Part shown: positions 1 to 34,940 of the stretch, one piece after another
How the letters are laid out: every line of letters starts with the position of its first letter
Numbering within the stretch: the stretch's first letter is position 1
From: Dehalococcoidia bacterium
GTDB taxonomy: Bacteria; Chloroflexota; Dehalococcoidia; Dehalococcoidales; UBA3254
DNA length: 34,940 nucleotides
Reading direction: 5' to 3'
NCBI GenBank assembly: GCA_025361145.1
Contig: JANYAV010000008.1
Coordinates: 1-34,940 of the forward strand
Translations under genes and position numbers: made by a program
The notes under the pieces: model-generated
Told to the model about the DNA's origin: nothing
Databases searched by the model: none
The model's input: only the letters and a program-made list of their open reading frames with translations

Positions 1-308
1 GGTTTTTGCAGGCTTTTCTCTTTCAGGAACCGGGAGGCAACAGCCTGCATAAATTTGATGCCAAATACGCTGTGAGGACCGATGCCCGATATCTCTTGCA
101 ATTCCTCAGGAGAAGCTTCTAAAACACCCCTCAGGCTTTTAAATCTGCGAATTGCTTCCTTGGCCTGGGGTTTACAGTCTGATAGCGGCTTGCCCAATGT
201 GATCAGCAGTTCAACGATCTCATAATCCTGAAAGCCATCCAGACCGTATTTTAAGAATCTTTCCCTTAACCGTTTGCGGTGTCCCTTGGAGTCCTCTTTT
301 GCTTCCAT
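1..308 (-). CDS. radC: RadC-family DNA repair protein, N-terminal part (cut by window edge)
   Basis: An open frame begins with ATG at 308 and runs off the left edge (about 102 codons). The visible part matches the RadC N-terminus: a basic start (GHRKRLRERFLKYG), then DYEIVELLITLGKP, then a helix-hairpin-helix section with SLRGVLEASPEEL and ISGIGP. The C-terminal JAB/MPN metalloprotease-like domain, which would hold the zinc motif, lies outside the window. An AAGGAG ribosome-binding site precedes the ATG at normal spacing, 12 bases after the dnaE stop, so radC is probably the last gene of a dnaE-radC transcript. RadC is historically called a DNA repair protein, but its biochemical role is unsettled. 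Family assignment is fairly sure; completeness cannot be judged. Confidence 0.8.
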   Translation of the reverse strand, partial: MEAKEDSKGHRKRLRERFLKYGLDGFQDYEIVELLITLGKPLSDCKPQAKEAIRRFKSLRGVLEASPEELQEISGIGPHSVFGIKFMQAVASRFLKEKSLQK

Positions 309-320
309 TAACAGTACTCC

Positions 321-3300
321 TTATAATTTTTCGGTTTTAACGTTATCAATACCCAGTATCTGCACTAAACGTTTTTTTAGGTCCGGGGAAGCATCGGTAG
401 ATTCCTTCATTTTCAGGTTTTTAATTTGATCTGGAAGAATAAGACGCAGATGGACTTCGTCCTTCCCGCTATATTGGTTAATTATCTCAATGACTTTGTT
501 TAACATTGCTAGGTCTTTACTTTCGTCATCAGTCTGGGCCAAAGTTATAATTAGCTTTTGAGGTGCGGCTATCGGCATTGTGCTGGTGTCTTTATTTACG
601 CTTGCTATACCGTTGTGCTCACCATTTTTGACCTTGCCATTATTGCCGTTGCCGTTAGTTGCGCTTTTTGTGTTTTCCTTCTCTACCAACAACCGGGTGG
701 GTTTGGCTGCCGATTCAGGATTATAAATATCGACGGCGTCGCAATTGAACTGTACCCGCTCCTCTCTTATCTTAACCTTGCCCTCTATCCGCAGGAAATT
801 GCCTGCTTTCCAGAGTTCTTTAGTATCTTCATAAGTCCTGGCCCAAACCATTACTTCCAGGGCAGAAACATCATCGGTAATTGTCGCTGCGCAAAAGGCC
901 CTATGGCCCTTGGTAAAAAGCTCCCGGATTGAATCTACCATTCCTACTAATACCAGGCTTTGACCTTCCAGTTCTGCGTTTATTTGGGAAGGCAATATGG
1001 TGTTCTCAGTGTCTATCAGTTTAGAATATCGGGCAAAGGGATGTTCGGAAAGGTAAACCCCCATCAACTCCTTTTCCCAAAGCAGCTTCTCTTTAGCATC
1101 GACGTCTTCTCCGCCGAGTTCCAGACTGGGCATCGGTATAGGAGCCGACTGCCCGAAGAGGTCAAACATAGTGGATTGACCACTGCTTTTTAGCTTCTGT
1201 TCGGTCTGGGCCAGAGAAATCAATCTCTCAACACTGTTAAATAAAGCGCCCCTCAGCCCAAGGCAGTCCATCGCTCCCACCTTGATCAGGTTTTCCATGA
1301 CTCTGCGGTTAGCGCTTTGTGCGTCTAAGCGACGGCAAAAATCTTCTATCGATTTAAATGGGCCGTTTTTATTTCGTTCAGCAATTATCGGTTCTATCGC
1401 GCCTTTCCCTACATTTTTCACCGCGGCTAGACCAAAACGAATAGCGGGTTTTTCAGCTTCTGCACTACTCTCAATGTTGAAATCCACCTGACTATAATTT
1501 ACATCCGGCGCTAAAATGGTTATCCCCAGACGTTTGGCTTCGGAAACAGCCATGGCAATTTTTTCGAGATCGTCTATATTGGTCTGTAAAAAGGCCGTGA
1601 TATATTCAGAAGGATAGTTAGCCTTGAGATAAGCCGTCTGATAGGCAATTAAGGCATAACTCACGCTATGCGCTTTGTTAAAAGCATAACCTGCAAAAGG
1701 CAAAATCAGGGCGAAGATCGTGTTGGCGATTTCTTCGGAGTAACCCAGTTTGATGGCGCCGTTGATAAAATTGGTCTTTTCCTTTTGCATGACTTCAGGG
1801 ATTTTTTTACCCATGGCTTTGCGGAAAATGTCGGCCTGCCCCAAACTGTAACCTGCGAATTCCCGCACAATAAACAATACCTGGTCCTGATAGACAATCA
1901 CCCCATATGTCTCTTCCAGTATCTTAGCCAGTGCCGGATGTGGATAAGTGATGGGCTCTTCACCGTGTTTAGATTTAATAAATTTGGGAATATGCTCCAT
2001 CGGGCCGGGACGGTATAAAGCCACCATAGCAGCGATATCGCTGAAGCAAGTGGGTTTGAGTTCCTTGATATAACGACGCATGCCGGAGCTTTCCAGTTGG
2101 AAAACACCGGTAGTCTCTCCCGCCGCTAAAAGATCGAAGGTCTTTTTATCGTCTAAGGGCAATTTATTGATATCCAGATTGACACCCCGATTAGCCAGGA
2201 TGATCTCCTGTGCTTTGGCCAGAATGGTATGATTGGCCAGTCCTAGAAAGTCCATCTTCAATAGCCCGATCTTGGCGATGTTCTCCATGGCATATTGGGT
2301 CATCACCAGACCACTGCCTTCTCCCTTTGATACCTGCAAAAGGGGTACATACTTAGTCAGCGGCTCTTTGGAGATCACGATACCTGCCGCATGAGTGCTG
2401 GCGTGCCGGGCAACTCCCTCCACCCGCCTTGCAGCATCAATGAGTTTCTTGATAATGGGATCTTTGTAGATTTCCCTTAACTCAGCCACCTCTACCAGCG
2501 ATCTGTCCAGTGTAACACCCGGTCCCAGGGGTATTAACCGCGCCACTCTGTCCACATCGCTATAAGGCATACCTAACGCCCGCCCGATGTCCCGCAGGGC
2601 CGCCCGGGCACCTAGGGTACCAAAGGTGATTATCTGGGCCACATGGTCAGCCCCGTATTTATTAGACACGTAGTCAATGACGTCCTGACGGCGGCGGTCT
2701 TCAAAATCGGAATCAATATCCGGCATTTCCTTGCGTTCTATATTCAGGAAACGCTCGAAAACCAGTTTGTGCTCAACAGGATCCAGAGGAGTAATACCCA
2801 AACAATGCAATACCAGGCTAGCCGCCGCGCTGCCTCTCACCCCTAAATAAATCCCTTTATTCTTGGCAAAGGTCAGCATATCCCAAACTACCAGGAAATA
2901 ATTGGCGAATTGGGTTTTTTCAATTACTTCCAATTCATACTGCAACCTCTGTTCCAGTTCAGGGGTTGGGTTGGGGAACATGGTCTTGAAACCCCCAGTG
3001 CACAGGTCTTTCAAATAGTCCTGCGCGCTCTTACCTGACGGCAGATCTATTTCAGGCAGATGCAACCTGGAGAAATCTAACTTTAAATCGCACAGATCGG
3101 CGATAATTTGAGTATTTTCTATGGCTTCAGGTATATCCTGGTAGGCGTCGATCATTTCCTGGGGGTTTTTTAAATAAAAATAGTCTCCTGCCATTTTCAT
3201 GTGTTTCGGATCATTGATGGTGGTGTTAGTTCCAACGCATAAAAGCAATTCATGATAAGGGGCATCGTCCTGGTTTATATAGTGAACATCATTGGTAGCC

Positions 3301-3890
3301 ACCAGCGGAATACTCAGTGCTTGCCCTAAAGCAATCAATTCCCGGTTGACTTTCTCCAGTTCCGCTATGGGGAACCTCTGGATTTCTATGTAAAATTCTT
3401 TAAAGACCTTTTTGTACCAGAGAGCAGCTTGACGAGCTTCTTCGCTACGATTCTGCAATAGCAGTGCAGGTATTTCACCACCCAGGCAAGCTGTCAAGGC
3501 GATCAGACCTTCATTGTGTAGCTCCAACAAAGCGTGGTCTACTTTGGGTTTGTAATAGAACCCTTCCAGGTGGGCTTTGGTGGTAAGCTGCATCAGGTTA
3601 CGATATCCGGTCAGGTTCTTGGCCAATAGTACAACATGGTAGCTGGACTTTTCCGCGGGCGTCCGGCTGGTATGGTCGTTCTGGGCTACATACAATTCGC
3701 AGCCAATGATAGGTTTTATCCCGGCATCTTTGGCCGCTTGATAAAAATCAATGGCGCCATACATGACTCCATGATCGGTGAGAGCTAGACTGGTCATGCC
3801 CAATTCCTTGGCGCGTTTGACTAATAGAGGAATACGGCACATGCCGTCTAGTAAACTGTATTCTGAATGAACATGAAGATGGGTAAACAT
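321..3890 (-). CDS. dnaE: DNA polymerase III alpha subunit
   Basis: Replicative DNA polymerase catalytic subunit, about 1189 aa, normal length for DnaE1. The N-terminal PHP domain (roughly 1-270) keeps its metal-binding motifs: HLHVHSEYS, ALTDHG, GCELY and NDVHY. The polymerase core shows the catalytic aspartates in PDIDSDF (near 391-396) and KMDFLGL. Near the C-terminus is an OB-fold (LVLVGMVDSIRELF, then AATITDDVSALEVMVWAR), followed by an Asn/Gly-rich linker and a last small domain. The longest frame starts with TTG at 3893, but ATG at 3890 is preferred because it lies 8 nt after a GAGG site and gives the usual MFTHLHVHSEYS start. It is transcribed from an apparent extended -10 promoter just upstream and leads into radC. 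Confidence 0.96.
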   Translation of the reverse strand: MFTHLHVHSEYSLLDGMCRIPLLVKRAKELGMTSLALTDHGVMYGAIDFYQAAKDAGIKPIIGCELYVAQNDHTSRTPAEKSSYHVVLLAKNLTGYRNLMQLTTKAHLEGFYYKPKVDHALLELHNEGLIALTACLGGEIPALLLQNRSEEARQAALWYKKVFKEFYIEIQRFPIAELEKVNRELIALGQALSIPLVATNDVHYINQDDAPYHELLLCVGTNTTINDPKHMKMAGDYFYLKNPQEMIDAYQDIPEAIENTQIIADLCDLKLDFSRLHLPEIDLPSGKSAQDYLKDLCTGGFKTMFPNPTPELEQRLQYELEVIEKTQFANYFLVVWDMLTFAKNKGIYLGVRGSAAASLVLHCLGITPLDPVEHKLVFERFLNIERKEMPDIDSDFEDRRRQDVIDYVSNKYGADHVAQIITFGTLGARAALRDIGRALGMPYSDVDRVARLIPLGPGVTLDRSLVEVAELREIYKDPIIKKLIDAARRVEGVARHASTHAAGIVISKEPLTKYVPLLQVSKGEGSGLVMTQYAMENIAKIGLLKMDFLGLANHTILAKAQEIILANRGVNLDINKLPLDDKKTFDLLAAGETTGVFQLESSGMRRYIKELKPTCFSDIAAMVALYRPGPMEHIPKFIKSKHGEEPITYPHPALAKILEETYGVIVYQDQVLFIVREFAGYSLGQADIFRKAMGKKIPEVMQKEKTNFINGAIKLGYSEEIANTIFALILPFAGYAFNKAHSVSYALIAYQTAYLKANYPSEYITAFLQTNIDDLEKIAMAVSEAKRLGITILAPDVNYSQVDFNIESSAEAEKPAIRFGLAAVKNVGKGAIEPIIAERNKNGPFKSIEDFCRRLDAQSANRRVMENLIKVGAMDCLGLRGALFNSVERLISLAQTEQKLKSSGQSTMFDLFGQSAPIPMPSLELGGEDVDAKEKLLWEKELMGVYLSEHPFARYSKLIDTENTILPSQINAELEGQSLVLVGMVDSIRELFTKGHRAFCAATITDDVSALEVMVWARTYEDTKELWKAGNFLRIEGKVKIREERVQFNCDAVDIYNPESAAKPTRLLVEKENTKSATNGNGNNGKVKNGEHNGIASVNKDTSTMPIAAPQKLIITLAQTDDESKDLAMLNKVIEIINQYSGKDEVHLRLILPDQIKNLKMKESTDASPDLKKRLVQILGIDNVKTEKL

Positions 3891-3917
3891 CAAGCGATCC
3901 TCGTAAAATTCTGACTT

Positions 3918-3926
3918 ATTATAACA
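3918..3926 (-). promoter_or_regulatory. Extended -10 promoter of dnaE
   Basis: On the minus strand, TGT plus TATAAT (an extended -10 element) lies about 25 nt upstream of the dnaE ATG. The -35 region (TTCGAA, 17 nt further up) is poor, which is common with extended -10 promoters. Called by eye. Confidence 0.55.
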
Positions 3927-3970
3927 CAGTAAAGACTTGTTTCGAATCGTCTATGTTGTCATAAAACCTC

Positions 3971-3998
3971 TTGACAGACAAGATTTATGAATTACAAT
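3971..3998 (+). promoter_or_regulatory. Sigma-70 type promoter of the 4050 gene
   Basis: A perfect TTGACA (3971-3976), a 16-nt spacer and TACAAT (3993-3998) form one of the best promoter matches in the window. It points at the small membrane-protein gene starting at 4050, leaving a leader of about 45 nt, and argues that this otherwise unrecognised gene is real. Confidence 0.7.
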
Positions 3999-4049
3999 AA
4001 GGATATAGCATTACTGATATAAATTAGATTTTAGAAAGAGTTCTAGAAA

Positions 4050-4499
4050 ATGCCGCAAATCAGAATAAAAAAAGTACTTAAAACTTTAGGCATTACCCTA
4101 ATAGCTTTGCCGGAGCCGTTTACTACACCTGTAGGAATTGTTATTTTATTTTTAGTCTTCGCAGTATACCATAAGAGAAGCCTGGCTAAATTCGGCGATC
4201 TGGAACTCCTCATCAAAAGGTCTATACAAAATACTGAGCCGGTTGGATTCAGACGCCATTTGAGCACGGAACATATTGCCATACAGCATCATATCAAACG
4301 ACCTGCTGTGATGCCTCAAAATAATTCCTGGTTTGATAATCGTAGAATTTCCGCAAGAACTTTACATCATACCCTAAAGACCAGCTTCCCGCAGTATGAA
4401 GCCGAACAAGGGTTGTATTATAAGAATAGTTCCAATGCATCTGCCTTGCTAAAAGTAAAACCCTCAATCGAATTTCACAAGTTAAAGTCCTGTCTCTAA
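4050..4499 (+). CDS. Small hypothetical membrane-anchored protein
   Basis: A 149-aa protein that I do not recognise. Residues about 11-42 form a hydrophobic hairpin-like stretch (LGITLIALPEPF, then GIVILFLVFAVYH), interrupted by a Pro-rich turn. A basic segment (KRSLAKFGDLELLIKRS) follows, then a polar, His/Asn-rich tail with no obvious fold. The start resembles small PGPGW-like membrane proteins in layout only. It is the only plus-strand gene in the first 14.5 kb and lies between the divergent dnaE and the convergent rpiB. Support comes from a TTGACA/TACAAT promoter upstream and a purine-rich AGAAAGAG stretch before the ATG, though the ribosome-binding site is weak. A short frame lies opposite, but without comparable signals. 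Confidence 0.55.
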   Translation: MPQIRIKKVLKTLGITLIALPEPFTTPVGIVILFLVFAVYHKRSLAKFGDLELLIKRSIQNTEPVGFRRHLSTEHIAIQHHIKRPAVMPQNNSWFDNRRISARTLHHTLKTSFPQYEAEQGLYYKNSSNASALLKVKPSIEFHKLKSCL

Positions 4500-4540
4500 C
4501 GGTGAAGTTAACTTATTATCATTAGGTTTGTAGATTAGCC

Positions 4541-5017
4541 TTATGTTGTGTTTCTATTAACGGGGCTGTAGCGCGACTCTATCGCCAATACTTTATTCAA
4601 TCGTCGCAGGTATTTTCCCTGATTCAAAAAATCGGCTTTAAGAAAAGAGGCAATTAACTCTTTAGCCATTTCTACACCAATTACCCTGCCGCCCAGGCAC
4701 AACAGATTCATATTATCATGCTCCACTCCCTGCCTGGCCGTATATGTATCCTGACACAGAGCTGCTCTGATTCCGGGAATTTTATTAGCCGCAATTGCCG
4801 CTCCCGCTCCGCTGCCGCAAATCATGATGCCGCGTTCAGCCTTGCCTGTATTAATAGCCTCCGCGCTATATTCTGCGAAATCAGGATAATCGTCTAGCGC
4901 GTTAAAAGTTTTAGCACCCAGATCTAATAATTCTATGTCCTGAGTTTCTAACCAGCTAATTAAGTCCATTTTCAAAGCGAAGCCGCCGTGATCGGCAGCT
5001 AAAGCTATCTTCCGCAT
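4541..5017 (-). CDS. rpiB: Ribose-5-phosphate isomerase B
   Basis: Interconverts ribose 5-phosphate and ribulose 5-phosphate in the non-oxidative pentose phosphate pathway. The 158-aa length fits the RpiB/LacAB family. The N-terminal IALAADHGGFALK motif is present, as is the catalytic Cys67 in the anion-hole loop (ICGSGAGAAIAANK) and the segment DTYTARQGVEHDNMN with His100. The gene begins one base after the tkt stop (TAA, G, ATG), so the two are almost certainly co-transcribed. Some RpiB relatives isomerise other sugars (allose 6-phosphate, galactose 6-phosphate), but pairing with transketolase argues for the pentose role. Confidence 0.93.
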   Translation of the reverse strand: MRKIALAADHGGFALKMDLISWLETQDIELLDLGAKTFNALDDYPDFAEYSAEAINTGKAERGIMICGSGAGAAIAANKIPGIRAALCQDTYTARQGVEHDNMNLLCLGGRVIGVEMAKELIASFLKADFLNQGKYLRRLNKVLAIESRYSPVNRNTT

Positions 5018-5018
5018 C

Positions 5019-7028
5019 TTATTCCCCTGCTAATAACCTCTCAGCTTTGGTAACTACATTAGCGACGCTTAAACCGAATTTCTCGAAAAGCACCTTCGCC
5101 GGTGCTGAACTGCCAAAATGGTCTAACCCGATTGCCAGACCTTTTGAACCAAGATAGCGTTCCCACCCCAGGGTCGCTCCCGCTTCTATCGAAATTCGGG
5201 TCTTTATTTTTTCCGGCAGCACTGCTAGTCGATAGTGTTCCGATTGCTCCGCAAATATTTCCCATGAAGGTAAAGAAACCACTCTAACTTTTATGTTCTT
5301 GGATTCCATAATTTCCGCTGAGGCCAACGCAATTGAGACTTCAGATCCTGTTGCCATCAATATTATGTCAATTGTTCCTATCGCATCTTTTAAGATATAA
5401 CCGCCTTTGCCAAGATTTTCTGCTGGTGCCAGCTTTTTTCTGTCCAATATCGGCAAATTTTGCCGACTTAGTATCAAAGCGGTCGGACCACTTCGACGCT
5501 CCAGGGCTACTCGCCAGGCCTCGGCAGTTTCGGCAGCATCAGCCGGGCGAATAACAGTTAGGTTGGGTATTAGGCGTAGGCTCATTAATTGCTCAATCGG
5601 TTGATGGGTAGGCCCATCTTCGCCAATGCCAATCGAATCGTGGGTAAAGAGATAAATAACCGGCAACTTCATAACAGCCGATAAACGAAGCGCCGGCCGC
5701 AAATAATCAGAAAATATCATAAATGTAGCTAAAAATGGGCGGAATCCCCCATGCAGGGCTATGCCATTACTGATCGCTGCCATCGCATGCTCTCTTAAGC
5801 CGTAGCGAATATTGCGTCCTGAAAAATCTCCAGAGCTGATATCCCCTGATCCTTTCAGATAAGCTCGGGTAGAACCGGCTAGATCGGCGGCCCCTCCTAT
5901 CAGGTCGGGAATTTTGTCAGCCAGATTGTTCAATATAATACCTGAGGCTTCCCTGGTAGACATAGCCGCAGCCTCAGTTTTAATTCCGTCCTCTAAGCAG
6001 GTATCTCTACCAGAATATATTTCTCCTGAAATAGCCCGCGCTAACTCGGCTGCTTCTTGGGGGTAAGCCTGTGTATAATTGCCGATTTGGCTTTGCCATT
6101 TAATATAAAGCGTTGTACCCCGTTCTCTGGCCTGACGGCAGTGTTCGAGAACTTCCCCTGGGACAAGAAATGTCTCAGCATAATTCCAACCCAGGTTCTG
6201 TTTGGTCAGCTTGACTTCTTCATTTCCCAGCGGCTCGCCGTGAGCTAAATTAGTCCCTGCTTTATGCGGGCTCCCGTAGCCAATCGTAGTTTTACAGATA
6301 ATCAGATGAGGTTGATCTGGTTTAGCTTTAGCAGCTGCGATAGCCTGACTCATTTCTTCTAAATCAAGCCCATTAATGGGTCCCGTTACCTGCCAATTAC
6401 TAGCTTCAAAACGTTTTTTGATGTCCTCTGTGAAAGAAACAGTCGGGCCGTCCTGCTGGATGCCATTTGAATCATAGAAGTAAATCAACTTTCCCAACTT
6501 TAAATTGCCAGCTAGCGAGGCGGCTTCGTAGGATATCCCTTCCTCTAAGTCGCCATCGGAAACCAGGGCATAGGTATAGTGATCTATTATCTCAAAACCC
6601 GGACGGTTGAACCTTGCCGCCAGTTTGCGTTCAGCGATGGCCATACCCACTCCATTGGCAAAACCCTGTCCCAGGGGCCCAGTGGTAGCTTCAACCCCTG
6701 TAGTCACACCGTGTTCCGGATGACCCGGCGTTTTACTGCCCCATTGCCGGAAGTTTTTTAAATCATCCAATGAAAGGCCATAACCCGTCAGGTACAACCA
6801 TGAATATAAAAGCATAGAAGCATGACCGGCTGAAAGCACAAATCTATCTCTGTCAAACCAATCAGGATTAGCCGGACTATGTTTTAAATACCTGTCCCAA
6901 ACTACATAAGTCAATGGTGCGGCGCCCATCGGTGTACCCGGATGCCCTGATTCGGCTTTTTCTACCGCGTCCACACTTAAAAAACGGATAGTATTAATAC
7001 ATAAAGCGTCCAAAGCAGGATTTGTCAT
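5019..7028 (-). CDS. tkt: Transketolase
   Basis: Thiamine-diphosphate enzyme that moves two-carbon ketol units between sugar phosphates; 669 aa, the usual full length. It has the N-terminal [15 protein letters not shown], the thiamine-binding [10 protein letters not shown] followed by [11 protein letters not shown], the middle pyrimidine-binding domain ([16 protein letters not shown], then [16 protein letters not shown]), and a C-terminal domain ending in [20 protein letters not shown]. The longest frame begins with GTG at 7034, but ATG at 7028 is preferred because the GTG sits within the GAGGTG ribosome-binding site. It lies 81 nt downstream of the heliorhodopsin gene on the same strand and abuts rpiB. 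Confidence 0.96.
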
Positions 7029-7060
7029 CAGCACCTCTTTTTTTGGTCTGCACGACCATC

Positions 7061-7084
7061 TATCCTATTCATTCTAATAGGATA
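7061..7084. repeat. 9-bp perfect inverted repeat between heliorhodopsin and tkt
   Basis: Two 9-bp arms (TATCCTATT at 7061-7069 and AATAGGATA at 7076-7084) flank a 6-nt loop. On the minus strand no T-run follows, so it is not a standard terminator. It sits 33 nt upstream of the tkt start and could be an operator or an RNA hairpin that sets tkt expression apart from the gene before it. Confidence 0.6.
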
Positions 7085-7109
7085 ACCTGCTTTTTGTTGG
7101 CGAACTTAT

Positions 7110-7877
7110 TTATTTTAAGGTCAATACGGGGAAAAACACCTGCCAGGCCAAGAGGGCCTTGGCAGTGAGACTGAGAATGATATAAACTTTTTCGCCAAAT
7201 AGATAATCCCGCCAGGGTCCCACTTTCTTATACTGTAATATCATATTAACGGCGAAGCAGTTAAAGAAAACGAATAGCGAGGCCACTATCCCGTAAACGA
7301 AACCGGGGGGAGACGCTTTAAGGCCAGGAGCCCAGACATATATCACAATGGCAATCCAGGGAATAATGCCTGCGAAACTACCAAACCAGAATGATAGTAG
7401 GTTTGGCTTACCGGGTTTTTCATATTTTTCTTGCAACCCACCGAAGAGAATCATGCTGGCATTAACGCCGAAGATGGCAATTAAAGCGGCTATATCGCTG
7501 ATGCCTGTTATTTGGGAGATCAAGACTATCATTATGGATGAACTGAAGAAGTACTCAATCCAGCGTCCGTAGTTACGGCTCTGCAGTAGATTGCGTTTGT
7601 ACCAGGGGAAGACTAGAGGTGACGCAATAAGCAGCAGCGCTGCGGCTGAAATAGCCAGAAAGGTAAAAACACCCCAGCCCGTGGGGATATTAAATAGATG
7701 GTGAAGAGTAGGCGCAGTACCGGGAGGGCCTTCCATAAAAGTTGCAGTGACAGGAAGAGCGAACTTGTTAGTCAGAACCGCGATCATAATCGCCTGGATT
7801 GCTAAAATTAAACCTACGATGATGTTCCAGGTACGTAAACTCTTAAGTCGCCGTTCCAAAGATTTATCAATGGCCAT
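7110..7877 (-). CDS. heR: Heliorhodopsin
   Basis: Seven-helix retinal protein of the heliorhodopsin class, 255 aa, the usual length. Signature stretches are RWIEYFFSSSIMIVLI in helix C with Glu108 (the Schiff-base counterion), AALIAIFGVNASMILFG in helix D, and SLTAKALLAWQV in helix G. There Lys240 is the expected retinal attachment site and Ser236 lies four residues before it. These correspond to E107, S237 and K241 of the founding member. By my remembered alignment, the two conserved histidines near the chromophore (H23 and H80) are Leu25 and Leu81 here. The type I rhodopsin pump motif is absent. A strong AAGGAGG site precedes the ATG, and the gene has an apparent promoter with a palindromic operator. 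It follows nfnB and precedes tkt and rpiB. Heliorhodopsins have very slow photocycles and are thought to be sensory or regulatory; the partner is unknown. Confidence 0.93.
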   Translation of the reverse strand: MAIDKSLERRLKSLRTWNIIVGLILAIQAIMIAVLTNKFALPVTATFMEGPPGTAPTLHHLFNIPTGWGVFTFLAISAAALLLIASPLVFPWYKRNLLQSRNYGRWIEYFFSSSIMIVLISQITGISDIAALIAIFGVNASMILFGGLQEKYEKPGKPNLLSFWFGSFAGIIPWIAIVIYVWAPGLKASPPGFVYGIVASLFVFFNCFAVNMILQYKKVGPWRDYLFGEKVYIILSLTAKALLAWQVFFPVLTLK

Positions 7878-7900
7878 AAATTCCTCCTTAACGTAATATC

Positions 7901-7914
7901 TGGGTAATTACCCA
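7901..7914. promoter_or_regulatory. Palindromic operator candidate over the heliorhodopsin start site
   Basis: TGGGTAATTACCCA is a perfect 14-bp palindrome placed directly after the -10 box and before the ribosome-binding site. Its centre coincides with the expected transcription start (about 7909). A dimeric repressor bound here would block initiation. Confidence 0.55.
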
Positions 7915-7915
7915 T

Positions 7916-7945
7916 ATACTACGCAGGAGGATCAGTTAAAGTCAA
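7916..7945 (-). promoter_or_regulatory. Promoter of the heliorhodopsin-tkt-rpiB unit
   Basis: On the minus strand TTGACT (7945-7940), an 18-nt spacer and TAGTAT (7921-7916) form a plausible sigma-70 promoter in the nfnB-heR gap. It could drive heR and read on into tkt and rpiB independently of the nfn genes. Confidence 0.55.
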
Positions 7946-7976
7946 TAGCTTTTTAATAAGAAGGAAACCTTAAAGG

Positions 7977-9380
7977 CTAACCTTGGCTTTTTAAATACCT
8001 ATCTATGTCCGCGGCGGCCCGTTTGCCGGCGCCCATCGCACTGATGACGGTAGCTGAGCCAGTTACAATATCTCCGCCCGCCCAAACCTGCTTCTTCTGG
8101 GTCTGGCCGTTAATCTCATCTGTTACCACTGTGCCATGACTGGTAGTCTGTAAACCCTGTGTGGTAGCTGCAATCAGGGGATTAGGAGTCGTGCCTAAAG
8201 CCACAATCACCACGTCTACTTCCATCATGAACTCACTGCCGGGTTTCACAATCGGTCTTCTGCGCCCGCTGGCATCAGGCTCACCCAGGGCCATCTCATA
8301 ACATTCCATAGCCTTAACCGAGCCCTGTTCATTGCCTATGTAGCTCTTGGGATTGGTTAAATATTTAAAGATAATGCCTTCCTCTTCCGCATTCTCGGCT
8401 TCCTCACGGCGGGCAGGCAGTTCATCTTTAGAGCGACGGTACACTATGTACACTTTTTCCGCACCCAGTCTTAGAGCGCAGCGAGCTGAATCCATGGCGA
8501 CGTTGCCGCCGCCGATCACAGCCACATTTTTACCTACTTTGACAGGAGTATCATATGCCGGGAACTGGTACGCCTTCATCAGGTTAACCCGGGTTAAAAA
8601 CTCATTGGCGGAATAAATTCCGTTCAGATTCTCACCGGGAATATTACTAAACATCGGCAGGCCCGCACCGGTACCCAGGAAAACCGCATCGTAACCGTTG
8701 CTCAACAATTCATCCACGGTGTCTAATTTGCCGACGATAGAATCCAATTTAATCTCTACACCTAATGACTTAACAAAGTCCACTTCATTCTGAACGATGG
8801 CTTTGGGTAACCTGAACTCGGGAATACCGTACATCAAAACTCCACCCGCCACATGTAAAGCTTCAAACATAGTAACGCTATGACCCAATTTCGCCAGATC
8901 CGCGGCGGCAGTAAGACCGGCAGGACCGGTTCCTACTATGGCAACTTTTTTCCCGGACGGCGGTGGTAAGGTTACTTTATTATCCATTCTAGCTTTATTG
9001 TCTCTTTCCCAATCGGCCACATATCTTTCCAATCGCCCAATGCCAATGGCCCCACCCTGTTTATTTAAGGTACATACGGCTTCGCATTGGGACTCCTGTG
9101 GACAAACCCGTCCACAAACGCCAGGTAAACTATTTTTATTTTTTAGCGCTTTGACCGCCTCAGGCAGATTGTCTTCTCTTAGGGCTTTAATAAATTCAGG
9201 AATATCTACACTTACCGGACAGCCCACTGTGCAGTTGCGCTTTTTACACTGAATACAACGGTTGGCCTCTTGCTTGGCTTGCTCCGGGCTGAAACCCAGG
9301 GCAACTTCTTTGAAGTTTTTCGCTCTTTCTGCAGGCTCCTGCCTGGGCATTTCCAAACGATTTAAATCTATCTTAGCCAT
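7977..9380 (-). CDS. nfnB: NfnB: large subunit of NADH-dependent reduced ferredoxin:NADP oxidoreductase (glutamate synthase small-subunit-like)
   Basis: Flavoprotein of the GltD/NfnL family, 467 aa. The N-terminal domain carries two [4Fe-4S] cysteine sets (Cys42, 45, 50, 54 and Cys89, 93, 99, 103). A FAD-binding GTGPAGLTAAADLA near 150 and an NADPH-binding GGGNVAMDSARCALRLG near 285-300 follow. GGDIVTGSATVISAMGAGKRAA at the C-terminus is the family's FAD motif. By itself this could be a glutamate synthase small subunit, but the gene directly upstream is an FNR-like nfnA homologue and no large GltB is present, so the bifurcating NfnAB transhydrogenase is the better reading. NfnAB couples NADH and reduced ferredoxin oxidation to NADPH formation. 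A good AAGGAG site precedes the ATG. Confidence 0.88.
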   Translation of the reverse strand: MAKIDLNRLEMPRQEPAERAKNFKEVALGFSPEQAKQEANRCIQCKKRNCTVGCPVSVDIPEFIKALREDNLPEAVKALKNKNSLPGVCGRVCPQESQCEAVCTLNKQGGAIGIGRLERYVADWERDNKARMDNKVTLPPPSGKKVAIVGTGPAGLTAAADLAKLGHSVTMFEALHVAGGVLMYGIPEFRLPKAIVQNEVDFVKSLGVEIKLDSIVGKLDTVDELLSNGYDAVFLGTGAGLPMFSNIPGENLNGIYSANEFLTRVNLMKAYQFPAYDTPVKVGKNVAVIGGGNVAMDSARCALRLGAEKVYIVYRRSKDELPARREEAENAEEEGIIFKYLTNPKSYIGNEQGSVKAMECYEMALGEPDASGRRRPIVKPGSEFMMEVDVVIVALGTTPNPLIAATTQGLQTTSHGTVVTDEINGQTQKKQVWAGGDIVTGSATVISAMGAGKRAAADIDRYLKSQG

Positions 9381-9503
9381 ATTTCTCCTTCGGCCTAATC
9401 CTCATTGTCGGGATTGAACTGTCTTCTGCTTAATATTGTTGTTTGTAATTTATATTTTATGGTTTCTTATTTGTACTTTACCTTTTGACCTTTGACTTTG
9501 ACT

Positions 9504-10340
9504 TTACTTACTATGACACTGGCACTGCGATTTGGCCATAGCGCTTTTTTCTTCTGTGGCGTAACCTTTCGCCCGGGTCGCCATTAAGTTCCAATCTACC
9601 TTGTGGCCATCAAAGTCCGGCCCATCTACACAGGCAAATTTGGTAGCGTTATCTACAGATACCCGGCAGCATCCGCACATACCCGTACCATCTACCATCA
9701 GCGGATTCAAACTCACAATAGTCTTTACCCCAAAAGGTTGAGTAGTCAGGGCGCAAAATTTCATCATAGGAATTGGACCAATCGCGATCACTCTATCTAT
9801 CTTTTGACCAGAGGCTAATAATTCCTTTAATGGTTCAGTTACCAAACCTTTGCGGCCGTAAGTGCCGTCATCGGTGCACACGGTCAATTCGTCGCTGCAA
9901 GCCCGCAGGTTTTTCTCCCAGAATAGAAGATCTTTATTCCTGGAACCCATGATAGAAATAACCTTGTTACCGGCTTGTTTTAAACCTCTGGCAATGGGTG
10001 TGATCGGGGCCACACCTATGCCCCCGCCTACACAGACTACCGTGCCAAATTTTTCAGTATGAGTAGGTACTCCCAGGGGACCCACGAAATTTTCAATCGA
10101 ATCACCAGCATTTAAAGTAGCTAATCTGCAGGTTGTCGCGCCGGCTTCAGCAAAAACAATAGTTACGGTTCCCGCTTTAGTGTCCCAGTCAGCGAAAGTC
10201 AAGGGAATTCGCTCACCCTTTTCATCGATGCGGACAATTACAAATTGTCCTGGTTGAGCCTTTTTGGCCACTTCGGGAGCATTGATCTTAAAGAGGTGAA
10301 CATTGGGCGCTAAATCCTGCCGTTCTACTATTTTATACAC
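9504..10340 (-). CDS. nfnA: NfnA: FNR-like small subunit of the NfnAB transhydrogenase (SudB-like)
   Basis: FAD/NAD-binding subunit of the electron-bifurcating NADH-dependent ferredoxin:NADP oxidoreductase, 278 aa. It has a beta-barrel FAD domain (RIPLTFADWD), a nucleotide-binding GGGIGVAPITPIARGL at about 105-120, and a C-terminal [2Fe-2S] loop MVDGTGMCGCCRVSVD with Asp217, Cys222, Cys225 and Cys237. The Asp plus three Cys set fits the unusual [2Fe-2S] ligation known for NfnA. The frame starts with GTG at 10340, served by GAGGAG about 9 nt upstream. nfnB follows after 123 nt. The alternative name is sulfide dehydrogenase beta subunit, and a dihydroorotate dehydrogenase electron-transfer subunit is a more distant relative. 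Confidence 0.88.
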   Translation of the reverse strand: MYKIVERQDLAPNVHLFKINAPEVAKKAQPGQFVIVRIDEKGERIPLTFADWDTKAGTVTIVFAEAGATTCRLATLNAGDSIENFVGPLGVPTHTEKFGTVVCVGGGIGVAPITPIARGLKQAGNKVISIMGSRNKDLLFWEKNLRACSDELTVCTDDGTYGRKGLVTEPLKELLASGQKIDRVIAIGPIPMMKFCALTTQPFGVKTIVSLNPLMVDGTGMCGCCRVSVDNATKFACVDGPDFDGHKVDWNLMATRAKGYATEEKSAMAKSQCQCHSK

Positions 10341-10658
10341 AGACTTGTATCTCCTCTAAATAACTCTTGATATTATTCACGTTCTACCTAATTTAGGATA
10401 TTATGTAATTGGACATATTGATATGATAAATATCTTCGATTCTATATATAAATTAACACTATATTATACTTTTGCTCAACTGTGGCATACGATTATCTAT
10501 TTCGCTGTTAATAGCACATTTTGCTATCAAAATAGAGGAATATATTTAGTAAAATTAAAAGGATAGGAGTGATAAATAACGGTAACATAAAAAATAGACA
10601 TTGATCTTATCTTGTAGGAAGCCCAGGAGATGAAAGTCTGTCATATGTCTTTAGAAAG
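10341..10658. other. AT-rich intergenic region between nfnA and tRNA-Arg
   Basis: About 318 bases without a gene on either strand. I see the nfnA ribosome-binding site at the left end, very AT-rich sequence that could hold its promoter (several TATAAT-like words, none with a convincing -35), and a weak 6-bp hairpin (ATAGCA/TGCTAT, 10511-10527). No open frame with a supporting ribosome-binding site was found. Confidence 0.5.
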
Positions 10659-10735
10659 TGGTCTCCCTGGAGAGATTCGAACTCTCGACCACCTGCTTAG
10701 AAGGCAGATGCTCTATCCAGCTGAGCTACAGGGAG
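10659..10735 (-). tRNA. tRNA-Arg (anticodon TCT)
   Basis: The minus strand folds as a full cloverleaf. The acceptor stem is CTCCCTG/CAGGGAG with discriminator A and an encoded CCA. The D stem is GCTC/GAGC. The anticodon stem TCTGC/GCAGG bears loop CTTCTAA with anticodon TCT (reads AGA). The T stem is GAGAG/CTCTC with loop TTCGAAT. It is flanked by the sod terminator upstream and the nfn leader downstream. Confidence 0.96.
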
Positions 10736-10746
10736 GTGACTATTAA

Positions 10747-10776
10747 AATTTACCATGTGCTCCCTTCAATGGTCAA
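10747..10776 (-). promoter_or_regulatory. Promoter of tRNA-Arg
   Basis: Minus-strand TTGACC (10776-10771), an 18-nt spacer and TAAATT (10752-10747) lie immediately upstream of the tRNA, putting the start a few nt before the mature 5' end at 10735. Confidence 0.5.
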
Positions 10777-10798
10777 GTTTAACTCCCTATTATAAACA

Positions 10799-10826
10799 GT
10801 CGCCTCGACTTTGGCATCGAGGCGAC
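10799..10826 (-). terminator. Terminator of sod
   Basis: A 10-bp GC-rich perfect stem (GTCGCCTCGA/TCGAGGCGAC) with an 8-nt loop lies 28 nt beyond the sod stop, followed on the minus strand by TGTTTAT. It is a good rho-independent terminator despite a short T-run, and it separates sod from the tRNA. Confidence 0.75.
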
Positions 10827-10853
10827 CATATCTATATGACCGGGTCTTCTTTT

Positions 10854-11468
10854 TTAAGGCTGTATGGCTTCAAACCTCTGTACCACCGCCGCCCAATTCA
10901 CTATACTCCAGAAAGCCTCAACAAATTTAGCCCGATCATTTTTATAATCCAGGTAATAGGCATGTTCCCAGACATCCAGCACCATCAGAATCGGAGTTCC
11001 AACCGGGAAATTGATGTTATGTTTTTCGATCTGCATGATGGCTAATCTGCCGGACTCTTTCAGGTAGGTTAAAACTGCCCAACCTGAGCCTTCCACAGAA
11101 GAAGCAGCTTGACTAAACTCTTTTTTAAATCTGGTATAATTGCCAAACTCAGCGTTTAAGGCTTCCACCAACTTACCGGACGGCTCAGCCCCTCCTCCCT
11201 TGCCGACTGGAGCCAGGTTAAACCAGAAAAGGTTATGTAAATCATTGCCTCCTAGGTGAAAGGAGAACTCTTTTAAAGTGGCCTTCATATCCAGATCGGT
11301 CCCGTCTGTTCTGGCTTTTTCCAATTTCGCCAATATATTATTAACGCCCGTTACGTAAGCCTGATGATGCTTAGTATGATGCAGTTTTAACTGTTCTTCA
11401 GAAATTTGCGGCGATAAATCATTATATCCATAAGGTAAAGCTGGTAGTGTGTAGATTTTAGGTGACAT
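10854..11468 (-). CDS. sod: Superoxide dismutase, Fe/Mn family
   Basis: Dismutates superoxide to hydrogen peroxide and oxygen in the cytoplasm; 204 aa with no signal peptide. The metal ligands are visible: His30 in [11 protein letters not shown], His78 in NDLHNLFW, and Asp and His in the C-terminal [14 protein letters not shown]. The residue that hydrogen-bonds the metal-bound solvent appears to be a His ([12 protein letters not shown]) instead of the Gln of the well-known bacterial enzymes, and Gly74 sits where FeSODs have Gln. This pattern is typical of archaeal-like Fe or cambialistic enzymes, so the metal cannot be assigned. GGGGAGG precedes the ATG, with its own promoter upstream and a hairpin terminator downstream. 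It shows that the host meets oxygen at times. Confidence 0.95.
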
Positions 11469-11501
11469 CTTGGCCTCCCCTTTATAATATTTACGAACTA
11501 T

Positions 11502-11530
11502 ATTTTACTTGCCGTTGAAGTATAATTCAA
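11502..11530 (-). promoter_or_regulatory. Promoter of sod
   Basis: Minus-strand TTGAAT (11530-11525), a 17-nt spacer and TAAAAT (11507-11502). The -35 box lies only a few bases after the sigma-factor stop codon, so sod can be expressed independently of rpoD. Confidence 0.6.
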
Positions 11531-11536
11531 GACATT

Positions 11537-12967
11537 TTAGCAAACATAATCTCTCAATTTCGCTTTGTTTTGGGGATCTCTAAGAATTTTCAACGCTTTT
11601 AGTTCTATTTGCCGCACTCTTTCACGGGTAATGCCCAATTCACGGCTCACCTCTTCCAGCGTCCGCCCGTTGGCGTCTCCCAGACCAAACCTAAGTTCAA
11701 TGACCCTGCGTTCTCGTTCGGGTAAAGTATCTATGATTTGCCTGATTTGCTGGCATAACATGGAATCCGCTGCTTCGTCTTCAGGTCTGGGTATTGATTG
11801 GTCTTCCACACAATCGCTTAACTGGTCGTCATCCTCACCGATCGGCATTTCCAAAGAGACAGGTTCCAATGACATGGCTTTGATCAGGTCTTTTACTTCT
11901 CCAGTAGTTATGCCCATTGTTTGGGAAAGCTCCTCATTGGTTGGCTTTCGTCCATTATCTTGAAATAACCTCTGGCGAGTTGCTGTTAGACGCTTTCCCG
12001 TGTTGACCATATGCACCGGTAACCTGATAGTGCGAGAACCATCTGCAATAGCCCGGCTAATCGACTGCCTGATCCACCAGGTGGCATAAGTACTGAATTT
12101 AAAATTACGGCGGTGATCAAATTTTTGTACAGTTCTGATCAAACCCAGGTTGCCTTCCTGTATCAGGTCTCCCAAAGAAAGTCCTCTGCCAATAAATTTT
12201 TTGGCAATACTTACTACTAATCTTAGGTTAGCAACGATCAGATGTTCCTGAGCTTCTCTGGATCTGGCTTTTATTTTTGCAAAATGCGCATCCAGGTCCT
12301 TCTCATGTGTCGCTAATATTCTACAAAAAGCTCCGGTTTTTATTTTTCTACTAAATTCAGCCATATTGCCGGCTTTGCCCACTTCAACCAACGTACCCCA
12401 ATCAATCAACAGATTAGTTAATGACAGCTCCTTGATTGCATTTACAATCTTATCTGTTTCAATTCCTTGAATGTTTTTAAATATCTCGATCATTTGAGGA
12501 TCGATGTAACCATCTATTGCCCGGTGGAGAGTGGGATGAACAGCTAATTGCCCAACAGTTTCGCAATCTTCAAGGTGGTTATAACGACTGATTGCTAAAA
12601 ATAAATCTCCAAACTCACAAAAACGGGTCAAGATTTCTCTCGTTAATACTGAGGATATGATTACTTCAGAAGGGTCAGCTTTTAATTCCTGCTCCAGTTT
12701 TAGCAAATACTTGCCCTGTTCGATACGGCTGCCCAAGATTTTTTCTTCCGCCGCATTCAGTTTAGGGGTCTGTCCCATCTCAGACAAATAAAGATAAACA
12801 AGATTATCCATATCGGCAACACTGTTTAGTGAGATATTGGATTCACCTTCCGGCCAGTTATCTTCTACACGAGTTTCATTCTTAATAACATTTATATCTA
12901 GATTTTCTTCTATCTTGTTTCTATGAGGTTTTTCTGAAGTGTTGATTGTTCTGGCTTTAGTAGTCAT
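11537..12967 (-). CDS. rpoD: Primary (sigma-70 group) RNA polymerase sigma factor
   Basis: Promoter-recognition subunit of RNA polymerase, about 476 aa. It has region 1.2 ([17 protein letters not shown]), a non-conserved insert of about 130 aa, region 2 ([19 protein letters not shown], then [19 protein letters not shown]), region 3 ([10 protein letters not shown]) and region 4 with the -35-binding helix-turn-helix ([20 protein letters not shown]). Complete regions 2-4 with a full 2.3/2.4 mark it as the housekeeping or a closely related group 2 factor. The open frame extends to 13057, but ATG at 12967 lies 6 nt after GGAGG and avoids 30 unlikely residues. The upstream leader holds two copies of TATCCGTAG. 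sod follows downstream. Confidence 0.93.
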
Positions 12968-13038
12968 AGGTTCCCTCCCAAGTGTAATCCCTTTTTCGAT
13001 CTTCCACTCAAAGGTTACAAGTTTCTGTATTTTGTGAA

Positions 13039-13102
13039 TATCCGTAGAGATACGCAAAATGCAAGAATAAAAACCGTAGTTTTATTCGATGTGTATCCGT
13101 AG
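13039..13102. repeat. Short direct repeats upstream of the sigma factor gene
   Basis: TATCCGTAG occurs at 13039-13047 and 13094-13102, and a partial copy (AACCGTAG) ends at 13079. They lie in the leader of rpoD. Spacing is uneven (32 and 23 bp). This could be a regulator site or chance. Confidence 0.35.
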
Positions 13103-13178
13103 TAAATAAATGAAAGAATTTAATAAGAGGGACTATTTAAACATTAGAAAGTGCCTGATTTAAGCCTTTAAGTTATCT

Positions 13179-13589
13179 TCAAGCAGCTCTACTGGTCTTG
13201 TTGAGCATTGAACATAAGTAGATACGGCCGGCCATAGCTTCTCTGATGGCTTTAATTATTTCTTCCGGTGGAGATTCTTTAAGCACGTAACATTTTACGC
13301 CAAACCTTAGGGCTTGTGAGACATAGGTGTCGCTATTCTGCATAGACAAAATCACGATCTGTGTCTTGGATCCGCGGTTATTCAGACAGAATGCAACCTC
13401 CAAACCATTCATGCCCGGCATAGCCATATCCAGAACCAGAATATCCGGTCTGATTTTTTCGACTAGACTGACAGCCTCCAGTCCATCTTCCACTTCACCC
13501 ACAATATTAAAATCAGGTTCAGCACTGAAGAGTATCTTTAGACTTTTACGAACTAGATTATGATCATCAGCAAGAACAATAGTAATCAC
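13179..13589 (-). CDS. Receiver-only response regulator (truncated NarL-type)
   Basis: A 136-aa protein with a complete CheY-like receiver: acidic pair in VLADDH, phospho-acceptor Asp54 in LVLDMAMPG, conserved Lys in VLKESPPEE. It ends in the linker right after GRIYLCSMLNK, where a NarL/FixJ protein would continue into its LuxR-type DNA-binding domain. I find no helix-turn-helix remnant in the 120 bases after the stop. It closely resembles the next gene upstream (13778-14428), including the ESPPEE and KAIRE stretch, so it may be a truncated duplicate or a single-domain regulator acting by phosphate competition or protein contact. It starts with GTG and has only a weak ribosome-binding site. 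Confidence 0.75.
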   Translation of the reverse strand: MITIVLADDHNLVRKSLKILFSAEPDFNIVGEVEDGLEAVSLVEKIRPDILVLDMAMPGMNGLEVAFCLNNRGSKTQIVILSMQNSDTYVSQALRFGVKCYVLKESPPEEIIKAIREAMAGRIYLCSMLNKTSRAA

Positions 13590-13777
13590 AGTAATACCCG
13601 CTGATAAAAGACGCCGCTTCTCAAATCTTGCCTCTTATTGCTCATCTTAACGTTTATATTATGAGGCTGTAGAATGTAGATTGTAATACGTAATGATACG
13701 CATTTTACATACTGGCAGGTTCTTGATAATTGCGAAGGTTTTATACGTAGATTCGAAGAAAGAAGTTAAATGAAAGA

Positions 13778-14428
13778 TTAATTCTGACCGGGGATGAGCC
13801 CTCTTTGGATGGCAAATTGAATTAACTGAGAATGATTATGTAAGCTAAGCTTCCGCATGAAATTTGTACGATGAGTTTCAACAGTTCTAGGACTTATATA
13901 AAGACGGGTAGCTATCTCGTTATTGGTGCTCCCCTGCGCAGCTAATTGTAAGATTTCCCGTTCTCGGGTAGTTAACTGGTCATATGAATCCATGGTCTGT
14001 ATTTCTGTTTTTTGAGTATAAGCCTCGATGGCTCTTTCAGTTAATGGGGAACTCAAATAACGCCGCCCACTATATACTTCACGAATCGCCTTTACCAATT
14101 CTTCCGGTGGAGATTCTTTAAGAATATAAGCTCTGGCTCCGGAACGCAGAGCCTCCAGTACATAAGCCTCATTGCTATGCATTGAAAGAATTATAATTCC
14201 CAATTTCGTATTCTTCTTGGTTATCTGCCTGGTTACTTCTAAGCCATTGATTCCAGCCATCATAAGATCCAATACCAATACGTCTGGTTGAAGTTGCTCA
14301 ACCATTTTTACAGTTTCAAAGCCATCTCCAGCTTCACCCACGACTTTTAAATCTGGCTCTACGCTTAATAAAGCTTTGAATCCTTTTCTTACTATCTGAT
14401 GATCGTCAGCCAAAATTATTTTAATCAT
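13778..14428 (-). CDS. NarL/FixJ-family response regulator
   Basis: Two-component DNA-binding regulator, 216 aa. The receiver domain has the ADDH acidic pocket, Asp54 in LVLDLMMAG and Lys in ILKESPPEE. A linker leads to a C-terminal LuxR-type helix-turn-helix (LTTREREILQLAAQG, then NNEIATRLYISPRTVETHR). Such regulators pair with HisKA_3-type kinases like the one at 32504-34657, but no kinase is adjacent here, so the partner is not known. The open frame extends to a TTG at 14479, but that TTG is part of a TTGACA -35 box. ATG at 14428, with GAAAG in front, gives the normal receiver start MIKIILADDHQ. Confidence 0.9.
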   Translation of the reverse strand: MIKIILADDHQIVRKGFKALLSVEPDLKVVGEAGDGFETVKMVEQLQPDVLVLDLMMAGINGLEVTRQITKKNTKLGIIILSMHSNEAYVLEALRSGARAYILKESPPEELVKAIREVYSGRRYLSSPLTERAIEAYTQKTEIQTMDSYDQLTTREREILQLAAQGSTNNEIATRLYISPRTVETHRTNFMRKLSLHNHSQLIQFAIQRGLIPGQN

Positions 14429-14449
14429 AATACATCTTTCGGTTAAGTA

Positions 14450-14479
14450 ATTCTCACCCACTATACGACCCTTTGTCAA
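14450..14479 (-). promoter_or_regulatory. Promoter of the NarL-type regulator
   Basis: Minus-strand TTGACA (14479-14474), an 18-nt spacer and GAGAAT (14455-14450), giving a leader of about 20 nt to the ATG at 14428. It is arranged back to back with the asd promoter. Confidence 0.5.
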
Positions 14480-14492
14480 TAGCTCTTATCGA

Positions 14493-14519
14493 ATAAGATT
14501 TTGTTTCATCCGATCTTAT
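14493..14519. repeat. Inverted repeat between the divergent regulator and asd promoters
   Basis: ATAAGAT (14493-14499) and ATCTTAT (14513-14519) flank the asd -35 box. The position between two divergent promoters suits a regulator site, perhaps autoregulation by the neighbouring response regulator, but the arms are short and AT-rich. Confidence 0.35.
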
Positions 14520-14529
14520 ACGTTATAAT
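14501..14529 (+). promoter_or_regulatory. Promoter of asd
   Basis: TTGTTT (14501-14506), a 17-nt spacer and a perfect TATAAT (14524-14529), about 50 nt before the asd start. Confidence 0.6.
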
Positions 14530-14580
14530 ATTTCCAAGAAGTTACACTGTGTCAAGAATGACAAGAATGGAGTATTGAAA

Positions 14581-15657
14581 ATGATTAGAGCGGCAATAGT
14601 TGGAGCAACTGGCATCGTCGGACAACAGTTCATTGTTGCGCTACAAAACCATCCCTGGATTAAAATAGCTGCGTTGGCCGCCTCAGAAAGATCGGCTGGC
14701 AAGATATATAAGGAGTCCATTACTGATCCTAAAAACGGGGCTTTCAAATGGTATTGCGATGAAATCTGCGATACAGAAATTCTTAGAATGCCTGTCCAGA
14801 ATGCGCTGGAGATGGATATTTCCGGTATTGATTTGGTCTTTTCTGCTGTTGAATCTGATCAGGCCCAGATCCTTGAACCTAAATATGCTGCCACCAAACC
14901 CGTCATCAGCACCGCTTCAGCCTACAGGTACGAGCAAGACGTCCCTATCCTGATCCCTGGTATTAACTCAGAGCAAATCGCTCTTCTGGATAAGCAGCGC
15001 AAGGCTCGAGGTTGGAAAGGCTTTATTACACCTAATCCAAATTGCACAACCATTGGCATGGCTATTACTTTAAAACCCATTTTTGATGCCTTTGGTATTA
15101 AGATGGTGCTTATGACTTCTTTACAAGCAATTTCTGGAGCTGGGCGAAATCCCGGTGTAATTGGTTTAGACATTCTGGATAATGTTATTCCTTTCATCTC
15201 CGGTGAAGAAGAAAAAGTACAGAAAGAGACCCAGAAAATTTTAGGCACGCTATCAGAAAACTCTATCAAACCAGCTGATATACTTGTTAGTTGTACCTGC
15301 ACGCGAGTTAATGTTCTTGAAGGACATACGGAGTCAGTTTTTGTCGCTACTCGCCAACCCTGCCAACCTGATGATGTGGCCAGGGTCATGCGTGATTTCA
15401 ATCCGCTGAAGGATTTGGGGTTACCTTCTGCCCCAAAGCAAATGATCACGGTCAATTCCGACCCATTCAGACCTCAGCCCCGCCTTGATCGCAATACTGA
15501 GAACGGTATGTCAACTACCGTAGGCAGAATAAGGAAAGATCCCGCTCTTGAAAACGGCATTAAATATGTTTTGGTTTCCCACAATACTAAAATGGGAGCA
15601 GCCAGAGGCGCGACTTTAACTGCAGAACTTTTAATCAAGCAAGGATATATTGGTTAA
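14581..15657 (+). CDS. asd: Aspartate-semialdehyde dehydrogenase (archaeal/fungal type)
   Basis: NADPH-dependent reduction of beta-aspartyl phosphate to the semialdehyde, the branch point to lysine, threonine and methionine; 358 aa. It has the N-terminal nucleotide fold VGATGIVGQQF, the catalytic cysteine in TPNPNCTTIG (Cys155) and an SAVESDQAQILEP stretch. Length and motif wording fit the archaeal-type subfamily rather than the enterobacterial one, a type also found in some Chloroflexota. GGAG lies 8 nt before ATG 14581, whereas the TTG at 14575 would be only 2 nt from it. The gene stands alone, with its own promoter and a strong palindromic terminator shared with the convergent zinc-ribbon gene. 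Confidence 0.94.
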   Translation: MIRAAIVGATGIVGQQFIVALQNHPWIKIAALAASERSAGKIYKESITDPKNGAFKWYCDEICDTEILRMPVQNALEMDISGIDLVFSAVESDQAQILEPKYAATKPVISTASAYRYEQDVPILIPGINSEQIALLDKQRKARGWKGFITPNPNCTTIGMAITLKPIFDAFGIKMVLMTSLQAISGAGRNPGVIGLDILDNVIPFISGEEEKVQKETQKILGTLSENSIKPADILVSCTCTRVNVLEGHTESVFVATRQPCQPDDVARVMRDFNPLKDLGLPSAPKQMITVNSDPFRPQPRLDRNTENGMSTTVGRIRKDPALENGIKYVLVSHNTKMGAARGATLTAELLIKQGYIG

Positions 15658-15681
15658 GATGCCTAGTTGCTAGACAAATAG

Positions 15682-15715
15682 AAACAAGCTTCAAATTTAA
15701 ATTTGAAGCTTGTTT
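15682..15715. terminator. Bidirectional terminator between asd and the zinc-ribbon gene
   Basis: A perfect 34-bp palindrome (17-bp arms, AAACAAGCTTCAAATTT and its complement) begins 24 nt after the asd stop and is followed by GTTTT. On the other strand it closes the small minus-strand gene at 15768-15932. Confidence 0.85.
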
Positions 15716-15767
15716 GTTTTAAAAACTAAATTAGGCCATTAATTCGTTATAAGATACAAGCCAAATG

Positions 15768-15932
15768 TTATTCAGCTCTAAAATATTTCCAGTTAAGTCC
15801 ACTTTTATTCCAGATTTCATAATCACATTTTACGCAGGTGAACTTAGTCTTTTCACCAGTACCTTCCGCTTTTATGTGCGACAGTTTCTTGCATTTAGGA
15901 CAATAAATTTTTTTAGAGTTTAATTTTATCAA
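15768..15932 (-). CDS. Small zinc-ribbon protein
   Basis: A 54-aa frame with two CxxC knuckles 18 residues apart: Cys11/Cys14 in IYCPKCKK and Cys33/Cys36 in FTCVKCDYEIW, a classic zinc-ribbon layout. Lysine-rich N-terminal and aromatic C-terminal segments (SGLNWKYF) suggest nucleic-acid or protein contact, but no function can be assigned. The start is TTG at 15932, about 9 nt after GAGAGGG. A TTGCAT-17-TATAAT promoter lies 50-75 nt upstream and the 34-bp palindromic terminator follows, so the complete expression signals support a real gene despite its size. It is convergent with asd. Confidence 0.7.
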   Translation of the reverse strand: MIKLNSKKIYCPKCKKLSHIKAEGTGEKTKFTCVKCDYEIWNKSGLNWKYFRAE

Positions 15933-15980
15933 CTGAGCGATCCCTCTCTTTTTTTGCTATTTATTACGGTAACACTTACT

Positions 15981-16009
15981 ATTATATGATTCTCAGATTA
16001 CCAATGCAA
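15981..16009 (-). promoter_or_regulatory. Promoter of the small zinc-ribbon gene
   Basis: Minus-strand TTGCAT (16009-16004), a 17-nt spacer and a perfect TATAAT (15986-15981), leading into the TTG start at 15932. Confidence 0.6.
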
Positions 16010-16101
16010 TCTTGATCTCATTTTATCCCCTTAAATAGCAGGTTACTCATTGATCCTACTTTAATTCACTGCTAACTTGCATCTTGGAATTGTTTATCCC
16101 C

Positions 16102-16151
16102 AGGTTAACTGTTAACCTCCGTAGGTCCCGTATAAACGGAGTGAATCGGGA
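16102..16151. repeat. Cluster of inverted repeats downstream of the MBL-fold gene
   Basis: AGGTTAAC-T-GTTAACCT (16102-16118) abuts CTCCGT...ACGGAG (16117-16141), which overlaps TCCCG...CGGGA (16126-16151). The group lies 30-80 nt after the stop of the gene at 16181 on the minus strand. There is no T-run, so it may be a rho-dependent 3' structure or a structured RNA element rather than a simple terminator. Confidence 0.5.
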
Positions 16152-16180
16152 TTGACTTTTACCATTTGCTTTATGATTTC

Positions 16181-16858
16181 CTACGCAAAATATTGCTTTA
16201 ACACATCAAAATTCTTTTTTATGGCCTCTTTTCCCTGTATCACTCCAGGGTGCATATACGGATGTCCGCAAAACAAATATTCTAGATCCAAATTGGCCAA
16301 TTTTTCAATACTGGCTTGCATAGCTCTTTCATCACCGCCGGGAAGATCCACCCTGCCCATACTTTGGTAAAAAACCACGTCACCTGCTGCTAAGGCTTTC
16401 TGCGAAGGCCAATACACTGCGACATGCCCGGGGGAGTGCCCTGGGACTTTAATGATTTCAATCTGTGTCTTAAGTGGTGTGGACAGATTTAATATTCCTT
16501 CGCCCAACTTTATGTCAATAGGGCTTGCCCCGCCGAAAATTTTATAAGTACTTATCTCATCTTTATGTATAGCGATAGGGATCCCAAATGATGACCTGAA
16601 TTTTGCCGCTGATTCCACGTGATCAGGATGCGCATGTGTCAAAATTATCAAGCCGATATCTTCTGATTTCAATCCGTCAGATTTAATTTCATCGATCAAA
16701 CGCTGGTAACCGTTTTCATGTAAATATGGCGTCACGATATGACCAGGATCAATGAGAATGTGCTTGTTGCCCTCGAATGCATTCGCAAATAAAAAAGAGT
16801 TGCAGTTATTATCATTTCCTTTCCAGATATAAGCAAAGAGGTTATCATTTAATTTCAT
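16181..16858 (-). CDS. Metallo-beta-lactamase-fold hydrolase
   Basis: Cytoplasmic hydrolase of the metallo-beta-lactamase (glyoxalase II-like) superfamily, 225 aa. The dinuclear metal site is complete: THAHPDHVE (His75, His77, Asp79, His80), His141 in VPGHSPGH, Asp160 in ALAAGDVVF, and His199 in FCGHPYMHPG. The substrate is unknown; thioesters and small hydrolysable metabolites are typical. The open frame continues to a GTG at 16915, also with a possible ribosome-binding site. A TTGTGA-17-TATGAT promoter covers that region, and ATG 16858 has GGAG at 6 nt, so the shorter form is preferred. It is divergent from the M48-like gene. Confidence 0.9.
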   Translation of the reverse strand: MKLNDNLFAYIWKGNDNNCNSFLFANAFEGNKHILIDPGHIVTPYLHENGYQRLIDEIKSDGLKSEDIGLIILTHAHPDHVESAAKFRSSFGIPIAIHKDEISTYKIFGGASPIDIKLGEGILNLSTPLKTQIEIIKVPGHSPGHVAVYWPSQKALAAGDVVFYQSMGRVDLPGGDERAMQASIEKLANLDLEYLFCGHPYMHPGVIQGKEAIKKNFDVLKQYFA

Positions 16859-16888
16859 GCTCAGCTCCCTAATTTTATCGCTACTAAA

Positions 16889-16917
16889 ATCATATCTTAC
16901 AACGCTTTTTTTCACAA
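16889..16917 (-). promoter_or_regulatory. Promoter of the MBL-fold hydrolase
   Basis: Minus-strand TTGTGA (16917-16912), a 17-nt spacer and TATGAT (16894-16889). It overlaps the alternative GTG start and therefore helps to choose the later ATG. Confidence 0.5.
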
Positions 16918-16945
16918 TTTCCCTAATTAATTGTGTTTACGGTTC

Positions 16946-16954
16946 TGTTATAAT
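16946..16954 (+). promoter_or_regulatory. Extended -10 promoter of the M48-like gene
   Basis: TGT followed by a perfect TATAAT lies only 15 nt before the ATG at 16970. The transcript would have almost no leader, which agrees with the lack of a visible ribosome-binding site. Confidence 0.5.
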
Positions 16955-16969
16955 TAAAACTACTTATTT

Positions 16970-17701
16970 ATGAATATTTTGGATAAAACCACAAAACCCA
17001 TCCTAATTGGAACCTTTGTCATAGTTCTGGAAAATCAGAACGTATCTTATAATCTAAAACGCAGCTTGCGGGCCCGGCAGTTATGGCTGCAAATTCATCC
17101 TGAAAAGGGCTTGAGCGTCACCATGCCTCGCCATTACGACCATAAAAACGTACCTGCCTATCTGACCTCCAAAACCCGCTGGATATTACGCCACTTAAAC
17201 CAGCTTAAGAATGAATTATCCTGCGCAGAGGTAGACACCAACGCGCCTCAAGTTCCGCTCTGTTATCAAGGTAGCCCTATTCAGTCTTTTGGGGAAGATC
17301 ATAAAAAAACCTACAGCTTGCTTGATGGCACGCTGGTTGACTATCACGGGGTATTGAGCTGGCTGCAGCAAAAAGCGCTGAAGATTATTCCTGCCAGGGC
17401 GCTTCTATACAGTGGAATTATCGGCGTCAATTTTAACAAAATAAGTATTCGTGATCAAAAAACCCGCTGGGGCAGCTGTTCTCATAAAGGAAATGTAAAT
17501 TTCAACTGGAGGTTAATTATGGCTCCTGAGGCTGTGCTTGATTATGTGATCATCCACGAGCTATGCCATTTAAAACGCATGAGTCACAGCAAGGCTTTCT
17601 GGAATGAAGTTACCAAATATTGTTCTGACTGGAGAGATCAACGCCGCTGGTTAAATAAACACAGCCATGAGCTGCATCATTTCCACTCGAGTTCGGTGTA
17701 G
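16970..17701 (+). CDS. YgjP/WrpA-like M48 metallopeptidase (DUF45)
   Basis: A 243-aa protein of the YgjP-like metallopeptidase family. The N-terminal half has the family's SLRARQLWLQI and a ...GLSVTMP strand. The C-terminal half carries TRWGSCS followed by the zinc motif HELCHL (His196, Glu197, His200) and SHSKAFWNEV, then a WxxRRxxL tail. It is expected to be a soluble zinc peptidase, but its cellular role is unknown. The ATG has no clear ribosome-binding site and sits almost at the predicted transcript start, so translation may be near leaderless. The last 25 bases overlap the 3' end of the convergent PHP gene. Confidence 0.88.
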   Translation: MNILDKTTKPILIGTFVIVLENQNVSYNLKRSLRARQLWLQIHPEKGLSVTMPRHYDHKNVPAYLTSKTRWILRHLNQLKNELSCAEVDTNAPQVPLCYQGSPIQSFGEDHKKTYSLLDGTLVDYHGVLSWLQQKALKIIPARALLYSGIIGVNFNKISIRDQKTRWGSCSHKGNVNFNWRLIMAPEAVLDYVIIHELCHLKRMSHSKAFWNEVTKYCSDWRDQRRWLNKHSHELHHFHSSSV

Positions 17702-18228
17702 AATTTACCGATATCCGCCAGACTCGCCGAGTCTGAAGCCTTGATAACCGGAATGCTCTTTTCCAGGGCTACGCGCTCGGCCATTTCAAAATCGCCCTTC
17801 AGGCTTGTCCCTTCCACAGCGTCTAATTTAATACTGGCAATTTTTTCCAAATCCAAGGGATTGACCAATCCTGGTTGTGCCAAAATCATCACCCATTCTT
17901 TGCCCTGGAAAAAGGGTAACCGCCGTCGGTAATAATCAGGAATATAAATATGCAGCAGCTTCTGCCCGGCATAGTCCAATTCTTCGCCGGGCAAAATAAT
18001 CAATTTTTCATCTTTAAAATGATCGAGGATTTCCAAGGTGGCTACCCAACTGTGGTTAAAGTTGTTGTGCTCGGTAATGGCTATCCCGTTTAATTCTGCC
18101 TTTGAGACTGCCTTAACAATCTCCTCTATAACTCCGCCTTTAATATCTTTGATGCCCTTAATCCCGAATTTTGACTTGAGGGCTTCAATCGGGTGGGTAT
18201 GAAGATCTATTTTAACCGTTCTTGCCAT
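17677..18228 (-). CDS. PHP-domain protein with altered metal ligands
   Basis: A 183-aa PHP-fold protein. It has the opening DLHTHP (His10, His12), ITEHNN (Glu53, His54), PGEELDY (Glu83), His93 in LLHIYIP, then LAQPG and ASDSASLADIG. In typical PHP phosphoesterases the last two are AHPG and SDAH, so one histidine is Gln118 here and the terminal histidine is absent (Ala168). Binding of the full trinuclear metal site is therefore doubtful, and the protein may have a changed or lost activity. AGGTG sits 4 nt before the ATG. It lies 60 nt after the PurN-like gene on the same strand and overlaps the convergent peptidase gene by 25 bases. Confidence 0.8.
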   Translation of the reverse strand: MARTVKIDLHTHPIEALKSKFGIKGIKDIKGGVIEEIVKAVSKAELNGIAITEHNNFNHSWVATLEILDHFKDEKLIILPGEELDYAGQKLLHIYIPDYYRRRLPFFQGKEWVMILAQPGLVNPLDLEKIASIKLDAVEGTSLKGDFEMAERVALEKSIPVIKASDSASLADIGKFYTELEWK

Positions 18229-18288
18229 TATTCACCTATCACAAAACCTGGAAATATATTTCCCTTAATTTCATTGTACCACCGCTTG

Positions 18289-19137
18289 TTATGGGTTGCA
18301 TTCCATTCGGCAACCATACACCGGTAAAATACGATCGTCCATATAAACGTGGCGACCCTCCAAGGCTAATCTACCACGGGCAATCAGATCATGGACTGCA
18401 AAGGGATATATCTGCCAATCACCCTTTTTCTTCAAAGAGTCCTGTAATAATCGGCAAATGTCTTCCATGTACCTCTTCATTTCAGGACTGGATTTGGCAT
18501 TGAACTCCTCATATGTAGAGATACCTTTGGAGGTGACGAATCTTTCTATCTCCTCAAATTTAGTTTTCAGATTGGTTTGATTGGCAGAATCCTCTTCTGC
18601 AATTGTTTCACGTACATAAAGTGGGGTTGACTGCACCATTACTGGCCCTGTATCTCCGCCTTTATCGACGATAAAGGTCGTTGACCTGAGGCTACTTTCA
18701 CCCGCGATTATAGCTCTGGCTGCCGGTATCCAGTGTAATCCGGCATACCCTTTGACCGTGTCTCCCGGGTGTACGTTAATAACCCGCGGATAATATCTAT
18801 CGATAAACCAGGATGTATGCCAGAGATCGTAACCTGCCAGGCAGACTAGATCTGGTTGGCTCTTTAATTCGGCTTCGATTAAGCGTACTGCCTCTTGTTC
18901 ATAAGCCAGTCTTTCCGGGCAATCCGCGGGCACCTTGCCGGGACCATATTTTAATCTAGCTTCTTTCATATAAGGCAAGTGATTAAGTTCAATTATTTTG
19001 TGGTGGAAGTGATGCGCAATTGTCAAAGCTCCGCATTCAGGACGATTTGAAAAGACCAGATAATCGTGATCCGGATCGCGTTTCACTATCTCCCGGTAAT
19101 TAGTACCCGACCCTGAGACGAAACACACGATTTTCAT
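18289..19137 (-). CDS. PurN-like formyltransferase family protein
   Basis: A 282-aa protein with a formyltetrahydrofolate-type formyltransferase core. It opens with MKIVCFVSGSGTNYREI, like PurN, and keeps the catalytic triad Asn121/His123 in INVHPGD and Asp162 in DKGGDTGPVM. It is much longer than PurN (about 200 aa), with an extra segment after the core (ERFVTSKGIS to CRLLQDSLKK) and a C-terminal extension ending PVYGCRM. The true substrate may therefore not be glycinamide ribonucleotide, and no other purine genes lie nearby. The frame extends to a GTG at 19179, but that is where transcription should begin (TTACAA-16-TATTAT), so ATG 19137 is preferred. Confidence 0.8.
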   Translation of the reverse strand: MKIVCFVSGSGTNYREIVKRDPDHDYLVFSNRPECGALTIAHHFHHKIIELNHLPYMKEARLKYGPGKVPADCPERLAYEQEAVRLIEAELKSQPDLVCLAGYDLWHTSWFIDRYYPRVINVHPGDTVKGYAGLHWIPAARAIIAGESSLRSTTFIVDKGGDTGPVMVQSTPLYVRETIAEEDSANQTNLKTKFEEIERFVTSKGISTYEEFNAKSSPEMKRYMEDICRLLQDSLKKKGDWQIYPFAVHDLIARGRLALEGRHVYMDDRILPVYGCRMECNP

Positions 19138-19185
19138 TCTTTTCCCGGATTTTTGCGGATCGTAAATCAGCTCTCTCACCTGACT

Positions 19186-19213
19186 ATAATACCATCCCTA
19201 TAATTATTTGTAA
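19186..19213 (-). promoter_or_regulatory. Promoter of the PurN-like gene
   Basis: Minus-strand TTACAA (19213-19208), a 16-nt spacer and TATTAT (19191-19186), placing the start near 19179 with a leader of about 40 nt. Confidence 0.5.
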
Positions 19214-19328
19214 CCACTTGTCTTGAGATACCAGTTCAAGTGTAGGAATGCATAAGCTAAAACTTCTTTGGTGCTTAAAGTTATTTCATAAGCGGAAAAC
19301 CCTGAAACTTAATAACCTATAAAATAAA

Positions 19329-19353
19329 GCGGGATAGCTTAAAGCTATCCCGC
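19329..19353 (-). terminator. Terminator of glpX
   Basis: An 11-bp perfect stem (GCGGGATAGCT/AGCTATCCCGC) with a 3-nt loop, followed on the minus strand by TTTATTTT. It lies 20 nt after the glpX stop. Confidence 0.88.
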
Positions 19354-19373
19354 AGTAAATTTTTCAGTAGTTT

Positions 19374-20381
19374 TTAGTGAAATTCAACAGAACTGACCTT
19401 GTCCAATTTTTCAAAATTATGCCATGAATCAATCCAGCGTACAGTTCCAGACTTAGAACGCATAGCGATAGATTGAGTCCGGGCTCCACCGGTATGATAA
19501 CGCACACCTCTTAGCAACTCTCCGCTACTTACGCCGGTTGCCGCGAAAAAGACATCATTACTACTTATTAAATCTTCAGTTTTGTATACTTTTTCCAGGT
19601 TTACACCATCAATAACCGCCTGCTTTCGCTCTTTTTCGTCACGCGGCCAGGCCTTACACTGGATCATACCACCCACACATAGGATAGCTGCCGCGGTAAG
19701 AACACCTTCAGGTGTACCACCAACCCCCATCAAAACATCAACATCAGTGTCTGGCAAAGCCGCTTGAATACCAGCCGCCACATCGCCGTCAGATATCAAT
19801 TTTACCCTGGCGCCAGCGGCTCGGATTTCGGACAATAACTGTTCATGTCGCGGTCTATCCAGTACTACCACGGTTATCTCTGAAACTTTGCGTTTTTTGG
19901 CTAAAGCCACATTTTTAAGATTATTAGCTACCGTGTCATTGATATCTATGGCATCTTTAGCTTCTGGTCCAGTTATGATCTTATTCATATAAACAAACTG
20001 GCGAGGACAATGGATAGTACCACGAGCAGACAGAGCAACACATGATATCGCACCAGGCAACCCCCTGGCCACAAGTGTAGTACCATCTACAGGGTCAACG
20101 GCTATATCCGCCTTTAAATCCGAACCATCTCCAATCCTCTCTCCAATAAACAGCATCGGAGCTTCGTCTTTCTCACCTTCGCCGATTACTACAATGCCGT
20201 CCATGCGCACGTACCCCAGTACCTTACGCATCGCATTAACTGCTGCCTGATCAACCAGGTTTTTATTACCCATACCCAGATATTTGGCTGAAACCAGAGC
20301 AGCTGATTCGGTTACCCGTACCAGTTCCATAGCAATATTACGCTCAAGGGTTACGTTACTATTATTATTTATATTTTTCAT
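19374..20381 (-). CDS. glpX: Fructose-1,6-bisphosphatase class II
   Basis: Gluconeogenic phosphatase releasing phosphate from fructose 1,6-bisphosphate; 335 aa, usual length. Class II signatures are present: LVRVTESAALVSAKYLG, VIGEGEKDEAPML, the metal/substrate motif DIAVDPVDGTTLVARG, and GVGGTPEGVLTAAAI. The N-terminal KNINNNSN stretch is an Asn-rich add-on before the conserved LERNIAMELVR. The exact start is uncertain because AGGGA sits too close to the ATG at 20381. With tkt and rpiB it points to sugar-phosphate synthesis from small precursors. It is divergent from mfd and has its own hairpin terminator. Confidence 0.94.
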   Translation of the reverse strand: MKNINNNSNVTLERNIAMELVRVTESAALVSAKYLGMGNKNLVDQAAVNAMRKVLGYVRMDGIVVIGEGEKDEAPMLFIGERIGDGSDLKADIAVDPVDGTTLVARGLPGAISCVALSARGTIHCPRQFVYMNKIITGPEAKDAIDINDTVANNLKNVALAKKRKVSEITVVVLDRPRHEQLLSEIRAAGARVKLISDGDVAAGIQAALPDTDVDVLMGVGGTPEGVLTAAAILCVGGMIQCKAWPRDEKERKQAVIDGVNLEKVYKTEDLISSNDVFFAATGVSSGELLRGVRYHTGGARTQSIAMRSKSGTVRWIDSWHNFEKLDKVSSVEFH

Positions 20382-20452
20382 GTCCCTAGTTTACTACAAA
20401 ATTTTAATGAATGCTACAGGTTTTATGCTACTTATTTTTTAACGATATGTTA

Positions 20453-20461
20453 TGTTAAAAT
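20453..20461 (+). promoter_or_regulatory. Extended -10 promoter of mfd
   Basis: TGT plus TAAAAT at 20453-20461. It lies inside the first codons of the longest mfd frame (which begins at 20452), so translation more likely starts at the downstream TTG 20521. Confidence 0.4.
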
Positions 20462-20520
20462 ACTTTCAGAGGGCTAGTCCATTATGGCTAGCTCTATGGT
20501 GTTTTGGAGAAAGTAGAATA

Positions 20521-23500
20521 TTGCAAACCGATTTAAGCCTGCTGCTTAAGCTTATTGACGAGTTACCCTCCTTCAAAGAATTACTGTTTAGAATAAAAGA
20601 ATCCGGAGACAAAGATATTCAAGTCTCGCTGCTGGATGCGGCCAAGCCGTACCTGATTGCTTCTCTCTCTAAGAAACTGCAGATACCAATTCTTGTGGTT
20701 ACCGCCCAACCGGAAAATGCTAAGAGTTTATTTGAACAAATCGCTTATTGGTGCAGTACCAGGGATACCTATATTTTCCCTGAACCTGATACACTACCAT
20801 ATCAACGCACAATTGCTGATTATTCGGTTGAACAGGACCGCTTACAAGTCCTTTCTGCGTTAATTGACTCTAATAAGAAAAAACAACCTTCTTTAGTGGT
20901 AGCCTCAGTACCAGCCGTTATGCAAAAACTAACGGACGTCAGAGAATTTGTCGCAAACTGCAGTACTATCCAGGTTGGTATGCAAATTGATCCAGTAATC
21001 ATGATGAGCAATTGGGTATCGCTGGGTTACCAGATGGAGAATATGGTCGAACAGCCTGGTTCTATAAGCCGTAGAGGTGGGATCGTGGATATCTTTCCGC
21101 CGACTTCGGATTACCCCATAAGATTGGAGTTTTTTGGCAATACTATCGAAAGTATGCGGCTCTTTGATACCGCCACTCAAAGATCCTTAAAAGTTATCAC
21201 CCACTTAAACATAAGTCCGGCATCTGGAATATTACCGGTGAAAGACAATACTGCCTTGATCGAATCTTTGAGTAAATTACATTTGGCAGCCTGTAATAAC
21301 GAAGCAAGGCAACAATACGAACAAGAAATATCCTTGCTTTCCAGCGGACAAAAACCTGCTAATTTAAACTTCTATGTGCCATATTTCAATAACGACACCC
21401 TGTTCGACTACCTCTCTAAAGACGCTCTTATAATTCTGGATGATATCAATCAAATTAAAAAGGAAATAATCTATCTGACCGATGAGTCTGAAGAAATGCG
21501 ACGGCAAAAGATTGAGAATGGGGAATTGCCGGATAATATTCCTCGGCCATTCTTTATTTGGCCGGAATTAGAAATGTCCCTCAATTTAAGAAAGTTAATT
21601 TCTTTGAGCCCCTGGGGAACACCAGAACAGTTTAGCCTACATCATCTAGATTTTTCACAAGCGGCAAATTACACTGGACGTTTAGCTACCTTAATCGAAA
21701 AATCGAAGGACTTCGTTAGACAAAACAAGCGGCTTATATTTATAAGCAATCAGGCTGCCCGCCTATCAGAACTTTTCGAAGAATCTGATATATTGGCGCC
21801 CTGTTTAAATGAGATTAAAATCTTGCCTTTGCCTGGGACTATCACTCTGATACAGGGTTCGCTCGCGGCAGGTTGGATAATGGATGATACCTATCTACTG
21901 ACCGACCGTGAAATCTTTGGTTTTGTAAAAGAAAGACGGCTGCTCAAAAAACGCCCGATAAAAAAGCACAAACTTCTGGTAGATATCAAACCCGGAGATT
22001 ATGTCGTTCATGTTGAACATGGTATTGGCCAGTTTAACGGAATTACAACAATCTCCACCTCTAATACTCAGAAAGAATATCTGGTTTTAATTTATTCAGC
22101 AGGAGATAAGCTCTACGTGCCTACCGATCAGATAGACCGGGTAAACCGTTATATCGGCGCCGGTGAAGACACTCCAACTTTAAGCCGGTTAGGTACTCAG
22201 GAGTGGAACCGCACCAAGCAAAAAGTTAAGGGCGAAGTTGAAGAAATCGCTGAAGATCTTTTAGAGCTTTATGCTGCACGAGAGGTCGTTTCGGGTCATG
22301 CTTTTTCGCAAGATACCGTTTGGCAACGAGAACTGGAAGCCTCTTTCCCTTATATCGAAACACCCGACCAAATCAAGGTCCAGGAAGAGGTAAAAGCTGA
22401 TATGTCCAGAGAAAAACCTATGGATAGACTGGTAGTTGGCGATGTAGGTTACGGTAAGACAGAGATCGCAGTACGAGCAGCTTTCAAGGCGGTTATGGAC
22501 AATAAGCAGGTGGCGGTTCTGGTTCCAACTACCGTGCTGGCCGAACAGCATTACCTGACTTTCAAGCAGCGTATGACCGCTTATCCGGTCACTATTGAAG
22601 TCCTTAGCCGTTTTCGGTCGCCCAAAGACCAGAAAAAAGTAATCGCAGAATTATTGAACGGCAATGTTGATATTTGTATCGGCACCCACCGTTTGTTACA
22701 AAAAGACGTGGTTTTTAAAGATCTTGGTTTGTTAATCATTGATGAAGAGCAGCGATTTGGAGTCACACATAAAGAACATCTGAAACTTTTACGAAAACAG
22801 GTGGATGTTCTTACCCTAAGCGCTACTCCTATCCCCCGTACATTACACATGTCAATGGTAGGCGTCCGAGATATGAGCCTTATCGAAACCCCGCCAGAAA
22901 ACCGATTGCCCATCCGAACATATGTGGCAGAATATAACGATCAACTTATTAAAGAGTCCATAATCAGGGAACTTGAACGCAACGGCCAGGTATTTTTTGT
23001 GCATAACCGCGTACAGGGAATCTCGTTAATAGCTGAGAAATTAAAGAAACTGGTCCCGGAAGCCAGGATAGATATTGCGCACGGGCAGATGCCGGAAGAA
23101 CAACTCGAGAAAGTTATGTATAACTTCCAGCAGGGCGAAAGCAATGTACTGGTATGTACCACCATCATCGAATCAGGATTGGATTTGCCCAATGTGAATA
23201 CACTTATCGTTAATCGGGCGGATCGTTTCGGATTGACACAGCTCTACCAGCTGCGTGGCAGAATCGGCCGCGGTAGCAATCTAGCCTATGCCTATTTTCT
23301 CTATGATCGGGACAAACAATTAAATTTTACCGCCGAAAAACGACTCAGGACGATCTTCGAAGCCACTGACCTGGGGGCTGGACTCAGCATCGCCATGAAG
23401 GATCTTGAAATCAGAGGGGCCGGCTCGTTATTAGGTATGCGCCAGAGTGGTGTGATTAGCGCGGTTGGTTTCAATTTATATACAGATTTATTGGCCCAGG

Positions 23501-23979
23501 CAGTTGAAGAACAGAAAGCCAAACAATCTGGTGCTAAGAAGCTGACGCCTACGCTTAAAAGACCTGATCCATCAATCGATTTGCCTCTTAAAGCCTACAT
23601 TCCTGATGATTATGTAAACGATATTGATATGCGTTTGAGTATATATCAGAAACTTACGAGTTTAAATACCCCGGACCAGGCTGCGGATTTATCTCAAGAA
23701 CTTCTGGATAGATTTGGCCCGTTACCCGTTGAAGTTCGAAATCTGCTGTATGTCCTAAGGTTAAAAACAATTGCTTTAAATACTGTAATAGATTCTATAG
23801 CCACTAACGAAAGCATAATCACCATTCGTCTTCTGCCCGGATCCATGATAAAGCGGGAATGTCTGGGTTCCATGTACCGGTATGGTCCTAAAATCGGCAT
23901 ATCCCAGCTTAGCATCAATATCAAACGTATGGGTAAAGACTGGCAGAACATATTTGAGGAACTTTTAAAATGCTTATAA
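20521..23979 (+). CDS. mfd: Transcription-repair coupling factor
   Basis: Double-stranded DNA translocase that removes stalled RNA polymerase and recruits UvrA; 1152 aa, usual length. Domains in order: a UvrB-like damage-recognition module (about 1-350, with SRRGGIVDIFPPTSDYPIRL), a CarD-like RNA-polymerase-interacting domain near 485-545 (GDYVVHVEHGIGQF), and RecG-like helicase motors with Walker A GDVGYGKTE at 640-648, DEEQRFG at 741, SATPIPRTL, and the RGRIGRG motif VI. A C-terminal TRCF domain follows. The longest frame opens at 20452, but TTG 20521 is chosen because GGAGA lies 10 nt upstream, the protein then starts like other Mfd proteins (LLKLIDELPSFKELL), and a -10 element overlaps the earlier start. 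The start call is moderate, the family call strong. Confidence 0.95.
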   Translation: MQTDLSLLLKLIDELPSFKELLFRIKESGDKDIQVSLLDAAKPYLIASLSKKLQIPILVVTAQPENAKSLFEQIAYWCSTRDTYIFPEPDTLPYQRTIADYSVEQDRLQVLSALIDSNKKKQPSLVVASVPAVMQKLTDVREFVANCSTIQVGMQIDPVIMMSNWVSLGYQMENMVEQPGSISRRGGIVDIFPPTSDYPIRLEFFGNTIESMRLFDTATQRSLKVITHLNISPASGILPVKDNTALIESLSKLHLAACNNEARQQYEQEISLLSSGQKPANLNFYVPYFNNDTLFDYLSKDALIILDDINQIKKEIIYLTDESEEMRRQKIENGELPDNIPRPFFIWPELEMSLNLRKLISLSPWGTPEQFSLHHLDFSQAANYTGRLATLIEKSKDFVRQNKRLIFISNQAARLSELFEESDILAPCLNEIKILPLPGTITLIQGSLAAGWIMDDTYLLTDREIFGFVKERRLLKKRPIKKHKLLVDIKPGDYVVHVEHGIGQFNGITTISTSNTQKEYLVLIYSAGDKLYVPTDQIDRVNRYIGAGEDTPTLSRLGTQEWNRTKQKVKGEVEEIAEDLLELYAAREVVSGHAFSQDTVWQRELEASFPYIETPDQIKVQEEVKADMSREKPMDRLVVGDVGYGKTEIAVRAAFKAVMDNKQVAVLVPTTVLAEQHYLTFKQRMTAYPVTIEVLSRFRSPKDQKKVIAELLNGNVDICIGTHRLLQKDVVFKDLGLLIIDEEQRFGVTHKEHLKLLRKQVDVLTLSATPIPRTLHMSMVGVRDMSLIETPPENRLPIRTYVAEYNDQLIKESIIRELERNGQVFFVHNRVQGISLIAEKLKKLVPEARIDIAHGQMPEEQLEKVMYNFQQGESNVLVCTTIIESGLDLPNVNTLIVNRADRFGLTQLYQLRGRIGRGSNLAYAYFLYDRDKQLNFTAEKRLRTIFEATDLGAGLSIAMKDLEIRGAGSLLGMRQSGVISAVGFNLYTDLLAQAVEEQKAKQSGAKKLTPTLKRPDPSIDLPLKAYIPDDYVNDIDMRLSIYQKLTSLNTPDQAADLSQELLDRFGPLPVEVRNLLYVLRLKTIALNTVIDSIATNESIITIRLLPGSMIKRECLGSMYRYGPKIGISQLSINIKRMGKDWQNIFEELLKCL

Positions 23980-24063
23980 TACCCTCTAATTAACATGCAG
24001 GTATCCGTAAGTGCTAAAATGGTACTAGGCAGTACATAGGTTCGACTTTAATAGGAGTCTGGT

Positions 24064-25584
24064 TTGAATATATTACTGGTTTATCCCCAGTATCCAGATA
24101 CATTTTGGAGTTTTAAGCACGCACTAAGATTTGTTCTGCGTAAAGCTGCCTTCCCTCCATTAGGCCTTTTAACCGTTGCAGCGATGCTTCCCAAAGAATG
24201 GAATAAAAAACTGGTAGATATGAATGTCCATTCTTTAACTGATAAAGATATAAAATGGGCTGATTATGTTTTTATAAGTGCCATGGTGGTCCAAAAGAAT
24301 TCGGTTAACGAAGTAATCCACAGGATCAAGAAACTGGGTGTAAAAATTGTAGCCGGTGGTCCGCTCTTTACTACCGAACCGGAGCAATTTGAAGAGATTG
24401 ATCATCTGGTTTTAAATGAAGCCGAGATTACCTTGGCGCCATTTTTAAACGATCTTGCGGCGGGTGAAGCCAAACACCTATATAGCACTACCGAACATCC
24501 TGCGATTACGTCTACCCCCACCCCTCTTTGGTCGCTGGTCAAGATGAGAAACTACTCTTCTATGGCCCTCCAGTATTCCCGCGGTTGTCCTTTTAATTGC
24601 GAGTTTTGCGATATCACTGTTTTGGATGGTCGCATCCCTCGCACCAAAAACACTTCCCAACTATATGCTGAGATGGAAGCTATCTTTAACCAGGGATGGC
24701 GCGGCACTTTATTTATTGTCGATGATAATTTTATCGGCAATAAAAGCAAGCTAAAAGATGAAATTCTACCCGCGTTAATCGAATGGCAGGCCAGAAGGAA
24801 TCATCCTTTCTCGTTGCTTACCGAGGCCTCGATTAACTTGGCGGATGATGAAGAATTAATAAACATGATGACCAAGGCTGGATTTAATAAGGTTTTCATT
24901 GGTATTGAAACACCCAATGAAGCTAGTTTAACCGAATGCAGCAAGAACCAGAATACTAACCGTGATCTGGTGGCAGCTGTAAAAAATATCCATAACCACG
25001 GCATAGAAGTCATGGCTGGCTTTATCGTAGGTTTTGATAACGACCAAGCTGAGATCTTTAAATCTCAGATTAATTTTATTCAAAAAAGCGGTATAGTAAC
25101 AGCTATGGTTGGTCTGCTAAATGCTCCTCGTGGAACTCGCCTGTATCAACGTATGAAAAAGGAAAACCGACTCGTAAAACAGGAGTTTACCGGTGACAAT
25201 ATGGATTTTTCTCTTAACTTCGAACCCAGGATGGACAAGAAAAAGCTAATCGAGGGTTACCACAACGTCCTAGATACCATCTATTCTCCCAAACATTATT
25301 ATGAGCGGGTCAAAACTTTACTCAAGGAATATAAACCCCGCCGCCACCGCACTCAGACACCCAGTATTCCGACCTCTTTTAGACTATTTTGCGGACTGGC
25401 CAACTGCGTTTGGTTTGTCGGTATCAGAGAAAAGGGCCGAAAGTATTACTGGAGGATGTTCGCCTCAACCCTCTTTCTTAGACCTCGCACCTTTCCTATG
25501 TTTGTCACTCTAGCGGTTTATGGCTACCATTTCCGCAAAGTGATTAGTAAATGCGTTGAAGCCCCTGTTGCGAGTTTATTATAG
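24064..25584 (+). CDS. B12-binding radical SAM protein with DUF4070 domain
   Basis: A 506-aa enzyme. An N-terminal cobalamin-binding Rossmann domain (about 1-140; PPLGLLTVAAMLP, ADYVFISAMV, AGGPLF) precedes a radical SAM barrel with the [4Fe-4S] motif CPFNCEFC (Cys175, Cys179, Cys182) and FIVDDNFIGNK. A C-terminal DUF4070-type region starts near EFTGDNMDFSLNFEP. This architecture is shared with the hopanoid methylase HpnP and many uncharacterised anaerobe proteins. A methylation or C-C bond reaction is likely, but the substrate cannot be read from sequence. It starts with TTG at 24064 after AGGAG (6 nt) and follows mfd by 84 nt, possibly on the same transcript. A bidirectional terminator follows. 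Confidence 0.9.
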   Translation: MNILLVYPQYPDTFWSFKHALRFVLRKAAFPPLGLLTVAAMLPKEWNKKLVDMNVHSLTDKDIKWADYVFISAMVVQKNSVNEVIHRIKKLGVKIVAGGPLFTTEPEQFEEIDHLVLNEAEITLAPFLNDLAAGEAKHLYSTTEHPAITSTPTPLWSLVKMRNYSSMALQYSRGCPFNCEFCDITVLDGRIPRTKNTSQLYAEMEAIFNQGWRGTLFIVDDNFIGNKSKLKDEILPALIEWQARRNHPFSLLTEASINLADDEELINMMTKAGFNKVFIGIETPNEASLTECSKNQNTNRDLVAAVKNIHNHGIEVMAGFIVGFDNDQAEIFKSQINFIQKSGIVTAMVGLLNAPRGTRLYQRMKKENRLVKQEFTGDNMDFSLNFEPRMDKKKLIEGYHNVLDTIYSPKHYYERVKTLLKEYKPRRHRTQTPSIPTSFRLFCGLANCVWFVGIREKGRKYYWRMFASTLFLRPRTFPMFVTLAVYGYHFRKVISKCVEAPVASLL

Positions 25585-25613
25585 TCGATATTGCCTGAAA
25601 AACCGTTAACAGA

Positions 25614-25649
25614 AAAAGAAGGCATTGTATTGAAACATTGCCTTCTTTT
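25614..25649. terminator. Bidirectional terminator between the radical SAM and HAD genes
   Basis: An 11-bp stem (AAAAGAAGGCA/TGCCTTCTTTT) with a 14-nt loop, followed by GTTTT on the plus strand and TTTCTG on the minus strand. It serves both convergent genes. Confidence 0.85.
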
Positions 25650-25677
25650 GTTTTAGTCAGATAAGTTTGATAAGGTA

Positions 25678-26376
25678 TTAAATAATATTCATTAATTGGT
25701 CTAAACGGCTTATCCTTGGGCAGTCGGTGACCTCAGTGGTCAGATTGTACCGGTCTAACAAGACAGCACTGCTGCCGGCCCGTTTAGCCCCCAAGACATC
25801 GGACTTGTACTGGTCCCCGATGTACAACACCTCCTCAGGTTTGAGACCGGCTTGATTATAAGCTGCGTTAAAGATAGCTGCGTCAGGTTTCTCGGCCCGC
25901 GCCCCCTCTGATGTAACGATCACTTTTAGATATGGATCAAGCCCTAATTCGTTAATCAGTTTTACCACACCTTGATCGGCATTAGTAATTATTCCCAGAA
26001 TATAATTTCTTTTCTTCAATTCATCCAGTAACGGTACAACGTCTTCAAAAAGAATAGTCCGGCTGTTGAACTGTATTAAAGCCTGGCGAATGATTTTTAA
26101 ATTGATATCAGAGGAAGTTAATACACCTGCAGCACTGCTGATAGCCGAAGGATATAGTGTAAGCACATCTTCTATCTCGTAAAGATGTGTGAACTTAACC
26201 AGTCCTCTGGCTCTAAGAGAAAAGAATTGTCTATCTCCTTCTAACAGACCTCGATATGCCTGTTCAAAAGACACATCGAAACCTTGTTCTTTGAAAGCGC
26301 TGCGGTAAACTTCTTCACGGGGAGGATCGTAGTGGGCTAAAGTATTGAACCAGTCAAAGAAGATTCCTTTTATCAC
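25678..26376 (-). CDS. HAD-superfamily hydrolase, haloacid-dehalogenase-like motif I
   Basis: A 232-aa HAD hydrolase with an alpha-helical cap. Motif I is FFDWFNTL: the nucleophile Asp8 is present, but the residue two positions later is Phe instead of the Asp of HAD phosphatases. Motif II is ITNAD, motif III Lys is in AEKPDAAIF, and motif IV is IGDQYKSDVLGAKRAG. An aromatic residue at that +2 position is also seen in L-2-haloacid dehalogenases (DAYGT), so phosphatase activity should not be assumed. The frame extends to GTG 26385, but GTG 26376 has GGGTG at 6 nt and gives the typical start MIKGIFFDW. It is the last gene after nusB (about 24 nt gap), probably co-transcribed. Confidence 0.85.
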   Translation of the reverse strand: MIKGIFFDWFNTLAHYDPPREEVYRSAFKEQGFDVSFEQAYRGLLEGDRQFFSLRARGLVKFTHLYEIEDVLTLYPSAISSAAGVLTSSDINLKIIRQALIQFNSRTILFEDVVPLLDELKKRNYILGIITNADQGVVKLINELGLDPYLKVIVTSEGARAEKPDAAIFNAAYNQAGLKPEEVLYIGDQYKSDVLGAKRAGSSAVLLDRYNLTTEVTDCPRISRLDQLMNII

Positions 26377-26400
26377 GTTATTCACCCATTAATACGGATT

Positions 26401-26820
26401 TTAAGGGTTTTTATTGACTACCATATTACTGACTGAACCTAGAACGCCGTTGATGAAGCGAGAAGAATTATTACTGCCGAAGCTCTTGGCCAATTCTACA
26501 GCTTCATTGATGGCAACCTTTACTGGGATTTTATTGTGGTGCAGCATTTCATAAATAGCTAGTCGTAATATATTACGATCTACCAGCGAAATCTGATCAA
26601 GCGGCCAAGCCGGCGCGAAATCCTTGATGCTCTGGTCAAGCAGTTCTTTTTTATCTAAAACACCGTGGATAAGCTCACGGGCGAACTGTCCTATTTCTTC
26701 AGAAACCTCAACACGTTCAAGGATATGCTCTAACGCTACTGTTTCAGTATGTTTAACAGAATCAATTTCATAAAGTACTTGTAAAGCCAATTCCCTGGCT
26801 TTGTGTCTTGCGCCTTTCAT
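26401..26820 (-). CDS. nusB: Transcription antitermination factor NusB
   Basis: RNA-binding antitermination factor for rRNA transcription, acting with NusE; 139 aa, normal size. Family stretches are RHKARELALQVLYEID at the N-terminus, LDQSIKDFAPAWPLDQISLVDRNILRLA in two pieces across the middle, and IPVKVAINEAVELAKSFG then SRFINGVLGSV at the C-terminus. It has a promoter 25-50 nt upstream and follows fabG on the same strand. A GGGTGG stretch 7 nt before the ATG may act as the ribosome-binding site. Confidence 0.95.
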   Translation of the reverse strand: MKGARHKARELALQVLYEIDSVKHTETVALEHILERVEVSEEIGQFARELIHGVLDKKELLDQSIKDFAPAWPLDQISLVDRNILRLAIYEMLHHNKIPVKVAINEAVELAKSFGSNNSSRFINGVLGSVSNMVVNKNP

Positions 26821-26841
26821 CCTTATACCACCCGAATACCC

Positions 26842-26870
26842 ATTATATCACCCAAGAAGCTTTAGGTCAC
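26842..26870 (-). promoter_or_regulatory. Promoter of nusB-HAD
   Basis: Minus-strand GTGACC (26870-26865), a 17-nt spacer and a perfect TATAAT (26847-26842) in the fabG-nusB gap, allowing nusB expression apart from the fatty acid genes. Confidence 0.6.
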
Positions 26871-26904
26871 TTTCTTTTAAAATGGTTTATCTCAGGTTAA
26901 AATG

Positions 26905-27648
26905 CTACCAGCCGGCTATCAGGCCTCCATCCACACACAAGTATTGCCCAGTGATATACCTGGCCTCATCTGATGCCAGAAAAGCTACCGCATCAGCAAC
27001 ATCTTTTGGGGAACCCAAAAATCCCAGTGGAATGCGTTGGCTGTATTCTTCTTTAACTTTTTCCGATAACTTTTGTGTCATCTCAGTTTCGATAAAACCG
27101 GGGCAGACCGCGTTTACAGTGATATGACGAGATCCCATTTCTTTAGCCACCGATCTGGTTATACCGATTATTCCGGCTTTAGCCGCACTGTAATTAACCT
27201 GTCCGGGATTACCAATAATGCCTACAATACTGCTAATGTTGACAATGCGACCATAACGTTGCCTCATCATATATTTAAGGACCGCCCGCGTACATATAAA
27301 GACACTTTTCAGATTTACATTAATTACTGCATCCCATTCTTCGTCGGTCATGCGTAAAGTGATTTGATCCCGGGATATTCCGGCGTTATTAACCAGAATA
27401 TCCAGTTTGCCGTAGGTCGCTACAATTTTTTCGATCATGGTATTAACCTCGGCTGACGAACAAACATTGGCTTTTATAAATAAACTTGGCTTACCAGCCG
27501 TTGTAATTTCTTGTGCGGTTGCTTCTGCCGAGTCCGCAACATCATTAATAATAATGGAGGCCCCGGCCTCAGCCAACTTTTGTGCTATGGCTTTGCCTAT
27601 GCCCCTGCCGCTACCAGTTACCAAAGCAACTTTGCCTGTTAAATTCAT
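26905..27648 (-). CDS. fabG: 3-oxoacyl-[ACP] reductase
   Basis: NADPH-dependent ketoreductase of fatty acid elongation, 247 aa, a short-chain dehydrogenase. It has the cofactor motif TGSGRGIGKAIA, NNAG at 87-90, and the catalytic Ser140 (NISSIVG), Tyr153 and Lys157 (YSAAKAG). ATG 27648 is preferred over the in-frame ATG 12 bases earlier because a perfect GGAGG lies 5 nt before it. It is 58 nt downstream of fabD, which supports the acyl-ACP role over other SDR functions. Confidence 0.94.
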   Translation of the reverse strand: MNLTGKVALVTGSGRGIGKAIAQKLAEAGASIIINDVADSAEATAQEITTAGKPSLFIKANVCSSAEVNTMIEKIVATYGKLDILVNNAGISRDQITLRMTDEEWDAVINVNLKSVFICTRAVLKYMMRQRYGRIVNISSIVGIIGNPGQVNYSAAKAGIIGITRSVAKEMGSRHITVNAVCPGFIETEMTQKLSEKVKEEYSQRIPLGFLGSPKDVADAVAFLASDEARYITGQYLCVDGGLIAGW

Positions 27649-27706
27649 ATGTACCTCCATTTAAACGTTGGTATTTGACTGAATATTTTCCTTACTGTTA
27701 AAGCGT

Positions 27707-28642
27707 CTAAGCTATTATGTTCCCCAATTCGGCCAAAGTCCCAATATTTATGGTCCGGACATTTCTATCTATTCTTCTGACCAAACCGGTCAACACGTTA
27801 CCTGCTCCGATTTCCATAAAAACAGAAGTCCCATTTTTCACCATGTATTCTACAGCACCTTGCCACTGTACACTATTAATAAGCTGATTTATTAGTTCTG
27901 TTTTTATATCACCAGCGAAGGTTAAAGGAACAGCGGTCACGTTAGCAACCACTGGTATCACAGCGTCTTTGAAATTTAATTTGTCCATCGCAGCAATTAA
28001 ACCTTCAACCGCGGGCTGCATCAAAGGTGAATGGAAGGCTCCGCTAACTTGTAGAGGAATGGCCCTGGCGGCGCCTCTGGCTTTGGCAATTTCTAAAGCC
28101 TTGTCAATATTCTCTTTTACCCCGCTTATCACTAATTGGCTAGGACAATTGATATTGGCTAGCCAGGTCCCACTTTCCAGACAAATTTCTTTTACTTTGG
28201 TTTCATCCAGTCCAATGATGGCTGCCATAGCTCCCGGAATTTTTTGTCCCGCTTCAAACATAAGGCGGCCTCTTTCCTTGGCTAAATAGACTGCAGAAGG
28301 AAAATCCAAGACACCCGCTAGAACCAAAGCAGTATACTCACCAAGACTGTGCCCTGTTACATAGACTGGAGGAATGACCTTAGTTTTATCCACTAGCTGT
28401 AAGGCAGCTTGATACGTCGCTATACTCATGGTTAACAAAGCCGGTTGGGCATTTTTAGTTAGTCTTAATTCCTCTTCCGGACCTTCAAAACATAGTTTCG
28501 AAAGAGAAAATCCCAGTACTTTATCGGCTTCCTGAAATACTGAATGCGCAGCTTCGGAAGAATCATATAATTCCTTGCCCATACCAACTTTTTGCGAACC
28601 CTGACCGGGGAATATATATGCGATGTTATTAGTATCCGGCAT
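27707..28642 (-). CDS. fabD: Malonyl-CoA:ACP transacylase
   Basis: Loads malonyl groups onto acyl carrier protein for fatty acid synthesis; 311 aa. It has the opening FPGQGSQKVGMG, the active-site GHSLGEYTAL with Ser99, and His204 in SGAFHSPLM. AGGAGG lies 6 nt before the ATG. It begins the fabD-fabG pair, separated from rpmF by a hairpin and an extended -10 promoter. acpP, fabF and fabH are not in the window, so the rest of the pathway is elsewhere. Confidence 0.96.
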   Translation of the reverse strand: MPDTNNIAYIFPGQGSQKVGMGKELYDSSEAAHSVFQEADKVLGFSLSKLCFEGPEEELRLTKNAQPALLTMSIATYQAALQLVDKTKVIPPVYVTGHSLGEYTALVLAGVLDFPSAVYLAKERGRLMFEAGQKIPGAMAAIIGLDETKVKEICLESGTWLANINCPSQLVISGVKENIDKALEIAKARGAARAIPLQVSGAFHSPLMQPAVEGLIAAMDKLNFKDAVIPVVANVTAVPLTFAGDIKTELINQLINSVQWQGAVEYMVKNGTSVFMEIGAGNVLTGLVRRIDRNVRTINIGTLAELGNIIA

Positions 28643-28687
28643 TTCAAGCCTCCTTGAACACGCGCTATTCGGCTTCAGTTAAGAAAG

Positions 28688-28696
28688 ATAATACCA
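28688..28696 (-). promoter_or_regulatory. Extended -10 promoter of fabD
   Basis: Minus-strand TGG plus TATTAT, about 45 nt before the fabD ATG. Two overlapping palindromes lie in the -35 area (AGAAAA-CAA-TTTTCT at 28696-28710 and TTTCTAGAAA at 28706-28715), which could be a regulator site. Confidence 0.45.
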
Positions 28697-28740
28697 GAAA
28701 ACAATTTTCTAGAAACTGCGAATAACCACCAGGTACAAGA

Positions 28741-28765
28741 AACGGCTGAAACTAGTTCAGCCGTT
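28741..28765 (-). terminator. Hairpin after rpmF, likely terminator
   Basis: A 10-bp perfect stem (AACGGCTGAA/TTCAGCCGTT) with a 5-nt loop, followed on the minus strand by TCTTGT, about 85 nt beyond the rpmF stop. The T-run is weak, so partial read-through into fabD is possible. Confidence 0.6.
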
Positions 28766-28848
28766 GCCAGAAGTATAATTCAATTCTGGATAAAGGATAA
28801 CATTTGCCAAAGAGGTGAGTTTTTACCATCTTCAGCATGACTTAAACC

Positions 28849-29049
28849 CTAGGTGGATTTCTTCTTGGGGGTCTCTATTTTTACTACTTCTTTGCCATTG
28901 TAGAATCCACAGACCATGCAAGCATGATGTGACCTCTTGGCGCTGTGACATTGAGAGCAAGTATCCATTGAAGATGCCACAATTGCTTGATGACCTCGTC
29001 TTTCTCTCTGACGTGATTTAGCGTATCTTCTCTTGGTTAAGGGTGCCAT
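28849..29049 (-). CDS. rpmF: 50S ribosomal protein L32
   Basis: Small ribosomal protein, 66 aa. The N-terminal KRRYAKSRQRERRGH is typical of L32, and the zinc form is shown by two CxxC pairs (CSQC and CMVC). GGAG lies 5 nt before the ATG, inside the end of yceD, and only 2 bases separate the genes, so they are translationally close and co-transcribed, as in many bacteria. Confidence 0.97.
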   Translation of the reverse strand: MAPLTKRRYAKSRQRERRGHQAIVASSMDTCSQCHSAKRSHHACMVCGFYNGKEVVKIETPKKKST

Positions 29050-29051
29050 AT

Positions 29052-29600
29052 TTACTCCGTTTCCTTTTTTCTTTTCTTACTTTTTTTACCCGCTTCTACC
29101 AGGTCTGTCAATTTAGCCCAGCGGGGATCTATTATACCTTTGTCGCAATCACAATGAGCCTTGTTTAAATCCCTACCACATATCTGGCATAAACCAGCAC
29201 AGTCTTTGCGGCAAAGCGGCTTCATTGGTATCGCCAATAATGCATTTTGACGGATTGCCTCGTTTAAGTCAAGTATATGGTGCTCGTCGATTAGAAAACT
29301 ATCCGGTTCGTCAGGAGTGTCAAGAGGATTGCCGCTCTTTATATCCAGACAAGGAAAATATTCTTCTTCGACATCGAAAGTTAATTTATTTTTAAAGGTC
29401 TTCAAGCACCTGCTGCATTCCATCGGTACTTTAGTCTCCACCGCCCCCTGAACCAGAACGCCCCGATGGGTTTTAGTAACCCTAAGAGTACCAGTCACGC
29501 GACTTTCACTTTCATCTATGATAAGGATGGGTTCATCCAGAGAGAAATCGCGAGTATTCCCAATAGACGCTTGTAATAACTGGGACACATTAACTTCCAT
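29052..29600 (-). CDS. yceD: YceD/DUF177 family protein
   Basis: A 182-aa DUF177 protein, the usual partner upstream of rpmF. It has a CSRCLKTF motif in the middle, and a Cys-rich C-terminal segment (CRKDCAGLCQICGRDLN) typical of the Gram-positive and Chloroflexota forms, probably binding zinc. It ends in a lysine-rich tail (KKSKKRKKETE). The family is linked to 23S rRNA and large-subunit assembly in some bacteria and plants; that role is inferred here. GGAGG lies 5 nt before the ATG. Confidence 0.92.
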   Translation of the reverse strand: MEVNVSQLLQASIGNTRDFSLDEPILIIDESESRVTGTLRVTKTHRGVLVQGAVETKVPMECSRCLKTFKNKLTFDVEEEYFPCLDIKSGNPLDTPDEPDSFLIDEHHILDLNEAIRQNALLAIPMKPLCRKDCAGLCQICGRDLNKAHCDCDKGIIDPRWAKLTDLVEAGKKSKKRKKETE

Positions 29601-29628
29601 ATGTCCCTCCCAGAATTAATACCTAGTA

Positions 29629-29657
29629 ATTATACTGAAAATTGAGCTTTTAAGCAA
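29629..29657 (-). promoter_or_regulatory. Promoter of yceD-rpmF
   Basis: Minus-strand TTGCTT (29657-29652), a 17-nt spacer and a perfect TATAAT (29634-29629), about 29 nt before the yceD start. Confidence 0.65.
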
Positions 29658-29803
29658 GATCATAGTTCTAATGATAATAAACTACCGAGGCTTAAAGCAA
29701 GGAGCTATTGCGATTCAGCTAAATATAAAAACGTTCAAAGAATAATAGCGGTTAGTTTCTGTTAGAAAACAAACGATAATATCCAGTTTATATTATATTA
29801 ATC

Positions 29804-31075
29804 TCAGGTTAATTTAATTGGTTTTTTGATTATAAAGGCGCCGACCGCTGCCAGAAACTCTAAACATCCCTGCACTATAAATACACCCAGATAACTGCCG
29901 GTTTGAGTAAAAACAACTCCGCCACCCAGAGCACCTATAGCCATACCAACATAATGAAAGGCCATAACAACACCCAGAATCGTACCCATTTGTTTATAGC
30001 CAAACAAGTCTGCTGCTAGACCGGCTGCCAGAGGGGCTGTGGTGAACCAGCCTATCCCAAATAGAACCATCGCCAAATAGAGCAACCAGAGGGTTCCTCC
30101 TCCCACTAAAACGGCGATTACGATTGTGACGAAAGACAAACTCCTTACTAGATGGGTTAAGGATAAAACCCTGTTGCGCTTTTTATAATCAGAAAAGTGC
30201 CCAGCAGCCAGTACCCCCAAAAGATTTGCCCCCCCGATAATACTCATAAATACGGCGCCAATCATGGCAGAATAACCGATGTCTGTGGCAAAAATAACCA
30301 GATGGGTCATTATAAAACCACAGCCTATTCCGCAGATAAGCTGAGTTCCGGAAAGGAGCCAGAAAGCTACGGTCTTGGCGGATTTAGATAAAGCTAACCC
30401 GCTGGTATCGTGAGTCTTGGCTTGCGGAAGATCGCTAACCGCTTTTTGATAATCTTCAGTTAGTTCCAGACCGTCCGGTTCTAGGCCTATGTCCTGAGGC
30501 CGATTTTTAATAAAGGCCAACAATGGTAACAAGACAACCAGATTGACTCCAGCCCAGAAAATAAGACTTGTGCGCCATCCCCAGTGTAATATCAAATATT
30601 GGGCTAAAGGCGACAGTAAAAGTGTTCCAAGCGGGACGCCCGTAGAAGCAATCCCTAGAGCTCTTCCCCTGAAAACCACAAACCAGCGGTTAAGCAGCAC
30701 CTGAGTAGCGTGAGTAGGTTTAAATTCATATAAAAAGCGCCCGATATAGATTTGCCAGAGGCTGCCTGCCATCCCATTAACCGCGGCTGAAGCAACTTGT
30801 GCCAAAATAGAAACGAGCAACATCAACCGAGGCCCAAAACAGTCAATCATTTTCCCGATGAATGGCGAGAGGATGGCCAAGGCAACAAGAACCACAGCGA
30901 TTGCCAGAGATAATTCTGCTCTGGACCAGCCGAATTCATCCAGAATAGGCTTGAAATACAGGTTGACGGCAGTCCCGCCCAATAAAAAGGCCATTACCCA
31001 AGCAATGATTACCTGATACCAGCCGTAAAACTTCTTTGATCTGATCGCCTTTTCTGATTGTCGGTCTGATTCCAA
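29804..31075 (-). CDS. MFS transporter (monocarboxylate/OFA-like)
   Basis: A 423-aa inner-membrane carrier with about 12 hydrophobic segments in two halves and a hydrophilic central loop (about 200-225). The N-terminal FYGWYQVIIAWVMAF and the segment FGWSRAELSLAIAV are typical of the oxalate/formate antiporter and monocarboxylate-porter branch of the major facilitator superfamily. The loop between helices 2 and 3 reads GKMIDCFGPRLM, matching the MFS signature. The substrate is not predictable; small carboxylates are the usual cargo. It starts with TTG at 31075, 5 nt after AGGAG. It follows the small putative DNA-binding protein gene by 27 bases, probably one operon. Confidence 0.88.
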   Translation of the reverse strand: MESDRQSEKAIRSKKFYGWYQVIIAWVMAFLLGGTAVNLYFKPILDEFGWSRAELSLAIAVVLVALAILSPFIGKMIDCFGPRLMLLVSILAQVASAAVNGMAGSLWQIYIGRFLYEFKPTHATQVLLNRWFVVFRGRALGIASTGVPLGTLLLSPLAQYLILHWGWRTSLIFWAGVNLVVLLPLLAFIKNRPQDIGLEPDGLELTEDYQKAVSDLPQAKTHDTSGLALSKSAKTVAFWLLSGTQLICGIGCGFIMTHLVIFATDIGYSAMIGAVFMSIIGGANLLGVLAAGHFSDYKKRNRVLSLTHLVRSLSFVTIVIAVLVGGGTLWLLYLAMVLFGIGWFTTAPLAAGLAADLFGYKQMGTILGVVMAFHYVGMAIGALGGGVVFTQTGSYLGVFIVQGCLEFLAAVGAFIIKKPIKLT

Positions 31076-31102
31076 ACTATCTCCTATCAGGTTCGAATAG
31101 TC

Positions 31103-31414
31103 TTATTTACGCATGACCCGCCCAAAGAAAAGGGACTTTTCATCAAAAGATTTAGGGGACTTGCCCTTCATTTTTAAGGAGTTTTCCCAATATTCTTTGC
31201 CTTTTAGGGTATCTATAATGACTTCAGGGGTCGTCAATTCGCATAAATTTGTGAGCACCCAGGCTACTTTAAGTTCATCTACATTCAAGGCTTTGGCAAT
31301 ATCGGGAATACTATATTTGCCTGCGTGAGTATTAAGATATCGGGCTACTTCATTCCTTATTTCAAAGGGATATTCTTTCACATCAAATTCTTTGGGTATT
31401 TTATAGCTGGCCAA
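31103..31414 (-). CDS. Small hypothetical protein with helix-turn-helix-like segment
   Basis: A 103-aa protein that I cannot assign to a family. The middle (RNEVARYLNTHAGKYSIPDI, then AKALNVDELKVAWVLTNL) reads like a winged-helix DNA-binding domain, and the tail is basic (KGKSPKSFDEK). The frame extends to 31459, but TTG 31414 has AGGAG at 7 nt and is a better start. An extended -10 (TGT TACAAT) with an overlapping ACAATATTGT palindrome lies upstream, which could allow self-regulation. It immediately precedes the MFS gene, so it may control that transporter. Confidence 0.65.
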   Translation of the reverse strand: MASYKIPKEFDVKEYPFEIRNEVARYLNTHAGKYSIPDIAKALNVDELKVAWVLTNLCELTTPEVIIDTLKGKEYWENSLKMKGKSPKSFDEKSLFFGRVMRK

Positions 31415-31482
31415 AATCTCACTCCTGTAAAATAAAATATTAACAATATTGTAACACAAGTATATCTGACAAAAAGAATATT

Positions 31483-31511
31483 AAAAAGCAGTCAGGCATA
31501 GCCTGCTTTTT
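31483..31511 (-). terminator. Terminator of the TerC-family gene
   Basis: A hairpin with AAAAAGCAG/CTGCTTTTT arms around an inner AGGC-ATA-GCCT, ending in a five-T run on the minus strand, 17 nt after the terC stop. Confidence 0.78.
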
Positions 31512-31527
31512 AATTGTTGTTGCCTAA

Positions 31528-32250
31528 TTATTTATTTTTCCCCGCTGTAGATATTCCCTTACGTCTATTTATGAGCAAAATAATAACCGGCAGAGCCAGA
31601 CCCACAGCGATCGAACACAAAATTATCAACAGGTGAGAAAGCTCGAAGTATTTAATAATAAACTTATCGGTAAGAATCATATCCATTCCGACGTAGCTGA
31701 TTACCATAGCCCCCAAAATAGGTATCCATCGGAATTTATCGATCAGACGCGAAATCAGGCCGCCGGTAGTCATCAGTAACGGCATGCTGATAAGCAAACC
31801 CAGAACCAGTAATAAATAGTATCCGCTTCCTGAGTCTCGTGTAGCGCTGCTAGCGGCGCCCGCCACCGAAAGTACATTATCCAGACTCATCATAAAATCA
31901 GCCATTAATATAATGAAAATAGCCTGTCTGAAATTTTCGGCGGTTTTATGCTGTTTTTCTTCAGCAGCCTCCTGGGAAGAAATGTCCAACTTTAACAACT
32001 TCCAGGCTACCCAGAACAACACAAGTCCAGCGAAGGCGGAAAGAAGTGGTATTCCCAGCAACCATGTCGCAATTAAAGTTAAAAGAATTCTCAGACCAAT
32101 CGCGCAAGCTCCGCCAATAACGATGGCTTTGGTCCTTTGATTTCGGGGGAGTGAAGCAGCGGCCATACCTATAACTATGGCATTGTCGCCACTTAAGGTA
32201 AGATCTATTAATACGATCTGAAAAAAGCCCGCGATAAATTCCCAGTTCAT
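31528..32250 (-). CDS. TerC-family integral membrane protein (YjbE-like)
   Basis: A 240-aa membrane protein with about seven hydrophobic helices and two acidic membrane motifs, LSGDNAIVIG and MSLDNVLSVAG, which mark the TerC family. The length and pattern fit the YjbE branch rather than tellurite-operon TerC. Members are linked to metal (Mn2+) export or loading of exported enzymes; the substrate here is not shown. ATG 32250 has AAGGA 6 nt upstream and is chosen over the 60-base longer frame, whose extra N-terminus (FCCYFNPNSIICC) is unlikely. It is divergent from the sensor kinase. Confidence 0.9.
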   Translation of the reverse strand: MNWEFIAGFFQIVLIDLTLSGDNAIVIGMAAASLPRNQRTKAIVIGGACAIGLRILLTLIATWLLGIPLLSAFAGLVLFWVAWKLLKLDISSQEAAEEKQHKTAENFRQAIFIILMADFMMSLDNVLSVAGAASSATRDSGSGYYLLLVLGLLISMPLLMTTGGLISRLIDKFRWIPILGAMVISYVGMDMILTDKFIIKYFELSHLLIILCSIAVGLALPVIILLINRRKGISTAGKNK

Positions 32251-32319
32251 TAGATTTCCTTCACAACATATTATCGAATTGGGGTTAAAATAACAACAAA
32301 ACATTCCCAACCACGCAAC

Positions 32320-32348
32320 TTTATAATTGGACGTTCCTTGCTTGACAG
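32320..32348 (-). promoter_or_regulatory. Promoter of the TerC-family gene
   Basis: Minus-strand CTGTCA (32348-32343), a 17-nt spacer and TATAAA (32325-32320), giving a leader of about 60 nt. Confidence 0.45.
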
Positions 32349-32420
32349 CCGTTTTTAATACAAACTGATACTAAACTAACATTTTTCTGCTATTTAGAAT
32401 CCACCTACAAAGTCTATATA

Positions 32421-32449
32421 TTGACTGTTCAGGATTTATCGTATATGTT
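32421..32449 (+). promoter_or_regulatory. Promoter of the sensor kinase
   Basis: TTGACT (32421-32426), a 17-nt spacer and TATGTT (32444-32449), about 50 nt before the TTG start at 32504. Confidence 0.55.
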
Positions 32450-32503
32450 AAATTAGTAAATCAAAATATACTAGTTTTACATTTATAGCCGGACAGATAA
32501 ACT

Positions 32504-34657
32504 TTGAAAAATATTAAATTTTTGGGCCAAATTACCCATAGTTTTGAAAGCCCGGAGGATATATCCTCCCGGATGTACACCCGTAGAATTATATCTATTT
32601 TCGTATTGATCGTCGTTATGATTATCGTGGGTGGAGTTTTGTCATTTATTCTCCAACAGCAACAGCAGCAGGATAGTGTTCAGAATGATCTCAAAACCAT
32701 CGCCGATCTCAAAATAGAACAGATATCAGCCTGGCGGCAAGAACGATTAGCCAATGCCGATTTTATGATGGAAAGTATTTTTTACGCTGAGGGTGTCGAG
32801 GAATGGATGAAATCTCCCACACCTGAACTGGAGGCCAAGATAAAATCCAGGCTTAATGTACTCAATAAGAGCTATCCTTACCAGGATGTTATTTTAACTG
32901 ATACTGAAGGAAATATTATGCTGTCCCTCAACCAAACCAGGCAAATTGACCCTGAGACCCTCGCACAATTGCCTCTAGCTTTCAAAGATCATCTCTCCAC
33001 CATGGTAGATTTTCATAAGTCGGCAATAGATGGGCAGCCTCATATTGATATCATCGCACCCATGTATATAACCGAAAATGGAATTGTGCGACAAATAGCA
33101 GCGGTGATTCTGTCTGTCGATCCCAGTCATTACCTTTATCCCTTGATTGAAACCTGGCCACTACCCAACCGTAGTGCTGAAACTCTACTTGTGCGCAGGG
33201 ATGGAGGAGACTCATTATTCTTAAATGATGTTAAATTTTCCCCGGATAGCGCTCTCTCTTTGAGAATACCTCTGACAGAAAATGAAGTCCCGGCTGTTCA
33301 AGCTATTCTTGGTAGGACAGGACTTTTCCGTGGTATAGACTACCGCGGTATAAAAGTCCTGTCTGTCCTCCAACCGGTTCCCGATACTCCCTGGTTTATC
33401 GTAGCAAAAATCGATACCAGCGAGGCTTTCTCTTTAGTCAGGTTTAATTCAGTCCTGATTCTAGTTCTTACCGCCGTTATTTCGATAATCATGTTATTGT
33501 TCGCCGCTTATTATATCCAGCGCCGCCGAGGCTTGACGTTTGAGCTTCTTTACAAGACTGAAAGAGAGCGGAAGGCAATTCTAAAACATTACGAATATCT
33601 AGTTAAATTCGCCAATGATATGATATTTTTAATTGCCGAGGATTTGCATATCATAGAAGCTAATGATCGGGCACTGGAAGCTTACGGATACACCCGAGAA
33701 GAACTACCGGGACTTACAATTGATGATCTGGTAGCACCGGATTATCTATTAGAGCACCGCCAAAAGATAAAAGATTTGTCTATTGGAGGGCATAATCTGT
33801 ATCAATCCGTACACTTGCTTAAGAATGGCACTACTTTTCCGGTAGAAGTCAGTGCGGTCAATATTAAAGTCGAAGGCCAGACTTATCTGCAGTGGATTAT
33901 TAGAGACATCACTGAGCGTAAAATGGCTGAGCAGATGCTTATTAGAGCCAAGAATGAATTGGAAATAAAGGTGGCAGAACGCACTTCCGAGCTGGCCAGC
34001 GCCAATGCTCAACTCAAGGATTTCGCGATACGCATGGTGCGTATACAAGAAGATGAAAAAAAACGCATTGCCCGCGATCTGCACGACCAGATCGGTCAAT
34101 CTTTGACCGCCCTTAAATTAATGATTAATCAAGCCGCGCGAGTGACAAGTGAGCAAGCTGCGCAAACTCTGACCGAAGCTCAAAAAGTATTAAGCGAGCT
34201 AATGAGCCAGGTGCGTGAAATGTCTCTTAACCTACGGCCTAGCATGCTGGACGATCTGGGTTTGCTGCCAGCGCTGGCCTGGCATATCGAAAAATACCAG
34301 AACCAGACTAAAATTAAAGTCGTTTTCAATCATCAGGGTTTACAGCGCCATTTTTCACCGCTTATATCTGAAACAGCTTACAGGGTAGTACAGGAAGCCC
34401 TCACCAATGCCGCCAAATATGCGAGAGTGACCGAGCTACAGGTAGGTGCATGGGCAGATAAGTCCACTCTGACGCTCAGGATTGAAGATAGCGGAAAAGG
34501 ATTTGAACCGGCTAAACTGGCTAGTAATGTCTCTTTCGGACTGCGCGGAATGAGTGAGCGCCTATCCGCTGTTAAAGGGACACTTCAAGTTATATCTGAA
34601 CCGGGTTCAGGGACGATACTAACAGCGGTAATTCCACTGGATGAGGAAAAGGGCTAA
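32504..34657 (+). CDS. Membrane sensor histidine kinase with PAS and HisKA_3 domains
   Basis: A 717-aa two-component sensor of the NarX/UhpB class. A cytoplasmic start is followed by TM1 (about 27-50), an extracytoplasmic Cache-like sensing region (about 51-312), TM2 (about 315-338), a PAS domain (about 360-475, ending WIIRDITERK), a coiled coil (475-510), HisKA_3 with phospho-acceptor His527 in RIARDLHDQIGQ, and an HATPase_c domain with N-box ALTNAAKYA, EDSGKGF and FGLRGMSERL. It lacks its own response regulator: a transposase gene follows at once. The NarL-type regulator at 13778-14428 is the right kind of partner, but the link is only inferred. The start is TTG 32504 with a weak ribosome-binding site; ATG 32573 is possible. 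Confidence 0.9.
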   Translation: MKNIKFLGQITHSFESPEDISSRMYTRRIISIFVLIVVMIIVGGVLSFILQQQQQQDSVQNDLKTIADLKIEQISAWRQERLANADFMMESIFYAEGVEEWMKSPTPELEAKIKSRLNVLNKSYPYQDVILTDTEGNIMLSLNQTRQIDPETLAQLPLAFKDHLSTMVDFHKSAIDGQPHIDIIAPMYITENGIVRQIAAVILSVDPSHYLYPLIETWPLPNRSAETLLVRRDGGDSLFLNDVKFSPDSALSLRIPLTENEVPAVQAILGRTGLFRGIDYRGIKVLSVLQPVPDTPWFIVAKIDTSEAFSLVRFNSVLILVLTAVISIIMLLFAAYYIQRRRGLTFELLYKTERERKAILKHYEYLVKFANDMIFLIAEDLHIIEANDRALEAYGYTREELPGLTIDDLVAPDYLLEHRQKIKDLSIGGHNLYQSVHLLKNGTTFPVEVSAVNIKVEGQTYLQWIIRDITERKMAEQMLIRAKNELEIKVAERTSELASANAQLKDFAIRMVRIQEDEKKRIARDLHDQIGQSLTALKLMINQAARVTSEQAAQTLTEAQKVLSELMSQVREMSLNLRPSMLDDLGLLPALAWHIEKYQNQTKIKVVFNHQGLQRHFSPLISETAYRVVQEALTNAAKYARVTELQVGAWADKSTLTLRIEDSGKGFEPAKLASNVSFGLRGMSERLSAVKGTLQVISEPGSGTILTAVIPLDEEKG

Positions 34658-34683
34658 AATAGTGAAAAAGTTCAGAAACATAT

Positions 34684-34716
34684 TGGACTCTCAGGGGCAT
34701 TAAGGCGAGGAGTCCA
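34684..34716 (+). promoter_or_regulatory. Hairpin overlapping the ribosome-binding site of the transposase gene
   Basis: TGGACTC (34684-34690) pairs with GAGTCCA (34710-34716) across a 19-nt loop. The right arm covers part of the GAGGAG ribosome-binding site (34707-34712) just before GTG 34718. Such structures in known insertion elements reduce translation of transcripts entering from outside. Confidence 0.45.
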
Positions 34717-34717
34717 G

Positions 34718-34940
34718 GTGCAGCAGATCTATGTAGCCAGTTACTTTAAAAGCGGTTATAGTCGGTGCATGCAGTATATACTAGATAACCTTACTCATCC
34801 TAAACGGAAAGAGATCGAAAACAGACTGGAGATTATAAAATTCTTTGATGAGTTTGGATCTGAAGCAACGCAAAGAGCTTTTAGGAAAAGCCGTTCCACG
34901 ATCTACCTCTGGAAACAGAGGCTTGCTAAAACTGGAGGTA
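34718..34940 (+). CDS. Transposase/integrase N-terminal part (cut by window edge)
   Basis: An open frame from GTG at 34718 to the right edge (74 codons), preceded by GAGGAG at 5 nt. The visible part is a helix-turn-helix of the kind that opens IS481/IS3-like DDE transposases: RLEIIKFFDEFGSEATQRAF, then RKSRSTIYLWKQRLAKTGG. The DDE catalytic core would lie outside the window, so family and integrity cannot be judged. It starts 60 bases after the sensor kinase stop. The left terminal repeat is not identified. Confidence 0.65.
   Translation, partial: MQQIYVASYFKSGYSRCMQYILDNLTHPKRKEIENRLEIIKFFDEFGSEATQRAFRKSRSTIYLWKQRLAKTGG

Follow-up and report, generated by a model that had tools for sequence, protein, structure and literature searches.

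A heliorhodopsin from a Dehalococcoidales genome belongs to a branch with leucines in place of both outer-face histidines

A heliorhodopsin (HeR) encoded by a Dehalococcoidales genome was found to carry leucines, Leu25 and Leu81, at the positions of His23 and His80 of HeR 48C12, and to belong to a clade of Leu/Leu proteins in which the scored retinal site is otherwise almost entirely conserved. The gene lies in a stretch of 34,940 nucleotides, referred to here as the window. It is the Leu/Leu branch that is new; the HeR class and the presence of HeRs in Dehalococcoidales are already known. A HeR subfamily lacking the His/His pair appears to be undescribed in the literature searched, a search that excluded the study of Chloroflexi HeRs by Chazan et al. 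(2022). On balance, we lean towards the view that the window HeR is a photosensor that uses scavenged retinal and has a rewired, truncated proton relay at its outer face.

The window ORF encodes a real heliorhodopsin, the type-3 class of rhodopsins, which are light-absorbing membrane proteins that bind retinal. An original prediction made from the sequence had called it as such and proposed two checks, a family HMM search and an overlay on a solved heliorhodopsin, both of which bore out the call. The protein matched Pfam PF18761 at 321.9 bits (cut-off 26.7) and the NCBIfam equivalog NF038020, "heliorhodopsin HeR," at 317.6 bits (cut-off 100), and the search of Pfam and NCBIfam profiles returned no second family. 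Against the PDB, phmmer returned heliorhodopsins only (48C12, 255 bits, E 6e-75; TaHeR, 176 bits). An AlphaFold2 model (pLDDT 91.5), in which strands 40-47 and 57-65 form part of a long A-B loop, had HeRs as its ten best Foldseek matches, with 48C12 (PDB 6su3) at TM 0.91 and rmsd 1.5. The helix C, D, and G motifs quoted in the prediction are all present, and the residues it named as retinal lysine and counterion, Lys240 and Glu108, align with Lys241 and Glu107 of 48C12. The SxxxK motif of TM7 reads SLTAK and includes Lys240. When the protein was tested as a type-1 microbial rhodopsin, its profile match was to HeR alone, and type-1 structures reached TM 0.5-0.66 at 9-15% identity. The mark of ion-transporting viral HeRs of the V2HeR3 type, a Trp replacing the TM6 Phe (PMC9448325; Phe206 in 48C12), is also absent from the window HeR, which has Phe205. 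With a cytoplasmic N-terminus assumed, Lys and Arg residues number 15 inside vs. 3 outside, and this charge distribution predicts the inverted topology, with the N-terminus in the cytoplasm.

The window HeR is about 52% identical to 48C12 (PDB 6su3, 6uh3) and shares its GPPG A-B loop, counterion, retinal lysine, and cytoplasmic hydrogen-bond network. In the alignment, N18, Q28, S77, Y93, R105, W106, E108, Y109, S112, E150, E229, S236, K240, and W245 are kept, and both chains are unchanged apart from the replacement of H23 and H80 by Leu. The window HeR further differs from 48C12 by the type-specific changes A70F, F103G, and I167F. TaHeR (PDB 6is6, 7u55) has the same key residues and superposes at TM 0.87-0.88, but it is 43% identical, retains both histidines, and its A-B loop is polar where the window HeR has GPPG. 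The codons for residues 25, 81, 108, and 240 were verified directly against the window sequence (Table 1).

Table 1. Positions of the heliorhodopsin gene, its key codons, and its upstream elements in the window.
Feature	Position	Strand	Basis or remark
Heliorhodopsin CDS, Leu/Leu (H23L/H80L) type	7110..7877	-	255 aa, seven helices; profiles, alignment, model
AAG codon, Lys240, retinal Schiff-base lysine (48C12 Lys241)	7158..7160	-	Alignment and sequence
GAG codon, Glu108, Schiff-base counterion (48C12 Glu107)	7554..7556	-	Alignment and sequence
CTG codon, Leu81 at 48C12 His80 position	7635..7637	-	Alignment and sequence
TTA codon, Leu25 at 48C12 His23 position	7803..7805	-	Alignment and sequence
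AGGAGG ribosome-binding site of HeR gene	7883..7888	-	Sequence
Perfect 14-bp palindrome TGGGTAATTACCCA	7901..7914	.	Just downstream of -10 box
Promoter-like site TTGACT-18-TAGTAT (TTGACTTTAAC-N-TAGTATATGGGTAA)	7916..7945	-	Conserved upstream of HeR

In 48C12, His23 and His80 are the proposed proton-accepting group. The original description, QM/MM work, and subsequent papers gave them a central role, whereas one structure paper judged them not essential (PMC6951262). Among 119 HeRs, sampled from Chloroflexota and for their similarity to the window protein and so not amounting to a census of all HeRs, 65 were His/His (48C12 and TaHeR included), 53 were Leu/Leu (the window HeR and 52 sampled relatives), and none was mixed; one truncated copy without the first position went unscored, leaving 118. 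In a maximum-likelihood tree built without the two His/Leu columns, the Leu/Leu sequences formed a single clade (ultrafast bootstrap 100, SH-aLRT 99), which was present in all 200 bootstrap trees examined and with which an earlier quick tree agrees. The base of the clade consists of several actinobacterial branches (Thermoleophilia and other Actinomycetota), and since the Dehalococcoidales Leu/Leu sequences nest within this grade (supports 95/90, 99/91, and 100/93), the tree points to acquisition of their HeRs by transfer from Actinomycetota. The A70F, F103G, and I167F changes (48C12 numbering) are likewise specific to the clade. The HeR of Dehalogenimonas alkenigignens (DaHeR), a member of the same order, has already been expressed with retinal and absorbs at 539 nm (PMC7807009). 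Because its polar FDEI loop resembles the FDET loop of His/His HeRs in genus g49, DaHeR appears to lie outside the Leu/Leu clade.

Within the Leu/Leu set, Ser236, Tyr109, the lysine, the counterion, and almost every other residue scored in the retinal site and network show no variation, and the retinal Lys and counterion Glu are kept in the His/His sequences scored as well. Purifying selection acts on the HeR gene: every pair that yielded a dN/dS value fell at 0.03-0.11, except one at 0.26. Retention of Lys240 and Glu108 at such low dN/dS argues that the retinal site of Leu/Leu HeRs is in use. It might be supposed that these are ordinary HeRs of the His/His kind, in which the Leu pair is a neutral adjustment of color or kinetics without wider meaning; in most conditions, the H23A, H23S, and H80A variants of 48C12 do retain a pigment at 550 nm (PMC6951262). 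However, the two positions change jointly, with each group completely fixed among the 118 scored sequences, making this explanation improbable. Broken copies were also encountered in some relatives: a stop or contig ends interrupt the HeR genes at G046:C110 and G036:C55/C15, and the one in G046 is possibly a pseudogene.

The host is a Dehalococcoidales MAG (Chloroflexota) of 1.70 Mb, 96% complete and 0.12% contaminated, of which the window is contig C22. The nearest named relatives of its HeR come from Dehalococcoidia/Dehalococcoidales MAGs (91% identity to the HeR of locus L021), in agreement with the Chloroflexota origin originally predicted. The housekeeping character ascribed to the region was likewise upheld, as genes for a sigma factor, superoxide dismutase, transketolase, RpiB, DnaE, Mfd, and GlpX are present. 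The window also contains adjoining response regulators, the first a receiver domain alone (13179-13589) and the second with a LuxR DNA-binding part (13778-14479), and a radical SAM protein of B12-binding type (24064-25584) that matched several families weakly, the best at 84 bits and well short of the cut-offs. The suggestion that the host is an anaerobe holds as likely rather than proven, since its genome gave no match to heme-copper oxidase, yet an Fe/Mn superoxide dismutase gene lies 3 kb upstream of HeR. No reductive dehalogenase was found in the host genome.

HeR was carried by 26 of 101 genomes searched and was absent from the sole other genome of the host's genus, indicating a patchy accessory gene. 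Carriers include closed genomes of 1.4-1.9 Mb with 19-30 reductive-dehalogenase matches (G009, G045, G063, G074, and G083), which, judged by size and gene content, look like Dehalococcoides and Dehalogenimonas. The original prediction regarded a HeR in such an organism as physiologically puzzling. Given its frequency in the order and the prior expression of a Dehalogenimonas HeR (PMC7807009), its presence in the host is not surprising; what is puzzling is rather that a retinal pathway is missing and that both histidines are gone, neither of which was raised there. A scan of viral contigs gave no HeR relative. A HeR gene on a Lactococcus petauri plasmid of 10.5 kb (NZ_CP141705.1) shows that small plasmids can be vehicles for such genes. 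The patchy distribution and the probable transfer from Actinomycetota might suggest a non-functional recent acquisition or a binning contaminant. We consider this extremely improbable in light of the strong purifying selection, the low contamination of the genome, a GC content (0.455) similar to that of the flanks, and the presence of both a promoter-like site and a ribosome-binding site.

The HeR ORF is uninterrupted, begins with ATG, and has AGGAGG upstream. On the same strand, a GltA/NfnB-type pair lies upstream (gap of 99 bp) and transketolase-rpiB downstream (gap of 75 bp). AbHeR is known to bind and regulate an adjacent glutamine synthetase (PMC9529153), and this precedent, together with the short gaps, would fit a photosensor that directly regulates GltA/NfnB or transketolase/RpiB. 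Both HeRs lie near nitrogen-metabolism enzymes, although the window has a glutamate-synthase-like GltA in place of glutamine synthetase. We find such regulation quite improbable, because neither pair of neighbors was seen beside HeR at any other sampled locus (L021 and L046 differ on both sides), and because a promoter-like site shared with L021 and L046 stands between gltA and HeR. In these two loci, a closely similar TTGACTTTAAC...TA(A/G)TAT occurs upstream of HeR despite different neighboring genes. Since the site recurs with HeR alone, the gene is most likely its own transcription unit, and an operon with GltA/NfnB or transketolase was rejected. In the host genome (1.70 Mb, of which about 1.697 Mb was read), this composite pattern was found a single time. 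A generic promoter scan gave no more hits than shuffled sequences did, and it is therefore conservation that lends the site its weight. The palindrome TGGGTAATTACCCA could be an operator or could have arisen by chance; as the operator of a regulon it was rejected, since no second exact copy was found in the genome and L021 and L046 lack it.

In relatives, HeRs of both types often lie beside genes for DegV, C1, DUF2177, DUF1295, SOUL, MsrA, or Staygreen, an enrichment that is suggestive only, since these families were noticed after looking at the HeR loci. The association with DegV was reported earlier (Chazan et al., 2022, as cited in PMC9385722), as was DUF2177 as a HeR neighbor (PMC11109279). 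The HeR-linked DegV is orthologous among these loci, including those of Leu/Leu relatives, at 53-72% identity to the L027 copy vs. about 30-40% for other paralogues. C1 is a family of five-helix membrane proteins of ~178 aa (L027:11687-12220, L021:10500-11030, L112:7783-8292, and others; alignment A4), with nothing above cut-off in Pfam or NCBIfam and no significant fold match; a TSPO-like identity was set aside, as the matches were weak (TM about 0.5, E > 1) and are not counted as evidence. C1 and HeR occur together in 14 genomes where 5 were expected (p = 3e-6; by genus p = 2e-4; ancestry uncorrected), representing 14 of the 20 C1 carriers. In genus g49, His/His and Leu/Leu HeRs pair with the same partners: one genome (G269) has DUF2177-HeR(His/His)-DegV-C1-DUF1295, and another (G183) has HeR(Leu/Leu)-DegV-DUF1295-DUF2177. 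Together with a third locus (L161 in G269, L158 in G183, and L160 in G347), they present the same DegV/DUF1295/DUF2177 cassette with either HeR type, as if the rhodopsin had been swapped and its partners left unchanged.

Several genes near HeR are related to tetrapyrroles, namely Staygreen, of the chlorophyll Mg-dechelatase family, in Dehalococcoidales (L052:4455-4976, L011/L025, and L049), SOUL (L021, L046, and G003), and TspO (L028 and L033). SOUL was found in 3 of the 101 genomes, all of them HeR carriers and the host among them. TspO was rejected as a general partner, since it adjoins HeR in two closely related loci and occurs in 5 of 26 HeR genomes vs. 7 of the other 75 (p = 0.16). Unlike its DegV-associated relatives, the window HeR has no DegV beside it, nor DUF2177, DUF1295, or C1. 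The host genome lacks C1, DUF2177, DUF1295, and the HeR-linked DegV orthologue altogether (best DegV 41%), so these partners are dispensable there; it has only SOUL and distant DegV paralogues, none adjoining HeR.

Retinal supply was examined in the host and 100 relatives. Blh/BCD (beta-carotene dioxygenase) gave no match above cut-off in any of them, RPE65-type oxygenase was not found in the 101 genomes, and the CrtI family was above cut-off in none; all 101 gave weak, uninformative FAD-oxidoreductase matches to CrtI. Squalene/phytoene synthase (SQS_PSY) was present in two of the 101, the host not among them. In genomes reached via HeR loci, Blh was found in 0 of 27 Leu/Leu vs. 6 of 21 His/His genomes (Fisher p = 0.004; confounded by ancestry), and the six positive genomes demonstrate that the Blh model works. 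Without recognized genes for making retinal, either retinal comes from outside or the HeR works without it. The titles of sequence records place some carriers in groundwater (L033 and L041) and in a 400-m deep cast (L034), habitats that are probably dark and anoxic, so light may never reach several of them.

The main alternative to the photosensor is a light-independent role, in which the protein would be a dark membrane, lipid, or redox scaffold, or would bind some hydrophobic ligand in place of retinal, with the leucines marking a lost photochemical relay. The missing retinal pathway and the probable darkness of the habitats speak in its favor, as do the lipid-type neighbors (DegV, DUF1295) in relatives and a His relay whose single loss was not reversed in any sampled sequence. 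On the other hand, drift of Lys240 and Glu108 would be expected had retinal never been bound, and these residues, like almost all of the scored retinal site, are invariant. We regard this role as possible, though unlikely. Unlikely, too, is the stronger proposition that Leu/Leu HeRs at large gave up the proton relay and became lightless, perhaps retinal-free, membrane, lipid, or redox components of anaerobes that make no retinal.

For the photosensor that we favor, we infer retinal scavenging, photocycle behavior, and signal output, with the proton route and the output modeled on published work on 48C12. The window HeR would be loaded with retinal taken from the surroundings and act as a light sensor. 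Light would isomerize the retinal on Lys240, and the Schiff-base proton would be handed to Glu108 and to water molecules in the cavity around the Schiff base. In the 48C12 model, the proton moves on to His80/His23, swinging Trp246 on the outer face. With two leucines replacing this relay, the proton should stay in the cavity, on a cytoplasmic branch (Asn18-Tyr93-Glu229-Arg105-Glu150) that is fully kept. This would make the photocycle slow and bias the signal toward the cytoplasm, and the output would probably be protection of membrane and redox systems from light plus oxygen, as suggested by the partners of HeR in relatives (DegV, DUF2177, DUF1295, SOUL, TspO, and MsrA). Loss of the histidines need not abolish the pigment, since 48C12 H23A and H80A keep theirs and TaHeR H23F/H82F still forms M (PMC9726877). 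Against the photosensor stand the lack of a retinal source among the genes searched, the probably dark and anoxic habitats of several carriers, the patchiness of the gene, and the lack of a partner beside it.

As close Leu/Leu or His/His carriers include closed genomes that appear to be Dehalogenimonas and Dehalococcoides, culture work looks possible. The missing retinal biosynthesis in these anaerobic-type Dehalococcoidales raises the question of whether heliorhodopsin needs light at all. The role of His23 and His80 as the proton-accepting group of HeRs is disputed, and a clade that swapped both histidines for leucine while retaining the rest of the scored retinal site constitutes a ready-made natural test.
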